DNA of 64,000 bases. It comes from Sphaerisporangium rubeum (lineage in GTDB: Bacteria; Actinomycetota; Actinomycetes; Streptosporangiales; Streptosporangiaceae). Below are positions 1-64,000 of the stretch, piece by piece (within the stretch, counting starts at the first letter, position 1; every line of letters starts with the position of its first letter). The notes below the pieces were generated by a model. The model worked only from the letters and a program-made list of their open reading frames with translations, ran no database searches and was not told where the DNA came from. Location of the stretch: assembly GCF_014207705.1 (NCBI RefSeq), contig NZ_JACHIU010000001.1:4456501-4520500 (forward strand), read 5' to 3'. Position numbers and translations under genes: made by a program.

Positions 1-192
1 GAACGTGGCTCCTTCGAGTTCCAGATGCTGTACGGCATCAGGACCGACAAGCAGGCCGAGCTGGCCCGCGGCGGCGCCACCGTCCGCGTGTACGTGCCGT
101 ACGGCGACGACTGGTACGGCTACTTCATGCGCCGCCTCGCCGAGCGTCCCGCCAACGTCGCCTTCTTCCTGCGTTCCCTCCGCTCCAAGTGA
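1..192 (+). CDS. Proline dehydrogenase, C-terminal part (truncated by window start)
   Basis: These 63 codons are the tail of proline dehydrogenase, the flavoenzyme that oxidises L-proline to pyrroline-5-carboxylate. The frame is open from base 1 to a TGA at 190-192 and contains the family tail motif [19 protein letters not shown], whose arginines contact the substrate in characterised PRODH structures. P5C dehydrogenase starts 29 bases downstream, so both steps of proline breakdown form one unit. They are separate genes, as is usual in actinobacteria, not a fused PutA. The start lies outside the window. Confidence 0.9.
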
Positions 193-221
193 CGCCTGCT
201 TCCGTTCAAGTGAGGTCTGCC

Positions 222-1859
<1,638 letters not shown>

Positions 1860-1869
1860 GCCGTGAGCT

Positions 1870-3603
1870 CTAGTGGCCCCGGAAGGCCTCCTCCAGCCAC
1901 CAGGAGGGGTGGTCGGCGGTGACCTTGCCGTGGATCAGGAGGGGACGGTCGCGGGGGCCGTCCAGCCAGGTCGTCACGGGGGTGAGGTCGGCGGCGGAGG
2001 TCACGGTCACGGCGTCGCAGCCGAAGCCGCGCGCGATGGCGGCGAGGTCGGCGGGTGGGAAGCGCACGTGGTCCAGCGGGTGGCCGTGCGGGCCGAAGTG
2101 GTGGACCTCGGCGCCGTACGCCTCGTCGTCGTAGATCACGATGACCATGGGGAGGCCGAGGCGGACGACCGTCTCCAGCTCGGCGATCCCCATCAGCGCG
2201 CCGCCGTCGCCGAGGGCCGCCACGGGAAGGCGGCCGGGACGGGCCAGTGCCGCGCCGATCGCGGTGGCGAGGCCGAGGCCGACCGACTGGAAGGCCTGGG
2301 TGAAGCAGAAGCCGTTCTCGTCGGGGACGGACAGGAACATCGACGGGTATCCCATGAAGTTGCCGGAGTCCACGGCGAGCACGCGCTCGGCCGGCAGCAG
2401 GTCGTCCAGTGCGATGGACAGGGTGCGGGGGTCGATGCGGCCGCCGCCGGTGGTGTCGGTGTACGGCACATCCCGCCAGGCGATCTCACCGGCGATGCGC
2501 GCGGCCAGCTCGGGGGTGCGCCGGCCGGGGCTCTCGGCCAGCAAGGCGGTGACGGCGCGAGCCGTCGCGGCGGCGTCGCCGGTGACGGTCAGGTCGGCGC
2601 GGTGGTGCGCGCCGAGGGCCGCCGGGTCGGTGTCGACCTGGACGACGGTGGTGGACGGGCCGATCAGTGCGCCGTGCCGGGTGGTCCACATGTTCAGCGC
2701 GCAGCCGAAGGACACCACGACGTCGGCGCCGCGGATCAGCTCGGCGGCGAGCGGTGAGGCGAACCCGCCGCCGACGCCGAGGTCCCAGGGGGACCCGTTG
2801 AACAGGCCGCGCGCGACGGCCGAGGTGGCGAGCAGCGCGCCGGCGCGGTCGGCCAGCGCCTCGATCTCGGCTCTGGCCCGCCTCGCGCCGCGTCCCGCGA
2901 TGAACACCGGTCGCCGCGCTCCGGCGAGCGACCCGGCCAGGGCACGCGCGGACTCGGCGGACGGCTCAGGAGCGGCGGACACGCCGTCCACAGCCGCACC
3001 GCCGTCCAGGACCGCACCGCGCGCCACGACCGTGCCGCCGTCCGCCGGGCCGTCCACCGGGCCGTCCACCGGGCCGGCCCCCGGCGGACCTCCGGGTACG
3101 GCGGTGCCTGGCCGCCACGTCGTCTCCTGGCTCTGGACGGCCAGAGGCATGTTCAGCAGCACGGTGCGCCGTTCCCCTGTGGCCAGCCGGTAGGCGCGGA
3201 CCGCGTCGGCGACCGCCGTACCGGCCGACTCCAGCCGGACGGCGACCGCGCCGACGGCCTCGGCGAGCGCGCTCTGGCCGATGTGGAAGTTGGAGCGCGG
3301 CTGGTCGGCCTCGGCGGCGAGGATCAGCAGCGGGGTGCGGCTCTTGGCGGCCTCGGTGACGCCGGTGAGCGCGTTGGTCAGGCCGGGGCCCTGGTGGACG
3401 GTGAGCACACCGGTCTCGCCGCTGAGCCTGGCGTAGGCGTCGGCCATGGTGGCGGCGCCACCCTCGTGCCGCGCGGCGACGAACCGGGCCCCGTGCTCGG
3501 TGAGCGCGTTGGTGACGTGGAAGTTGCCACTGCCGACCACGCCGAACACCGTGCGGACGCCGAGCCCCGCGAGCGCCGCGCCGACGGCCCGCGCGACGAT
3601 CAT
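1870..3603 (-). CDS. Thiamine-diphosphate-dependent enzyme, acetolactate synthase-like
   Basis: This 577-residue protein has the three-domain ThDP fold: PYR (about 1-165), a central domain (about 215-330) and PP (about 370-560). The cofactor-activating glutamate is E47 in ARHEGGAATMADAYAR. The PP motif starts as GDGGALMG near residue 463 and ends IYDDEAYGAEVHHF, with Asp-Asp where many family members have Asn-Asn or Asn-Asp. Residues 220-255 form a Gly/Pro-rich linker repeating PVDG. Its ATG overlaps the stop of the cyclase gene (ATGA), so the two are translationally coupled. Nearby genes do not suggest branched-chain synthesis, so a 2-oxoacid decarboxylase or lyase is more likely than true acetolactate synthase. 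The substrate is unknown. Confidence 0.8.
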   Translation of the reverse strand: MIVARAVGAALAGLGVRTVFGVVGSGNFHVTNALTEHGARFVAARHEGGAATMADAYARLSGETGVLTVHQGPGLTNALTGVTEAAKSRTPLLILAAEADQPRSNFHIGQSALAEAVGAVAVRLESAGTAVADAVRAYRLATGERRTVLLNMPLAVQSQETTWRPGTAVPGGPPGAGPVDGPVDGPADGGTVVARGAVLDGGAAVDGVSAAPEPSAESARALAGSLAGARRPVFIAGRGARRARAEIEALADRAGALLATSAVARGLFNGSPWDLGVGGGFASPLAAELIRGADVVVSFGCALNMWTTRHGALIGPSTTVVQVDTDPAALGAHHRADLTVTGDAAATARAVTALLAESPGRRTPELAARIAGEIAWRDVPYTDTTGGGRIDPRTLSIALDDLLPAERVLAVDSGNFMGYPSMFLSVPDENGFCFTQAFQSVGLGLATAIGAALARPGRLPVAALGDGGALMGIAELETVVRLGLPMVIVIYDDEAYGAEVHHFGPHGHPLDHVRFPPADLAAIARGFGCDAVTVTSAADLTPVTTWLDGPRDRPLLIHGKVTADHPSWWLEEAFRGH

Positions 3604-4373
3604 CGTTCGACGAGCGCGAGCACCCGGACCGGGCTGCCGGACCCGCCGACGATCGGCAGCGGCGGCGCCACCACGACCGCGCCGGTGACCGGCAGCCGGT
3701 CGAGGTTGCGCAACTGGGTCAGTCCGTACTTGCCGGCGCCGAGCAGGAACGAGTGGCAGGGGAACGCCGGGTCGAAGGAGTGCGCGGCCCCGGCGTCGGT
3801 GCCGACGGTCTCCACGCCGAGCCCCGCGATCGGGGTCTCCTCCGCGAGCCACCTGGCGCACTCCACCGAGATGCCGGGGGTGTGCGGCCCCGTCTCGTTC
3901 GCGTTGAGGAACTCACCCTGATCCTGCGCGCGGCTGTCCCAGCCGGTGCGGTACAGCAGCCAGCCGCCGTCCGGCAGCGGTCCGTTGACGCTCTCCCACT
4001 CCTTGACGTGGCCGATCTGGAGCAGGAAATCGGGGTCGGCCGCCGCCTCGGCGGCGAAGTCGAGCACCACGGCGGGGCCGATGAGCCGCGCCGGCGGGAC
4101 CTGCGCGACGTCCTCGCCGTCCTTGCCGGTGACCCAGTGGACCGGCGCGTCGAAGTGGGTGCCGGTGTGCTCGCCGGTGGTGATGTCGTTCCAGTACCAC
4201 GCGGGCCCGCGGTCGTCGTACCGGCTGATCTCGGTGAGCCGGAACGGCACGGTGTTGCCGAACGGCTCAGGCAGCATCAGGATCGGCGTCGCCTCGCTCA
4301 GCGGCGCGGTGAGGTCGACCACCTCGACCGTCCCGCTCCTGATGGCCTCGACAAGTTCGCGCAACACCGCCAT
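3600..4373 (-). CDS. Cyclase / kynurenine-formamidase-like metal-dependent hydrolase
   Basis: This 257-residue protein belongs to the cyclase family (PF04199). It carries the metal-binding signature HTGTHFDAPVHW near residue 75, with His and Asp ligands for the divalent metal. Family members open or close amide and lactone bonds, as in kynurenine formamidase and isatin hydrolase. I start at ATG 4373 because GGAAGG lies about 10 bases upstream; a longer frame to 4451 has no supporting site. The stop overlaps the start of the ThDP enzyme by 4 bases. No tryptophan-catabolism genes are nearby, so kynurenine formamidase itself is not supported. Confidence 0.8.
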   Translation of the reverse strand: MAVLRELVEAIRSGTVEVVDLTAPLSEATPILMLPEPFGNTVPFRLTEISRYDDRGPAWYWNDITTGEHTGTHFDAPVHWVTGKDGEDVAQVPPARLIGPAVVLDFAAEAAADPDFLLQIGHVKEWESVNGPLPDGGWLLYRTGWDSRAQDQGEFLNANETGPHTPGISVECARWLAEETPIAGLGVETVGTDAGAAHSFDPAFPCHSFLLGAGKYGLTQLRNLDRLPVTGAVVVAPPLPIVGGSGSPVRVLALVER

Positions 4374-4544
4374 GTGCTCTGCCTTCCGCTTCGTGGTGAC
4401 CCGCTCCGATCCTGCCGCGCCGGAGGGATTCCCGCCACCATCCGCTGCCACTCAGGCATCATCGACCCCAATCTGCCCCGATCGGGCTGCTACCGGACAG
4501 CGCGGTACGGGACACCGCCGGTCCCACAGCGCGGACGGCAGGGG

Positions 4545-5207
4545 TCAGTCGGTGGACAGGGGCAGGCGTTCGGGCTGGACGTAGAGCTTGTTGGCGTACT
4601 CGGGGCCGTAGTAGCGCTGGAGTTCGGCCAGGGACTCGGTGGTCTCGGGCATGCTGCTGACGATCTCGGCGTGAGAGGGGAGCGCGTCGGGGTCCCAGGT
4701 CTCGGGGTTCCACAGGCCGGAGCGGAGGAAGGCCTTGGCGCAGTGGAAGAAGATCTGCTCGATGTCCACGATCACGGCGAGGCGGGGCCGGTGGTTCTTG
4801 ACGGTCAGCTGGTCGAAGAACGGCGCGTCGCGGACCAGCCGCGCGCGGCCGTTGACGCGCAGGGTCTCGGTGCGGCCGGGGATGAGGTAGATGAGGCCGA
4901 TGTGCGGGTTCTCAAGGATGTTGAGGAAACTGTCGACGCGGCGGTTGCCCGGACGGTCGGGGATGACGATGGTGGTGTCGTCGAGGACCAGGGTGAAGCC
5001 GGGTGGGTCGCCCTTCGGGGACACGTCGCAGGTGCCGTCGGCGCCGGCGGTGGCGATGAGGCAGAAAGGGGACAGGGACAGCCATTCCTTGTCGCGGTCG
5101 TGCAGGACGACGCGCTCCTTGGTGATCGCGCGGGGGACGGGGGCCCCGATCATCTCGCGCAGTTCGGCCTGTGAGGTGATCTCGGCGATCTCCGGGGTGA
5201 CGGTCAC
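4545..5207 (-). CDS. Pyridoxamine 5'-phosphate oxidase family, FMN-binding protein
   Basis: A 220-residue split-barrel flavoprotein. The core LSLSPFCLIATAGADGTCDV (about residues 43-62), then SPKGDPPGF and RPGNRRVDSFLNILENP, matches the DR_2398-type branch of the PNPOx-like family. These proteins bind FMN or F420, but most have no known substrate. The length fits that branch. It has its own promoter region, diverging from the SRPBCC gene, and 171 bases separate it from the downstream cyclase. That gap holds GC-rich inverted repeats around 4510-4535 (GGGAC ... GTCCC) that may end transcription. Function beyond flavin binding is not inferable. Confidence 0.8.
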   Translation of the reverse strand: MTVTPEIAEITSQAELREMIGAPVPRAITKERVVLHDRDKEWLSLSPFCLIATAGADGTCDVSPKGDPPGFTLVLDDTTIVIPDRPGNRRVDSFLNILENPHIGLIYLIPGRTETLRVNGRARLVRDAPFFDQLTVKNHRPRLAVIVDIEQIFFHCAKAFLRSGLWNPETWDPDALPSHAEIVSSMPETTESLAELQRYYGPEYANKLYVQPERLPLSTD

Positions 5208-5338
5208 GGCAGGTCTCCTCGGCTAGGGACGGGAAACTGCCGTCAACACTAACCCGAGCCCTCCGGCCTGACACGGACGCGTGATCGCCGCGGGCCCCGG
5301 TTCGAGCGGCGTGGCGGCGCTGCGGCAGGATGGCCGGC

Positions 5339-5740
5339 ATGGCTTCGCAGTCGCGGCACATCAGCGAGCGGATCGACCGGCAGGCGGCCGACGTGTACGG
5401 CTACACGTCGGACCCGGCCCACCTCCCCGCGTGGGCTCCGGGCCTCGGTGACTCGGTGGAGCACGAGGACGGCCGGTGGTACGTGCGCACCCCGGCGGGC
5501 CGGGCCGGCTTCGCCTTCGCCGAACGCAACGACTTCGGCGTGCTCGACCACGACGTCACGCTCCCGTCCGGCGAGGTCGTGCACATCCCCATGCGTGTCA
5601 TCCCCGACGGCGACGCCTGCGAGGTGGTCTTCACCCTGCGCCGCCTCCCCGGCATGAGCGACGACGACCTCACCCGCGACGCCGGCCTCGTCCAGGCCGA
5701 CCTCGCCAGGCTCAAGCACATCCTCGAAGCCGGCGGCTGA
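5339..5740 (+). CDS. SRPBCC-fold (START-like) small protein
   Basis: A 133-residue protein with the layout of a polyketide cyclase/dehydrase-like SRPBCC fold: an N-terminal strand (RHISERIDRQAADVYGYTSD), a helix, an antiparallel sheet (HEDGRWYVRT, GFAFAERNDFGVLDHDVTL) and a long C-terminal helix from about residue 105. Such proteins bind hydrophobic ligands or act as environmental stress proteins; no ligand can be read from the sequence. ATG 5339 is preferred because AGGA lies 9 bases upstream, although an ATG at 5330 adds three residues. It converges on the Smr gene, leaving only 8 bases between the stops. Confidence 0.75.
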   Translation: MASQSRHISERIDRQAADVYGYTSDPAHLPAWAPGLGDSVEHEDGRWYVRTPAGRAGFAFAERNDFGVLDHDVTLPSGEVVHIPMRVIPDGDACEVVFTLRRLPGMSDDDLTRDAGLVQADLARLKHILEAGG

Positions 5741-5748
5741 CCGGCCGG

Positions 5749-6003
5749 TCACTTCCAGCGGAAGTACACGAACAGGCGGCCGTGGTTCTTGGCGTCCTTG
5801 TCGATGCGGTGGTAGAGGGCTTTGATCTCTTTCTGGTCCAGGAAGCGGAGCACCTTCTTCTTGAGCTGGCCGGAGCCCTTGCCGGGGATGATCTCGACCT
5901 CGGTGGCCTTGACGCGGATGGCCTCCTGGATGATGCCGTGGAGGGCTCGGTCGATCTGGTCGCCCTTGTTATAGATGTCGTGGAGATCGAGCTTCAGCTT
6001 CAC
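5749..6003 (-). CDS. Small Smr-domain protein (MutS2 C-terminal type)
   Basis: An 84-residue free-standing Smr domain, the fold that ends MutS2 and has nuclease or nucleic-acid-binding activity in characterised members. The visible pattern is LDLHDIYNKGDQIDRAL at the start (the LDLH motif), VEIIPGKGSGQLKKKV in the middle (the hGxG loop), and a basic tail ending FVYFRWK. I start at GTG 6003, where homologues begin, not at 6060. TACAAT ends 7 bases before this GTG and there is no Shine-Dalgarno sequence, which fits a leaderless mRNA. Confidence 0.8.
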   Translation of the reverse strand: MKLKLDLHDIYNKGDQIDRALHGIIQEAIRVKATEVEIIPGKGSGQLKKKVLRFLDQKEIKALYHRIDKDAKNHGRLFVYFRWK

Positions 6004-6016
6004 GCGGCCGATTGTA
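6004..6016 (-). promoter_or_regulatory. Leaderless-type -10 element of the Smr gene
   Basis: On the minus strand TACAAT is followed by 7 bases and then the GTG start. This is the usual arrangement of actinobacterial leaderless promoters. No clear -35 hexamer is visible. Confidence 0.5.
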
Positions 6017-6301
6017 CGCACCTTGGCGTTTTGGAACGTTCTCCTAACTGCGCCGATCACAGCGTTTAACCGGAACGAGTCCGTTTTTGGTCACATATTG
6101 CCGCAGTTCAGTGCTTGTACTGATCTAGGCGGGGGCTGGCATCGCATCTAGACTCCCTCACGTGCCGGGTGCCTTTGGAGAGGGCCACCCGGCGCAATGT
6201 CGCCCGACGGGGAGGGCGGGGTCTCTTCCCGTGCCCGTCGACGGGTGACGACTCCTCCATGCCCTGAGGCGGCGAGTCCGAGCGGCTCTCCAGGAGGTGT
6301 C
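6017..6301 (+). promoter_or_regulatory. Promoter and long structured leader of the subtilase gene
   Basis: No gene lies between the Smr start and the subtilase start. The first ~100 bases are AT-richer than their surroundings and probably hold the promoter. The downstream part is GC-rich and can fold. A perfect 8-base inverted repeat pairs 6164-6171 (GCCGGGTG) with 6186-6193. CTCCT at 6252-6256 can pair with AGGAG of the strong Shine-Dalgarno AGGAGG at 6292-6297, which could mask the ribosome site. I could not match it to a known riboswitch class. Confidence 0.45.
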
Positions 6302-9300
6302 GTGCCTAGCAAGTCCCTGCCCGCTTTTTTAACCCGAACGCGCCGCGTCGCGGCGGTGGGTGTGAGCCTCGCGGTCGTCGGCGTCATGAGCCCGGCCGTA
6401 CCGGCGAGCGCGGACCCCACCCCGGGGCCCGCGACCGCCTCGACCAGCAAGTGGAAGGCGACCCCGCTCAGCGTGGCCGACGTCGTCCAGGGGGCCAAGT
6501 CCCCGAGCGGCAAGCTGGCCAAGAGCGACACGGCGCTGTTCAAGGCCACCTCGACCGACCCGGTGAACGTCGTGGTCAAGCTCGACTACGACTCCCTCGC
6601 CGGGTACAAGGGCGGCGTGGACGGCCTGGACGCCACAAGTCCCCAGGCCACCGGTAAGAGCCTGGACCTCAAGAGCACGGCCGCCAAGGAGTACACCAAG
6701 TACATCGAAGGCGTCGAGAACAAGTTCGTCGGCGAACTCGGCAAGAAGGTCCCCGGCGCGCGGGTCGGCCAGAAGCTCCGCACGGTCTTCGGCGGCATCG
6801 CGCTGCGGCTGCCGGCCAACAAGGCCGTGGAGCTGCTGAAGCTCCCCGGGGTGGCCGCGGTCCAGGAGGACAAGCTCCAGAAGCCGCTGACCGACTCCAG
6901 CGGCGACTTCATCGGCGCGCCGACGATCTACAGCAAGCTCGGCGGCAAGGCCGGCTCCGGCAAGGGTGTGATCTTCGGCAGCCTGGACTCCGGTGCCTGG
7001 CCCGAGCACCCGTCGTACGCCGACCCCGGCAACCTGCCGGCCGTGCCTCCCACCAAGGACGGCACGCCACGTGCCTGCAACTTCGGTGACAACCCGCTGA
7101 CCCCGGCCTCCGACGTCTTCGTCTGCAACCGCAAGCTCATCGGCGGCGCGGCGTTCATCGACACCTACAACGCCGTGTTCGGCGGTGAGGTGTACCCCGA
7201 CAGCGCGCGTGACTCCAACGGTCACGGCACGCACACCTCGACCACCGCGGCCGGCGGCCCGGTGGCCGACGCCAATCCGCTCGGCATCAGCCGAGGCCCC
7301 ATCGCCGGCATCGCACCCGCCGCCATGGTGTCGATCTACAAGGTCTGCGGCGCCGAGGGCTGCTTCCCGTCGGACTCCGCGGCGGCCGTCGCGCGGGCCA
7401 TCCTCGACGGCGTCCGGGTGATCAACTTCTCGATCTCCGGTGGCAGCGACCCCTACAGCGACCCGGTGGAGCTGGCGTTCCTCGACGCCTACGCCGCCGG
7501 TGTGTTCGTCGCCGCCTCGGCCGGCAACGCCGGTCCCGGCGCGGCGACCACCGACCACCACAGCCCGTGGGTGACCACCGTCGCCGCCTCCACCCAGAGC
7601 CGGACGTTCCGCTCCACGGTCACGCTCACCGGCACCGGCGGCGCCACCGCCACCGTGTCCGGCGCCTCCGTCACCGCGGGTGTCCCGTCGGCGCTGCCGA
7701 TCGTCTCGGCCGCGGCGCCGCCGTACAACGACGCGCTGTGCCTCACCCCGGCGCCGCCGGGACTGTTCACCGGCAAGATCGTCGCCTGTCAGCGTGGCCC
7801 GAACCGCGTGCTGAAGGGCTTCTCGGTCAGGCAGGGCGGCGCGGCCGGCATGATCCTGTACAACTCCACACCGCTCGACGTGATGACCGACAACCACTGG
7901 CTGCCGACGGTGCACATCGACCAGCCGGACAGCACCACCCTGCTGAACTTCCTCGCCGCCAACCCCGGCGCCAAGGCGCAGTTCGCGCAGGGGGCCAAGA
8001 CGACGTGGCAGGGTGACGTCATCACGTCGTTCTCCTCGCGCGGCCCCGCCGGAGACTTCCTCAAGCCGGACGTCACCGCACCGGGCCTGCACATCCTGGC
8101 CGGTCACACGCCGACCCCCGAGTCCCCGCTCGAAGGCCCTCCGGGGAACCTCTACCAGGTGATCGCGGGTACCTCGATGTCCGCGCCGCACGTGGCAGGC
8201 GCCGCGGCCCTGCTGTTCGCCCTGCACCCGGACTGGACGCCGGGCCAGGTCAAGTCGGCGCTGGAGACGACCGCCAAGAACACCGGCGTCAAGAAGGAGG
8301 ACCGGGTCACCCCGGCCGACCCCTTCGACCACGGCGGCGGCCGCATCGACCTGACCAAGGCCGGCGACCCCGGCCTGACGCTGGACGAGACCGCGGCCAA
8401 GTACGCGGCCTCGGCAACCGACCCGCTGAACCGCATCGACCTGAACGTGCCGTCGGTGAACGCGCCGGTCATGCCGGGCATCATCACCGCCAAGCGCAAG
8501 GTCAAGAACGTCACCGACAAGACGCTCGCCTACACCGCCACCGGCAAGGCGCCGAGCGGGGCCAACATCACGGTGCTGCCGCCGCTGTTCTCGGTGAAGC
8601 CCGGCAAGACGGCCGACCTCACCGTGGTGATCACCGCACCCGACCTCCCCGAGGGACAGTACTTCGGTCAGGTCGACCTCAAGCAGGTCGGCGGCAGCCG
8701 CGACCTGCACCTGCCGGTCGCGTTCTTCCGCAAGGAAGGCGCGGTGCCGATCGACCAGACCTGCGCGCCGTCCACCATCGCGAAGAACACCGGTGAGTCG
8801 ACCTGCACCGTGAGCGTGCAGAACACCACGCTGAACAACACCAAGGTGACCGCGCTGTCCACCCTGGACAGCAAGCTGCGTCTCAACAGCGTCACCGGCG
8901 CCACCAAGGTCGGCACGCAGATCGCGACCGTCACCGCCGACCTCGCGGGCCGCCAGCCCGACAAGCCGGCGATCGCACCCGGTACCGGTCCGGCCGGCTA
9001 CCTGCCGCTCGACGCGTTCGGCATCACGCCGGTGGCCGTCGGGGACGAGCAGGCGCTCAACTACAACGTCCCCGGCTACGTCTACGCGGGCCAGACGTAC
9101 ACCAGGATCGGCATCACCTCCAACGGCTACTCGGTCGCCGGAGGGACGACGAGCTCGGCCGACGTCGACTACGTCCCGCAGACCCTGCCGGACCCGACGC
9201 CGCCGAACAACACGCTCGCGCCGTACTGGACCGACCTGAACGGCACCGGCGCACCCGGCATCTACGTGGCGACGCTGACCGACGGCGTCGACACGTGGCT

Positions 9301-9670
9301 CGTCATCGAGTGGCGCCTGTACCTATGGGGCACCACCAGCCTGAAGGTGTTCCAGCAGTGGATCGGCGTCAACGGCGCCGAGGACATCACCTACAGCTAC
9401 GACCCGGGCAACCTCCCCGGCGACCCCGGCGCGGCCTACGGCCTCACCGTCGGCGCCGAGAACAACGAAGGCACGGCCGGCGCGCAGATCAGCGGCCCGC
9501 CGGTCACCGACTACCGCGTCACCAGCATTCCCGGCGCACCCGGCGGCACCCTCACCTACACCATGAAGGTGAAGGGAGTCTCCTCCGGCGTCGGCTCCAT
9601 CACCACCGCCACGTCCACCGACCAGGTGAAGGGCATCACCTTGGAAGTGGACAAGATCACCGTCCAGTGA
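6302..9670 (+). CDS. Secreted S8 family serine peptidase (subtilase) with PA domain
   Basis: A 1122-residue exported protease. A twin-arginine-poor Sec-type signal peptide ends near residue 37 (VPASA), followed by an I9-type propeptide (about 75-185) closing with LPGVAAVQEDKLQ. The catalytic triad is D229 (FGSLDSG), H308 (NGHGTHTST) and S625 (GTSMSAPHVAG); the oxyanion-hole Asn lies in AASAGNAGPG. A protease-associated domain is inserted at about 455-595 (LFTGKIVACQRG), and beta-sandwich Fn3-like and accessory modules follow to the C-terminus. The architecture resembles cucumisin-like subtilases. GTG 6302 is chosen because AGGAGG sits 4 bases upstream and places the signal peptide first. Two strong hairpins follow the gene. 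Confidence 0.95.
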   Translation: MPSKSLPAFLTRTRRVAAVGVSLAVVGVMSPAVPASADPTPGPATASTSKWKATPLSVADVVQGAKSPSGKLAKSDTALFKATSTDPVNVVVKLDYDSLAGYKGGVDGLDATSPQATGKSLDLKSTAAKEYTKYIEGVENKFVGELGKKVPGARVGQKLRTVFGGIALRLPANKAVELLKLPGVAAVQEDKLQKPLTDSSGDFIGAPTIYSKLGGKAGSGKGVIFGSLDSGAWPEHPSYADPGNLPAVPPTKDGTPRACNFGDNPLTPASDVFVCNRKLIGGAAFIDTYNAVFGGEVYPDSARDSNGHGTHTSTTAAGGPVADANPLGISRGPIAGIAPAAMVSIYKVCGAEGCFPSDSAAAVARAILDGVRVINFSISGGSDPYSDPVELAFLDAYAAGVFVAASAGNAGPGAATTDHHSPWVTTVAASTQSRTFRSTVTLTGTGGATATVSGASVTAGVPSALPIVSAAAPPYNDALCLTPAPPGLFTGKIVACQRGPNRVLKGFSVRQGGAAGMILYNSTPLDVMTDNHWLPTVHIDQPDSTTLLNFLAANPGAKAQFAQGAKTTWQGDVITSFSSRGPAGDFLKPDVTAPGLHILAGHTPTPESPLEGPPGNLYQVIAGTSMSAPHVAGAAALLFALHPDWTPGQVKSALETTAKNTGVKKEDRVTPADPFDHGGGRIDLTKAGDPGLTLDETAAKYAASATDPLNRIDLNVPSVNAPVMPGIITAKRKVKNVTDKTLAYTATGKAPSGANITVLPPLFSVKPGKTADLTVVITAPDLPEGQYFGQVDLKQVGGSRDLHLPVAFFRKEGAVPIDQTCAPSTIAKNTGESTCTVSVQNTTLNNTKVTALSTLDSKLRLNSVTGATKVGTQIATVTADLAGRQPDKPAIAPGTGPAGYLPLDAFGITPVAVGDEQALNYNVPGYVYAGQTYTRIGITSNGYSVAGGTTSSADVDYVPQTLPDPTPPNNTLAPYWTDLNGTGAPGIYVATLTDGVDTWLVIEWRLYLWGTTSLKVFQQWIGVNGAEDITYSYDPGNLPGDPGAAYGLTVGAENNEGTAGAQISGPPVTDYRVTSIPGAPGGTLTYTMKVKGVSSGVGSITTATSTDQVKGITLEVDKITVQ

Positions 9671-9675
9671 GCCGC

Positions 9676-9751
9676 GTCCCGGGCCGGTGACCCACCGGCC
9701 CGGGACACGCACGAGAAACGGGTCCCGCGGATCGTCTCCGCGGGACCCGTT
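9676..9751. terminator. Tandem hairpin terminators between convergent genes
   Basis: Two perfect inverted repeats lie back to back: 9676-9689 with 9693-9706 (14 base pairs, loop ACC) and 9717-9731 with 9737-9751 (15 base pairs, loop TCGTC). They sit just after the subtilase stop and before the ricin-fold gene stop on the other strand, so they probably end transcription from both sides. No strong T-run follows, as is common in high-GC actinobacteria. Confidence 0.75.
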
Positions 9752-9790
9752 CTCATGTCGGGGCCCCCGTCACGGCATGGCCCGCGTGGG

Positions 9791-10300
9791 TCAGGCGGCG
9801 GCGGTGAACCACGACTGGTTGAGTCCGCCGTTCGAGGGCCACCCGATGACCGCCGAGCCCTGGCCGCCGCCACCGCTGACGTCCATGACCAGGCCGGTCG
9901 CCGGGTTCACGATGGCGGAGGGAACGAACGGCAGCGGGCTCAGCCCCGTGCTCCAGAGCTGGTTGGGCCTGTTGTGGCAGTTCCACTGGACGAGCTGGTC
10001 GCCGGCCACGCCGCTGGTCTGGATGCACTTGTTGCTGTGCTTGTTCCTGATCATGTAGAGGTTCGTGCCGACCGGCTCGAACGTCCAGACCTGGTTGTCC
10101 CCCGACAACGGCCAGACGATGATCGGCGCGCCGTCCCCCGTGGAGCCCTGCTGGACGTCCATGAAGATGAACCGGTTGGACGACGGGAGGAGCCGGACGG
10201 TGAACGATCCCGCCGCCGCCTGGGCCTGGCCACCGGTGCCGGCCAGCAGCCCCGCGACCACCAGCGCTCCGACCGCCATGACCTTCTTGAACACGCGCAT
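9791..10300 (-). CDS. Secreted RICIN (beta-trefoil lectin) domain protein
   Basis: A 169-residue exported protein with a signal peptide of about 28 residues ending AQA and a single beta-trefoil. The three QxW motifs that define the ricin fold are visible as NQVW, NQLW and NQSW, one per lobe. Family members bind galactose-type or other sugars and often sit on secreted hydrolases, but this one has no catalytic domain. GGGGGAAAG lies 7 bases before ATG 10300. It diverges from the LuxR regulator gene, which could control it (inference from position only). Confidence 0.85.
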   Translation of the reverse strand: MRVFKKVMAVGALVVAGLLAGTGGQAQAAAGSFTVRLLPSSNRFIFMDVQQGSTGDGAPIIVWPLSGDNQVWTFEPVGTNLYMIRNKHSNKCIQTSGVAGDQLVQWNCHNRPNQLWSTGLSPLPFVPSAIVNPATGLVMDVSGGGGQGSAVIGWPSNGGLNQSWFTAAA

Positions 10301-10458
10301 TTCGCTTTCCCCCTTTTGGAAGTTTCCCGGTTGTACCGGTTGGCGAAATGAACGGTATTGACTAAGGCGGCCGGCGCACTTCCAGCGGCAGCCCTATTTA
10401 AGGGGTTTGTCATGACTTAGCGCTGTACACCCCTGTCCTTAGGTGTCAAGGTGACGGC
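10301..10458. promoter_or_regulatory. Divergent promoter region, ricin-fold gene / LAL regulator
   Basis: The 158 bases contain an AT-rich stretch around 10394-10415 and the short palindrome CCGGT-TGT-ACCGG at 10327-10339, which lies in the leader of the minus-strand gene. It may be a regulator site. No -35/-10 pair is clear enough to assign. Confidence 0.3.
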
Positions 10459-13407
10459 ATGCACGCGACGATGGTCAGCCCCGTCTTCGTGGGGCGGCAA
10501 GAGGAGCTGGCTGCCCTGGCCGAGGCGGTCGCCGAAGCCCGTACCGGAACCCCGCGTTTCGCGCTCGTCGGCGGGGAGGCGGGGGTCGGCAAGACCCGCC
10601 TCGTCGAGGAGGCCGCACGGGCCGCTTCGCGGTCGGGGATACGCGTCCTCACCGGTCACTGCGTGGAACTCGGACCTGAGGGGTTGCCGTTCGCTCCGGT
10701 GGCGGAGGCCTTGCGGACGCTCACCCGGTCCGCCTCCCCCGAGGAACTCGACGCCTGGCTCGGCCCGGCCCGAGGGCCGCTGTCCCCGCTGCTGCCTCTG
10801 GAGCGCGGCCGTGAGACCGACGGCGTAGGCGCGGCGCAGTTCCCCGAGCTGGTGCTGGGCCTGATCGAGCGGCTCGCCGCGGACCGGCCGCTGATGCTGG
10901 TGCTGGAGGACCTGCACTGGGCCGACCGGTCCACCCTCGGCCTGGTCGCCTACCTGGTGCGGGCCGTACGGGACGTACCCGTCGTGCTGGCCGGCACGTA
11001 CCGGTCCGACGAGGTCCACCGCACCCACCCGCTGCGGCCCCTGCTCAGCGGGTGGGAACGCATGCGGCAGGTGCGCCGCCTGGAACTCGGACGGTTCCGG
11101 CGCGAGGAGGTCGCGGTGCTGGTGGAGGCCATCCTCGGCCGGCCCGCCGAGACCGGCGTGGTGGACCTGGTACTGGACCGCTCCGAAGGCAACGCGTTCC
11201 TGGTGGAGGAGATGGTCGGCGTCGTCCTGGACGGCGGCGCGATGTCCCCTTCGCTGCGCGACCTGCTGCTGGTCCGCGTCGAGGCACGATCCCCGGAGGC
11301 ACGGCGGCTGCTGCGCGCGGTGTCGGTGGCCGGACGGCAGGTGCGTGAACGGCTCCTCGCCGCGGTCGCGGACCTGGAGCGGCCCGCGTTGTTCGAGGCG
11401 CTGCGTGAACTGGTCGACAGCCACCTGCTGGTGGTCGACGCGCACGGCCAGGGGTACGAGTTCCGGCACGCGCTCGCCAGGGACGCCGTCTACCACGACA
11501 TGCTCCCCGGTGAGCGCGCCGCGTGGCACACGGCGTACGCGCGTGCGCTGTCGGCCGATCCCGGGCTCGCCGCCGATCCGTCCGGAGTGCCGGCGGCGCT
11601 TGCGCACCACTGGTTCGCGGCCCTGGACCTGCCGGCGGCGCTTCCGGCGCTGCTCGCCGCCGCCGAGGCGTCGGCGTACGCGCCGGCCGAGCAGCTCACC
11701 CACCTGGAACGCGCGCTTGAGGTGTGGCCGCGTGTGCCGGACGCCGCCGCACTGACCGGCACCGACCTGATCGAGGTGCTGGCGTCCGCCGCCGACGCCG
11801 CATTGCGTGCCGGATCCATGGAACGGTCGAGCTGCCTGCTCGAACAGGCGCTCACCGAACTCGGGGAGCACGGCTCGGCACCTCGGCGCGCTCTGCTCAT
11901 GGAACGCCGCTCCCGTGCTTTGTGCGAACTCGGACGGCCCGAAGAAGGCATCGCGCTGCTGCGGTCCGCTCTCGCGCTGCTCCCACCGGAACCTCCCGGG
12001 TACGCGCACGCGGTGCTGCTGACGTCCCTGGCCCGTGCGCACCTCAGCGAAGCGGAGTCCGGCCACGCCGCGGAATTCGCCGAACGGGCCGTGGCCGTCG
12101 CCGCCGCGGTGGACGCGCACGTCGAGCACGCCGAATCGCTCATCACGCTCGGCTGCGCGCAGGCGGCGCTCGGGGACACCGAACCCGGCATGCGGACCAT
12201 GGACGAAGGACGGCGGCTGGCCGAGCGCATCGGCGCCGTGGAGATCACGATGCGCGCGTGGAACAACCACAGCGACCTGCTTGAGACACTGGGCCTGCAC
12301 GAGGAGGCGATGGACAGCGCCGGCGCGGGCCTCGAACTGGCCCGGCGGACCGGTCACATCCGTCACGTCGGCATGTACCTCGCGGGGAACCTGGTGGAGC
12401 CGATGGTGCGCCTCGGACGCTGGGACGAGGCCGCGCAGACCATCGCGCAGGCGCTGCGGTGCGAACCCGAGGGCCTGTTCGCGGCGACCTTGCTTGAGCA
12501 GTCCGCGCAGCTCGCCGTCCTGTCAGGACGGCACGAGGAGGCCACCCGGATCGCCGGACGCGCGCTGAACCTCGCGATCGGCTCCCGCGACCAGCAGTTC
12601 CTGCAGCCGCTGGCGTTCACCCTCGCCGAGGCACGCCGCCTGACCGGCGACCTGGACGGCGCGCTCGCCACGGTCATGGACGCGCTCGCCACCGGCAACG
12701 CGTTGTGCCTCGGACGCTACTCCTGGCCGCTCGCCTGGCTCGGCACCCGCGTCGCCGCCGACCGCGCGCTCCTCGCACGGGACCGCCGCTCCCCCGAACC
12801 CACGCCGGCCGACCCCCTGGCCGCCGTCACCGCCACCCTCCCCATCGTCACCACCCCGGCACGCGGCTACGCCTTGCTCACCAAGGCCGAACGCACCCGT
12901 CTCACCGCCACCCCGGCCCCTGGACGGCGGCCCGCCGTCACCGCGTGGCAGGCCGCCGCCACCGCCTGGCGCGGCGCGGGTGAGCCGTACCTGCTCGCGT
13001 ACTGCCTGTTCCGGCTCGCCGAGACCCTGTGCGCCGCCGGCGACCGGCGTACCGCCGCGGAAGCGGCCCGTGAGGCGTCAGAACTGGCCACCGGCCTCGG
13101 CGCCGCCCCTCTGGCGGCCGACATCGGCGCGTTGACCCGCCGTGCGCGCCTGAGCCTCACCCCGGACCCACCGGTCGCCGAACCGCCACCTGAGGACCCG
13201 CTGGAGCCGTTCGCGCTCACCGACCGGGAACGCGAGGTGATCGTGCTGCTCGCCGACGGACGCTCCAACGCGCAGATCGCCACGTCGCTGTTCATCAGCC
13301 CGAAGACCGTGAGCGTGCACGTCTCCAACATCCTCGCCAAGCTCGGCGTCACCGGCCGCGTCGAGGCGGCCGCCATGCTCCACCGCCTCTCGGGCCACCA
13401 CTTGTGA
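10459..13407 (+). CDS. LuxR family transcriptional regulator, LAL type (ATPase plus HTH)
   Basis: A 982-residue regulator of the large ATP-binding LuxR (LAL/MalT-like) group. An AAA-type ATPase occupies the N-terminus: Walker A GGEAGVGKT at residues 38-46 and Walker B LMLVLEDLHWAD near 150. A long helical TPR-like sensor region follows. A LuxR helix-turn-helix fills the last ~63 residues (LTDREREVIVLLADGRSNAQ onward, with ISPKTVSVHVSNILAKLGV). Such regulators activate genes after binding an inducer and ATP. The start at 10459 has AAGGTG upstream; ATG 10471 is an alternative. It converges on the next gene, leaving 11 bases. Confidence 0.92.
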   Translation: MHATMVSPVFVGRQEELAALAEAVAEARTGTPRFALVGGEAGVGKTRLVEEAARAASRSGIRVLTGHCVELGPEGLPFAPVAEALRTLTRSASPEELDAWLGPARGPLSPLLPLERGRETDGVGAAQFPELVLGLIERLAADRPLMLVLEDLHWADRSTLGLVAYLVRAVRDVPVVLAGTYRSDEVHRTHPLRPLLSGWERMRQVRRLELGRFRREEVAVLVEAILGRPAETGVVDLVLDRSEGNAFLVEEMVGVVLDGGAMSPSLRDLLLVRVEARSPEARRLLRAVSVAGRQVRERLLAAVADLERPALFEALRELVDSHLLVVDAHGQGYEFRHALARDAVYHDMLPGERAAWHTAYARALSADPGLAADPSGVPAALAHHWFAALDLPAALPALLAAAEASAYAPAEQLTHLERALEVWPRVPDAAALTGTDLIEVLASAADAALRAGSMERSSCLLEQALTELGEHGSAPRRALLMERRSRALCELGRPEEGIALLRSALALLPPEPPGYAHAVLLTSLARAHLSEAESGHAAEFAERAVAVAAAVDAHVEHAESLITLGCAQAALGDTEPGMRTMDEGRRLAERIGAVEITMRAWNNHSDLLETLGLHEEAMDSAGAGLELARRTGHIRHVGMYLAGNLVEPMVRLGRWDEAAQTIAQALRCEPEGLFAATLLEQSAQLAVLSGRHEEATRIAGRALNLAIGSRDQQFLQPLAFTLAEARRLTGDLDGALATVMDALATGNALCLGRYSWPLAWLGTRVAADRALLARDRRSPEPTPADPLAAVTATLPIVTTPARGYALLTKAERTRLTATPAPGRRPAVTAWQAAATAWRGAGEPYLLAYCLFRLAETLCAAGDRRTAAEAAREASELATGLGAAPLAADIGALTRRARLSLTPDPPVAEPPPEDPLEPFALTDREREVIVLLADGRSNAQIATSLFISPKTVSVHVSNILAKLGVTGRVEAAAMLHRLSGHHL

Positions 13408-13418
13408 CGACACCCCGC

Positions 13419-14897
13419 TCAGCTCCCCTCCCCCTCGGCGGCGGACGACGGCGACGGCACGCCGGGGTCCGCCGTGGTGACTCCTGGGTCCGGTGTGTCA
13501 CTGACGGACGGATCCGGCGTGGGAGTGTCAGAAGGCGAGTCCGTGGGGGTTGGCGTGCCGGTCGGGGTGTCCGTAGGGATGTCGGTGGGAGACGGGGACC
13601 AGGAGGGCTGCCGGCCGCAGTCGTCGCCGGGGACGGTGGCGGGGTCGGTGACCGGCGGCTCCACAGGTGGTGTGATCTCCGGAGGCAGGGAGGACTCCAG
13701 GACCGTCGGAAGGTCTGAGGGAGTGGGGACGGTCGGCGGGAGACATGGGGGAGGCAGGGTCGGGAGGGTGGCCGGCTCCTTGAGCGGAGGTCGTGAGGGT
13801 GCGGGGACCGCCACGCATTTCTGGGGGACGACGGTGCCTGCCTTCGTGATGCGCAGGGACTGGAGTCTGGTGTCGAGGGTGCCGGTCTGCAGGGAGCCGC
13901 CGAAGAAGCCGTAGGCCAAGGCGTACTCGCGGTCGTCGCCGGTCAGCGCGTACACGGCGCGCACGGTCGTGCCGGACTTCTCCGTGCGGCGCCACAGGGC
14001 CGCCGACGCCGACGTCAGGAAGATGCCGGCGCTGTGCGCCACCGGGGGGAACGGGCTGAGCAGCAGTTCCGGCCACGCGTCCTCCAGCCACGCGACGTTC
14101 CGGCCACCGCGCAGGTCCAGGATGCGTGTCGTCTGCGTCAGCGTGTCCCCGGCGCGGATCTCGGTGACCACGGTGAGCTGGCGCGGCGCCATGTCCGCGC
14201 CGAACCGCAGCGTGTACGACACGGTGAACGTGCCTTCCCACCCCGCCGTGAGACCGAGCAACGCGGGGCCGTCGCCGCTCGTGCCGGTCGTCACCGTCCC
14301 CCGCCACGCGCGTGCCACCGCGACCCCGCCGCCGGGGTACACGGTCAGCTCCGCCGCCGTGCTCGCCTCCCCCGACACGCGTACCCCGGCCAGCACCCCC
14401 GCACCGATCTCCGCCGACCCGGCCACGCTCGTGCCGAGCTCCACCGTCATCCGGTTCCACCCCGCCGGCGGCCAGGTCCGTTCCAGCACGGCGCGCATGG
14501 CCTCCTCGTCCTCGCTCTCGTAGACGAACGCCACCCGCGCGCCGCCGGTGACGGACGACTCCACCCCCCGGGTGACCGCCAGGCCCGCCTGGCCCACCAT
14601 CCGGGGTAACCGCACCCCGACCTGCGCACCCGCGTACACCCCGCCACCGAGGCCGTACGCCAGCGCCGCCGCGTACCGCGACCCGCCTCCCGCCGGGTTC
14701 CTCAGCATCGCGAACCCGCCGGCCCTGGAGACCGCCGCCGTCACCACCTCCGCCTTGACGCCGACGGCGGCACTGTCCACCTTGTTGCTCACCTGGCACC
14801 GGTAGGCCAGGGCCTCCGGCTCCCCCTGCTCGCACTCCGCGGGAGCGGCCATCAGCACCAACGCGGCCAGCACCCGCCACACGACCCGTCGATTCAC
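13419..14897 (-). CDS. Secreted protein of unknown function with Pro/Thr/Ser-rich tail
   Basis: A 492-residue protein I do not recognise. It begins with a hydrophobic signal-like segment (VLAALVLMAAPA). Residues ~30-340 form a beta-rich, Gly/Val/Thr-rich ectodomain with few motifs and cysteines only near the ends. From about 365 the protein is low complexity: Pro-rich stretches (LPTLPPPCLPPTVPTP), then a TPTDTPTGTPT-like segment of more than 60 residues ending in EGEGS. This suggests a surface-exposed spacer or glycosylated stalk, but there is no LPXTG or membrane anchor at the end. GTG 14897 is the only long start and lacks a good ribosome site; GTG 14882 is possible. Confidence 0.6.
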   Translation of the reverse strand: MNRRVVWRVLAALVLMAAPAECEQGEPEALAYRCQVSNKVDSAAVGVKAEVVTAAVSRAGGFAMLRNPAGGGSRYAAALAYGLGGGVYAGAQVGVRLPRMVGQAGLAVTRGVESSVTGGARVAFVYESEDEEAMRAVLERTWPPAGWNRMTVELGTSVAGSAEIGAGVLAGVRVSGEASTAAELTVYPGGGVAVARAWRGTVTTGTSGDGPALLGLTAGWEGTFTVSYTLRFGADMAPRQLTVVTEIRAGDTLTQTTRILDLRGGRNVAWLEDAWPELLLSPFPPVAHSAGIFLTSASAALWRRTEKSGTTVRAVYALTGDDREYALAYGFFGGSLQTGTLDTRLQSLRITKAGTVVPQKCVAVPAPSRPPLKEPATLPTLPPPCLPPTVPTPSDLPTVLESSLPPEITPPVEPPVTDPATVPGDDCGRQPSWSPSPTDIPTDTPTGTPTPTDSPSDTPTPDPSVSDTPDPGVTTADPGVPSPSSAAEGEGS

Positions 14898-15045
14898 CCG
14901 TCCATGGTGTGTCCGGCGGCCGGGCCCCGCATGAGTACCGGGGTACTCAACTCCCCGCCGGTTCCTCCGGCAAGAGGGGTGGTGCGTGAGAGGTGATCCT
15001 CGTACGGTGCGTTGGAGTGATCATCTGGATTCCTGGAGGGACATC

Positions 15046-15639
15046 ATGATCGACCTGGAGCCGGCGGCGCGGGAGATCAAAGGGCTGCTCGACGGTGTGG
15101 GTACGACGCGGATGGCGGACGGCACGCCGTGCCCGGAGTACTCGGTCGGTGCGTTGCTCGACCATCTGACGAGCCTGGCGCTGGCGTTCACCTGGGCCGC
15201 GCGCAAGACGCCGCCGCAGGAGCGTGCCGGGGACGTGTCGCCGCCGGGTGGCGCGACGGCCGAGCATCTCGACCCGCGCTGGCGGGAGGTGCTGCCGGAA
15301 CGGCTGGACGCGCTGGTGGAGGCCTGGCGGGACCCGGAGGCGTGGAAGGGCACGACGTCGATCGCCGGGTTGACGATGCCGGCGGAGCAGGTCGGCGTGG
15401 TGGTGCTCGACGAGTTGGTGCTGCACGGCTGGGACCTGGCGCGGGCCACGGGGCAGCCGTACGACTGCGACCCGGCGAGCGCCGAGGTGGTGCTGGCCTT
15501 CGCGGGAGCCACCGCGCAGCCGGGACAGGAGGCGGCACGCGAAGGCCTCTTCGGGCCGGTGGTCGCGGTGCCGGCGGACGCGCCGGTCTTCGAGCGCGCA
15601 CTCGGCCTCGCGGGCCGCGACCCCGCCTGGCGGCCCTGA
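15046..15639 (+). CDS. DinB-like / mycothiol-dependent maleylpyruvate isomerase-type protein (TIGR03086 family)
   Basis: A 197-residue four-helix-bundle metalloprotein. Metal ligands fit H40 in GALLDHLTSLAL and the later HGWDLARATGQP motif, which is the hallmark of this actinobacterial family. Relatives use mycothiol for isomerase or transferase chemistry, but most are uncharacterised. GGAGGG at 15035-15040, 5 bases before ATG 15046, fixes the start; earlier in-frame starts have no ribosome site. The gene stands alone between convergent and divergent neighbours. Confidence 0.8.
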   Translation: MIDLEPAAREIKGLLDGVGTTRMADGTPCPEYSVGALLDHLTSLALAFTWAARKTPPQERAGDVSPPGGATAEHLDPRWREVLPERLDALVEAWRDPEAWKGTTSIAGLTMPAEQVGVVVLDELVLHGWDLARATGQPYDCDPASAEVVLAFAGATAQPGQEAAREGLFGPVVAVPADAPVFERALGLAGRDPAWRP

Positions 15640-15685
15640 CGGCACACCGTGCGGACAAGGGACGCGGCGCCAGGAGGGCCGTGCC

Positions 15686-15901
15686 TCACCGGTCTTCGTG
15701 CGGCCTGCGGGGACGGTCCTCCTGCACGGCGGTGACGCCGGGGAGGCGGGACAGGCCGTGACGTGCGGAGGGGGACGGCACCACCACGACGACGCGGGAC
15801 GGCGGGAGCTCGCGGACGAACACCGCGCCGGGGACGTCCGCGAGGCGCGTGCGGAAGTCCGCGACCGGGACGGAGAGCGTCACGATGTACGACGCCTTCA
15901 T
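15686..15901 (-). CDS. Small free-standing I9 propeptide-like protein (putative protease inhibitor)
   Basis: This 71-residue protein has no signal peptide. Its pattern is strand (KASYIVTLSV), helix (VADFRTRLADV), strand (AVFVRELPPSR), strand (VVVVVPSP), helix (ARHGLSRL), strand (GVTAVQEDRP), the order of the ferredoxin-like inhibitor I9 fold. The last motif, LPGVTAVQED, nearly repeats LPGVAAVQED from the propeptide of the subtilase at 6302. It could be an intracellular inhibitor or foldase of a subtilase, like fungal Pbi2-type proteins, but this is inferred from pattern alone. AGGAG lies 8 bases before ATG 15901. Confidence 0.6.
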   Translation of the reverse strand: MKASYIVTLSVPVADFRTRLADVPGAVFVRELPPSRVVVVVPSPSARHGLSRLPGVTAVQEDRPRRPHEDR

Positions 15902-15930
15902 CCCGGGGGCTCCTGCGGCATCGGGTGGGC

Positions 15931-16359
15931 TCAGCCGTGGATGTAGTCGACCAGGTGGGCCCGTTCGGCCTCCAGTTCGGCGATGGCGCTCTTGACGACG
16001 TCGCCGATGCTGACGATGCCGGCCAGGCGGCCTTCGTCGACGACGGGGACGTGGCGGATGCGGTGGTCGGTCATGGTGCGGCGCAGGTCGTCGACGTTGG
16101 CGTCGGGACCGCAGGTGCGGACCGAATCGGTCATGATCGCCGAAACGGGATCACCGAGGACGGACGGGCCGCTCTGGTGCAGGTGACGGACGACGTCGCG
16201 TTCCGACACGATGCCGGCGATGGATTCGCCGTCATCGGAGACCACCACGGCGCCGATGTTGCGTTCGGAGAGCAAGGCGAGAAGATCTGTCACGGTGGCC
16301 TGCGGGGACACGGTCACGACCGTGCCTCCTTTGTGCCGCAGGATCGCGTTGATGAGCAT
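15931..16359 (-). CDS. CBS-domain pair protein
   Basis: A 142-residue protein made almost entirely of two CBS domains (about 8-60 and 75-130): TVVTVSPQATVTDLLALL then IGAVVVSDDGESIAGIVSERDVV, and SVRTCGPDANVDDLRRTM then RHVPVVDEGRLAGIVSIGDVV. CBS pairs bind adenine nucleotides and act as energy or ligand sensors. GAGGTG lies 6 bases before ATG 16359, preferred over ATG 16365 where the site would be too close. It follows the CDF transporter gene on the same strand with a 127-base gap that contains its own leader. Confidence 0.88.
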   Translation of the reverse strand: MLINAILRHKGGTVVTVSPQATVTDLLALLSERNIGAVVVSDDGESIAGIVSERDVVRHLHQSGPSVLGDPVSAIMTDSVRTCGPDANVDDLRRTMTDHRIRHVPVVDEGRLAGIVSIGDVVKSAIAELEAERAHLVDYIHG

Positions 16360-16486
16360 TGGCATCACCTCGTACGCGGTGTGCGGGACCGGAAAGGGTA
16401 ACTCCTGACTTCCCCACCCATCGCCATCGTTAAGCCTGTGAAGCGATAAAGCGCTCAACCGAAACACAGGTGAGGTAATCACCGCG

Positions 16487-17470
16487 TCAGGACGTGCCGT
16501 CCGCCTCGGCGATGCGCCGCCGTGCCGCGTGCCCGGGGGTGGGGTCGAGGAACACGTGGCTCACCTCGGGCCACTTGCCGGTGATCGCGCGTTCCACCCG
16601 GTCGGCGGCCTCCTCCAGCCGGTCCCCGGTGTACTGGTGGTGGAAGTCGACCTTGGCCGCGACCAGGATGTCGTTCGGGCCGAGCATCATGGTGAGCAGT
16701 TCCACGGTCTCGACGACCTCGGGCCGCGCGTCCAGTTCGGCGCCGATCGCGTCACGCAGCATCACCGGCGCGGCCTGGCCGATGAGCAGGGACGCGTTGG
16801 CCCTGATGAGGGACAGCGCGACGCCGAGCAGGAGCAGGCCGATCAGCACGGACGCGGCGCCGTCGAAGACGGCGGAGCCGGTGAGCTGGTACCCCAGCAG
16901 TCCACCGGCCGCGACGAGGATGCCGGCGAGCGCGGCGGCGTCCTCGAACAGCACGGCCTTGACCGCGGTGTCGGCGGTGAAGCCGACGTAGTCGCGGGGG
17001 CTGATGCGCCACCGGCGTGCCTCGCCGCGTATCTGGTGGACGGCACGCAGGAACGACACGGCCTCCAGGACGAACGCGACGGCGAGCACGACGTAGGAGA
17101 CGCGCAGGTCGCCGAGCTCCTCGCCGTACAGGATGGTCTGCACCCCGTGGGTGATCGAGAACCCGGCGCCGACCACCAGCGTCGCCCCCGCGGCCATGAG
17201 GGCCCAGAAGAACGCCGATTTGCCGTGGCCGAAGGGGTGGGACTCGTCGGCGGGACGCGCGCCGCGCCGTACCGCGACGACGAGCAGCAGTTCGGTGACG
17301 GTGTCGGCGAAGGAGTGCGCGGCCTCGGACAGCATCGCCGCCGAGCCGCTGATGAGGCCCGCGACGACCTTGGCCACGGCGATCGCGAGGTTGACGCCGG
17401 CGGCGACGACCACGGTGAGCAGGCTCTCGGAGCCGTTCGGTTCCTGCTCGTCCCCCTGCTTGGCAGTCAT
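16487..17470 (-). CDS. Cation diffusion facilitator (CDF) family metal transporter
   Basis: A 327-residue membrane protein that exports divalent metals such as Zn2+, Co2+ or Mn2+ by proton exchange. It has six hydrophobic segments, the transmembrane metal-site motif AAHSFADTVTE near residue 52 (HxxxD), and PFGHGKSAFFW in the loop before helix 3. A cytoplasmic C-terminal domain (about 230-310) ends the protein. AAGGGG upstream supports ATG 17470. The divergent MarR regulator could control it, but that is inferred from position. Metal specificity cannot be assigned. Confidence 0.9.
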   Translation of the reverse strand: MTAKQGDEQEPNGSESLLTVVVAAGVNLAIAVAKVVAGLISGSAAMLSEAAHSFADTVTELLLVVAVRRGARPADESHPFGHGKSAFFWALMAAGATLVVGAGFSITHGVQTILYGEELGDLRVSYVVLAVAFVLEAVSFLRAVHQIRGEARRWRISPRDYVGFTADTAVKAVLFEDAAALAGILVAAGGLLGYQLTGSAVFDGAASVLIGLLLLGVALSLIRANASLLIGQAAPVMLRDAIGAELDARPEVVETVELLTMMLGPNDILVAAKVDFHHQYTGDRLEEAADRVERAITGKWPEVSHVFLDPTPGHAARRRIAEADGTS

Positions 17471-17610
17471 TCGCGGACCCCTTCCCCGCCACCGCGGCCT
17501 CTACCGATCAACGATCGAGGAACCGTGAAAATCTTTCACTTGCGGCTGACGGCTTGTCCGGCCGGGGAGTTCACAGGGGATCCGCCGGTCAGGACACGCC
17601 GTGCAAGATA

Positions 17611-17623
17611 TAGATTCACCTCC
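17611..17623 (+). promoter_or_regulatory. Leaderless-type -10 element of the MarR gene
   Basis: TAGATT at 17611-17616 is followed by 7 bases and then ATG 17624. No Shine-Dalgarno sequence is present. Confidence 0.5.
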
Positions 17624-18118
17624 ATGAGCACGGCGGAACCCGACGACCACGACCCCAACTGGCTGACCGCCGGGGAGCAGCACGCCTGGCGCATGCACCT
17701 CGCCGCGCACAAGCTTCTCGAACACCGGCTCGACCGTGATCTCCAAGCGTTCGGGTTGTCGCTGAACGACTACGAGATCCTCGTCAACCTCTCCGAGAGC
17801 CCGCTGCACCGCATGCGAATGAGCGACCTCGCCGACGCCACCATCCAGTCGCGCAGCAGGCTGTCGCACCAGATCGCACGCATGGAGGCCGCGTCGCTCG
17901 TCACCCGCGAGAGCTGTCCCGACGACCGGCGCGGCACCTTCGCGGTGCTGACCGAGCACGGCTGGGACACCATCCAGCGGGTGGCACCCATGCACGTCGC
18001 CAACGTCCGGTACCACTTCATCGACCGCCTCACCCCCGAGCTGGTCAAGGCGCTGGACGTCGCCTACACCCCGGTCGTCGCTCACCTGACGCGGCTCCGG
18101 GCCGAGGAACGCGCCTGA
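17624..18118 (+). CDS. MarR family transcriptional regulator
   Basis: A 164-residue winged-helix dimer. The DNA-binding part is visible as LNDYEILVNLSESPLHRMRM (about residues 46-65), then DLADATIQSRSRLSHQIARM as recognition helix and the wing ESCPDDRRGTFAVLTEHG. MarR proteins usually repress a nearby transporter or detoxification gene and release DNA on binding a phenolic or oxidised ligand. The CDF gene diverges from it and DUF6157 follows 11 bases later on the same strand. The start is ATG 17624. Confidence 0.88.
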   Translation: MSTAEPDDHDPNWLTAGEQHAWRMHLAAHKLLEHRLDRDLQAFGLSLNDYEILVNLSESPLHRMRMSDLADATIQSRSRLSHQIARMEAASLVTRESCPDDRRGTFAVLTEHGWDTIQRVAPMHVANVRYHFIDRLTPELVKALDVAYTPVVAHLTRLRAEERA

Positions 18119-18129
18119 GCGGGAGCGGC

Positions 18130-18549
18130 ATGAACCTGAACTACTACGCCACCCTCATCGCGGTGGCCGACGACTGCCCCGTCGAGCGCGCCGAGGTGCC
18201 GGCGCCGCGCGGCGGCAAGCCGACGGTCGCCACCGTGCAGTACGCGATGCTGACCGGCGGCCCCGGCGAGCTGACGCAGGAGGACGTGCTGTTCGAGACG
18301 TGGCTGCGACGGCAGGACCCCCCGGCTGACGCCGCCGACGTCCCCGCCCTGCGGGACGCGTTCTTCTCACGGTCGCAGGCGTGCCTGCGCGCCTCGCCGC
18401 TGCCGAAGCGTCACGGCTTCGGGCTGCTGTTCGACGACGAGGGCCGAGTACGGCTGTGCCCCATGGAGTCGGACGAGTACCGGCGGATCGTCTCCGGTGA
18501 CGTCCCCGGCGTCACGGTCCTGAAGGCCATGCGCACCCGGCGCGCGTGA
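18130..18549 (+). CDS. DUF6157 family protein
   Basis: A 139-residue cytoplasmic protein of unknown function. The N-terminus YYATLIAVADDCPVERAEVP followed by RGGKPTVATVQYAML is the family signature, and the C-terminal half carries PLPKRHGFGLLFDDEGRV. These proteins are widespread in actinobacteria and often sit near MarR or TetR regulators. It lies 11 bases after the MarR gene, so the two are probably cotranscribed. No catalytic motif is evident. Confidence 0.75.
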   Translation: MNLNYYATLIAVADDCPVERAEVPAPRGGKPTVATVQYAMLTGGPGELTQEDVLFETWLRRQDPPADAADVPALRDAFFSRSQACLRASPLPKRHGFGLLFDDEGRVRLCPMESDEYRRIVSGDVPGVTVLKAMRTRRA

Positions 18550-18604
18550 GCCTGTTTCACCGAACCGATACCGGCGAACGGCCCTGCGTGCCGACGACGA
18601 TGGC

Positions 18605-18617
18605 TAGCATCCGGGCT
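18605..18617 (+). promoter_or_regulatory. Leaderless-type -10 element of the LprG-like gene
   Basis: TAGCAT at 18605-18610 is followed by 7 bases and then GTG 18618. This supports the GTG as start rather than upstream in-frame codons. Confidence 0.5.
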
Positions 18618-19358
18618 GTGCACACGTCGCTCCCGGGGGCCCCTGCCTCCGTCCGTCCCCTCCGCCGCCTCACCGTGGCGCTCGGCTGGCTGCTCGCCAC
18701 ACTGATGACCGTCGCGGCCTGCACCTCGGCGGCACCCGAGCGGCCCGCCGCCACGCCGGCGCTCCCGGACGGCGGGGACCTGCTGCGCACGTCGGCGCAG
18801 GCGATGGCCGCGGTCAAGAGCGTCGGCTTCACCATCGAGACCGAAGGCAAACCGCCGGTGCCGGTGCAGCACGCCGAGGGTTCGCTGACCAAGGAGGCCG
18901 ACGCTCAGGGCACCATCCGCATGAACGTCTTCGGCACCTTGCAGGAGATGGAGTTCGTGCTGATCGGCGACAAGGTGCACTTCAAGGGCCCCACCGGCGG
19001 CTACCAGACCATGACCCGCGAGCAGCTCGCCGCACTGTACGACCCGTCGGCGATCCTCAACCCCGACAAGGGTGTCTCCCACCTGCTGAGCACCGCCGGC
19101 ACCCCGAAGACCGAAGCCGAGGAGGACGTCGACGGCATCCCCGCCTACCGCGTCGCGGCCCAGCTCTCCCAGCCCGTCGTGGCGGCCCTCATCCCCGGCG
19201 TGGACCAGGCCGTGAACGCGAAACTCTGGGTGGACACGGCCACATCCCGCCTGCTGAAAGCGAGCCTCCCCCTCGGCGACGGCCCCACCGCGGGCACCGT
19301 GACCGTCCTGTTCACCGACTACGACAAGCCCATCAAGATCACCGCCCCGGCGTCCTGA
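18618..19358 (+). CDS. lprG: LppX/LprAFG family lipoprotein (LprG-like)
   Basis: A 246-residue lipoprotein whose signal peptide ends in the lipobox TVAAC, with C35 as the lipidated residue. The mature part is the LppX_LprAFG beta-sheet half-barrel that carries triacylated lipids and glycolipids. Conserved patterns include [19 protein letters not shown] near residue 62 and [19 protein letters not shown] near 150. In mycobacteria lprG is cotranscribed with the efflux protein P55, and the same pair is seen here with a 4-base gap. The likely role is moving lipids to the cell envelope. Confidence 0.88.
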
Positions 19359-19362
19359 CCCC

Positions 19363-21087
19363 ATGACCACTCCCGACCCACCCCAGCCCGCCACCCCCGG
19401 CCCCAGGCCCCCCTCCGCGACCACGGCCGGGTCCAGACGACCGAACCAGACCGGCGCGGGACCTTCCCCACCCTCCGCGACCGCCGCCGGGTCCACACGA
19501 CTCGACCGGACCGGCGCGGAGCCTCCCCCGCCGTCCGAGGCCACGGTGGAGTCCCGTCTGCGCTCCGCGACCACGGTCGAGGCTCGCCGGCCCGCACGCA
19601 CCAGGGCCGCGCGGCGGGTGGCGCTCGGCGCCGGGGGTGCCGTGGTGCTGCTGGCCTCGCTGGACGCGTACGTCGTCGTCACCGTGCTGGTGGACATCGC
19701 CAGGGACGCCGGGGTGCCGCTCAACCGGCTGGAACGGGTCACCCCCGTGGTCACCGGATTCCTGCTCGGATACGTCGCCGCGATGCCGCTGCTCGGCCAG
19801 CTGTCCGACCGGTACGGCCGGCGGCCCCTCATCCAGGCCTGCCTCGCCGGCTTCGCCGCCGGCTCGGCACTGACCGCCGTCGCCGCGTCCGTCCCCGCGC
19901 TGACCGCCGGACGCGCGCTCCAAGGCATCGCCGGCGGCGCGTTGCTCCCCATCACGATGGCCGTCATCGGCGACCTGTGGGACGAGCACACTCGCCCCCT
20001 GGCCCTCGGAGCCGTAGGCGCCGCACAGGAACTCGGCAGCGTCCTCGGCCCTCTCTACGGCGCCGCCCTGGCCGGAGCCATCGGCTGGCGCGGCATCTTC
20101 TGGGTCAACCTCCCCCTCACCCTCGCCGCCGCCGTCGCCGTCCACCGAGCAGTCCCACCCCCCACACCACAGCACTCTCCCACCGCGCGGAAACAGGTCG
20201 ATGTCGTCGGCGGGATATTGCTGGCCGTGGCGCTCGGTGCGCTGGTGGCCGGACTGTACAACCCCGAACCGGACAAGGCGGTGCTGCCGCCGTGGGGACC
20301 GGCCGCCATCGCGGGAGGCCTGGTGGCCGCCGTCGCGTTCGTGGTGTGGGAGACCCGGGCCAGGACCCGTCTGCTGGATCTGACAGGGGTGCGCCGGGGC
20401 CCGTTCTTCGCGGCGCTCGGCACGAGCCTGCTGGCCGGGGCCGCGCTGCTGGTCACGCTGATCGACATGCAACTTGTGGCACAGACACTGCTCGGCGCCG
20501 ACGCCACCGGCGGAGCAATGGTCCTCGCCAGGTTCCTCGTGGCCCTGACGGTGGCGGCCTTCCTCGGCGGCCCGCTGGCACGGCACTTCGGCGAACGACT
20601 CACCGCCGTCACCGGCCTCGCCGTGGCCGCCCTCGGCTACCTCCAGATCTCCCGCTGGCCCCTGGACCCGGCCGCCGCCGTATACCTCGCCGGCGTCCCC
20701 AGGGTGGACGCCGACCTCGTGATCGCCGGCCTCGGCCTGGGCCTGGTGATCGCCCCCCTCTCCTCAGCCGTCCTGCGCACCACCCCAGCCGACCGCCACG
20801 GCATCGCCTCGGCCTCCGTCGTCGTGGCCCGCATGATGGGAATGCTCCTCGGCGTCGCCACCCTGTCCGCATGGGGCTTCCACCGCTTCCAGTCCCTCAC
20901 CGCCGACCTGGACACCCCACTCCCGTTCGGCGTCGAACCAGCCGAGTACGCGCGCCGCCTCGCCACCTACACCACCAAGGTCACCGAAGCCCTCCACACC
21001 GAATACACCGAGATCTTCCTCCTGACCGCCGTCCTGTGCGCACTGGCGTCCCTGCTGGCCCTAGGCCTCCCCCGCCGCGCACGCTGA
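19363..21087 (+). CDS. MFS transporter, P55-like partner of LprG
   Basis: A 574-residue major facilitator protein with about 12-14 hydrophobic helices starting near residue 85. MFS motif A is present as [12 protein letters not shown] between helices 2 and 3, followed by [16 protein letters not shown]. The gene order lipoprotein then MFS protein matches mycobacterial lprG-Rv1410c, where P55 exports lipids and drugs together with LprG. The first ~80 residues are a Pro/Ala/Thr-rich cytoplasmic extension encoded by tandem 60-base repeats, unusual for the family. No ribosome site precedes ATG 19363, so translation may be coupled to lprG; GTG 19618 is a possible short start. Confidence 0.85.
19411..19570 (+). 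repeat. 60-base tandem repeat in the 5' end of the MFS gene
   Basis: Two near-identical 60-base units (19411-19470 and 19471-19530) and a diverged partial third encode repeats of about 20 residues with the pattern PPSAT.AGS. The period is a multiple of 3, so copy-number change keeps the frame. Confidence 0.75.
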
Positions 21088-21543
21088 CCCGACCGCCGCC
21101 GTCGTTCACACCGAGGCGGAACCAAGCACACTCCGGCACCGCCTCCACCGGTCGGCCGCCGTAAACGGCGCCGGATTCGCCGTACCACTTCTCACCGCCG
21201 CGGCGCCGGAGACCCCGAACCAGACCCGCGGAAATCCAGACCGGGCCTGACTGGAAACCCAAGCCAGACCGGCGGAAATCCAACCGCGACCAAGGCCGAC
21301 ATCATGCCGAGCCACCAGATCCAACTCCGACCGAGACCGACCTCATGCCGAGCCACCGGAAATCCAACTCCGACCGAGACCGACATCGTGCCGAGCCGCG
21401 CCGGAAATCCAAGCCGGGTCGGCGGAAGCCGGCTCCGGTCGACGTGGACGTCCAGGACGCGAGGCTCGTCGCGCAATGGTGGCGGAGATGGTGTCAGTCG
21501 TCGCGAGTGGGGGGTGGCGTTACTCGGCCGGTGACCGGAGGGG
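21088..21543. repeat. Gene-free spacer with a degenerate 41-43 base minisatellite
   Basis: Between the convergent MFS and der genes I see no credible gene. From 21230 to about 21425 the motif GGAAATCCA recurs (21230, 21274, 21358, 21403; variant GGAAACCCA at 21253). The best tandem units are 21301-21341 and 21342-21384, sharing the core ACTCCGACCGAGACCGAC, with a partial third unit from 21385. The short open frames across it are by-products of the repeat. No hairpin terminator stands out. Confidence 0.6.
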
Positions 21544-22968
21544 TCACTTGCGCTTGGTGGCGCCTCGCTTTTCTCGGATGCGCATGGTGACCTCGATGGG
21601 GGAGCCGGCGAAGCCGAATTCCTCTCTGAGGCGGCGTTCCAGGAAGCGGCGGTAGGTCTCCTCCAGGAAGCCTGAGGTGAACAGGAGGAACTTGGGGGGT
21701 TCCGTGGTGGGTTGGGTGGCGAAGAGGATCTTGGGTTGTTTGCCGCTGCGGACCGGTGGAGGGGTGGCGGCCAGGAGTTCCGTGAAGAAGGCGTTGAGGC
21801 GGGCTGTGGGGACTCGGGTGCTCCAGGAGTCCAGGGCTCGTTCGATGGCGGGGACGAGGCGGTCGACGTGGCGGCCGGTCTTGGCGGAGATGTTGACGCG
21901 CAGGGCCCAGGGGACGCGGACGAGCTGGCGGTCGATCTCTTTTTCCAGGTAGTAGCGGCGGTCCTCGTCGACCAGGTCCCACTTGTTGAACGCGACGACC
22001 ATGGCGCGGCCGGAGTCGATGACCATGCTGATGATGCGCAGGTCCTGCTCGGTGAGGACCTCGGACGCGTCGATCAGGACGACGGCGACCTCGGAACGGT
22101 CGAGTGCGGCCTTGGTGCGGACGCCGGCGTAGAAGTCGGCGCCTTTGAGCTCGCGCTCGCGGCGGCGGATGCCGGCGGTGTCGACGAAACGCCAGGTCTT
22201 GCCGCCGAGCTCGATCAGCTCGTCCACCGGGTCGCGTGTGGTGCCGGCCACGGGGTCGACCAGGACGCGTTCCTCGCCGGCCAGCTTGTTGAGCAGGGAC
22301 GACTTGCCGACGTTGGGCTTGCCGACCAGTGCGACACGGCGAGGGCCGCGTTCGGTGCCGAAACGCTGCGGCGGGGCCTCGGGCATGGCGTCGAGCAGCA
22401 GGTCGAGCAGGTCACCGCTGGAACGGCCGTGCAGGGCCGACACCGGGTGGGGCTCGCCGAGGCCGAGGGACCACAACGACGCGGCCTCCAGCTCCATGCG
22501 CTGGTCGTCGACCTTGTTGGCGGCCAGCACGATCGGCTTGCCGGCGCGGCGCAGCACGCCGGCCACGGCCTCGTCGGCGTCCGTCACCCCGACGGTGGCG
22601 TCCACGACGAACAGGATCACGTCGGCCAGCTCGACCGCCACCTGGGCCTGCTCGGCGATGCGCAGCGCCATGCCGGTCGCGTCGGGGTCCCAGCCGCCGG
22701 TGTCGACCAGCGTGAAACGCCGGCCCCGCCACAGGCCCTCGTAGGTGACCCGGTCGCGGGTGACACCCGGCACGTCCTCGACGACCGCCTCACGGCGGCC
22801 GATGATGCGGTTGACCAGGGTGGACTTGCCGACGTTGGGCCGGCCGACGACGGCCACGACCGGCAGCGGGCCGGTGTCGGGCTCCTCGGGCCGGCCGTCG
22901 CCGTCCTGCTCGAACTCGGCCAGGTGGTCGGCGATCCAGCCTTCCTCGCCGGCGTACTCCTCGGTCAC
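21544..22968 (-). CDS. der: Ribosome biogenesis GTPase Der (EngA)
   Basis: A 474-residue essential GTPase for 50S subunit maturation, with two tandem G domains and a KH-like C-terminus. G domain 1 carries GRPNVGKST (near 42) and DTGGWDP; G domain 2 carries GKPNVGKSS (near 215), DTAGIRRR and NKWDLVDE. The KH-like end runs from about 385, with a basic tail GATKRK. An acidic N-terminal extension of ~35 residues is typical of actinobacterial Der. GTG 22968 begins 1 base after the cmk stop, so the two are coupled as in other actinobacteria. Confidence 0.97.
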
Positions 22969-22969
22969 G

Positions 22970-23626
22970 TCACGTCCGTTCTTTCACAAGTCTCAGCACC
23001 TCGGCGATGACCTCGTCGAGGGTCAGCTCCGTGGTGTCCAGCTCCACCGCGTCGGCGGCCATGACCAGAGGGTCGGCCTTGCGCGTCGAGTCAAGCGTGT
23101 CCCTGCGGGCCATGGCTTCGCGCTGCGCCTCCACCGTGGTGCCGCTCAGCTCCGCCGTGCGGCGCCGCGCGCGGGCCTCCGGGCTGGCCGTCAGGTAGAC
23201 CTTGACCGGTGCGTCAGGGGCCACCACAGTGCCGATGTCGCGGCCCTCGACCACGATGTCACCGGAACCGATGAGGGCCCGCTGCTCGGCCACCAGCCGC
23301 GCACGCACCTCGGGGACGGCGCTCACCGCGGACACCGCCCCGGTGACCTCCGCCGTGCGGATGGCCGCGGTGACGTCGGTGCCGTCCACGGTGACCGACG
23401 GCGTCTCGGGGCTGGTCGCGATGGACAGCACCGGGGCCCCCGCTCGCGCGGCGAGTGCCGCGGGGTCGGTGAGATCGGCGCCGTGGTGGAGCATCCACCA
23501 GGTGATCGCGCGGTACATCGCCCCGGTGTCGAGGTAGCGAAGCCCGAGAGCGCGCGCGACCCCGCGCGACGCACTCGACTTGCCCGACCCCGAAGGGCCG
23601 TCCATGGCGATGACCAGTGCGGTCAC
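22970..23626 (-). CDS. cmk: (d)CMP kinase (cytidylate kinase)
   Basis: A 218-residue nucleoside monophosphate kinase that phosphorylates CMP and dCMP. The P-loop GPSGSGKSS is at residues ~9-17. It is followed by [17 protein letters not shown], the CMP-binding motif [11 protein letters not shown] and the lid [12 protein letters not shown] 23626 is preceded by GGGGGAG at 5 bases. A longer open frame reaching into tyrA is an overlap in the wrong frame. A 205-base spacer separates it from tyrA and contains decayed tyrA-tail repeats. It sits in the conserved rluB-cmk-der block, here with aroH and tyrA inserted between rluB and cmk. Confidence 0.96.
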
Positions 23627-23724
23627 GGCGTCTCCCCCACTCGCGTCCCGATTGAGTTGTCCGCAACAGAGGGTACCGGGAATCCGGGCCGGGCCGGGCA
23701 TCGAGCGCGGCGGCCGGGGTCCCT

Positions 23725-23877
23725 GGGGTTGTGCCGGCCGTGAGTCCACAGCGCGTCGGTGCAGGCCTACGGGACGTGCCGGCCGTGGGCCGGAACACGC
23801 CGGTGAGAGCCCGCACGGCGGACGGAGTTCCCTAAGGGACGTGCCAGCCGTGGGCCCGGAGCGCGTCGGCGAGGGCC
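23725..23877 (-). repeat. Diverged tandem copies of the tyrA 3' end
   Basis: The last ~45 bases of tyrA (23832-23877) are repeated downstream of its stop at 23767-23812 and 23725-23768. All share the minus-strand core CACGGC.GGCAC and a preceding GAC/GGC-GCG segment. Copy spacings are 65 and 45 bases; the 65 includes a 20-base insertion. The copies are out of the tyrA frame and hold substitutions and single-base gaps. Confidence 0.7.
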
Positions 23878-24944
23878 TGAGCGGACTCGGGCTGGACCGA
23901 CAGCTCCACCGCGCCGAGAGGTAGCCCGGGGGTGTGCTCAAGGCGGACGTCCTCGATGTTGACGCCGGCGTCCTTGGCCACCTGGAACAGGCGGGCCAGC
24001 TCACCCGGCCGGTCCCCCACCAGGGCCAGCACGACGACGTACGAGCTCTGCGGTCCGCCGTGCTTGCCGGGGATGCGGCCCCGGCCGGCGACGCCGCGTC
24101 TGAGCAGCTCGGTGACCGGCGAGATGGCCCCGTCGTCGTCACCGGCCACGGCGCGCAACGCGCTCGCCGCGGCGGCCAGATCGTCGGCGACGGCCTGCAG
24201 GACGTCGGCGACGGGCCGTGCGTTGCCGGTGAGGATCATGCTCCAGAGGCCGGGGTCTCCCCCGGCGACGCGGGTCACGTCCCGCACACCGGGGCCGGCG
24301 AGACCGAGCGCGGCCTCCGACGCGCCGGCGAGGCGCGCGGCCACGGCGGACGCGGCGACGTGCGGACCGTGCGACACCAGCGCGACCGCCTCGTCGTGCT
24401 CCTCGGGGCCGATGAGCACCGGGTTGGCCGCGCAGATCTCGATGAGCCGCAGCACCGTGCGCACGGCGTCATCATCGGTCGCCTGGACGGGGCAGTAGGC
24501 CCAGGGACGGCCGAGGAACAGGTCGGCGCGTGCCGCGACCGGCCCGGAACGCTCCCGGCCGGCCATCGGGTGCCCCGGGACGTACGTGCCGAGGTCGCAA
24601 CCGAGCTGGACCGCCTGAGCCAGCGGCAGCGACTTGACGCTGGCCACGTCGGTGTAGAACCGGGCCGCGTCGATCTTCTGCAGGTCGAGGAGCCACTGCG
24701 CGACGTACTGCGGCGGCACGGCGATCACCGCGAGGTCCACCGGCTCGTCGTCGCGAGCCCACTCACGGCCCGCGCCGAGCTCACGGGCCAGGCGCACCGA
24801 ACCGGCGTCCTGGTCGGCGAGCTTCACCGTCACGCCGTGCTCGCGCAGGGCGAGCGCGACGGACGTGCCGATCAGCCCGGTGCCGACCACGAGCACACTG
24901 CCGAGGCGTGCCTGCTCGCCGGCGGGCCCGGGACCGGCGGTCAC
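23832..24944 (-). CDS. tyrA: Prephenate dehydrogenase with C-terminal ACT domain
   Basis: A 370-residue enzyme that oxidises and decarboxylates prephenate to 4-hydroxyphenylpyruvate for tyrosine synthesis. The NAD-binding motif VVGTGLIGTSVAL is near residues 19-31. GTYVPGHPMAGRERSG contains the conserved catalytic-site histidine and substrate-binding residues. Residues ~295-370 form an ACT domain (VVLALVGDRPGELARLF), expected to sense tyrosine. GTG 24944 overlaps the stop of aroH (GTGA), so chorismate mutase and prephenate dehydrogenase are made together. The enzyme is of normal length. Confidence 0.95.
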   Translation of the reverse strand: MTAGPGPAGEQARLGSVLVVGTGLIGTSVALALREHGVTVKLADQDAGSVRLARELGAGREWARDDEPVDLAVIAVPPQYVAQWLLDLQKIDAARFYTDVASVKSLPLAQAVQLGCDLGTYVPGHPMAGRERSGPVAARADLFLGRPWAYCPVQATDDDAVRTVLRLIEICAANPVLIGPEEHDEAVALVSHGPHVAASAVAARLAGASEAALGLAGPGVRDVTRVAGGDPGLWSMILTGNARPVADVLQAVADDLAAAASALRAVAGDDDGAISPVTELLRRGVAGRGRIPGKHGGPQSSYVVVLALVGDRPGELARLFQVAKDAGVNIEDVRLEHTPGLPLGAVELSVQPESAQALADALRAHGWHVP

Positions 24945-25300
24945 TGGGCTATGTCCACGCGCAGGGCCACGGCCCCGCGGAGGTAGACGTGCTGGATCTC
25001 CTCACGCGGCCGGTCGACCTCGACGTGGGCCATGAGGCGCACCACACGAGGCAGCGCGCCAGGCACGTCGATCTCGCTGGCGCAGATCAGCGGGACGTCG
25101 TTGAACCCCAGCTTGCGCGCGGCGAGCGCGGGGAACTCCGCGGTGAGGTCAGGCGTGGAGGTGAAGAACACGCTGATCACGTCGTCGGTGGTCAGACGGT
25201 TGCGCTCCATCACCTCCGTGACCAGCTCGGCCACCCCAAGGAGGATGGCGTCCCGGTCATTGGAGTCGATCTGAGTCGCGCCCCGGATCGCCCGAACCAT
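24941..25300 (-). CDS. aroH: Monofunctional chorismate mutase, AroH type
   Basis: A 119-residue trimeric chorismate mutase of the Bacillus AroH fold, which turns chorismate into prephenate. Key residues are visible: the N-terminal Arg in VRAIRGATQ, then FFTSTPDLTAEFPA, the E in CASEIDVPGALPRVVR and the C-terminal strand QHVYLRGAVALRVD. GAGGGG lies 6 bases before ATG 25300. The stop overlaps the tyrA start by 4 bases. An AroH next to tyrA is a frequent arrangement in actinobacteria outside the mycobacteria. Confidence 0.94.
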   Translation of the reverse strand: MVRAIRGATQIDSNDRDAILLGVAELVTEVMERNRLTTDDVISVFFTSTPDLTAEFPALAARKLGFNDVPLICASEIDVPGALPRVVRLMAHVEVDRPREEIQHVYLRGAVALRVDIAQ

Positions 25301-25349
25301 GTCGTTCCCCTCGCACGTCGCCGACAGGACAGGTTCTGTTGCGGCCAGG

Positions 25350-27161
25350 TTACATTCCCACGGCCGCGTAAAGGTCCCCGACCTCTTTGACGGTGAGGGC
25401 CCGCATCGTGCCGGGCTTGAGCCTGCCGAGCTTCACCGGGCCGAACTCGATGCGCGCCAGGTCGAGCACCGGGTGGCCCGCCTCCTCCAGCATGCGCCGG
25501 ACGATGCGGTTGCGGCCCTCGTGGATCACGATCTCGACCAGCGCCTGCTGACCGTGCTCCTGCACGATCGAGAAGTCGTCGGCCTTGGCCACGCCGTCCT
25601 CCAGCTCGATGCCCTTGCGCAGGCGGCGGCCGAGGTCACGCGGAATGTTACCCGCGATCTTGGCCCAGTACTTCTTCTTGACGCCGAAACTCGGGTGGGT
25701 CAGCTTGTGCGCCAGCTCGCCGTCGTTGGTCAGCAGGATCAGGCCCTCGGTCTCGGTGTCCAGCCGGCCGACGTGGAAGAGCCGCTCGTCGCGGTCCTGC
25801 ACGAAGTCGTGCAGGGACGGCCGTCCCTCGGGGTCGGACATGGTGCTGACCACGCCGATCGGCTTGTTGATCGCGAAGTACACCAGGGACGGTGTGCTCG
25901 GGATGCGCTTGCCGTCCACGTGGATGACCTGCTTGGCGGGGTCCACGCGCGCGCCGAAGCGGCGGACGACCTGGCCGTCCACGGTGACGCGGCCCGCGCC
26001 GATCATCTCCTCACAGGTGCGGCGGGACGCCACGCCGGCCCCGGCGAGGACCTTCTGCAGCCGTACGCCGTCCGGCACCTCGGTGGTGTCGCGCTCGTCG
26101 GCGTAGTCGCCGGGGTAGAACTCCTCGTCGCGCAGCGGCTGGCGTGCGGTCTTGAAGACGTTGCGCGACGAGGTGGTCGCGCCGCCACGGCCGGCCTTCG
26201 GCGCCTGCGACCTGGCCGGCGCGCGACCCGTGCCACCCGTGCCACCTGTGCGGCGGTACCTGCCGCGTGATCCGCCCGCGGTCTCGCCGATGGTGCCCAC
26301 CGCGTCGTCACGGCCGTAGCGATCCCGCGAGCCTCCCCGGCCCGCGCGCAGGGACGACGTCCCGGCCTCGTCCCGGCCGGCGGGACGGTCGTCACGGAAG
26401 GACCGGCGGTCGTCGGAGTAGGCCGATCGGGACCCGCCGGTGCCGTCACGGCGGTCGCCGCCGTAGGAACGCGACTCGCGCGCCGGTCCGCGCCGGTCCG
26501 CGCCGTAGGAGCCCCGGTCGTCGCGGTAGGAGCCGCGCCGGTCGCCGCCGGAGGAGGTGCGGGGGCCGCGGTCGTCGTAGGACCTGCCGCGCTCCTCGCG
26601 GTCGTCACGGAAACCGCCACGGCGGTCGTCGCCGTAGGACCGGCCCCGGTCGTCCCCTGAGAAGCCCCGGCGGTCACCGCCGGAGGCGCGGCCACGCTCG
26701 CCGTAGGAGCGATCGCCACCGGAGGGACGGCCACGCTCACCGTAGGAACGCTCGGACGAACGGCCACGCTCACCGTAGGAGCGGTCACCGCCGGAGGGAC
26801 GGCCACGCTCACCGTAGGAACGCTCGGACGAACGGCCACGCTCACCGTAGGAGCGGTCACCGCCGGAGGGACGGCCACGCTCACCGTAGGAACGCTCGGA
26901 CGAACGGCCACGCTCACCGTACGAACGCTCGGAGCCTTCGCCGTAGGAGCGGTCGCGGTCCTCGCGGCCGCCGCGGCGGTCCGCGCGGGGGGGACCGCCC
27001 TGGGAGGCGCCGCGTGAGCCGCGGGGGCCTCCCTGAGAGCCCCGGGGGCCCGCGCCGCGCGGGGAGTCGCCGGAACGGCCTCTGGCCCCGCCACGGGGGC
27101 TCGGGGCGCCGCCGCGCCCTCGACCGCGTCCATCACCGGACGGGGTGCCTTTTCTGATCAC
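25350..27161 (-). CDS. rluB: 23S rRNA pseudouridine synthase RluB type with long repetitive N-terminus
   Basis: A 603-residue protein. The conserved enzyme fills residues ~365-600: an S4 RNA-binding domain (VRLQKVLAGAGVASRR) and a RsuA/RluB catalytic domain with the nucleophilic Asp in GRLDTETEGLILLTNDGEL. Residues 1-360 are Arg/Gly/Ser/Asp-rich and disordered-looking, with three 24-residue repeats built on SYGERGR, resembling RGG-type RNA-binding tails. GTG 27161 overlaps the scpB stop (GTGA) and has GAGGAG 9 bases upstream, so the extension is probably translated. Actinobacterial RluB often has a basic N-terminal extension, but this one is very long. Confidence 0.9.
   Translation of the reverse strand: MIRKGTPSGDGRGRGRGGAPSPRGGARGRSGDSPRGAGPRGSQGGPRGSRGASQGGPPRADRRGGREDRDRSYGEGSERSYGERGRSSERSYGERGRPSGGDRSYGERGRSSERSYGERGRPSGGDRSYGERGRSSERSYGERGRPSGGDRSYGERGRASGGDRRGFSGDDRGRSYGDDRRGGFRDDREERGRSYDDRGPRTSSGGDRRGSYRDDRGSYGADRRGPARESRSYGGDRRDGTGGSRSAYSDDRRSFRDDRPAGRDEAGTSSLRAGRGGSRDRYGRDDAVGTIGETAGGSRGRYRRTGGTGGTGRAPARSQAPKAGRGGATTSSRNVFKTARQPLRDEEFYPGDYADERDTTEVPDGVRLQKVLAGAGVASRRTCEEMIGAGRVTVDGQVVRRFGARVDPAKQVIHVDGKRIPSTPSLVYFAINKPIGVVSTMSDPEGRPSLHDFVQDRDERLFHVGRLDTETEGLILLTNDGELAHKLTHPSFGVKKKYWAKIAGNIPRDLGRRLRKGIELEDGVAKADDFSIVQEHGQQALVEIVIHEGRNRIVRRMLEEAGHPVLDLARIEFGPVKLGRLKPGTMRALTVKEVGDLYAAVGM
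26701..26916 (-). repeat. Three 72-base tandem repeats within rluB
   Basis: Units at 26701-26772, 26773-26844 and 26845-26916 are almost identical and are followed by a degenerate partial unit. Each encodes 24 residues with two SYGERGR motifs. The period keeps the reading frame. Confidence 0.9.
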
Positions 27162-27838
27162 TTCTGCTGCTCCTCTAATGTGTTCACGTCGTCGGGGAGG
27201 AACGGGGCGAGCGGCGGCAACTCGTCGAGGCTCCGCAGCCCCAGCCTCTCCAGGAAGAACGAACTGGTGCGGTACAGGACCGCCTGGCTCTCGGGATCGG
27301 TGCCGGCCTCCTCGACCAGCCCGCGGGCCGTGAGGGTGCGGATGACACCGTCGCTGTTCACGCCGCGCACGGCGGCGATCCTGGCCCGGCTCACCGGCTG
27401 GCGGTAGGCGACCACCGCCAGGGTCTCCAGGGCGGCCTGGGTCAGTCTGGACTGCTGCCCGTCGCGGACGAACCGCTCCACGACGGCCGCGCACTCGGCG
27501 CGGGTGTAGAGGCGCCAGCCGCCGGCGACCTCCCGCAGATCGAACCCCCGGCCCTGCTCGCAATATTCCCGCGACAGCTCACGCAGCGCCTCGCCGACCT
27601 CACGGGACGGCCGCTCCAGCACCTGCGCCAGGGTGACCTCGGCCACGGGCTCGTCCACGACCAGCAGGATCGCCTCGATGGACGCGCGCAGCCCGGGCTC
27701 GGGTGCGGCCGGCACGTCGGCGTCGTCGCCGGCCGCGAGATGCGCGGCGTCTCCGGCGGCCACGGCCGTGTGCCGGGCCTGTCCGGTACCGGCCGCGGAC
27801 CCGTTGCTCGCGCCGCCGGTGGTGTCCTCAGGACTCAT
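27158..27838 (-). CDS. scpB: Segregation and condensation protein B
   Basis: A 226-residue winged-helix protein that binds ScpA and SMC to form the bacterial condensin. The core from residue ~65 reads LRASIEAILLVVDEPVAE, then GWRLYTRAECAAVVERF, the characteristic QAALETLAVVAYRQPVSR and IAAVRGVNSDGVIRTL. The first ~60 residues are a low-complexity Ala/Gly extension. ATG 27838 overlaps the end of scpA by 11 bases. Its own stop overlaps the rluB start. The parA-scpA-scpB-rluB order is conserved across actinobacteria. Confidence 0.95.
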   Translation of the reverse strand: MSPEDTTGGASNGSAAGTGQARHTAVAAGDAAHLAAGDDADVPAAPEPGLRASIEAILLVVDEPVAEVTLAQVLERPSREVGEALRELSREYCEQGRGFDLREVAGGWRLYTRAECAAVVERFVRDGQQSRLTQAALETLAVVAYRQPVSRARIAAVRGVNSDGVIRTLTARGLVEEAGTDPESQAVLYRTSSFFLERLGLRSLDELPPLAPFLPDDVNTLEEQQK

Positions 27839-28709
27839 CGTCCGCCTTCTCGCCGTCACGGCCCGCCGTGCCGGACCCGTCTGCGCCTCCCGTGGCGGGT
27901 GGCGCGCTCTCGTCGTAGTCGTCGGCGACCGCGACGTCGCCATCGTCGGCACCGGTCCAGGTCACATGCAGATCGCCGAGTGGCTCGATCTGCTCGAACG
28001 ACACCGCCGACTCCCTGAACAGTTCCAGGATGGCGAGGAAGCGTGCGATGACCTCGAAGGTGCCCGCACAGTCGGCGGTCAGGGCCCGGAACGTCGCTCT
28101 GCGCACACGCCGTAGCCGTTCGACAAGAATAGCGGCTTGCTCGCGGACGTTGGCCACAGGCTGGTAGATGTGCGCGGTGGAGACCGTCGGCGGCAGCTTC
28201 GGTGTGAACGCCTTGGCCGCGATCCTGGCGAACCGCTCGGGGCCCACGCCGAGCACCAGCTCCGGCAGCAGGCCGGCGAACTGTGGCTCCATCGGCACGA
28301 CCCGGGGGAAGCGCAGCGCCTCCTCGGCCATCAACCCGGAGAAGATCTTGGCGACCTCCTTGTACGCGCGGTACTGCAGCAGCCGCGCGAACAGCAGGTC
28401 GCGGGCCTCCAGCAGCGCGAGGTCCTCCTCGTCCTCCACCTCGCCGGTCGGCAGCAGGCGCGCGGCCTTCAGGTCGAGCAGCGTGGCGGCGACCAGCAGG
28501 AAGTGGCTGGTCTGGTCGAGATCCCACTCGGGGCCGCGTGAGCGGATGTAGGCGATGAACTCGTCGGTCACCTGGTGGAGCGACACCTCGGTGATGTCGA
28601 GCTTGTGCTTGGCGATCAGGCCGAGCAGCAGGTCGAACGGGCCCTCGAAGACCTCCAGGTGCACCTGGAAGGCGTCGGGGCGGGCCGCGGCCGCCGGCTG
28701 GTCACTCAC
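27828..28709 (-). CDS. scpA: Segregation and condensation protein A
   Basis: A 293-residue kleisin that bridges SMC heads. The N-terminal SMC-binding part is plain: FQVHLEVFEGPFDLLLGLIA, KHKLDITEVSLHQVTDEFIA and FLLVAATLLDLKAARLLP. The C-terminal winged helix follows near 180-240, then an acidic Asp/Gly-rich tail of about 50 residues. The start is uncertain: GTG 28709 leaves little upstream sequence before the conserved domain, while GTG 28727 and GTG 28748 are in frame and none has a convincing ribosome site. It follows parA closely on the same strand. Confidence 0.92.
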   Translation of the reverse strand: MSDQPAAAARPDAFQVHLEVFEGPFDLLLGLIAKHKLDITEVSLHQVTDEFIAYIRSRGPEWDLDQTSHFLLVAATLLDLKAARLLPTGEVEDEEDLALLEARDLLFARLLQYRAYKEVAKIFSGLMAEEALRFPRVVPMEPQFAGLLPELVLGVGPERFARIAAKAFTPKLPPTVSTAHIYQPVANVREQAAILVERLRRVRRATFRALTADCAGTFEVIARFLAILELFRESAVSFEQIEPLGDLHVTWTGADDGDVAVADDYDESAPPATGGADGSGTAGRDGEKADDES

Positions 28710-28774
28710 CGCCTCATTGTCGCGCACCGGCGCACCGCGCCGCGTCACGCGAGGTCACGAGGCGCGGCGGCCGG

Positions 28775-29698
28775 TCAGGGACGGGCCGGCCAGCGGGCCA
28801 GCAGCTCGCGCGCCAGCTCGCGGTAGGCGGTGGCACCCATGGAGGCCGGGTCGAACTGGGTGATCGGCTCACCGGCGAGGGTGGCGTCGGGGAACCGCAC
28901 GGTGCGGTTGATCACCGTGTGGAACACCTTGTCGCCGAAGCCCTGCATGATCGTCTGGAGGACCTCGCGCGCGTGCAGGGTGCGCGGGTCGTACATGGTG
29001 GCGAGGATGCCGTCGATCTCGAGGTTCTTGTTGAGCCGCTCCTGCACCTTGGTGATCGACTCCATCAGCAGCGCGACGCCGCGCAGCGCGAAGAACTCGC
29101 ACTCCAGGGGCACGATGACGCTCTGCGCGCAGGTCAAGGCGTTGACGGCGAGCAGGCCGAGGGACGGCTGGCAGTCGATCAGGCAGATGTCGTAGTCGGG
29201 GAGCAGCGGCTCCAGCGAGCGGCCGAGAGCGTACTCACGCGCGACCTCGTTGACCAGGCGGATCTCGGCGCCGGACAGGAAGATGTTGCTCGGCAGCAGG
29301 TCCATGCCTTCGACGCTGGTGCCGAGCAGGACGTCGTCGACCGTGACGTCCGGCTCCTCCATGATGAGGTCGTAGACCGTGGCCTCAAGGGGACGGGGGT
29401 CGATGCCGAGGCCGACCGACAGCGCGCCTTGGGGGTCGAAGTCGACGAGCAGGACCCGTTGCCCGCACTCGGCGAGCGAGGCTCCGAGGTTGATCGTCGT
29501 GGTGGTCTTGCCGACGCCGCCCTTCTGGTTGACCATCGCCACGACCCGCGCGGGCCCATGGGTGGTCGGCGGCACCGGCTCAGGGAAGACGGGCCGCGGA
29601 CGTCCGGTGGGACCCAGAATCCCCCCGCTCCTGGGGTCGCCCCAGGATCCGTCGGGCCCCCCGGAGAGCTCCCGCATGGACGTGTCTGTGGTCGTCAC
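28775..29698 (-). CDS. parA: ParA family ATPase
   Basis: A 307-residue Walker-type ATPase related to Soj/ParA. The deviant Walker A MVNQKGGVGKTTT is near residue 55, the A' motif VLLVDFDPQGALSVGLG follows, and CLIDCQPSLGLLAVNAL is the Walker B region. It lies in the xerD-parA-scpAB block rather than next to parB, so it is probably the second ParA of the genome, linked to condensin loading rather than oriC partition (inference from synteny with Rv1708). GTG 29698 has GGGAGG 8 bases upstream; the longer frame to 29746 is not needed. Confidence 0.93.
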   Translation of the reverse strand: MTTTDTSMRELSGGPDGSWGDPRSGGILGPTGRPRPVFPEPVPPTTHGPARVVAMVNQKGGVGKTTTTINLGASLAECGQRVLLVDFDPQGALSVGLGIDPRPLEATVYDLIMEEPDVTVDDVLLGTSVEGMDLLPSNIFLSGAEIRLVNEVAREYALGRSLEPLLPDYDICLIDCQPSLGLLAVNALTCAQSVIVPLECEFFALRGVALLMESITKVQERLNKNLEIDGILATMYDPRTLHAREVLQTIMQGFGDKVFHTVINRTVRFPDATLAGEPITQFDPASMGATAYRELARELLARWPARP

Positions 29699-29788
29699 CA
29701 GTTGAACCTCCCTGACGATCCCGAACCGGACCGTCCGGACGGACACTATGGGGTCGGCACGTATGCGGCAAGGCGACGCGCCAGTGGG

Positions 29789-30712
29789 CTATGAAGTTGG
29801 ACGATCCGGCGGGGCCGGCGCGCACGCGGCGCGAAGCCGGTCGACCCCCGCCGGGGTGTAGACCTGAGTGGTCGTGACCGACGCGTGACCAAGTAACTCC
29901 TGCACCACCCTAACGTCCACCCCCGCGTCGAGGAGGTGAGTTGCGAACGAATGGCGCAACATGTGCGGCGACACGCCGGACAGCCCCGCGCGCTCGGCGG
30001 CGGCCCGCAGCACCTCCCAGGCGCCTTGCCGGGTCAGTCCCCCGCCGCGCGCGTTGAGGAACAGCGCCGCCGTGCCGGGGCCGTGCGCCGAGAGCACCGG
30101 CCGGGCCAGGCCCAGGTACGCGCCAAGGGCCTCGCCGGCGTACCGGCCGAGAGGAACGGCACGCGTCCGGCCGCCTTTTCCCGGCAGCCGCACCAGCCCC
30201 GGCTCCACGTCGTCCACGGTGAGGCCCACGGCCTCGGAGATGCGGGCCCCGGTGCCGTACAGCACCTCCAGCAGCGCGCGGTTGCGGTGCGTCAGCGGCA
30301 CCCCGGCCGGGCCCGCCGCGGCGATGAGGCGCTCCACCTCGGCGACCCCGAGTGCTTTCGGCACGTGCGGCGGCCGGGCCGGGGGGTGCACGCCGCGTGC
30401 GGCGTCGTGCGCGCAGACCCCCTCGCGAACCGCGAAACGGTGCAGGCCGCGGACCGCCGACACCGCGCGCGCCGCCGACCCCGCCGCGAGAGCCCGGTGC
30501 CGCTCGTCGCCGGACCGCAGCGCCGTGAGGAACGCCGCGACGTCGCCCTCGTCCACCTCGGCCAGGGACATGCGTCCCCGCGAACCGAGGTGGCCGAGGT
30601 AGCGCGCGAGGTCGCGGCGGTAGGAGGCCAGCGTGTTGGCCGCGAGCCCCCGGTCGGCCGCGAGATGGGCGAGGTAGCCGGCGATCACGGCCGCGGCGTG
30701 GGGGCTGCGCAC
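29789..30712 (-). CDS. xerD: Tyrosine recombinase XerD
   Basis: A 307-residue site-specific recombinase that resolves chromosome dimers at dif with XerC. The core-binding domain occupies about 1-95. Catalytic residues are visible in order: R in [13 protein letters not shown] in [10 protein letters not shown] and R in [10 protein letters not shown] in [10 protein letters not shown] and the nucleophile Y in [12 protein letters not shown]. The residues after Y (TPAGV) differ from the more usual THV of XerD but keep the spacing. GGGAGG precedes GTG 30712 by 9 bases. It sits directly after the nudix gene in the conserved pyrG-nudix-xerD run. Confidence 0.94.
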
Positions 30713-30731
30713 AGAACGGGACCTCCCGCTG

Positions 30732-33136
<2,405 letters not shown>

Positions 33137-33206
33137 CTATCAAAGGCGGCCTGCGAAGTGCCCGAACACTTCCCGGGCCTCCGTTCCCAGCATGCTAACC
33201 AACGGG

Positions 33207-33220
33207 TAACTTTTCCGAAT
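33207..33220 (+). promoter_or_regulatory. Possible leaderless -10 element of the acyltransferase gene
   Basis: TAACTT at 33207-33212 lies 8 bases before ATG 33221, with no ribosome site between them. Confidence 0.35.
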
Positions 33221-33934
33221 ATGTCACCCCGTGAGGTAATACGCCGGTTCACTGGCAGTCTGGTGCACCGTGCGTGGTCCTTTGCCCGGACGGCCGGTGC
33301 GATCACCCCTCGCTCCCCCGCGCGCTACCGGTTCCGGCGGCTCGGCGATGGCGCCTGCCTGTCGTTCCCCCAAGGCGCGATCTTCGGCGAGGCGTGGATC
33401 GAGATCGGGGAACACACCCTGGTCGGCGAACGGGTGTCCATCTCGGCCGGCATGGGCCCCGGGGTGGACCTCGGCCCCGACTCCCTGGTGCGCATCGGCG
33501 CGCGCTGCTCCATCGGCCGCGGCAGCCACATCGTGGGTCACCACTCCATCGACATAGGTGACGACGTCTTCACCGGCCCGTACGTCTACATCACCGACCA
33601 GAACCACGTCTACGACGACCCCGACACCCCCATCGGCCGCCAGTGGCCCCGCAACAACCCCGTCGCCATCGGCGCCGGCTCCTGGATCGGCACCGGGGCC
33701 ATCATCCTCCCCGGCACCCGCATCGGCCGCCAGTCCGTCGTGGCAGGCGGCGCCGTCGTCCGCGGCGAATTCCCCGACCACTGCGTCATCGCCGGCGTCC
33801 CCGCCCGAGTCGTCCGCCGCTACTCCCCCGGCTCCGGCTGGCACCCCCCGACCCTCGACACCCCCCTGACCGGCCACCTCGACGTCCCCACACCCCCCAC
33901 CCTGAACCCCGGCCCCCTGACCCCCACTCCCTGA
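33221..33934 (+). CDS. Hexapeptide-repeat (left-handed beta-helix) acyltransferase
   Basis: A 237-residue acyltransferase of the CysE/WbbJ-like LbH group. Hexapeptide turns are visible from about residue 55 to 190, for example IEIGEHTLVGERV, VRIGARCSIGRGSHIVG, IDIGDDVFTGPYVYI and the later IGAGSWIGTGAIILPGTRIG. The loop TDQNHVYDDPDTPI carries the usual catalytic histidine region. The substrate is probably a sugar or glycolipid acceptor, but no context confirms it. The last 40 residues are Pro/Thr-rich. ATG 33221 is chosen; GTG 33263 would cut the first helix. Confidence 0.82.
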   Translation: MSPREVIRRFTGSLVHRAWSFARTAGAITPRSPARYRFRRLGDGACLSFPQGAIFGEAWIEIGEHTLVGERVSISAGMGPGVDLGPDSLVRIGARCSIGRGSHIVGHHSIDIGDDVFTGPYVYITDQNHVYDDPDTPIGRQWPRNNPVAIGAGSWIGTGAIILPGTRIGRQSVVAGGAVVRGEFPDHCVIAGVPARVVRRYSPGSGWHPPTLDTPLTGHLDVPTPPTLNPGPLTPTP

Positions 33935-34017
33935 CCCCCACTGACCCTCACCTCGAACGACACACACCTGTCCGACCCCATGGACTCCGCTTGGACCGTG
34001 ATCCGGCCACGCCTTGA

Positions 34018-34029
34018 ATGAGCGCTCAT
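34018..34029. promoter_or_regulatory. Palindrome resembling a TetR-type operator
   Basis: ATGAGCGCTCAT is a perfect 12-base palindrome in the spacer between the acyltransferase and DUF4126 genes. TGAGCGCTCA-type sites are bound by several TetR regulators, but no TetR gene is nearby and no promoter is evident beside it. Confidence 0.25.
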
Positions 34030-34220
34030 CCCCCTCCCGTACCCAGAAATTTCTGCCGCCTCCCCACCCCCGTCCACCCCCAGCGTGAGCCCCGAAACCG
34101 TCCCACCCCAGAACGACCCCACAACGCCGCCTCCACCCCTTGGCCCCCATCGCGGGAACGCCGTCAGCCCTTTCCTTCGTTCTTCCCCCGAGACGCACAC
34201 GAAGGAGTTGAGAGCATCCG

Positions 34221-34811
34221 ATGCTGGCGGCGCTGACCGGCCTCGGCCTGTCCACCGCGGCGGGCCTGAACGCCTACATCCCGCTTCTGGTGGTGGGCCT
34301 GGCCGCCAACCTCACCGACGCCGTGAAACTCCCCGGCGACTACGCCTGGCTCTCGAACGGCTGGGTCCTCGCCATCATCGCCGTCCTGCTGACGGCCGAG
34401 TTCGTCCTGGACAAGGTCCCCATCGTCGACCACGTCAACGACATGATCCAGACCGCCGTCCGCCCCGCCGCCGGCGGCGTCGTCTTCACCGCCACCCAGG
34501 CCGCCTCACAGCTCGACCACTCCACCTGGATGACCCAGCACCCCTGGGCCGGCTGGACCCTCGGCATAGGCGTGGCCCTGGTCATCCACCTGCTGAAGTC
34601 CACGGCCCGCCCCGTCGTCAACGCCACCACCGCCGGCGTAGGCGCCCCCGTGGTCAGCACCGCCGAAGACGCCGGCTCCCTCGGCCTCAGCCTCCTGGCC
34701 GTCTTCTTCCCGGTGCTGGTGATCGCCGCACTGGTCCTCCTGGCCCTCCCCCTCTGGTGGCTGATCCGCCGCCGTCGAGCCCACCGCGCGAAACGCCTGG
34801 CCACCTCCTGA
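34221..34811 (+). CDS. DUF4126 family membrane protein
   Basis: A 196-residue integral membrane protein of unknown function. The N-terminal signature LGLSTAAGLNAYIPLLVVGL and LVDHVND-like KVPIVDHVNDMIQTAVRPA mark DUF4126. Hydrophobic stretches lie at about 1-27, 45-62, 110-128 and 155-180, and the protein ends in a basic tail RRRRAHRAKR. A GAAGGAG site lies 13 bases before ATG 34221, which is longer than ideal. The 286-base spacer upstream is Pro-codon-like C-rich sequence with one palindrome and no gene. Confidence 0.8.
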   Translation: MLAALTGLGLSTAAGLNAYIPLLVVGLAANLTDAVKLPGDYAWLSNGWVLAIIAVLLTAEFVLDKVPIVDHVNDMIQTAVRPAAGGVVFTATQAASQLDHSTWMTQHPWAGWTLGIGVALVIHLLKSTARPVVNATTAGVGAPVVSTAEDAGSLGLSLLAVFFPVLVIAALVLLALPLWWLIRRRRAHRAKRLATS

Positions 34812-34832
34812 CGGCCGGCGGCTCACCTCCGC

Positions 34833-34900
34833 GGCCGAACCACGACCGGCCGCCTCCGGCCGAACCACGACCGGCCTGCGACCGGACATGCGATCGCAGG
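34833..34900. repeat. 25-base direct repeat and hairpin between DUF4126 and uvrB
   Basis: GGCCGAACCACGACCGGCC occurs at 34833-34851 and again at 34858-34876. The second copy runs into a stem CCTGCGA (34875-34881) with TCGCAGG (34894-34900). The hairpin may terminate one or both convergent genes. Confidence 0.5.
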
Positions 34901-34930
34901 CTCTTCGCCTGAACGACTCCCTCGTCCGTG

Positions 34931-37039
<2,109 letters not shown>

Positions 37040-37053
37040 GTCTCCATAACCTA
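37040..37053 (-). promoter_or_regulatory. Possible leaderless -10 element of uvrB
   Basis: On the minus strand TAGGTT is followed by 8 bases and GTG 37039. A weak GGAG lies too close to the start to act alone. Confidence 0.4.
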
Positions 37054-37099
37054 CGCTCCCCCACCGACAATTCCGCGCGGCCCGGAGGGACGTCGACGG

Positions 37100-38437
37100 T
37101 CAGGGGCCGGCGGTGAGGATCAGGGCCGCGACGGCGGCGGTGACGGCGGTCACGGCCAGGCAGGCGCCGGTGATCACGAACTTCGACGGGGGGACGCGTA
37201 CGCCGTGGCGGCGGCACGTCTCGAACCACAGCAGGGTGGCGACCGAGGCCCACGGGGTGATCACCGAGCCCACGTTGACGCCGATCAGCAGCGTCAGCAG
37301 AGCGTCACGGCCGCCGGGAGGCACGACGCGTTCGCCGGCGTAGTAGGCGGGGAGGTTGTTCACGACGTTGGCCAGGCCCGCGCCGGCGGCGGCCGTGCGG
37401 TAGCCGCCGTCGCCGGCGAGCGCGCGGGTCACCTCGTCCAGGCCGTACCGGCTGAGCGCGGGCACCACCAGGAACAGGCCGATGACGAAGGCCGCCAGTT
37501 GCCACGGCACCAGGGAGAAGGTGAGCCTCGACCTGTCGCGCCAGGCGAACGCCGCGACCAGCACCACCGCCGACGCGACGGCCACCTCGGCGATCGGGGC
37601 CCCCGCGAGCACGGCCACCGCGAACAGCACGCACACCACGGTCCCGGTGCGGAACAGCACCCGGTCGCGTACCGAGACCGGTGAGGGAGGCCGGTAGCGG
37701 TCCTGCGCGCCACGCGCGCCGCGCCGCCAGAAGAAGATCCACAGCAGCAGCGCGGTGACCGCCAGTGCCGCCACCTGGGGTGCCCACATGCGCGCGGCGA
37801 ATCCGTGCGTGGAAAGGCCCAGTCTGGCCTCGGCCAGCAGGTTGGTGAGGTTGGACACCGGCAGCAGCAGGCTCGCGGTGTTGGCCAGCCAGATGGTGGT
37901 CATCGCGAGCGGCAGCGCGGGGATGCCGGTGCGGGCCGCCAGCACCAGCAGTACGGGGGTCAGCAGCACCGCGGTGGTGTCGAGGTTCAGCAGCATCGTG
38001 ATGACCGCGGCGAACGCCACACACAGCGCGAACAGGGCCCAGTACCGGCCGCGCGCGACGATGGCGATCCTGGCCGCGAGCACGTCGAAGACGTCCGCCT
38101 CCTTGACCAGCTCCGCGAAGACGATCACCGCGACGAGGAACACCAGCAACGGCCCGACCCGGCCGACGTCCGCCACCGCCTCCCGCCACGGCAGCACCCC
38201 GGTCACCACGCAGAGCAGCCCGGCGACCAGCACGGCGAGCCGCGCCATGTCGAGAACCGTCGGCCTTCGCGCGTCCGGAGTGGTCCCCTGGGTGCCGCCG
38301 GTGTGTGGGGTGAGACCGGAGGACGAGGTGGGGCCGGTGTCCGGAGGGCCGCCGGAGGACGGAGCGTCGGCGATCCGCGCTTCGGTGCGCGTGCGTCGTC
38401 GTGCGCGGAAGCGGGACTCGGAGTGGCGCCGGCGCAT
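37100..38437 (-). CDS. SLC13/ArsB-like anion permease
   Basis: A 445-residue membrane protein with about 11 hydrophobic helices, of the ion-transporter superfamily that includes ArsB, NhaD and CitM. Visible hallmarks are VGPLLVFLVAVIVFAELVKE, the half-buried MLLNLDTTAVLLTPVLLVLA and the second-half counterpart AGLANVVNNLPAYYAG, which match the paired N-containing loops of the family. Substrate is not assignable; arsenite, citrate or Na+/H+ are all possible. The first ~60 residues are an Arg/Pro/Gly-rich extension, so ATG 38248 is a possible shorter start. It begins 3 bases after the coaE stop. Confidence 0.8.
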   Translation of the reverse strand: MRRRHSESRFRARRRTRTEARIADAPSSGGPPDTGPTSSSGLTPHTGGTQGTTPDARRPTVLDMARLAVLVAGLLCVVTGVLPWREAVADVGRVGPLLVFLVAVIVFAELVKEADVFDVLAARIAIVARGRYWALFALCVAFAAVITMLLNLDTTAVLLTPVLLVLAARTGIPALPLAMTTIWLANTASLLLPVSNLTNLLAEARLGLSTHGFAARMWAPQVAALAVTALLLWIFFWRRGARGAQDRYRPPSPVSVRDRVLFRTGTVVCVLFAVAVLAGAPIAEVAVASAVVLVAAFAWRDRSRLTFSLVPWQLAAFVIGLFLVVPALSRYGLDEVTRALAGDGGYRTAAAGAGLANVVNNLPAYYAGERVVPPGGRDALLTLLIGVNVGSVITPWASVATLLWFETCRRHGVRVPPSKFVITGACLAVTAVTAAVAALILTAGP

Positions 38438-38440
38438 CGG

Positions 38441-39043
38441 CTAGCGGCTGTCTGTGCGGGTCAGGAGTTCCTGCCAGACCTCGCGGGTGCGTGCGTCCAG
38501 GTCGGCCAGGGGGCCGTCGTTGGGGACGACGATGTCGGCGACCTTGAGGCGGTCATCGCGGGTGGCCTGGGCCTTGATGCGGGCCAGCGCGTCGTCCTCG
38601 CTCATGCCGCGGTGGTGGACGACGCGGGAGACACGGACGTCGTCAGGCGCGTCCACGACGATCACCACGTCGTACATGGAGGCGAGGCCGTTCTCGGCCA
38701 GCAGCGGCACGTCGTACACCACCACGGCGTCCTCGGGGGCCTCGGCCTGAAGCTCGGCGACGCGGTCGCCGACTCTCGGGTGGACGATGGCGTTGAGCCG
38801 GGCCAGGCGCTCGGGGTCGGCGAACACGATGCGGCCGAGCCTCTCGCGGTCCAGTGCGCCGTCGGCACGCAGGATCTCGGGGCCGAACTCCTCGACGATC
38901 AGCGCGAGGCCGCTGGTGCCGGGCTCGACCACCTCACGAGCGATCTTGTCGGCGTCGATGACCACCGCGCCGAGCGCGCCGAGCCGCTTGGCGACCTCGC
39001 TCTTGCCGGATCCGATGCCGCCTGTGAGCCCCACCTTAAGCAT
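38441..39043 (-). CDS. coaE: Dephospho-CoA kinase
   Basis: A 200-residue P-loop kinase for the last step of coenzyme A synthesis. [16 protein letters not shown] is the P-loop at residues 2-17. [16 protein letters not shown] holds the conserved acidic residue and dephospho-CoA contacts, and [13 protein letters not shown] is the lid-adjacent motif. It lacks the C-terminal GrpB-like UPF0157 extension that mycobacterial CoaE carries. ATG 39043 lies inside the end of the GNAT gene (8-base overlap). The rpsA-coaE-uvrB order is the conserved actinobacterial one, with GNAT and permease genes added. Confidence 0.96.
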
Positions 39044-39527
39044 GGACCGAAGCGTAGTCCGTCACCGTCGTGAGCGGCTTACGCAGGTGGATGAGCGTGA
39101 GATGGGGATGCAGGCGCTCGCGACGGGTCTCGTGGTACCCCGCGCGGCGGTACAGCCGCAGGTTTCCTTCGGACAGGTGGCCGGTGAACAGGTCGAACGC
39201 GTCGGCCGGCGGGGACAGCTCCGCCTCGGCCGCCTGGAGCAACGCGGTGCCGAGACCCTGGCCCTGCCGGTCGGGGACGACGGCGAGCCGTCCGATGAGG
39301 CCGGTGGTGCCGCTGAGCCGGCCGCGCACCGTGCCGACGATCCGGCCGCCGTCGAGAGCCTTCAGCACCACGGCGGTCGCCACGGCCTCCCGTACCTGCT
39401 CCAGTGACTCCACCAGCGGCGGGATGAAGGGATCGCCGTACAGCTGCGCCTCGGCGACGTAGGCGGCCCGCTGGACGGTCAGCACCTCTCCGGCGTCCTG
39501 CGGGACGGCCCGCTCGATCCGCGTCAC
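39036..39527 (-). CDS. GNAT family N-acetyltransferase
   Basis: A 163-residue acetyltransferase. The acetyl-CoA site is [20 protein letters not shown] (about residues 85-104), matching the GNAT motif A pattern (Q/R-x-x-G-x-G/A). The N-terminal region [21 protein letters not shown] and the late [13 protein letters not shown] complete the fold. The substrate is unknown. GTG 39527 is the likely start because TACAGT ends 6 bases before it; the frame to 39554 has no support. It overlaps coaE by 8 bases. Confidence 0.87.
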
Positions 39528-39539
39528 GCGCCAACTGTA
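39528..39539 (-). promoter_or_regulatory. Leaderless-type -10 element of the GNAT-coaE unit
   Basis: On the minus strand TACAGT is followed by 6 bases and GTG 39527. It probably serves GNAT, coaE and perhaps the permease. Confidence 0.4.
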
Positions 39540-39569
39540 GGGCACCGGGAGCACAGCGGTGTAAAGGGA

Positions 39570-39597
39570 CGAGGACCCCGCTCGCGCGGGGTCCTCG
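39570..39597 (-). terminator. Terminator downstream of rpsA
   Basis: A perfect 12-base inverted repeat (39570-39581 with 39586-39597, loop TCGC) lies 22 bases after the rpsA stop. On the minus strand it is followed by TCCCTTT, giving a short pyrimidine run. Confidence 0.8.
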
Positions 39598-39619
39598 CCG
39601 GTGTCTTACGTGAGCGGGG

Positions 39620-41092
39620 TCAGCTCTGGCCGCCGGCCAGCTTCTCCCGGAGTGCGGCGAGCGCCTCGTCCGACGCCAGCGCGCCACCGGTGGTGGCGGT
39701 GCCGGTGGACGACGGCGGGGTCTCACCCGAGTAGGACGACGGAGCCGCGGCCTGGGCCTCCTCGGCGCGGGCCTTCTCGACCTGCGTCTTGTGGGCCTCG
39801 AAGCGGGTCTGAGCCTCGGCGTACTGCCGCTCCCACTCCTCGCGCTGCTTCTCGTAGCCCTCGAGCCACTCCCCGGTCTCGGAGTCGAAGCCGTCGGGGT
39901 AGATGTAGTTGCCCTGCTCGTCGTAGTTGGCCGCCATGCCGTACAGCGTGGGGTCGAACTCGACGTCGGCGCCGATGGCACCCTCGTTGGCCTGCTTCAG
40001 CGACAGCGAGATGCGCCGGCGGTCGAGGTCGATGTCGATGATCTTGACGAAGATCTCTTCGCCGACCTGGACGACCTGCTCGGGGATCTCGACGTGGCGC
40101 TCGGCCAGCTCGGAGATGTGCACCAGGCCCTCGATGCCCTCCTCGACCCGGACGAACGCACCGAACGGCACCAGCTTGGTGACGCGTCCGGGGACGACCT
40201 GGCCGATCTGGTGGGTGCGGGCGAACTGCTGCCAGGGGTCCTCCTGCGTCGCCTTGAGCGACAGGGAGACCCGCTCGCGCTCCATGTCCACGTCGAGCAC
40301 CTCGACGGTGACCTCCTGGCCGACCTCGACGACCTCGGAGGGGTGGTCGATGTGCTTCCAGGACAGCTCGGACACGTGCACCAGGCCGTCGACGCCGCCG
40401 AGGTCCACGAACGCACCGAAGTTGACGATCGAGGAGACGACGCCCTTGCGGACCTGACCCTTCTGCAGGGTGTTGAGGAACGTCTGGCGCACCTCGGACT
40501 GGGTCTGCTCGAGCCAGGCACGGCGGGACAGGACCACGTTGTTGCGGTTCTTGTCCAGCTCTATGATCTTGGCCTCGAGCTCGCGGCCGACATACGGCTG
40601 GAGGTCGCGCACGCGGCGCATCTCGACGAGCGACGCGGGCAGGAAGCCGCGCAGGCCGATGTCGAGGATCAGGCCGCCCTTGACGACCTCGATGACCGTG
40701 CCGGTGACGATGCCGTCCTCGTCCTTGATCTTCTCGATCGTGCCCCAGGCGCGCTCGTACTGCGCGCGCTTCTTGGACAGGATGAGGCGGCCTTCCTTGT
40801 CCTCCTTCTGGAGAACCAGGGCCTCGACGTGCTCCCCGACCTCGACGACCTCGGCCGGGTCGACATCGTGCTTGATCGAGAGCTCGCGCGAGGGGATGAC
40901 GCCCTCGGTCTTGTAGCCGATGTCGAGCAAGACCTCGTCTCGATCGACCTTGACGACGGTGCCTTCGACGATGTCGCCGTCGTTGAAGTACTTGATGGTC
41001 TCGTCGATCGCGGCGAGGAAGGCCTCCTCGGAACCGATGTCGTTGACCGCTACCTGCGGGGTGTTCGAGGTGGCCTCAGTGCTGCTCGTCAT
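39620..41092 (-). CDS. rpsA: 30S ribosomal protein S1
   Basis: A 490-residue actinobacterial S1 that recruits mRNA to the 30S subunit. Four S1 repeats are visible: GDIVEGTVVKVDRDEVLLDI (about 39), GIVTGTVIEVVKGGLILDI (about 125), VRKGVVSSIVNFGAFVDLGG (about 210) and VVPGRVTKLVPFGAFVRVEE (about 295). An acidic, Gln/Ala-rich C-terminal tail of ~120 residues follows, as in other actinobacteria. The protein starts at ATG 41092; upstream in-frame sequence is not conserved. The leader of about 150 bases and a good promoter suggest leader-level control. Confidence 0.97.
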   Translation of the reverse strand: MTSSTEATSNTPQVAVNDIGSEEAFLAAIDETIKYFNDGDIVEGTVVKVDRDEVLLDIGYKTEGVIPSRELSIKHDVDPAEVVEVGEHVEALVLQKEDKEGRLILSKKRAQYERAWGTIEKIKDEDGIVTGTVIEVVKGGLILDIGLRGFLPASLVEMRRVRDLQPYVGRELEAKIIELDKNRNNVVLSRRAWLEQTQSEVRQTFLNTLQKGQVRKGVVSSIVNFGAFVDLGGVDGLVHVSELSWKHIDHPSEVVEVGQEVTVEVLDVDMERERVSLSLKATQEDPWQQFARTHQIGQVVPGRVTKLVPFGAFVRVEEGIEGLVHISELAERHVEIPEQVVQVGEEIFVKIIDIDLDRRRISLSLKQANEGAIGADVEFDPTLYGMAANYDEQGNYIYPDGFDSETGEWLEGYEKQREEWERQYAEAQTRFEAHKTQVEKARAEEAQAAAPSSYSGETPPSSTGTATTGGALASDEALAALREKLAGGQS

Positions 41093-41251
41093 GTGTGGAA
41101 TTGCTCCGAACGCGGACAGAAGTCGATGTGGCGGGCGCGCGGCAGGCCGTCTGTCGCTCAAGCCGAGGATGGTCAGCGTGACCCATGGTCGACATGACCG
41201 AGCGCGAGCCCGCTCCGTCCGAGGCGCACGCAGGCCCACAGCGCAGCGATC

Positions 41252-41281
41252 AGCATATGCAAGCACGTGGGGCCCGGTCAA
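41252..41281 (-). promoter_or_regulatory. Sigma-70-type promoter of rpsA
   Basis: On the minus strand TTGACC (41281-41276) and TATGCT (41257-41252) are 18 bases apart, close to the housekeeping consensus. The start point would lie near 41245, giving a leader of about 150 bases before ATG 41092. Confidence 0.65.
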
Positions 41282-41314
41282 TCCGGCACCCACCAGCGCA
41301 ACCGTCGCAAGCCC

Positions 41315-42415
41315 TCAGTAGAGCACGGCCGACCGGCGCAGCTTTGCCTGGATCTTACCGCGAAATCGTTGTGGCATGGATATGTGGGCCGGGTCTCCGT
41401 CAGAGGTGTAGCGCTCATCCGGGTGCTCGTCAAGCCACTGTAGCCAGTACCGGGAGCACCATTTACGACATTCACCTTTTTTCCCATTGGATTGGATCCG
41501 CGGGATGGAGTGACGCTCGAAGCTCTTCGCGTAGGGCGAAACCGACGGCTCGGCGCCGGCGAGGAAGACGGCATCGAAGTGGTAACGGGTGCCGTCCCAC
41601 TTGCCGTCGTGGGCCACCGAGCGCTTCCTCGGCACGCTGCCGTACGGCAGGGCGAACGTCGTCGACGGCGGGGCCCCCACGCGCCTGAGCAGGCGCTCCT
41701 GGCGCACGATGGCCTCGCTCACCTTCTTCTTCGACAGGCGGCGCAGGTCAGGGTGACCGTAGGTGTGGTTGGCCACCTCGAAGCCCCGGCTCGTCAGCCA
41801 CGCCACCGCGGCCTTCTGCTGCGCATGGTCCCGCAACCCGAACGGGTCCTTATTGACCCAGAACGTCGCCACTGGCCGGAACTCCGGGTACCGCCGCGCC
41901 ACCTCCAGGATGATCCCCACCGCGGTGTCCGGCAGCGGCAGCCCGTCGGCGCCGAGCGCGAAGTGGCTCGGGTTGCCGTCGTCGAAGGTCAGCACCACCG
42001 GATGCGTCCCCGCCGGGAGGTCGATCCTCCCTGCCGCGAACTCCGCCGCGGTGATCGGCACGTACCCGCTCCGCGCGAGCCGTTCCAGCTCCTCGCGCAA
42101 CTGCTGAGGCGTGCGGTCGATGCCGGCGATCCGCTCGTGGAGGATCCGGTGGTACATGATCACCGGCACGAGTCCCAGCTCGTTGGCCCCCACCTGGCGT
42201 GCCCACTCCGGCGTGGACACCACCGCCGGCGGCGCGCTCGGCGCCGGCGCGTCCCCCTTCGGCGTCGCCTGGCCCGCGATCCCGCTCCGCCGCTCCGGCG
42301 GCCGCTGTCCTTCCGGCTCCCCGAACGGCAGCACCAGCAGCGCCACGACGGCGACCACCATCACGGCGATGTTGACGAGCCCGACGACATGCGTAAGCCC
42401 GGGTGCGCTCCGCAC
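41315..42415 (-). CDS. Membrane-anchored polysaccharide deacetylase (NodB type)
   Basis: A 366-residue CE4-family deacetylase with one N-terminal hydrophobic segment (about 10-30) and a Pro-rich linker to residue 70. The NodB core shows motif 1 VVLTFDDGNPSHFA (catalytic Asp and metal Asp), motif 2 NHTYGHPDLRRL (HxxxH metal ligands) and FALPYGSVPRKRS as motif 3. It probably removes acetyl groups from cell-wall or exopolysaccharide sugars outside the membrane. GGGAG lies 6 bases before GTG 42415. The C-terminal ~70 residues contain two cysteines and a basic end. Confidence 0.88.
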   Translation of the reverse strand: MRSAPGLTHVVGLVNIAVMVVAVVALLVLPFGEPEGQRPPERRSGIAGQATPKGDAPAPSAPPAVVSTPEWARQVGANELGLVPVIMYHRILHERIAGIDRTPQQLREELERLARSGYVPITAAEFAAGRIDLPAGTHPVVLTFDDGNPSHFALGADGLPLPDTAVGIILEVARRYPEFRPVATFWVNKDPFGLRDHAQQKAAVAWLTSRGFEVANHTYGHPDLRRLSKKKVSEAIVRQERLLRRVGAPPSTTFALPYGSVPRKRSVAHDGKWDGTRYHFDAVFLAGAEPSVSPYAKSFERHSIPRIQSNGKKGECRKWCSRYWLQWLDEHPDERYTSDGDPAHISMPQRFRGKIQAKLRRSAVLY

Positions 42416-42576
42416 AGGCCGCTCCCTGAATCTCTCCCCGGCTCGATCTTCTCCCAGAGGCGGTCGCAGGCGCCTCGCGCTGCGCCAGCGTACACGTCCA
42501 TCATGTGCCGAAATTTGCTCGCGAACCCATTACCTCAGGGCACGCATGATTCCCCATGGACCCGGCGCGGGCCCAC

Positions 42577-42948
42577 TCATGGGGCGATACGGCGCCTCAG
42601 CAGGCAGAACTCGTTGCCTTCGGGGTCGGCCAGCACATGCCAGGACTCCTCGCCGGTCTGGCCGACGTCGGCCGGACGCGCGCCGGCGCGCAGCAGGCGA
42701 TCGAGTTCCTCGGCCTGGTCGCGGTCGGTCGGGCTCACGTCGATGTGCAACCGCAGCTTCCCCGGCGCGGGCTCACCCGGGCTGAAGATGAGGGTCGGCT
42801 CAGGGCCACCGAACCCCTCCTCGGGGCCGATCTCGACGCTCCCGTCCTCGCGGTCGAGCACCGAGAAGCCGAGCACCTCGCACCAGAACGCCGCCAGGCG
42901 CTCGGGATCACGGCAGTCGATCACCAGTTCGCTGATACGGCAAGCCAT
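42577..42948 (-). CDS. VOC (glyoxalase/bleomycin-resistance) family protein
   Basis: A 123-residue protein with two beta-alpha-beta-beta-beta modules. The first is ISELVIDCRDPERLAAFWCEV and the second begins near LRLHIDVSPTDRDQAEELD and ends HVLADPEGNEFCLLRR. This is the common actinobacterial small glyoxalase-like type; catalytic metal ligands and substrate are not certain. ATG 42948 starts just before the conserved fold; an upstream ATG at 42981 adds 11 residues. The gene lies between the deacetylase and the duplicated polA tail. Confidence 0.82.
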   Translation of the reverse strand: MACRISELVIDCRDPERLAAFWCEVLGFSVLDREDGSVEIGPEEGFGGPEPTLIFSPGEPAPGKLRLHIDVSPTDRDQAEELDRLLRAGARPADVGQTGEESWHVLADPEGNEFCLLRRRIAP

Positions 42949-42999
42949 GCCGTCCCATGTACCACCTCTGTCCCGCTTCACACCTGAACGGCACGGTCC

Positions 43000-43160
43000 T
43001 CAGTGGCCGGCGATCCCCCAAGTGCCGCCGGTGCCGGTGGAGACCGGCACCGGGACAGTCAACGGCGCGGCCGTCAGTGGCCATGTGCGGCCCGGTCAGT
43101 GGCCGGCTGTCTCCCAGGTGCCGCCGGTGCCGGTGGAGACCGACAGCGGGACGCTCAGGG
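43000..43160 (-). repeat. In-frame tandem duplication of the polA 3' end
   Basis: The last ~65 bases of polA, including its TGA (43096-43160), recur 96 bases downstream (TGA at 43000-43002). Both ends read GCCGGCCACTGA on the minus strand. The period is 32 codons, so the copy keeps the polA frame. Its last 20 codons match 15 of 20 polA residues, with STGTGGTW intact. A smaller fragment, ATGGCCACTGA, lies between the copies. Confidence 0.85.
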
Positions 43161-45798
43161 GGTAGGCGGCGCACATCTGACCGGTCACCAGGTCGCGCAA
43201 CGCGTCGAGCTCGCCGGAGGCCACCTCGAAGACCAGCTCGTCGTGCACCTGCAGGAGCATGCGGGAACGGAGCCCGGCGTCCTTCATGGCCGTGCCGACC
43301 TGGAGCATGGCGACCTTGATGATGTCGGCCGCCGAGCCCTGGATGGGAGCGTTGAGCGCCATGCGCTCGGCCATCTCGCGGCGCTGGCGGTTGTCGCTGG
43401 TGAGGTCGGGGAGATAGCGGCGGCGGCCGAGGATGGTCTCGGTGTAGCCGTCGTGACGGGCCTGCGCGACGATGGCCGCCAGGTAGTCGCGCACCCCGCC
43501 GAACTCCTCGAAGTACTCCTCCTTGAGCGCGCGCGCCTCGGCCACGGGGATGTTGAGCTGGCCCGACAGGCCGAAGTCGGACAGACCGTAGGCCAGGCCG
43601 TAGTTCATGGCCTTGATGCGGGCCCGCAGCTCGCCGCCGACCTGCTCAGGCGGCAGGTCGAACACACGGGCCGCGGTGGCCTGGTGGAAGTCGTGACCGG
43701 ACTCGAAGGCCGCGATCAGCGAGGCGTCACGCGACAGGTGGGCCATGATGCGCAGCTCGATCTGGCTGTAGTCGGCGGTCAGCAAACACTCGTACCCCTC
43801 GCCGACCACGAAGCCCTGCCGGATGCGGCGGCCCTCGGCGGTGCGGATCGGGATGTTCTGCAGGTTGGGCTTCTCCGACGACAACCGGCCGGTGGCCGCG
43901 ACGATCTGGTTGAACGTGGTGTGGATGCGCCGGTCGTCGCCGATCTCCTTGATCAGGCCCTCGACGGTGACCTTGAGACGGGTCTGGTCGCGGTGGCGCA
44001 GCAGGATGGTCGGCAGCTCGTTGTCGGTCTGGGTGGCGAGCTGGGCCAGCGCGTCGGCGTCGGTGGTGTAGCCGGTCTTGATGCGCTTGGTCTTCGGCAG
44101 GCCGAGCTTGACGAACAGGATCTCCTGGAGCTGCTTGGGGGACCCGAGGTTGAACTGCTCCCCCACCACCCGGTGGGCCTCCTCGACGGCCTGCTTCACG
44201 GCCGCGCCGAACTCGGCCTCCAGCCCCATGAAGTAGTCGCGGTCGGCGGCGATGCCGGCGCGCTCCAGCTCGGCGATCACCCGCACCAGCGGCAGCTCGA
44301 CCTCGCGCAGCAGCTTGGTGCCGCCGCGGGGCTCCAGATGGGCCTCCAGCGCGTCGGCGAGCTCACGCACGGCGTCGGCCCGTACGGCGAGCTCCTCGGC
44401 CTGGTTGTCGGCGGGGTCGTCGAACAGCGCCGCCTGGCCGCCGTCGTCGCTCTCGGCGCGCAGCTCGCGGTGGAGGTAGCGCAGCGCGAGATCGTCCAGC
44501 GGGAACGACCGCTGGCCCGGCATCGCGAGATACGCCGCGAGCGCCGTGTCACAGGTCAGGCCGCGCATGTCGAGCCCGTGGGCCCACAGGCCGAGCAGCG
44601 GGCCCTTGGCGTCGTGCATGGCCTTCGGCACGCTCTCGTCGGCGAGCCAGGCGCCGAGCGCGCGCTCGTCCTCGGGGGTGAGGGTGGTGAGGTCGAGGTA
44701 GGCGGCGCGGGCCGGGCCTCCCGCGTCACCGGGGACGGCGACGGCGAGGCTGTCGACGCGGCCGGTGCCGCTGCCGAAGGCCCCCTTGACGGCGAGGCCG
44801 GCACGCGCACGCGGCAGCGCGGCGAACCACTGCGCTACCTGGCCGGACCCGAGGGTGGTGACCTCGACGGAGAAACCCTCGTCGGCCTCGGGCTCGGCGG
44901 TGCCGATGCTCTGGTAGAGCCGGTCGCGCAGCACGCGGAACTGGAGCGTGTCGAACAGCTTGTGGATCTCGTCGCGGTCCCACTGGCCCATGGTGAGGCC
45001 GCTCACCTCGACGTCGAGCGGCACGTCGCGGCGCAGCTCGGTGAGCTGACGGTTGTGCATCACCTGGCCGAGGTACTCGCGCAGCTTGTCGCCGACCTTG
45101 CCCTTGACCTCGTCGACCCGGTCGACCAGCGCGTCGAGCGAGCCGAACTCCCTGACCCACTTGGCGGCGGTCTTCTCCCCCACGCCGGGGATGCTCGGCA
45201 GGTTGTCGCTGGGGTCGCCGCGCAGCGCGGCGAAGTCGGGGTACTGCTTCGGGGTGAGCGTGTACTTCTCGACGACGGCCTCGGGGTCGAAGCGCGTCAT
45301 GTCGCTGATGCCGCGCCGCGTCATCAGCAGCGTGACGCGGTCGTCGACGAGCTGCAGCGCGTCGCGGTCGCCGGTGACGATGAGGACGGTCATGCCCTGC
45401 TCGGACGCCTGGTGGGCCAGCGTCGCGATGAGGTCGTCGGCCTCGTACCCGGCGAGCGACAGGTGAGGGACGCGCAGCGCGTCGAGCACCTCGAAGATCA
45501 GGCTGACCTGGCCGCGGAAGTCGTCGGGGGTCTCCTGGCGGTTGGCCTTGTACAGCTCGTACGACTCGTGCCTGAACGTCGGCTCCGACCGGTCGAAGCA
45601 CACCGCGACGTGGGTCGGCTTCTCGTCACGCAGGACATTGATCAGCATGGACGTGAAGCCGTACACGGCCTCGGTGTGCTGGCCGTCGGTCGTGGTGAGA
45701 TTGGCGTCCTTGAGCGCGTAGAACGCGCGGTACGCGAGCGAGTGCCCGTCCAGCAGGAGCAGACAGGGTCGGGCGGGGGTCGGATCCGTCTTCGGCAC
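43096..45798 (-). CDS. polA: DNA polymerase I
   Basis: A 900-residue repair and Okazaki-fragment polymerase. The 5'-3' exonuclease fills about 1-290 (LLLDGHSLAYRAFYAL, AGYEADDLIATLA, SIPGVGEKTAAKW). The middle domain (about 310-490) lacks the DxE proofreading pair at the expected position, as in other actinobacterial Pol I. The polymerase domain has motif A LTADYSQIELRIMAHLS, motif B RIKAMNYGLAYGLS and motif C QVHDELVFE. GTG 45798 has TAGGCT 6 bases upstream. A diverged duplicate of its 3' end follows the stop codon. Confidence 0.97.
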   Translation of the reverse strand: MPKTDPTPARPCLLLLDGHSLAYRAFYALKDANLTTTDGQHTEAVYGFTSMLINVLRDEKPTHVAVCFDRSEPTFRHESYELYKANRQETPDDFRGQVSLIFEVLDALRVPHLSLAGYEADDLIATLAHQASEQGMTVLIVTGDRDALQLVDDRVTLLMTRRGISDMTRFDPEAVVEKYTLTPKQYPDFAALRGDPSDNLPSIPGVGEKTAAKWVREFGSLDALVDRVDEVKGKVGDKLREYLGQVMHNRQLTELRRDVPLDVEVSGLTMGQWDRDEIHKLFDTLQFRVLRDRLYQSIGTAEPEADEGFSVEVTTLGSGQVAQWFAALPRARAGLAVKGAFGSGTGRVDSLAVAVPGDAGGPARAAYLDLTTLTPEDERALGAWLADESVPKAMHDAKGPLLGLWAHGLDMRGLTCDTALAAYLAMPGQRSFPLDDLALRYLHRELRAESDDGGQAALFDDPADNQAEELAVRADAVRELADALEAHLEPRGGTKLLREVELPLVRVIAELERAGIAADRDYFMGLEAEFGAAVKQAVEEAHRVVGEQFNLGSPKQLQEILFVKLGLPKTKRIKTGYTTDADALAQLATQTDNELPTILLRHRDQTRLKVTVEGLIKEIGDDRRIHTTFNQIVAATGRLSSEKPNLQNIPIRTAEGRRIRQGFVVGEGYECLLTADYSQIELRIMAHLSRDASLIAAFESGHDFHQATAARVFDLPPEQVGGELRARIKAMNYGLAYGLSDFGLSGQLNIPVAEARALKEEYFEEFGGVRDYLAAIVAQARHDGYTETILGRRRYLPDLTSDNRQRREMAERMALNAPIQGSAADIIKVAMLQVGTAMKDAGLRSRMLLQVHDELVFEVASGELDALRDLVTGQMCAAYPLSVPLSVSTGTGGTWETAGH

Positions 45799-45810
45799 AT
45801 GTGCAGCCTA
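45799..45810 (-). promoter_or_regulatory. Leaderless-type -10 element of polA
   Basis: On the minus strand TAGGCT is followed by 6 bases and GTG 45798. AGGAG further upstream is too distant to be the ribosome site of this start. Confidence 0.4.
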
Positions 45811-45860
45811 GTCTCCTGCTACGACAGAACGGCTCCCTGTTGCGCACCGGAGGCATCCCC

Positions 45861-46286
45861 TTGACCATGACCAATCCCGATGGCCTGGACGAGACCGAGA
45901 TCCGGGCCGGCCGGTCCCTCGGCGCGCTGGCCGACACGATGGGCATCGTGATCACCGAGCTCACCGCGGAGCGGGTGGTGGCGCGGATGCCGGTGGAAGG
46001 CAACACCCAGCCGATCGGCCTGCTGCACGGCGGGGCCTCCTGCGTGCTGGCCGAGACGATCGGCTCCATGGGGGCCATGACGCACGCCGGTCCCGGAAAG
46101 ATCGCGTTCGGCGTCGAGATCAGCGCCACCCACCACCGGACGGCCGGCGCGGGTCACGTCACAGGGGTGGCGACGCTGCTGCACGGCGGCCGGAGCCTCG
46201 TCACGTACGACATCCAGATCACCGACGAGGACGGACGGCGGGTCTGCACCGCGCGGCTCACCTGCATGATCCGTGACCGTGTGTGA
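45861..46286 (+). CDS. Hotdog-fold thioesterase, PaaI/MenI type
   Basis: A 141-residue acyl-CoA thioesterase. The active-site stretch is QPIGLLHGGASCVLAETIGS, with the HGG motif and the following acidic residue, and the fold closes with IQITDEDGRRVCTARLTCM. Relatives hydrolyse phenylacetyl-type or 1,4-dihydroxy-2-naphthoyl-CoA; which applies here is unknown. GGAGG at 45849-45853 is spaced 7 bases from TTG 45861 and 13 from ATG 45867, so TTG is favoured, but ATG 45867 is also possible. The gene diverges from polA. Confidence 0.85.
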   Translation: MTMTNPDGLDETEIRAGRSLGALADTMGIVITELTAERVVARMPVEGNTQPIGLLHGGASCVLAETIGSMGAMTHAGPGKIAFGVEISATHHRTAGAGHVTGVATLLHGGRSLVTYDIQITDEDGRRVCTARLTCMIRDRV

Positions 46287-46291
46287 TATTT

Positions 46292-46447
46292 GAATTAATT
46301 CGGTCCGGCTTTCGTGACTCTCTTTGCACAGGAGCCACAAGGATCGCTAGCGTTGTGACGCCAGGGCCCGTGGGTGGTCGAGTAGACAACGTGTGCGGCC
46401 GGGGAAGCCATACATGGCCCCAAAGTCACCCACGGGCTCCCTTGCGG
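46292..46447. other. Spacer with a candidate structured RNA
   Basis: The spacer between convergent genes holds the AT-rich palindrome GAATTAATTC at 46292-46301. It also holds a perfect 11-base inverted repeat, 46366-46376 (GCCCGTGGGTG) with 46427-46437, enclosing 50 bases. Inside, GCCA-TACA-TGGC is flanked by GGGG and CCCC. On the plus strand TTGCAC (46325) and TAGCGT are 18 bases apart, a possible promoter. On the minus strand it would be the 3' end of the amino-acid transporter mRNA. I do not recognise an RNA family. Confidence 0.4.
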
Positions 46448-47251
46448 CTAGCCGGTCGCGCCGTGCGCCTCGTCGCTCGGCGCCGCCTGGCCTTCTCTCT
46501 CGACGTGGCCGGGGTCGAGCACCCTGCTGAGGAACGATCGGGTGCGTGCGTGCCGCGGCTTGCCGATCACCTGCTCCGGCGGGCCCTCCTCGACGATGAC
46601 GCCGCCGTCCATGAACACCACACGGTCGGCCACCTCGCGCGCGAAGCTCATCTCGTGGGTGACCACCAGCATCGTCATGCCGTCGTCGGCGAGGGCCCGC
46701 ATGACGGCCAGCACGTCGCCGACCAGTTCGGGGTCCAGCGCGGACGTCGGCTCGTCGAACAGCATCAGGCCGGGGTCCATCGCCAGGGCCCGCGCGATGG
46801 CGACGCGCTGCTGCTGGCCGCCGGACAGCTGGGAAGGGTAGTCGTCGCACTTGGCGGCGACGCCGACCTTCTCGAGGTTCTCCCGCGCGACGCGCTCGGC
46901 CTCGGCCTTGCCGCGGCCCAGCACACGCCGTTGCGCGATCATGACGTTCTGCAGGACCGTCATGTGCGGGAACAGGTTGAAGGACTGGAACACCATGCCG
47001 AGCCCGCGGCGTGCCGCGTCGAGGTCGCAGTCGGGGTCGGTCAGCTCGACCCCGCCGACGATCACGGTGCCTCTGGTGGGCTGCTCCAGCAGGTTGACGC
47101 AGCGCAGCAGCGTCGACTTGCCCGAGCCCGAGGGGCCGATCACGCAGACGACCTGACCCTCGTCCACGGTGAAGTCGACCCCCTTGAGCACCTCCAGCTC
47201 GCCGAACGACTTGTGCAGGTCGCGGATCTCGACCGCGTGCGTCGCCGTCAT
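46448..47251 (-). CDS. Polar amino-acid ABC transporter, ATP-binding protein (GlnQ type)
   Basis: A 267-residue ABC ATPase. Walker [10 protein letters not shown] (about 40-48), Q-loop [12 protein letters not shown], signature [15 protein letters not shown] and Walker [15 protein letters not shown] are all intact, and THEMSFA carries the switch His. [16 protein letters not shown] is typical of glutamine/glutamate importers. ATG 47251 begins 4 bases after the permease stop. The C-terminal ~25 residues are a hydrophilic tail. It energises the permease and lipoprotein encoded upstream. Confidence 0.95.
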
Positions 47252-47255
47252 CGGT

Positions 47256-48107
47256 TCACCGTCCCTTTCCCTGGCGCCGCTCCAGGCGGCCGGCGAGGTA
47301 GCCGAGCGGGATGGTGACGAGCAGGTACGTCAGCCCGACCACCATGATCGGGGTGGCGTTGCTCGTCGTGGAGGCCAGGTCGTTGCCGAACTTGGTCAGC
47401 TCGACGTACTCGCCGCTCACCCCGAGGAACAGCACCAGCGAGGAGTCCTTGAGCAGCGAGACGAACTGGTTGGTGGTCGGCGGGATCACGATGCGCACCG
47501 CCTGCGGGATGACCACCGAGACCATGGCGCGTGTGTGCGACATGCCGAGCGACCGCGCCGCCTCTGTCTGGCCCTTCGGCACGGCCTGCAGGCCGGCCCG
47601 CAGCGTCTCGGCCATGTAGGCCGCACTGACGATGGTGAGGCCGAGGATGCCCTGGCCGTACGTGCCGCCGGGGACCTGGAAGCCCGGCAGCGCGAGCGGC
47701 AGGAACAGGATCAGCAGGAAGATCAGCAGCGCGGGGAGACCGCGGAAGATCTCGATGTAGACCGTCGCGATCCACCGGTACGGCCGCACCGACGACAGGC
47801 GCATCAGCGCCAGGATCAGGCCGAAGATCGACCCGAACACGAAACCGCCGACCGTGTAGATGATCGTGTTCCGCAGCGCGATGGTGAACACGTCGGGGAA
47901 CGCCTGCTCCGCCACGTCCATCTTGGCGAAGTTCAGCGCGAGCCCCTCCCAGTTGACGAGGAACGCGAGCGCGACGACCACCGCGGCCAGCACGACGTAC
48001 TGGACGGCACGACTGATGCGCTGCCGCTTACGGGGACTGAGCCGGGACCGGCCGGGTTTCCCCCCGGCCGGTCCCGCGGGCCCGTCCGTGATGGACTGGT
48101 CCGTCAT
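47256..48107 (-). CDS. Polar amino-acid ABC transporter, permease (HisM/GlnP type)
   Basis: A 283-residue inner-membrane subunit with about five helices after a ~30-residue basic cytoplasmic start. The EAA loop that docks the ATPase is [17 protein letters not shown], and [17 protein letters not shown]-like sequence ([15 protein letters not shown]) is the classic mark of the polar amino-acid class. [17 protein letters not shown] follows. Only one permease gene is present, so the channel is probably a homodimer. It starts 4 bases after the binding-protein stop. Confidence 0.94.
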
Positions 48108-48111
48108 CGGA

Positions 48112-48981
48112 TCAGGTGGTTCCGAGCTCGCCGGGCTTCTTACCGAACCACTTCATGTAGATCTGCTCGTAGGTGCCGTCGGACTTGGCCGCGGCGATCG
48201 CCTCGTTGACGACCTTGAGGAGCTCGGTGTTGCCCTTCTTCAGGCCGACGCCGTACTGCTCACCGGTGTCGAGGCTGGCGATCAGCTCGAACTTGTCGGC
48301 GATCTCCGGCTTCTTCAGCCACGTGAGCACGACCGGCAGGTCCTGCACGATCACGTCGGCCTGGCCGGACTGGAGCCCGAGCAGTTCCTTCGGCGAGTCG
48401 GCGAACTCGGTCGGGTTGAAGCCCTTCCCCTTGACGTAGTCCAGACCCGTGGTGGACGCCTGCGCGCCGAGCTTCAGGCCCTTGGCCTTCACGTCGTCGA
48501 GCGACTTGGCGCCGGTGCCCTTCTTGGCGAGCAGGGCCTGCGTCGCGTCGAAGTACGGGTCGGAGAAGTCGATGTTCTGCTTGCGCTCGTCGGTGATCGT
48601 CATGCCGGCCGCGGCCACGTCGCACTTGCCGGCGTTGAGCGCGGCACCGCTCTTGATCACCGCGAAGTCGATGTCCACGATCTCCTGCTGGACACCGAGC
48701 TTCTTGGCCGCGAGGTCGACCATGTCGACGTCGAACCCGACGACCTTGTCGCCTTCCTTGAACTGGAACGGCTCGTACGGCAGGTTGGTGCACGTCGTGA
48801 GCTTGCCCGGGGTGATCAGCTTGACGCCGGGGGCCGCGGCGGCCGACCCGCCGTCCGCGGACGCGCTGGCACCTGTGGTGGGCTCGTCCGATCCGCCACC
48901 GCAAGCGGAGAGAAGGCACGAGGCGCTCACGACCAGTGCCCCGATTGAAGTCATACGGCGACGTCTGGACCCAAAGACCAC
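48112..48981 (-). CDS. Polar amino-acid ABC transporter, substrate-binding lipoprotein
   Basis: A 289-residue periplasmic-binding-protein-fold lipoprotein with lipobox LLSAC (C27). Ligand-pocket segments include NLPYEPFQFKEGDKVVGFDV, GMTITDERKQNIDFSDPYFD and LGAQASTTGLDYV. The family binds amino acids such as glutamate, glutamine or cystine; the Arg of DERK is the carboxylate-binding residue in this fold. GTG 48981 has GAGGAGG 5 bases upstream. The order binding protein, permease, ATPase makes a complete importer. Confidence 0.94.
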   Translation of the reverse strand: MVFGSRRRRMTSIGALVVSASCLLSACGGGSDEPTTGASASADGGSAAAAPGVKLITPGKLTTCTNLPYEPFQFKEGDKVVGFDVDMVDLAAKKLGVQQEIVDIDFAVIKSGAALNAGKCDVAAAGMTITDERKQNIDFSDPYFDATQALLAKKGTGAKSLDDVKAKGLKLGAQASTTGLDYVKGKGFNPTEFADSPKELLGLQSGQADVIVQDLPVVLTWLKKPEIADKFELIASLDTGEQYGVGLKKGNTELLKVVNEAIAAAKSDGTYEQIYMKWFGKKPGELGTT

Positions 48982-49020
48982 AACGTCCTCCTCTTTGGCT
49001 GAATGTCGGAATTAAGTTAA

Positions 49021-49031
49021 GTTACCGTAAC
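49021..49031. promoter_or_regulatory. GTTAC-C-GTAAC palindrome upstream of the importer
   Basis: A perfect 5+1+5 palindrome lies 40 bases before the binding-protein start, in a stretch that also holds TTAAGTTAAGTTA. GTTAC/GTAAC half-sites are used by GlnR- and MtrA-type regulators in actinobacteria, but the spacing differs, so assignment is tentative. Confidence 0.35.
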
Positions 49032-49121
49032 CCTGGCCATGGTCCCGCACCTGGTCACCGGGGGTATTACCGGAAAGAAACGATCGCACAACACCTGACG
49101 CCACCTGGGGCTCCGGCCCGT

Positions 49122-49134
49122 TATCGTGCCAGGC
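49122..49134 (+). promoter_or_regulatory. Leaderless-type -10 element of the lipoprotein gene
   Basis: TATCGT at 49122-49127 is followed by 7 bases and GTG 49135. It selects this GTG over the one at 49126, which overlaps the hexamer. Confidence 0.5.
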
Positions 49135-49677
49135 GTGAGGTCACCCAGGGCCCTGTGCGCCGTCCTCGTCACACTCGCCGTCGCCTCCTGCTCCGCCGAG
49201 CCCGCCGCCACCCCTGCCGCCGCTCCGCGCACCTACCTCGTCCCCGCCGAGACCGCACGACCCGACGAGACCGTCGTCAAGGCCGCCTCCGTCGTCGACG
49301 GCCAGATGCGCTTCCGCGTCCTCGGCTTCAGCGACGGCATGCCGAGCATCTTCGGCAGCCACGCCGAGTGGAACGCCAAGGGCCTCTACACCCGTGTGCG
49401 CATCCTGATCGAGAGCACCGACCGCACCAACCAGAAGTTCGACGCCAAACAACAACTCCTCGTCGCCGCCGACGGCCGCACCTTCCACGTCGACACCCAG
49501 GCCCAGGCCATCAAACGCCAACCCGACGAACTCCCCGTCGGCTCCTTCGTCAAGATGCAGTTCGACCTCTGGTTCGACCACCCCGAAGACGCCAAGATCA
49601 CCGCAATCCGCTTCTTCGGCGACCCCCCTCTCGGCGCCATCGGCCCCTCCAAGGGCATCGAGGTCCCACTCCGCTGA
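49135..49677 (+). CDS. Small lipoprotein with DUF4352-like beta-sandwich
   Basis: A 180-residue lipoprotein; the signal peptide ends in the lipobox AVASC with C19. The rest reads like the telokin/DUF4352 beta-sandwich: MRFRVLGFSDGM, then RVRILIESTDRTNQKFDAKQ, LLVAADGRTFHVD and the late VKMQFDLWFDHPED. Such domains often follow membrane anchors and have no known catalytic role. It diverges from the amino-acid importer operon. No operon partner is apparent. Confidence 0.7.
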   Translation: MRSPRALCAVLVTLAVASCSAEPAATPAAAPRTYLVPAETARPDETVVKAASVVDGQMRFRVLGFSDGMPSIFGSHAEWNAKGLYTRVRILIESTDRTNQKFDAKQQLLVAADGRTFHVDTQAQAIKRQPDELPVGSFVKMQFDLWFDHPEDAKITAIRFFGDPPLGAIGPSKGIEVPLR

Positions 49678-49742
49678 CCCGGAGCCCCCGCCTGCGGACC
49701 ACAGTGCGGCGGGGGCCTGAAGATCACCTGCACGCCGCCAGG

Positions 49743-49946
49743 TCAGCCGTCCAGCGCGCCGTCCTTGACGCCACCGACGAACACCGACCACTCGGCCGAC
49801 CCGAACACCAGCACCGGCCCCGACGGGATCTTGCTGTCACGCACTCCGATCAGGCCGGGAACGTTGTCGGCAACCTCCACGCAGTTGCCTGTGTCCTGAC
49901 TGAAGGTGCTCTTACGCCACATAGCGCCGCGAAGGTCACCAGTCAT
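49743..49946 (-). CDS. DUF397 small protein
   Basis: A 67-residue DUF397 protein. The family marks are MWRKSTFSQDTGNCVEVA at residues 9-26, then GVRDSKIPSGPVLVFGSAEW and FVGGVKDG. These proteins are abundant in filamentous actinomycetes, almost always beside an XRE regulator, and include BldB-like and WhiJ-associated developmental proteins. Its ATG overlaps the end of the XRE gene by 11 bases, so the pair is coupled. Confidence 0.9.
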   Translation of the reverse strand: MTGDLRGAMWRKSTFSQDTGNCVEVADNVPGLIGVRDSKIPSGPVLVFGSAEWSVFVGGVKDGALDG

Positions 49947-50760
49947 TGCGGTTCACCACTTCCTTGATGAGCTTGACCGACTGCTTGAACGGTAGAGCCT
50001 CCGCTCGAATAGCGTCATATCGGGAAGTGATTTGTCCGATGACTTGGCGGTCATCAACTGTTCGTCCGATCGGTTGTGCGTCCACATAGGCGGCGTACGC
50101 CGAGCCATTCCGCTCAGCGATGATGAAGCCGCCTGCCAGTCCGCAGTACGCCTCCGCTTCGTAGGGAACGATCTGGATGGTGACATTGGGCCGCTCGGCG
50201 ACGTCGAGCATGGACTGTAGCTGTTCCCGCATGACTTCCGCGCCGCCTATGCGGCGACGGATCACGAACTCATCCAGGACGATGCCGATCAACGGCGCCT
50301 TGTCCTGATTGAGAAGGGACTGCCGTCGCACTCTTCCGGCCAGCCGCTCCTCCACTTCCTCACTGGTGATACCTGGGGATGCGGAAAACATGGCCCGAGC
50401 GTATGTCTCTGTCTGAAGCAGTCCCGGGACGACGGCCGGTTCCCAGTTGTGAAGGGCCGTCGCCTCGGCCTCCTCCTCCAGCCATGGCCGGAAGTACTCC
50501 GGCGCACGCTCCCATGTGGTGTTGACGTACAGGCGCGTCATCGCGCCGTCCAAGCCCAACTTCTGGTCGCACAGCTCCGCGAACTTCCGCGTCGGAGTGC
50601 GCTTCATGGTCTCGACCATCGCCACTTGCGAGTCCGAGTAACCGATCCGGTCACCGAACTGCTGTTGCGTGAGGCCTGCGGCTAGACGGTACCGACGCAA
50701 CTCGAACGCGAAAAGCGCACGCGGAGACTCGTGCGGATCGATTTCTCGCGCGGGGGACAA
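49936..50760 (-). CDS. XRE family regulator with DUF5753 domain (WhiJ-like)
   Basis: A 274-residue regulator. The helix-turn-helix is at about residues 20-75 (RYRLAAGLTQQQFGDRIGYS, then DSQVAMVETMKRTP). The rest is the DUF5753 region with ALHNWEPAVVPGLLQTETYA, RRQSLLNQDKAP and PNVTIQIVPYEA. WhiJ-type proteins work with a DUF397 partner to control development or antibiotic production. The start is TTG 50760 with AAGGTG 5 bases upstream. It diverges from the ATPase gene across a region with a palindrome. Confidence 0.9.
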   Translation of the reverse strand: MSPAREIDPHESPRALFAFELRRYRLAAGLTQQQFGDRIGYSDSQVAMVETMKRTPTRKFAELCDQKLGLDGAMTRLYVNTTWERAPEYFRPWLEEEAEATALHNWEPAVVPGLLQTETYARAMFSASPGITSEEVEERLAGRVRRQSLLNQDKAPLIGIVLDEFVIRRRIGGAEVMREQLQSMLDVAERPNVTIQIVPYEAEAYCGLAGGFIIAERNGSAYAAYVDAQPIGRTVDDRQVIGQITSRYDAIRAEALPFKQSVKLIKEVVNRNDW

Positions 50761-50845
50761 GGCATCACCTTCTCGCCATATCGGGGGATATCAGTGCCTC
50801 ACTTACTCACCCGCACAAGCTGCGGTGACACTGTGAAGCGATTCC

Positions 50846-50860
50846 GCTACGCATCGTAGC
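50846..50860. promoter_or_regulatory. Palindromic operator candidate between XRE and ATPase genes
   Basis: GCTACG-CAT-CGTAGC is a perfect 6+3+6 inverted repeat in the 167-base divergent region. TACGCA inside it lies 17 bases after GTGACA and could be the -10 of the plus-strand promoter, so a bound dimer would block that promoter. The XRE protein is the obvious candidate ligand (inference). Confidence 0.45.
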
Positions 50861-50927
50861 TTCGCGCCGCCAACCTGGCGAGGGAAATCCCCCGAGAACC
50901 GGCCCCTACCAGGCATGAAAGGCAGCC

Positions 50928-51437
50928 ATGCGCACAGGAATCCTGCTGGGAGTCACAGATCTGGCCGGAACGCCAGAATCAGCATCAACGGCACGTGACT
51001 TCGTACGACTGAAGCTCGGCGAGAACCACCCGGCCCTGGACGACGTGACACTTCTTGTATCCGAGCTTGTCACCAATTCGGTGCTCCACTCGAACTCGAA
51101 GAACGGCGGAAAGATCACCCTCGCCATCGCCGACTGCCACGACCTCATCCACGTCGACGTCACCGACGCCGGCGGCCCGGCAACCCCCGAGGTCCACCAG
51201 GACGATCTCTCCGAGGGCGGCCGCGGCCTCCTGCTGGTGAAAGCGCTCTCGCACAAATGGGCCGTCCACGACGACCCCGCCGGACGAACAGTGTGGTTCC
51301 AGGTGAAGTACAACCGCGGCAAGACCCAACCCCCTCCGGCCCATGACCCAGCCGACCGGAGCGCCGCCTCTGACACCACCGACGAACCCGGAACCACTGA
51401 CACGGAGGTGGTGAGGCGTGCGGCGGCGACGGCGTGA
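50928..51437 (+). CDS. Anti-sigma-factor-type ATP-binding protein (HATPase_c_2)
   Basis: A 169-residue GHKL ATP-binding protein of the RsbW/SpoIIAB-like type. The N-box is VSELVTNSVLHS (about residues 44-55), the G1 box is DVTDAGGPA and the G2 box GGRGLLLVKAL. It ends in a disordered Pro/Thr/Asp-rich tail. Members of this group stand beside XRE/DUF397 pairs in streptomycetes, including the whiJ locus. AAAGG lies 6 bases before ATG 50928. Target sigma factor or partner is unknown. Confidence 0.88.
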   Translation: MRTGILLGVTDLAGTPESASTARDFVRLKLGENHPALDDVTLLVSELVTNSVLHSNSKNGGKITLAIADCHDLIHVDVTDAGGPATPEVHQDDLSEGGRGLLLVKALSHKWAVHDDPAGRTVWFQVKYNRGKTQPPPAHDPADRSAASDTTDEPGTTDTEVVRRAAATA

Positions 51438-51522
51438 CGGACAAGCCCAAGGCGGTGGTAGATGCCGGAAGCACCGGCCGACCTGATCACGAGTTTGCCG
51501 CACACTCACAGTGTCCATGCGA

Positions 51523-51534
51523 TAACTTTGCGTC
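51523..51534 (+). promoter_or_regulatory. Leaderless-type -10 element of the Rpn-like gene
   Basis: TAACTT at 51523-51528 lies 6 bases before ATG 51535, with no ribosome site between them. Confidence 0.4.
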
Positions 51535-52473
51535 ATGCCCGCTGCTACGCACGAGGCACTGCACAGGATCTTCCAACGCGACGCCGGCCTGCTGCCTCGC
51601 GTCCTTAGGAAGGAACTGTCCATGCCCCTGCCCGACACGGTCAAGGTCGAGATCATGAATGTCGACCTCACCGACCTCACCCCCGTCCCCCGCTGGGTCG
51701 ACACCCTGCTCAAACTCCACCTCCCCGACCGCCAGGTCATCGCCGCCATCGAGGCACAAACCAATAGATCAGAGGAAAAACGCCGCCGCTGGGCCCGCTA
51801 CCTGGCCCACCTCCACGACACCCACCAGTGCGACGTCCTGCTCATCGTCACCTGCCCCACCGCCGCCACCGCCCGCTGGGCCCGCCAACCCTATGTAGTG
51901 GGCCTCCCCCAATGGCACACCCTGACCGTCCGCCCCCTCGTCCTCGGCCCCGACAACATCCCCATCATCACCGACGTCCCCCAAGCCATCGAGGACATCA
52001 ACTTCACCGTCATGTCCGCGGTTGTACACGCCAAGTCACCCAGCGTGGATGCGATACTGAACACACTGTCCCAAGCACTTCACCACATCGACAAAGGAGA
52101 AGCCGCCGAACTGGCCGAGTTCACCGAATCCGGCCTCGGCGAAGGCCAAGCACGCGACCTCTGGAGGACACTCATGGCCACACAGACCTACACCTACGTC
52201 TCCGAACTCCGCGCCAAGGGCCGGGAAGAAGGACGCGTAGAGGGCCGGGAAGAGGGCCGGGAAGAGGGGCGGACCGAGGGCCGGGAGGAGGGGCGGACCG
52301 AGGGCCTGATCGAAGGGGAGGCCAAGTCCATCCTGTTGATGCTGGAGGTACGTGGGCTCGCCGTCACCGACGAACAGCGGCGGCGCATCACATCCTGCAC
52401 GGATACCGATCAGCTCGAAGGATGGGTCCGGCGTGCTGTCACTGCCGCCGGCACGGAGGATCTGTTCGGCTGA
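51535..52473 (+). CDS. Rpn-family (PD-(D/E)XK) nuclease-like protein
   Basis: A 312-residue protein of the recombination-promoting nuclease/putative transposase family. The nuclease-fold core is PVPRWVDTLLKLHLPD (candidate catalytic Asp near 50) and VIAAIEAQTNRSEEKRRRWA (E-x-Q near 73), then YLAHLHDTHQCDVLLIVTC. Residues ~228-262 are a charged repeat of R-E-E-G and R-T-E-G units, the usual EG-rich tail of this family, and a short C-terminal domain follows. Characterised relatives nick or cut DNA and raise RecA-independent recombination. Whether this one is active is unknown. The livF relic lies just downstream. Confidence 0.78.
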   Translation: MPAATHEALHRIFQRDAGLLPRVLRKELSMPLPDTVKVEIMNVDLTDLTPVPRWVDTLLKLHLPDRQVIAAIEAQTNRSEEKRRRWARYLAHLHDTHQCDVLLIVTCPTAATARWARQPYVVGLPQWHTLTVRPLVLGPDNIPIITDVPQAIEDINFTVMSAVVHAKSPSVDAILNTLSQALHHIDKGEAAELAEFTESGLGEGQARDLWRTLMATQTYTYVSELRAKGREEGRVEGREEGREEGRTEGREEGRTEGLIEGEAKSILLMLEVRGLAVTDEQRRRITSCTDTDQLEGWVRRAVTAAGTEDLFG

Positions 52474-52503
52474 AGCCTGGTCGCCAAGGCGCCTCGTGCG
52501 GGT

Positions 52504-52616
52504 CTCGGAAGGCTCGTCCAGGAGCCGGGGGCTGCTCATTGGGGCCGGGTGGATGGCGAGCAGCGGCTGTTCGCCGCATGACATGGTGTCACCGGCCTGG
52601 TTGAACGGCGGGGATC
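52504..52616 (-). pseudogene. Relic of a livF-type ABC ATPase gene
   Basis: Read on the minus strand, this segment encodes NQAGDTMSCGEQ, then LLAIHPAPMSSPRLLDEPSE. It aligns with NQAGGTMSGGEQ, MVAIGRALMSKPKVLLLDEP of LivF at 56156-56872. The nucleotide match over the signature (52570-52606) has 3 differences in 37 bases. The ABC signature glycine is changed to Cys and a few residues near Walker B are missing. No start, Walker A or C-terminus remains. It is a decayed fragment in the same orientation as livF, 3.6 kb away. Confidence 0.75.
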
Positions 52617-52664
52617 AACGCGTAGCCTTTTCTCGACACGCACCTCGTCTGAGAAGTGGGCTCG

Positions 52665-55600
52665 ATGCGCGACGCCTCTGCTGCCTCCCGACGAATCGCC
52701 GGGATCGAACCGGTGCCCAGCAGACCCGCTGCCCCGCATGTGGACCGGCCGGAAGGTGGCGGGGGTTCGCTGGCCGTTCAGGTTCTCGGTCCGCTACGGG
52801 TGTGGCGTGACGGTGTCGAGGTCGATACCGGGCCGCGGCAGCAGGCCTATCTGCTGGCGGTGCTGTTGATGCGTGCCGGGCGGCCGGTGAGTTCTTCCGA
52901 GCTCATCGATCTCGTGTGGGGCGACGCGATGCCGGCGTCGGCGTTGAACCTTGTTCAGAAGTATGTCGGGGCGTTGCGACGGCTGCTGGAACCGGATCTG
53001 CCGGCGCGGGCTTCCGGGACCTACCTCCATCGGCGTAACAACGGTTACCAGTTCGACGACAGCGGGGTCGCGCTCGACCTGACCGAGTTTCGCCGGCTGC
53101 TCGGGCTCGCGCGTGCCGCGCGGGACGCTGAGCGGTTCGAGGAGGGGGCCGAGGCGTACAAGGAGGCGCTGGCGCGGTGGCGGGGGGCCGCGGGGGACGG
53201 GCTGACTCTCAGTGCGGCGGCCACTCCTTTGTTCGCCTCCGTCAACCGTGAACTGCTCGACGCCTGTGTCGAGGCCGCTCGGTTCACCGTGCCTCGTGGT
53301 CACGCGGAGAGCATTCTGCAGCCGCTGCGCCTCGCCGCGTGGCTCGCGCCGTTCGACGAGACCGTTCAGGCGACGCTCATGACCACTCTGGCCGCTTCGG
53401 GGCAACGTGCGGAAGCCTTGTCGGTGTTCGACACAGTGCGGGCACGGCTGGCGGACGAGTTGGGGATCGATCCGGGGCCTGCGCTTCGTGCGGCGCACCG
53501 GCATGTTCTTCAGCAGGCCTCGGACGAGCCGGCATCGCGTGTCCCCGTCGTGGGTTCGCGGGTCGCGCCGGGATCGGGGGACGGCGCGCACGCCGCCGGC
53601 GGAGCGCGCGAGCTCTCCGGCAGGCGGGCCGACCGTCTCGTGGGACGGCAGGAGGAGCTAGCCGTGCTCCGCGATGCCGTCGGCCCGGCCGGCTCGTCCC
53701 GAGCGCGGATCATCATCGTCGAGGGTCCGCCAGGTGTGGGTAAGAGCCGGTTGCTCGCCGAGGTCACCGACGAGGTGGCCGCGAACGGCGGCCTCACGGT
53801 CTGGGGTCGATGCCATGACGGCGAAGGCGCGCCGTCGATGTGGCCCTGGGTCCAGATCGCCGAGGCCGTGATCGCGGCGCTGCCGGAGGATCGGCAGGCG
53901 CAGTGGACCGCGGAGCTCGGTGATCTGCTGCATCCGGCACGGGATGCCGAGGTTCTGGCCCGGCCGGACGCCGGCGCGCGATTTCGTCTGTACGGCAACG
54001 TCGTCGCGCTGTTCGGCGCGGCCGCCGCGCGCCGGCCCTTGGTGGTGGTCGTCGACGACCTTCACTGGGCCGACCCTGCTTCGCTTCAGCTGTTCGCGCT
54101 CCTCGCCGAGTCGCTTCCGGAGCAGAGCACGTTGATGGGCTCCTTGCGCGGCCATGCGCCGGCGCCGAGCCTTCATGTGCGGCGCATGCTGGCGGCGGTC
54201 GCGCGCCAGGACCATCACCGGCGCGTCGCTCTTGGTCCTCTCGGCCCGTCGGATGTCGCCGAGCTGGTCCGCCAGGAGACCGGACGGTCGCCGAGTCCCG
54301 GCGTCGCGCGGAGCATCCAGGCCCGCACCGAAGGCAACCCTCTGTTCGTGCGCGAGCTCGCGCGGTTACTCGCCGAGGAGAATCATCTGTCCGACCAGGT
54401 GGCGGCCCGGGCCGCCATCCCGGCCACGGTCCGCGACATCGTCCGCGACCGGATGGATGCTCTCGGCGACGAGGACCGCCGGCTCATCGAGATCGCGGCC
54501 CTGATGGGCCGTGACATCGACACCCGGCTGCTGGCGCGCGCGTCCGGCATCGACGTGTCGCAGTGCCTCACCCGCCTGGAGGCCCTGGAAGCGCTCGGCC
54601 TGGTGGAGGTGAGCTCCGGCTCCCCCGGGGACTGGCGGTTCGTGCACGATCTGGTCCGCGAGTCGGTAGCCCGCTCGGCGTCCAGGTCGGACGCGAGCCG
54701 CTTCCATCTGCGGATCGCGGACGCGCTCGCGCAGGCCCGGGAACCGGCGGAGCGTCACAGTGAGGCACTGGCCCACCACCTGTGCTCGGCGGGCCCGCTC
54801 GCCGAGCCGGAGCAGACGGCACAGGCGCTCGTCGCCGCGGCACGCATCGCGGCGCGGCGATCGGCCTACGAGGCCGCGGAGAAGCACCTCGGCAGCGCGG
54901 CCCGGGTCGCACGCGGCGCCGGACTGCTCGAACTCGAGCTGACCGCGCTCACCGCGCTGACCGCCGTCGCGGGGGTCCATGCCGGCTTCGTCGGCGCCAC
55001 GATGGACCATCTGGACCGCGCCGAGGAGGTCGCGCGGTCGCTCGGCCGGGAACGGGAGGCGACCGGCTTCCTCTTCTCCCGGTTTCTGGCGCACGCTCAA
55101 GGCATCCGGCTCGACGACGCCGGACACCTCGCGCGGCGATTACTGGATCATGGTCAGCGCTCATCGGACCCTGTCGTCAAGGCGTCCGGCCACCACGCGT
55201 GGGGAGTCCACCAGTGGAGTTCCGGCAACGTCGGTGAGGCGTACCGGAACCTGAGCAGGTCCGACGCGCTCATCCGCGCCGAGCGGGACGCCGAGCCGCT
55301 GAGACACCGGCTGCAGATGATGACCCCGGTCATGCTGGCGCTGAACACCGCGCTGCACGGCGAGCTGGTCGCCGCGCGCCACCTTTTCGACGTGGTCGAG
55401 ATCGACGCCGACGGCGATCCCTACGCCATCAGCATCTGGGGCTCGTTCGCGGTCACCGCGGCGGCCGTCGCGGGAGACTTCGCCTGGGCTCTGCGGGTGG
55501 CCGAGAAGGCGATCGACGCCGATCCGGACTTCTCGTTCACGTTCTCCGGCAGTTATCCGCGGCTCGCGCGGCACTGGGCGACGGCCATGTCCGGCGGTGA

Positions 55601-55997
55601 CCCGGTGGCCTCGGCCACGGAGATGGAGCGCGTCATCGAGACGACACTGGTCGACCCGCCTCGATCGAACCTGGCCACCTGGTACGCGCTTCTCGCCGAG
55701 GTCCGGCTTCGCGCCGGCGACGTCCCCGCCGCCATGACGGCGTTGGACAGGGCCGAGACGTTCATCGACACGTACGGCGAACGGTACGCGGAGGGCCTGG
55801 TCGTCCTCATCCGCGCGCAGGCGCTCCGCGCCGCAGGTGATGTCTCGTCCGCCGAGCGCGCCGCACGCCGAGCGCTCACTCTTTCGCAGGAGCGCGGAGC
55901 CCTGCTCTTCGCGCCGCGCGCCGACGGCTTTCTCGCCGAGCTTGCCTGCGGTGACAATGACGACGCTCTGGGCCTGCACGCGGATCACGGCCAGTAG
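52665..55997 (+). CDS. AfsR/SARP-like regulator (wHTH, BTAD, ATPase, TPR)
   Basis: A 1110-residue regulator. An OmpR-type winged helix with SARP features is at about 36-130 (LAVQVLGPLRVWRDGVEV, SSELIDLVWGDAMPASALNL). A bacterial transcriptional activation domain follows to about 280 (ADELGIDPGPALRAAHRHVL). An NTPase has Walker A EGPPGVGKSRL near 354 and Walker B LVVVVDDLHWADP. TPR-like helices fill the last ~450 residues. AfsR-type proteins activate specialised-metabolism or developmental genes. No biosynthetic cluster is in the window. ATG 52665 has GAGAAG 8 bases upstream; GTG 52656 is possible. Confidence 0.88.
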   Translation: MRDASAASRRIAGIEPVPSRPAAPHVDRPEGGGGSLAVQVLGPLRVWRDGVEVDTGPRQQAYLLAVLLMRAGRPVSSSELIDLVWGDAMPASALNLVQKYVGALRRLLEPDLPARASGTYLHRRNNGYQFDDSGVALDLTEFRRLLGLARAARDAERFEEGAEAYKEALARWRGAAGDGLTLSAAATPLFASVNRELLDACVEAARFTVPRGHAESILQPLRLAAWLAPFDETVQATLMTTLAASGQRAEALSVFDTVRARLADELGIDPGPALRAAHRHVLQQASDEPASRVPVVGSRVAPGSGDGAHAAGGARELSGRRADRLVGRQEELAVLRDAVGPAGSSRARIIIVEGPPGVGKSRLLAEVTDEVAANGGLTVWGRCHDGEGAPSMWPWVQIAEAVIAALPEDRQAQWTAELGDLLHPARDAEVLARPDAGARFRLYGNVVALFGAAAARRPLVVVVDDLHWADPASLQLFALLAESLPEQSTLMGSLRGHAPAPSLHVRRMLAAVARQDHHRRVALGPLGPSDVAELVRQETGRSPSPGVARSIQARTEGNPLFVRELARLLAEENHLSDQVAARAAIPATVRDIVRDRMDALGDEDRRLIEIAALMGRDIDTRLLARASGIDVSQCLTRLEALEALGLVEVSSGSPGDWRFVHDLVRESVARSASRSDASRFHLRIADALAQAREPAERHSEALAHHLCSAGPLAEPEQTAQALVAAARIAARRSAYEAAEKHLGSAARVARGAGLLELELTALTALTAVAGVHAGFVGATMDHLDRAEEVARSLGREREATGFLFSRFLAHAQGIRLDDAGHLARRLLDHGQRSSDPVVKASGHHAWGVHQWSSGNVGEAYRNLSRSDALIRAERDAEPLRHRLQMMTPVMLALNTALHGELVAARHLFDVVEIDADGDPYAISIWGSFAVTAAAVAGDFAWALRVAEKAIDADPDFSFTFSGSYPRLARHWATAMSGGDPVASATEMERVIETTLVDPPRSNLATWYALLAEVRLRAGDVPAAMTALDRAETFIDTYGERYAEGLVVLIRAQALRAAGDVSSAERAARRALTLSQERGALLFAPRADGFLAELACGDNDDALGLHADHGQ

Positions 55998-56018
55998 CGC
56001 CACGAGTGCGAACGAACC

Positions 56019-56049
56019 GGCCCGGCCGGGGTCGCGTCCCGGCCGGGCC
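56019..56049 (+). terminator. Terminator downstream of the AfsR-like gene
   Basis: A perfect 12-base inverted repeat (56019-56030 with 56038-56049, loop GTCGCGT) lies 21 bases after the stop codon. Confidence 0.75.
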
Positions 56050-56155
56050 AGAGCGTGCCGTCACCTGGCCGGAGGTCGAATCCGGCCGGGTGGTGGCACG
56101 TTCGACCGCTTGACGGGGTCGGGGTCCCGGTAGGCGGTCGATATGTTGGATGCCG

Positions 56156-56872
56156 TCAGTGCGCGCCTAGTTCGCCGCCGAGGTAGGCCTCGCGGACCTG
56201 GGGGTCGTTGAGGAGGTCGGCGGCGGGTGCGGACTTGACGACTCGGCCGGTTTCGAGGACGTAGGCGCGGTGGGCCAGTTGGAGGGCCTGTTGTGCGTTC
56301 TGCTCGACCAGCAGGACCGTGGTGCCTCGGTTGTTGATCTCCTTGATGATCGAGAAGATCTGCGCGACGAGCATGGGGGCCAGGCCCATGGACGGCTCGT
56401 CCAGGAGCAGGACCTTCGGCTTGCTCATCAGGGCCCGGCCGATGGCGACCATCTGCTGTTCGCCGCCTGACATGGTGCCGCCGGCCTGGTTGCGGCGTTC
56501 GGCGAGGCGGGGGAACAGCTCGAAGACCTCGTCGAGGTCCTTGGTGAGGTCGCCGGTGCGGGTGTAGGCACCCATCAGCAGGTTCTCTGTGACGGTCATG
56601 CCGGGGAACACGCCGCGGCCCTCGGGGGACTGGCCGATGCCGGCCAGGACCCGTTTGTGGCCAGGCATCTTGCTGATGTCCTGGCCGTCGAAGACGACGC
56701 TGCCGGAGGTCAGGGGACGCAGACCCGAGATGGTCTTCAGGGTCGTGGTCTTGCCTGCGCCGTTGGCGCCGATGAGCGTGACGATCTCGCCCTCGTCGAC
56801 GTGCAGGGACACGCCTTTGATGGCCTCGATCTTGCCGTAGTGGACGCGGATGTCACTGATTTCAAGAAGCAT
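56156..56872 (-). CDS. livF: Branched-chain amino-acid ABC transporter, ATPase LivF
   Basis: A 238-residue ABC ATPase of the importer for leucine, isoleucine and valine or related compounds. Walker A GANGAGKTT (about 35-43), the LivF-specific GIGQSPEGRGVFPGMTV, signature MSGGEQQMVAIGRALM and Walker B VLLLDEPSMGLAP are intact. Its start lies 11 bases inside the end of livG. It is the last gene of the livKHMGF operon. A short decayed copy of its central part lies at 52504-52616. Confidence 0.96.
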   Translation of the reverse strand: MLLEISDIRVHYGKIEAIKGVSLHVDEGEIVTLIGANGAGKTTTLKTISGLRPLTSGSVVFDGQDISKMPGHKRVLAGIGQSPEGRGVFPGMTVTENLLMGAYTRTGDLTKDLDEVFELFPRLAERRNQAGGTMSGGEQQMVAIGRALMSKPKVLLLDEPSMGLAPMLVAQIFSIIKEINNRGTTVLLVEQNAQQALQLAHRAYVLETGRVVKSAPAADLLNDPQVREAYLGGELGAH

Positions 56873-57644
56873 CGGCGGGAGCCCCCAGATACGCCTCGAT
56901 GACCCGCGGGTCGTTCTGCACCTCGGCGGGAAGGCCGTCGGCGATCTTCTGGCCGAAGTCGAGCACGGCGATACGGTCGCTGATGCCCATGACCAGCGCC
57001 ATGTCGTGCTCGATCAGCAGCACCGTGCGTCCGGCGTCCCTGATCTTGCGGATGAGGCCCTGCAGGGCTTCCTTCTCCGCGGGGTTCATACCCGCGGCGG
57101 GCTCGTCGAGCAGCAGCAGCTTCGGCTTGGTGGCGAGCGCGCGAGCGATCTCCAGCCGGCGCTGGTCACCGTACGGGAGGTTCTTGGCGGTCTCCTCCCA
57201 GCGGTTGCCGATGCCGACGAAGTCGAGCAGCTCGCGGGCCAGGGCCCGGCCGTCGCGTTCCTCGTGGCGGTGCCACGGCAGGCCGAGCGCCGCGCTGAAC
57301 ATGCCGGCGCGGTGGTGCGCGTCGGCGCCGACCATGACGTTCTCCAGGGCCGACATGTTGTGGAACAGCCGGATGTTCTGGAACGTGCGGGCCACGCCGC
57401 GTTTGGTGACCTTGTAGCGCTTCATGCCGTCGATGCGCTCACCGTCGAACACGACCTGGCCGGACGTCGGACGATACACGCCGGTGACCACGTTGAACAC
57501 CGTGGTCTTGCCTGCGCCGTTCGGCCCGATCAGCGCGAAGATCTCGCCTTCGTTGACGGTCAGCTCGACCTCGCGCAGCGCGACGACACCGCCGAACTGC
57601 ATCTTGACCTTCTCCAGCCGCAGAAGCGCGCGCGGGTCGCTCAT
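56862..57644 (-). CDS. livG: Branched-chain amino-acid ABC transporter, ATPase LivG
   Basis: A 260-residue partner ATPase of LivF. Walker A GPNGAGKTT (about 38-46), the LivG motif GVARTFQNIRLFHNMSALEN, the degenerate signature LPYGDQRRLEIARAL and Walker B LLLLDEPAAGMNP are visible. The signature LPYGDQ in place of LSGGQ is normal for LivG. The ATG overlaps the livM stop (ATGA) and the gene end overlaps livF by 11 bases. Confidence 0.96.
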   Translation of the reverse strand: MSDPRALLRLEKVKMQFGGVVALREVELTVNEGEIFALIGPNGAGKTTVFNVVTGVYRPTSGQVVFDGERIDGMKRYKVTKRGVARTFQNIRLFHNMSALENVMVGADAHHRAGMFSAALGLPWHRHEERDGRALARELLDFVGIGNRWEETAKNLPYGDQRRLEIARALATKPKLLLLDEPAAGMNPAEKEALQGLIRKIRDAGRTVLLIEHDMALVMGISDRIAVLDFGQKIADGLPAEVQNDPRVIEAYLGAPADAS

Positions 57645-58780
57645 TTCGCCGCTCCTTCCGCCGCGTGGGAATCCGGTCCGGCCACTTCGGCGCCGAGGCT
57701 GCCCATGCCTCCTGTGCCTTCCTCCAGTTCGGCCTTTCTTCGCCGGGACGGCAGCAGGCCCTCCGGCCGGAAGATCATCAGCGCGACCAGTGCGGCCCCG
57801 AACACCATGATGCGGTACTCCGAGAGGCCACGGAAGCGCTCAGGCAGCCAGGCGACGAGGAACGCGCCGAGGATGACGCCGGGGACGTTGCCGGAACCGC
57901 CGAGGACGACCGCCGCGAGGATGGTGGCCGACAGCATGAACATGAAGTCGTTCGGGTTGATCGAGATGGTCTTGCCGGCCCAGACGACCCCCATGGCCCC
58001 GCCGATGGAGGCGCCGATGGCGAACGCGAGGAGCTTGAACTTGAAGGTCGGCACACCCATGACCTCGGCGGCGTCCTCGTCCTCGCGGATCGCGGCCCAG
58101 GCGCGGCCGACGCGGCTCTTCTCCCACCGCTTCACGAAGATGATGATGGCGGTGGCCACCACCACGAGCAGGTAGTAGTAGGGCCGCGGGTCGAGCACCC
58201 CGTAGTGGAAGACGTCCACACCGAAGATGACGACGCCGTCGACGCTCGGCGGGTGCGGGATGCCGGCGATGCCGCGGGGGCCGCCGATGAAGTCGGTGTT
58301 CTCGGCGGTCTGCCGGACGATCTCACCGAAGCCGAGCGTCACGATGGCCAGATAGTCGCCGCGTAGCCGCAGGGTCGGGCCGCCGAGGATCACCCCGGAG
58401 ACGGCCGACAGCAGGACGCCGACGACCATGATCTCCCAGAAGTTCAGCCCGAGCTTGGTGCCGAGCAGCGCCATGGAGTAGCCACCCATGGCGAAGAACG
58501 CGACGTACCCGAGGTCGAGCAGGCCGGCCTGGCCGACGACGACGTTGAGGCCGATCGCCAGCACGATGAACGTGCCGATGGGGAAGAACAGCACGCTGGC
58601 CCAGTCGCTGTACGGCGACATGACGCGGCCGACGGACTCCGCGGGGAGCAGCAGCGCGCCGATGAACACGAGGACGTAGACGGTCCAGCGCTGCCAGCCG
58701 GGAGCACCGGCCCAGCGGTCGCGGACGCCTTCGGTGAACGCGGAGACGGCGTTCCTGCCGTTGGTGATCGTGGAGTTCAT
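57641..58780 (-). CDS. livM: Branched-chain amino-acid ABC transporter, permease LivM
   Basis: A 379-residue membrane subunit with about ten hydrophobic helices. The family pieces are VVVGQAGLLDLGYVAFFAMG near residue 85, GDYLAIVTLGFGEIVR and the docking loop VGRAWAAIREDEDAAEVMGV. The last ~35 residues form a hydrophilic tail. Its ATG overlaps the livH stop by 4 bases. LivH and LivM form the channel. Confidence 0.95.
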   Translation of the reverse strand: MNSTITNGRNAVSAFTEGVRDRWAGAPGWQRWTVYVLVFIGALLLPAESVGRVMSPYSDWASVLFFPIGTFIVLAIGLNVVVGQAGLLDLGYVAFFAMGGYSMALLGTKLGLNFWEIMVVGVLLSAVSGVILGGPTLRLRGDYLAIVTLGFGEIVRQTAENTDFIGGPRGIAGIPHPPSVDGVVIFGVDVFHYGVLDPRPYYYLLVVVATAIIIFVKRWEKSRVGRAWAAIREDEDAAEVMGVPTFKFKLLAFAIGASIGGAMGVVWAGKTISINPNDFMFMLSATILAAVVLGGSGNVPGVILGAFLVAWLPERFRGLSEYRIMVFGAALVALMIFRPEGLLPSRRRKAELEEGTGGMGSLGAEVAGPDSHAAEGAAK

Positions 58781-59745
58781 GCGCGCGCCTGCTGAAGGGA
58801 TTCACCGAGGATGCCGGTGGGCCGGAACATCAGGACAAGGACGAGGACCGAGAACGCGATGACATCCTTCCATCCCGAGCCGAAGATGGCGGCGCCGTAG
58901 TTCTCGATGAGCCCGAGGAAGAGGCCGCCGACCAGGGCTCCGCGTAGGTTGCCGATGCCACCCAGCACGGCGGAGGTGAACGCCTTGATGCCGAGCAGGA
59001 AGCCGATGGAGAACTTGGTGATCTCGAACTGCAATATGAAGAGCGCTCCCGCGAGGCCGGCCATCAGGCCGCCGATGAGGAACGTGATGCGCACGATCTT
59101 GTCGATGTCCACACCCATCAGGACCGCGGTCTCGGGGTCCTGTGAGGTGGCGCGGATGCCACGGCCGATCTTGGTGCGGTTGACCAGCTGGTCGAGCAGG
59201 AGCATCATGCCGATCGCCGCCACGAAGATCAGGATCTGGTCGGCCCTGATCTGTGCCCCGCCGATGGTGAACAGGACGTCCTTGTCCATCAGCCGCGCCA
59301 CACCCATCTGGTTGCGGCCCTGCTGCGGACGGTTGAAGACGTTCGGGATGATCACCAGCGCGAAGAGCTCCTGGAGGAACAGGGAGGCGCCGATGGCGGA
59401 GATGAGGGCCGCGAGGCGCGAGGCGCCTTTCTTGCGCAGCGGACGGTAGGCGATGCGTTCCAGCAGCACCGCCGACCCCGCGGAGGCCGCGCCGCCGGCC
59501 AGGAGCATGAGCAGCAACGCGCCGACGAGCGCGAAGCCGGTCAGCGGCTGGGTGATGCCGAGCGTCATGATGACGAACGCGGACGCCATGGTGCCGATCA
59601 TGAAGATCTCGGAGTGAGCGAAGTTGATCAGTCGCAGCACGCCGTAGACCATCGTGTAGCCCAAGGCGACGAGGCCGTAGATCGATCCCACGATGAGGCC
59701 ATCGATCGTGTACGGCCAGAACGAGCCGAGAAGGTTATCGAACAC
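58777..59745 (-). CDS. livH: Branched-chain amino-acid ABC transporter, permease LivH
   Basis: A 322-residue membrane subunit with about eight helices. Marks of LivH are DGLIVGSIYGLVALGYTMVY at the start, GVLRLINFAHSEIFMIG, and the docking loop GRGIRATSQDPETAVLMGVD. GFLLGIKAFTSAVLGGIGNL lies near the end. GTG 59745 has only a weak GAAAG site. A hairpin in the 93-base gap after livK probably lowers expression of livHMGF relative to the binding protein. Confidence 0.95.
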   Translation of the reverse strand: MFDNLLGSFWPYTIDGLIVGSIYGLVALGYTMVYGVLRLINFAHSEIFMIGTMASAFVIMTLGITQPLTGFALVGALLLMLLAGGAASAGSAVLLERIAYRPLRKKGASRLAALISAIGASLFLQELFALVIIPNVFNRPQQGRNQMGVARLMDKDVLFTIGGAQIRADQILIFVAAIGMMLLLDQLVNRTKIGRGIRATSQDPETAVLMGVDIDKIVRITFLIGGLMAGLAGALFILQFEITKFSIGFLLGIKAFTSAVLGGIGNLRGALVGGLFLGLIENYGAAIFGSGWKDVIAFSVLVLVLMFRPTGILGESLQQARA

Positions 59746-59784
59746 AGGGTTTCGCTTTCAGGGAGCCTTCACGCGACACGGACG

Positions 59785-59815
59785 GGGGCGGGAGCGCACG
59801 CGGCGTTCCCGCCCC
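59785..59815 (-). terminator. Attenuating hairpin between livK and livH
   Basis: A perfect 9-base inverted repeat (59785-59793 with 59807-59815) lies in the intercistronic gap without a T-run. It fits a partial terminator or 3' stabiliser that gives more binding protein than transporter. Confidence 0.5.
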
Positions 59816-59838
59816 TCTTACTACTGCCCGGTGACCCG

Positions 59839-61035
59839 TCAGCCTTCGAGCTTGGCGGTCGTGGAGTCGCCGAGGAGGCCGATCTGGCCGCCCTTAACCT
59901 GGTAGATGTAGATCGACTTGGCCGACGGCTCGCCGGTCGGGTCGAAGCTGATGTGCTTGGAGATGCCGTCGAAGTCGGACTTGCCGATGGCCTCGTTGAT
60001 GGCGTCCGGGGTGGTCGCGCCGGCGCCGATCGCCTTGGTGAAGGCGGTCATGGCGTCGTAGCCCTCGGTCGCGTAGATCAGCGGGTCGGCGCCGAACTTC
60101 GCCTTGTAGTCGGCGGCGAACTTCTTGACCTTCTCGTCGGTCTCGTCCGGGGTGGGGATGCGGCAGGGGCAGCCGATGAGCGCGCCCTCGGCCTGCTCCT
60201 GGCCGGCGCCTTCGATGATGCCCTTGTCCAGCGAACCGTCGCCGGAGAAGAACTTGGCGGTCACACCCTTGTCACGGAGCTGCTTGAGCAGCTTGCCGGC
60301 GCCGGCGTAGTAGCCACCGAAGAACACCGCGTCCGGCTTGGCGGACACGACCTTGTTCACCGTCGAGGAGTAGTCGGCGGCGTTGGGGTCGAGCGCGTCG
60401 TTGCCGACGGTCGCACCCTTGGTCTTGAGCTGCGCGCGCACCGCGTCGGCGAGACCGAGGCCGTACTCGGACTTGTCGTCGATCACGAAGACGTTCTTGG
60501 CGGCCACGGGGCCGGCGATGAAGTCGGCGATGGCCGGGCCCTGCACGCCGTCGTTGGGGACGACGCGGTGCCAGTACTTCCAGCCGTTCTTGGCGAGGTC
60601 GACGTTGGTGGCCGAGGCGGAGATGTTCGGGATCTTCGCCTCCTCCAGCACCGGCACGGCCTGCTTGGACTCACCGGAGAAAGCGGGACCCACCATGGCG
60701 ACGACCTTGTCGGTCTTCACCGCCTGCTGGGCCAGCGCGACGGCGGTGCTCGCGTCGGCGCGGCTGTCATAAGGAACGAGCTCGATCTTGACCTTGGGGT
60801 TGGTCGCGTTGTACTCGTCCACGGCGAGCTGCGCGCCGTTACGCGGGGGAATGACGATGCCGGAGTTCTCACCCGACAGGTCGCCCATGAAGCCGATCTT
60901 GAGCGTGGTCGGCGCGGCGGCGGAACCACCACCGCCCGCCTCCGGCTCAGAGCCGCCACCACAGGCGGCGAGACCAACGGTTAGTGCCACACCGACGGCG
61001 AGCACGCCCCCGAGGCGAGCAATCTTGGGCCGCAA
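59839..61035 (-). CDS. livK: Branched-chain amino-acid ABC transporter, binding lipoprotein LivK
   Basis: A 398-residue class I periplasmic-binding-fold lipoprotein with lipobox GLAAC (C25). The pocket region includes TLKIGFMGDLSGENSGIVIP, VVAMVGPAFSGESKQAVPVL and FVIDDKSEYGLGLADAV. Substrate could be branched-chain amino acids or another amide compound. The start is TTG 61035, preceded by GGAAGG at 5 bases. A perfect hairpin sits just before the ribosome site. It is the first gene of the liv operon. Confidence 0.94.
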   Translation of the reverse strand: MRPKIARLGGVLAVGVALTVGLAACGGGSEPEAGGGGSAAAPTTLKIGFMGDLSGENSGIVIPPRNGAQLAVDEYNATNPKVKIELVPYDSRADASTAVALAQQAVKTDKVVAMVGPAFSGESKQAVPVLEEAKIPNISASATNVDLAKNGWKYWHRVVPNDGVQGPAIADFIAGPVAAKNVFVIDDKSEYGLGLADAVRAQLKTKGATVGNDALDPNAADYSSTVNKVVSAKPDAVFFGGYYAGAGKLLKQLRDKGVTAKFFSGDGSLDKGIIEGAGQEQAEGALIGCPCRIPTPDETDEKVKKFAADYKAKFGADPLIYATEGYDAMTAFTKAIGAGATTPDAINEAIGKSDFDGISKHISFDPTGEPSAKSIYIYQVKGGQIGLLGDSTTAKLEG

Positions 61036-61372
61036 GGTTGCCTTCCTTTCGCCTGATCCCGCGTCGGGATCGGGTCCACAGAGCCCCCTGGCCGGGTACG
61101 GCCGGGGTTTGTTGACGGCATTACACCCAGCTCAAGTCACAGGTCGGTACAGAGAGACCTCACGTTACCGCTTCGTTATCACACCGGTCCTCTTCGGCGA
61201 TCGACCAGAAAAGTAAAGGTCACATCGAGGGCAAGGGGGAACGCAAGCCGAGATCGGCCTGTGATCGGGGGCCGTCCTGACTGACAGCGGCCCCGATCAG
61301 TCAACCTCGCCGGTCGTCAGCCGGTGACGGGTACGGCGTTCCTGCCGCGGCGGACGCCGTGCCGCCGAGCGG
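61036..61372 (-). promoter_or_regulatory. pdtaR-livK spacer: terminator, promoter region and leader hairpin
   Basis: No gene lies in these 337 bases. A 12-base stem with one bulge (61261-61273 with 61287-61298) fits the pdtaR terminator. The middle part (about 61100-61220) is AT-richer and should hold the livK promoter; an inverted repeat AGGTC-N10-GACCT lies at 61141-61160. GATCCCG-CGT-CGGGATC at 61055-61071 is a perfect hairpin just upstream of the livK ribosome site and could modulate its translation. Confidence 0.55.
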
Positions 61373-61963
61373 TCAGGAACCCTCCTTGGGGCCGGCCTCG
61401 GTGACGACGGCCTGCGCGACCTGGCGCATGCTCATGCGGCGGTCCATGGACGCCTTCTGGATCCACCGGAACGCCTGCGGCTCGGTCCACCCGTGCTGGG
61501 CCATCAGCAGGCCCTTGGCCCGCTCGACGAGCTTGCGGGTCTCCAGCCGCTCCCCGAGCGTGGTGACCTCGCGCTCCAGCGCCGAGATCTCCTCGTGCCT
61601 GCTGACGGCCATCTCGATCGCCGGGACCAGGTCGGACTTGGTGAACGGCTTGACGAGGTAGGCCATGGCACCGGCGTCCCTGGCCCGCTCCACCAGGTCG
61701 CGCTGGGAGAACGCGGTCAGGATCAGGCAGGGGGCCACCCGCTCGGACACGATGCGCTCGGCCGCCGAGATGCCGTCCAGGATCGGCATCTTGACGTCCA
61801 GGATGACGAGGTCGGGCCGCTGCTCCAGAGCCAGCTTGACGGCCGTCTCGCCGTCACCGGCCTCACCGACGACGGCATACCCCTCCTCTTCCAGCATCTC
61901 CTTCAAATCGAGGCGGATCAGGGCCTCGTCTTCCGCGATCACCACTCGCCGCTGCGTACTCAC
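61373..61963 (-). CDS. pdtaR: ANTAR-domain response regulator, PdtaR homologue
   Basis: A 196-residue response regulator that acts on RNA. The receiver domain (1-120) has the acidic pocket IAEDEALIRLDL, phospho-acceptor D56 in LVILDVKMP, the Thr of LTAFSQRDLVERARDAGAM and K in YLVKPF. The ANTAR domain (about 130-190) reads ERAKGLLMAQHGWTEPQAFR and binds paired hexanucleotide hairpins in mRNAs to block termination. It closely resembles Rv1626, activated by the kinase PdtaS. The GTG at 61963 is preferred to TTG 61969 because TACTCT ends 7 bases before it. Confidence 0.94.
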   Translation of the reverse strand: MSTQRRVVIAEDEALIRLDLKEMLEEEGYAVVGEAGDGETAVKLALEQRPDLVILDVKMPILDGISAAERIVSERVAPCLILTAFSQRDLVERARDAGAMAYLVKPFTKSDLVPAIEMAVSRHEEISALEREVTTLGERLETRKLVERAKGLLMAQHGWTEPQAFRWIQKASMDRRMSMRQVAQAVVTEAGPKEGS

Positions 61964-61976
61964 GACCAAGAGAGTA
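61964..61976 (-). promoter_or_regulatory. Leaderless-type -10 element of pdtaR
   Basis: On the minus strand TACTCT is followed by 7 bases and GTG 61963. It faces the tRNA promoter (TAGATT at 61988-61993 on the plus strand). Confidence 0.5.
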
Positions 61977-62012
61977 CCGACGTCCGCTAGATTAGGGACA
62001 CGCGCGGCGACC

Positions 62013-62088
62013 GCCCCGATAGACCAACGGCAGAGTCAATGGCCTCAAAATCCATCAAGTGTGGGTTCGAATCCCACTCGGGGCACCA
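62013..62088 (+). tRNA. tRNA with anticodon CAA (Leu), short variable arm
   Basis: A 76-base tRNA including an encoded CCA. Acceptor GCCCCGA (62013-62019) pairs fully with TCGGGGC (62078-62084); discriminator is A85. The T arm is GTGGG/CCCAC with TTCGAAT. The anticodon loop CTCAAAA gives CAA at 62046-62048, which reads UUG (leucine). The variable arm is only CAAGT, so it has class I shape, whereas bacterial tRNA-Leu is normally class II with a long arm. The D stem has three good pairs plus a C-A mismatch, and the anticodon stem has a C-T mismatch at 31-39. TAGATT at 61988 may be its promoter. Confidence 0.85.
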
Positions 62089-62095
62089 CGCGAGA

Positions 62096-62129
62096 ACGGC
62101 CACCGGCGGGAGCTCCCGCGGGTGGCCGT
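62096..62129. terminator. Shared hairpin terminator of the tRNA and pyk
   Basis: A 16-base inverted repeat with one mismatch runs from 62096 (ACGGCCACC) to 62129 (GGTGGCCGT) with almost no loop. It lies 8 bases after the tRNA and 18 bases after the pyk stop on the other strand. Confidence 0.75.
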
Positions 62130-62146
62130 CGTCGTGAGGATGGCGT

Positions 62147-63580
62147 TCAGACGCTGCTGGACGACACCGCCGAGCCGATGGTGTGCACGCGCAGCGCGTT
62201 GGTGGAGCCGTGGGTGCCGGGAGGTGAGCCCGCCACGATGACGACCTTGTCGCCCTTCTCGCAGCGGCCGGCCGACAGCAGCGCCGACTCGACCTGGCGC
62301 ACCATGTCGTCGGTGTGGTGCACGAACGGCACCTCGTAGGTCTCGACACCCCAGGTGAGCGCGAGCTGGCCGCGCACCTCGGGTGCGGAGGTGAAGGCGA
62401 GCAGCGGGATCGGCGAACGGTAGCGCGCGAGGCGCCGCGCCGTCTCCCCCGACATCGTGTATGCGCACAGGGCCCGCGCGCCGACGATGGCGCCGACCTC
62501 GGCGGCGGCGCGCGCGATGGCGCCGCCGGTGGTCTCAGGCATCCGGTCGAAGGTGTGGGTGGACTGCAGGTACTCGGCCTCGGCGGCCAGTGCGATGCGG
62601 TCCATCGTGGCCACCGACTCGATGGGGTAGCTGCCGACCGACGTCTCGCCGGACAGCATGACGGCGTCGGCGCCGTCCATGACGGCGAAGGCGACGTCGG
62701 AGGCCTCGGCGCGCGTCGGACGCTGGGCCCCCATCATGGAGTCGAGCATCTGGGTGGCGACGATCACCGGGTGGGCCTTCTCGCGGCACAGCGCGATGGC
62801 GCGGCGCTGCACGATCGGCACCTGCTCCAGCGGCAGCTCCACGCCGAGGTCGCCGCGGGCCACCATGATGCCGTCGAAGGCGTCGACGATCTCCTCCAGG
62901 CGATCCACGGCCTGCGGCTTCTCGATCTTGGCGAGCAGCGGCAGGTGGACACCCTCCTCGTCCATGATCTGGCGCACCAGCGCGGCGTCGTCGGGGCTGC
63001 GCACGAACGACAGCGCGATGAGGTCGAAGCCGGTGCGCAGGGCCCAGCGCAGGTCTTCCTCGTCCTTCTCGGTGAGCGCGGGGGCCGACACCGCGGCGCC
63101 GGGGAGGTTGAGCCCCTTGTTGTCGGAGATCATGCCGCCGACGATGACCTTGGTGACGACCCGCGGCCCGTCCACGGCCGTGGCCTCCAGCACGAGGCGG
63201 CCGTCGTCGACCAGGATGCGGTCACCGGGCCCCACGTCGCCCGGCAGCCCGTCGTAGGTGGTGGACACCAGGTCGCGGTCGCCGGGGACGTCCTCGGTGG
63301 TGATGGTGAAGACGTCACCGAATCCGAGCCGCACCGGGCCCTCGGCGAACCGGCCCACCCGGATCTTGGGGCCCTGGAGGTCGGCGAGGACCCCGACACC
63401 CTTGCCGAGCTCGGCGGCGGCCTCCCTCACCCGTCCGTGTACCTCTTTGTGGAGCTCGTGGCTCCCGTGACTGAGGTTGAACCGCGCGACATCCATGCCC
63501 GCGGCGATCAGTTCGCGCAGGCGCTCCGGGGAGGAGGTGGCGGGCCCCAGTGTGCAGACAATCTTCGCTCGACGACTCAC
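62147..63580 (-). CDS. pyk: Pyruvate kinase
   Basis: A 477-residue glycolytic enzyme that makes pyruvate and ATP from phosphoenolpyruvate and ADP. Hallmarks are AKIVCTLGPATSSPERL at the start, the catalytic Lys region LLAKIEKPQAVDRLEEI, GIMVARGDLGVELPLEQVP with metal-binding Glu and Asp, and MLSGETSVGSYPIE. The B domain lies at about 70-170, and the C-terminal domain (from ~345) is of the allosteric type. GTG 63580 has TAGGGT 7 bases upstream and AGGA close by. It corresponds to pykA in the conserved block with pdtaR. Confidence 0.97.
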   Translation of the reverse strand: MSRRAKIVCTLGPATSSPERLRELIAAGMDVARFNLSHGSHELHKEVHGRVREAAAELGKGVGVLADLQGPKIRVGRFAEGPVRLGFGDVFTITTEDVPGDRDLVSTTYDGLPGDVGPGDRILVDDGRLVLEATAVDGPRVVTKVIVGGMISDNKGLNLPGAAVSAPALTEKDEEDLRWALRTGFDLIALSFVRSPDDAALVRQIMDEEGVHLPLLAKIEKPQAVDRLEEIVDAFDGIMVARGDLGVELPLEQVPIVQRRAIALCREKAHPVIVATQMLDSMMGAQRPTRAEASDVAFAVMDGADAVMLSGETSVGSYPIESVATMDRIALAAEAEYLQSTHTFDRMPETTGGAIARAAAEVGAIVGARALCAYTMSGETARRLARYRSPIPLLAFTSAPEVRGQLALTWGVETYEVPFVHHTDDMVRQVESALLSAGRCEKGDKVVIVAGSPPGTHGSTNALRVHTIGSAVSSSSV

Positions 63581-63593
63581 AAGTCCTACCCTA
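63581..63593 (-). promoter_or_regulatory. Leaderless-type -10 element of pyk
   Basis: On the minus strand TAGGGT is followed by 7 bases and GTG 63580. AGGA in the gap could also serve as a weak ribosome site. Confidence 0.4.
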
Positions 63594-63897
63594 ATTGGTA
63601 CAGACCACTGGATGGAGGCGGAAGGGGCCGGCGACCGGCCGGGACACCCCCGGTTGATCCCCTGACGCCTCCCGATGGCGTCCTGGCGCGGCGGCGCTGC
63701 CGTGGGGGACGCCGGCGGACCAGGTGACGGCCGGTGCGGTCAGGCGCCTCGGGTCCGCGTTCGTTTCGTGCGCCTCTCAGGATAAACGTCCCGGGGGCCG
63801 CGGTGCGGCGGGTCCCCCAGACCGCCTCGGGCCGTTCACCCGGCCGTCACCGGCCGGGTGGCGCCAGCCCCAGGTGGGGGCCGGGTTCGTGGCCGCG
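63594..63897. other. Spacer between pyk and the subtilase tail, with terminator
   Basis: I see no gene here. The part next to pyk is its upstream region. Near the other end CACCCGGCCG (63837-63846) pairs perfectly with CGGCCGGGTG (63851-63860) around the loop TCAC. This 10-base hairpin lies 38 bases after the stop of the partial subtilase gene and probably terminates it. Confidence 0.6.
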
Positions 63898-64000
63898 TCA
63901 GCCCTTGGTGGTGGCGGCACGGCCGGCGTTCACGATGCCGTGGCCGTAGAAGCCGTTCTTGGCGGGGCCGCCGGCGCACACGTGGGTCTCCTCGGTGGCG
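63898..64000 (-). CDS. S8 family serine peptidase, C-terminal end (truncated by window end)
   Basis: The visible codons encode the last ~34 residues of a subtilase: ATEETHVCAGGPAKNGFYG, then HGIVNAGRAATTKG and a TGA at 63898-63900. The FYGHGIVNAGRA pattern is the end of the peptidase S8 catalytic domain, after the Ser loop, which lies beyond the window. It is a different gene from the subtilase at 6302, which continues long past its catalytic domain. Start and signal peptide cannot be seen. Confidence 0.8.
   Translation of the reverse strand, partial: ATEETHVCAGGPAKNGFYGHGIVNAGRAATTKG

Follow-up and report, generated by a model that had tools for sequence, protein, structure and literature searches.

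A diverged in-frame duplicate of the polA 3′ end in Sphaerisporangium rubeum: a probable relic, possibly reused as a U-poor hairpin

Short local tandem or segmental duplications, as produced by replication slippage, occur in bacterial genomes. The locus described here lies behind the DNA polymerase I gene (polA) in a stretch of 64,000 nucleotides from Sphaerisporangium rubeum, the whole of which is called the window below. It resembles such duplications in consisting of adjacent, diverged copies with a 96-nt period that are seen in the window lineage only, and in not standing alone, since 464 kb of the genome contain 12 more of similar quality; it differs from them in that the repeat spans the last codons of a polymerase gene, in frame and with the stop codon included. 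With stop-codon readthrough isoforms, as generally known, the locus shares an open frame after a TGA, whereas the extension that its second copy would encode is neither conserved nor marked by any sign of purifying selection. A duplicated polA 3′ end may already have been reported, and no such report was found among the titles and opening lines of abstracts searched. The locus also invites comparison with hairpins at transcript ends of GC-rich actinomycetes: in the part of the source drawn on here, U-poor stems are a common transcript-end class in Streptomyces, fewer than three U being present in 353 of the 535 transcript ends classed as highly structured (PMC8269248). According to the portion used of a Streptomyces atlas, transcript ends lie at a median of 66–76 nt from the gene and terminators have three to four U in the first 10 nt (PMC12207403).

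The polA gene occupies 43096..45798 of the minus strand, an orientation left unstated in the preliminary description, and encodes a product of 900 residues that is complete at the first TGA (43098..43096) and carries exonuclease and DNA_pol_A matches in Pfam. The DNA_pol_A match extends to residue 896 of 900, so the repeated tail is the end of that domain, and the last 300 residues align through the final residue of the mycobacterial Pol I chains 6vdc and 6vde. The tail had earlier been called a “thumb/palm tail”; its position at the domain end stands by the Pfam match, and this part of the domain is palm, not thumb. The residues DAGH directly precede the polA stop in all 80 of the relatives’ loci listed. 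As judged from these alignments, the real C-terminus of Pol I is the upstream copy (copy 1), ending at the first TGA.

Copy 1, the functional 3′ end of polA, comprises its final 63 nt (43158..43096, minus strand) and reads LSVPLSVSTGTGGTWETAGH followed by the stop. In frame and 96 nt downstream lies copy 2 (43062..43000, minus strand), a diverged duplicate that would read LTVPVPVSTGTGGTWGIAGH followed by a second TGA. The two units agree at 54 of 63 bases, have the shared end GCCGGCCACTGA and hold in common a core of 25 identical bases; taken as 62-nt direct copies (43000–43061 and 43096–43157) they are 87% identical at a start-to-start spacing of 96. In translation 15 of 20 residues agree, and STGTGGTW is unchanged between the copies. 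The 96-base period, the second in-frame TGA and the residue counts given in the preliminary description were thus reproduced, and its claim of a true tandem duplication is well supported by comparison with chance: local alignment of the polA tail with the 400 nt that follow the gene gives a score of 84 (z = 30, 100 shuffles), and five mononucleotide shuffles of the window contained no place with at least 54 of 62 identities at offsets of 30–300. An assembly artefact is unlikely because the copies differ at nine sites. A plasmid search with the repeat region gave no match.

The spacer between the copies (43063..43095, minus strand) measures 33 nt and includes most of one unit of a smaller, imperfect 22-nt repeat. 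The two units of this repeat (43061–43082 and 42987–43008), the second of which overlaps the end of copy 2, are 86% identical at a spacing of 74; counting the occurrence that it contributes, GGCCACTGA is present three times, the third lying in the spacer at 43082..43074. Since the spacing and length of the 22-nt repeat add up to the main period (74 + 22 = 96), we infer that the present form of the repeat probably took two steps, not one clean duplication. When at least 54 of 62 identities were required at offsets of 30–300, and coding and non-coding places were pooled, local duplications of equal quality were found at 13 places, the polA one included, in 464 kb, a sample of some 6% of the genome made up of twenty 20-kb stretches together with the window. 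Elsewhere in the window, at 26680–26866, a local repeat with an offset of 72 has 62 of 62 bases in agreement. Short matches to the polA tail region also occur at two sites elsewhere in the genome, one over 23 bases at 100% (L002, G000:C1:6763917-6763939) and one over 39 bases at 85% (L003, G000:C1:2115305-2115343).

Relatives were represented by 85 loci, comprising 80 listed and five further congeners, with ten congeners in all; one locus (L076) has only 30 nt downstream of polA and is thus uninformative on the copy. Within the 400 nt compared, a second polA tail was found behind polA in none of the 85 (L076 with its 30 nt only), and it is absent in all ten congeners. The best alignment of tail with downstream sequence among these relatives scores 30 (z 4.2), against 84 (z 30) in the window. 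At the nine sites where the copies differ, the congener majority base is kept by copy 1 at six, by copy 2 at one and by neither at two, which makes eight departures in copy 2 and three in copy 1, and three sites at which all 80 relatives listed agree (4, 12 and 46) have a different base in copy 2. Five of the seven differing codons are nonsynonymous; set against 17.7 synonymous and 42.3 nonsynonymous sites these changes show no deficit of amino-acid replacements, at the low power that so few sites give, and on the same few sites copy 2 shows no synonymous excess and no sign of purifying selection.

The preliminary description had offered a simple relic as one reading and had named absence from relatives together with a lack of purifying selection as the mark of a neutral duplication; both were found, as far as the few sites show. 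We consider it highly probable that copy 2 is what remains of a neutral duplication, with a possible second use as a U-poor terminator hairpin. A segmental tandem duplication private to this lineage would have placed the last 63 nt of polA, with a few flanking bases, in the 3′ untranslated region. The real C-terminus is still that of the upstream copy, and the downstream copy, presumably untranslated, has drifted as protein code, as the comparison shows. Copy 2 now holds a perfect 11-bp hairpin, 43–68 nt past the stop, that may act as a U-poor terminator or 3′-end protector. Taken as a relic the locus carries little weight, except that a second stop in the same in-frame context can arise by ordinary short duplication and does not have to imply readthrough.

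It had also been proposed that occasional readthrough of the first TGA would yield Pol I with a reserve C-terminus, some 32 further residues bearing the second tail. The frame stays open over the 31 codons leading to the second TGA, and the first is followed by C, but no copy was found behind polA in the 85 relatives searched (one with 30 nt only), copy 2 lacks bases common to all 80 listed relatives at the three sites given above, and its differing codons are mostly nonsynonymous (5/7). Moreover, TGA-C ends polA in 47 of 71 TGA-ending listed relatives, and the frame behind polA is open for at least 31 codons in 51 of 79, in both cases without any copy; by these counts neither a TGA-C context nor a long open frame marks the polA locus, both being usual in this GC-rich family. 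Retention of frame across a duplication has about one chance in three. Third-position GC is 0.87 in the extension and 0.96 in polA, values that are close for a segment of only 31 codons, and among the 85 relatives (one with 30 nt only) no extension kept as protein was found. These base rates, the absence in relatives and the nonsynonymous drift therefore lead us to reject a readthrough extension, which we regard as highly improbable.

The polA tail itself is unusual on this lineage. Both copies carry 11 common departures from the congener majority, three of which (sites 17, 23 and 45) prevail in the family at large, which suggests that part of the tail divergence predates the duplication or was later shared by conversion. 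The fourth residue from the end of polA (43108–43110, minus strand) is T here and D in all 80 relatives listed. On a tree of 86 leaves built without the last 25 columns, the terminal branch of the window carries five changes within the final 20 residues and 13 elsewhere, as compared with totals of 25 and 524 for the remaining 85 leaves (Fisher p 0.0016, uncorrected); leaving out L037, the counts are 5 and 11 versus 23 and 525 (p 0.0006). None of the other leaves has more than two tail changes. The last 20 residues of polA thus changed faster than the rest on the window branch. In a tree of polA fragments only, the window groups with two Sinosporangium loci (L049 and L051).

Downstream of polA on the minus strand lies a glyoxalase-like (VOC) gene (42577..42948, presumed start; Pfam Glyoxalase_6). 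A polysaccharide deacetylase gene is found downstream of polA in 81 of the 86 loci listed, the window included, and a VOC gene stands between polA and the deacetylase gene in the window only (1/86), the sequence covered downstream of polA ranging between 30 nt and about 3 kb among the loci. The closest congener homologue of the VOC gene (72%) is in G005, on a contig other than that of polA. The duplication being found in none of the relatives searched and the VOC gene in one locus of 86, both are seen at this place only in the window lineage. This setting, together with the unusually diverged polA end and the 25 identical bases that could be the core in both copies, would suit the scar of a lost integrative element that had used the polA 3′ end as its attachment site. 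Such a scar is nevertheless scarcely credible, the distance between the copies being only 33 nt and a second polA tail being found within 400 nt in none of the 85 listed relatives (one with 30 nt).

We return to the preferred reading, a neutral relic, and to its possible reuse. On the transcript strand copy 2 contains CCGGTGCCGGT-CTCC-ACCGGCACCGG (43028..43053, minus strand), a perfect 11-bp stem with a CTCC loop located 43–68 nt past the polA stop and a candidate U-poor terminator or RNA 3′-end hairpin. The dyad is present in copy 1 too, there with a single mismatch and a G–T pair (10 of 11 positions paired), and the best 36-nt fold is −18.2 kcal/mol in copy 1 and −28.0 kcal/mol in copy 2. 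Selection for a hairpin already in copy 1 is unsupported: its best tail hairpin (−18.2) lies near the median of −17.6 for 84 relatives listed. The hairpin of copy 2 was noticed first, and the mutation and shuffle tests were done afterwards. In the 160 nt behind polA an equal 36-nt fold appeared in 0 of 40 dinucleotide shuffles, and it appeared in 3 of 300 random genome stretches; when whole stretches were folded, 12 of 200 shuffles equalled the 71 nt around copy 2 (z −1.67) and 26 of 200 equalled the 117 nt downstream (z −1.22).

A canonical terminator, with a stem-loop and a U run, was found nowhere in 42500–43400, and an Rfam search at E up to 1 gave nothing for the region. The 12 nt after the stem are CGGCACTTGGGG; the stem ends 68 nt past the polA stop, and two of the next eight bases are T. 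In these features the hairpin resembles the U-poor structures (HS-U-lack) that the part of the source used here compares with I-shaped ones: it has a stable GC stem with a short loop, fewer than three U in the next 8 nt, and a fold of −28 kcal/mol that passes the divide of −23, computed there on 40-nt stretches (PMC8269248). Its distance from the gene is that seen in Streptomyces, and it is followed by two U as against the three to four in the first 10 nt stated in the portion of the atlas used (PMC12207403). It differs from the HS-U-lack class, as far as that class is described in the same part of the source, in deriving from a copy of coding DNA and in being recognised from sequence alone (PMC8269248). 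Tentatively, and with somewhat less than even confidence, we read the hairpin as a U-poor terminator or 3′-end protector of the polA transcript, placed ahead of the co-directional VOC gene. If functional, it would be a case in which a terminator originated in a duplicated piece of coding sequence.

How the stem became perfect bears on this reading. The two stem differences between the copies, at sites 12 and 15, each strengthen the stem and jointly take the fold from −18.2 to −28.0; of the two, only site 12 has a clear polarity, copy 2 being the one that changed. Starting from copy 1, random substitutions reached the fold value of copy 2 in 1 of 2000 trials when every second position was scanned and in 0 of 2000 when every position was. 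Four reconstructed starting states reached it in 0, 0, 6 and 4 of 2000 with the former scan, and in 0, 0, 1 and 6 of 2000 with every position scanned as for copy 2. Selection may have completed a latent dyad in the copied codons and so given polA a terminator made from its own last codons, a proposal we hold to be doubtful. The stem could also have a purely mutational origin, template switching at an imperfect inverted repeat having made the arms exact complements without any function. The near-complete pairing in copy 1, with its one G–T, the strengthening effect of both stem differences and the clustering of polA tail changes on the window branch (five in the last 20 residues, 13 elsewhere) agree with such an event, but the polarity of site 15 is ambiguous, and single changes at sites 0, 4, 41, 46, 49 and 50 have no effect on the best fold while that at site 5 adds no more than 0.4, which calls for ordinary drift besides template switching. 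We judge this functionless origin unlikely, without being negligible. As a whole, a terminator made from duplicated codons, as opposed to a stem that mutation at an inverted repeat produced incidentally, is a possibility that we place appreciably below even.

Situated some 80 bp upstream of the start presumed for the VOC gene, the same 26-bp dyad might instead be an operator for a regulator of that gene. Its 22-bp core, GGTGCCGGT-N4-ACCGGCACC, recurs with at most two mismatches at 17 other places in the genome (G000, L157-L165 and others), as against two matches per strand for a reversed control; the control is not palindromic, however, which understates chance, and the recurrence may reflect a bias towards GC-rich hairpins. 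A sigma-70-like promoter was not found by a scan that covers few actinomycete promoters, and we think an operator quite improbable.

Hairpins behind polA were also compared among relatives. A strong one (matched by at most 2 of 40 shuffles) is present in 24 of 84 relatives listed, and among the ten congeners L045 alone clearly has one (0/40 shuffles), L042 and L037 giving 3/40 and 4/40; the median hairpin behind polA is −22.1 in the listed relatives versus −17.85 in random stretches of the window genome. With 24 relatives of 84 and one clear congener, a terminator hairpin is therefore plausible at the polA of the window and not a rule of polA. As a separate observation, very strong hairpins of other sequence lie within about 60 nt past the polA stop in L071, L094, L099 and L069, that of L071 having a perfect stem of 16 bp.
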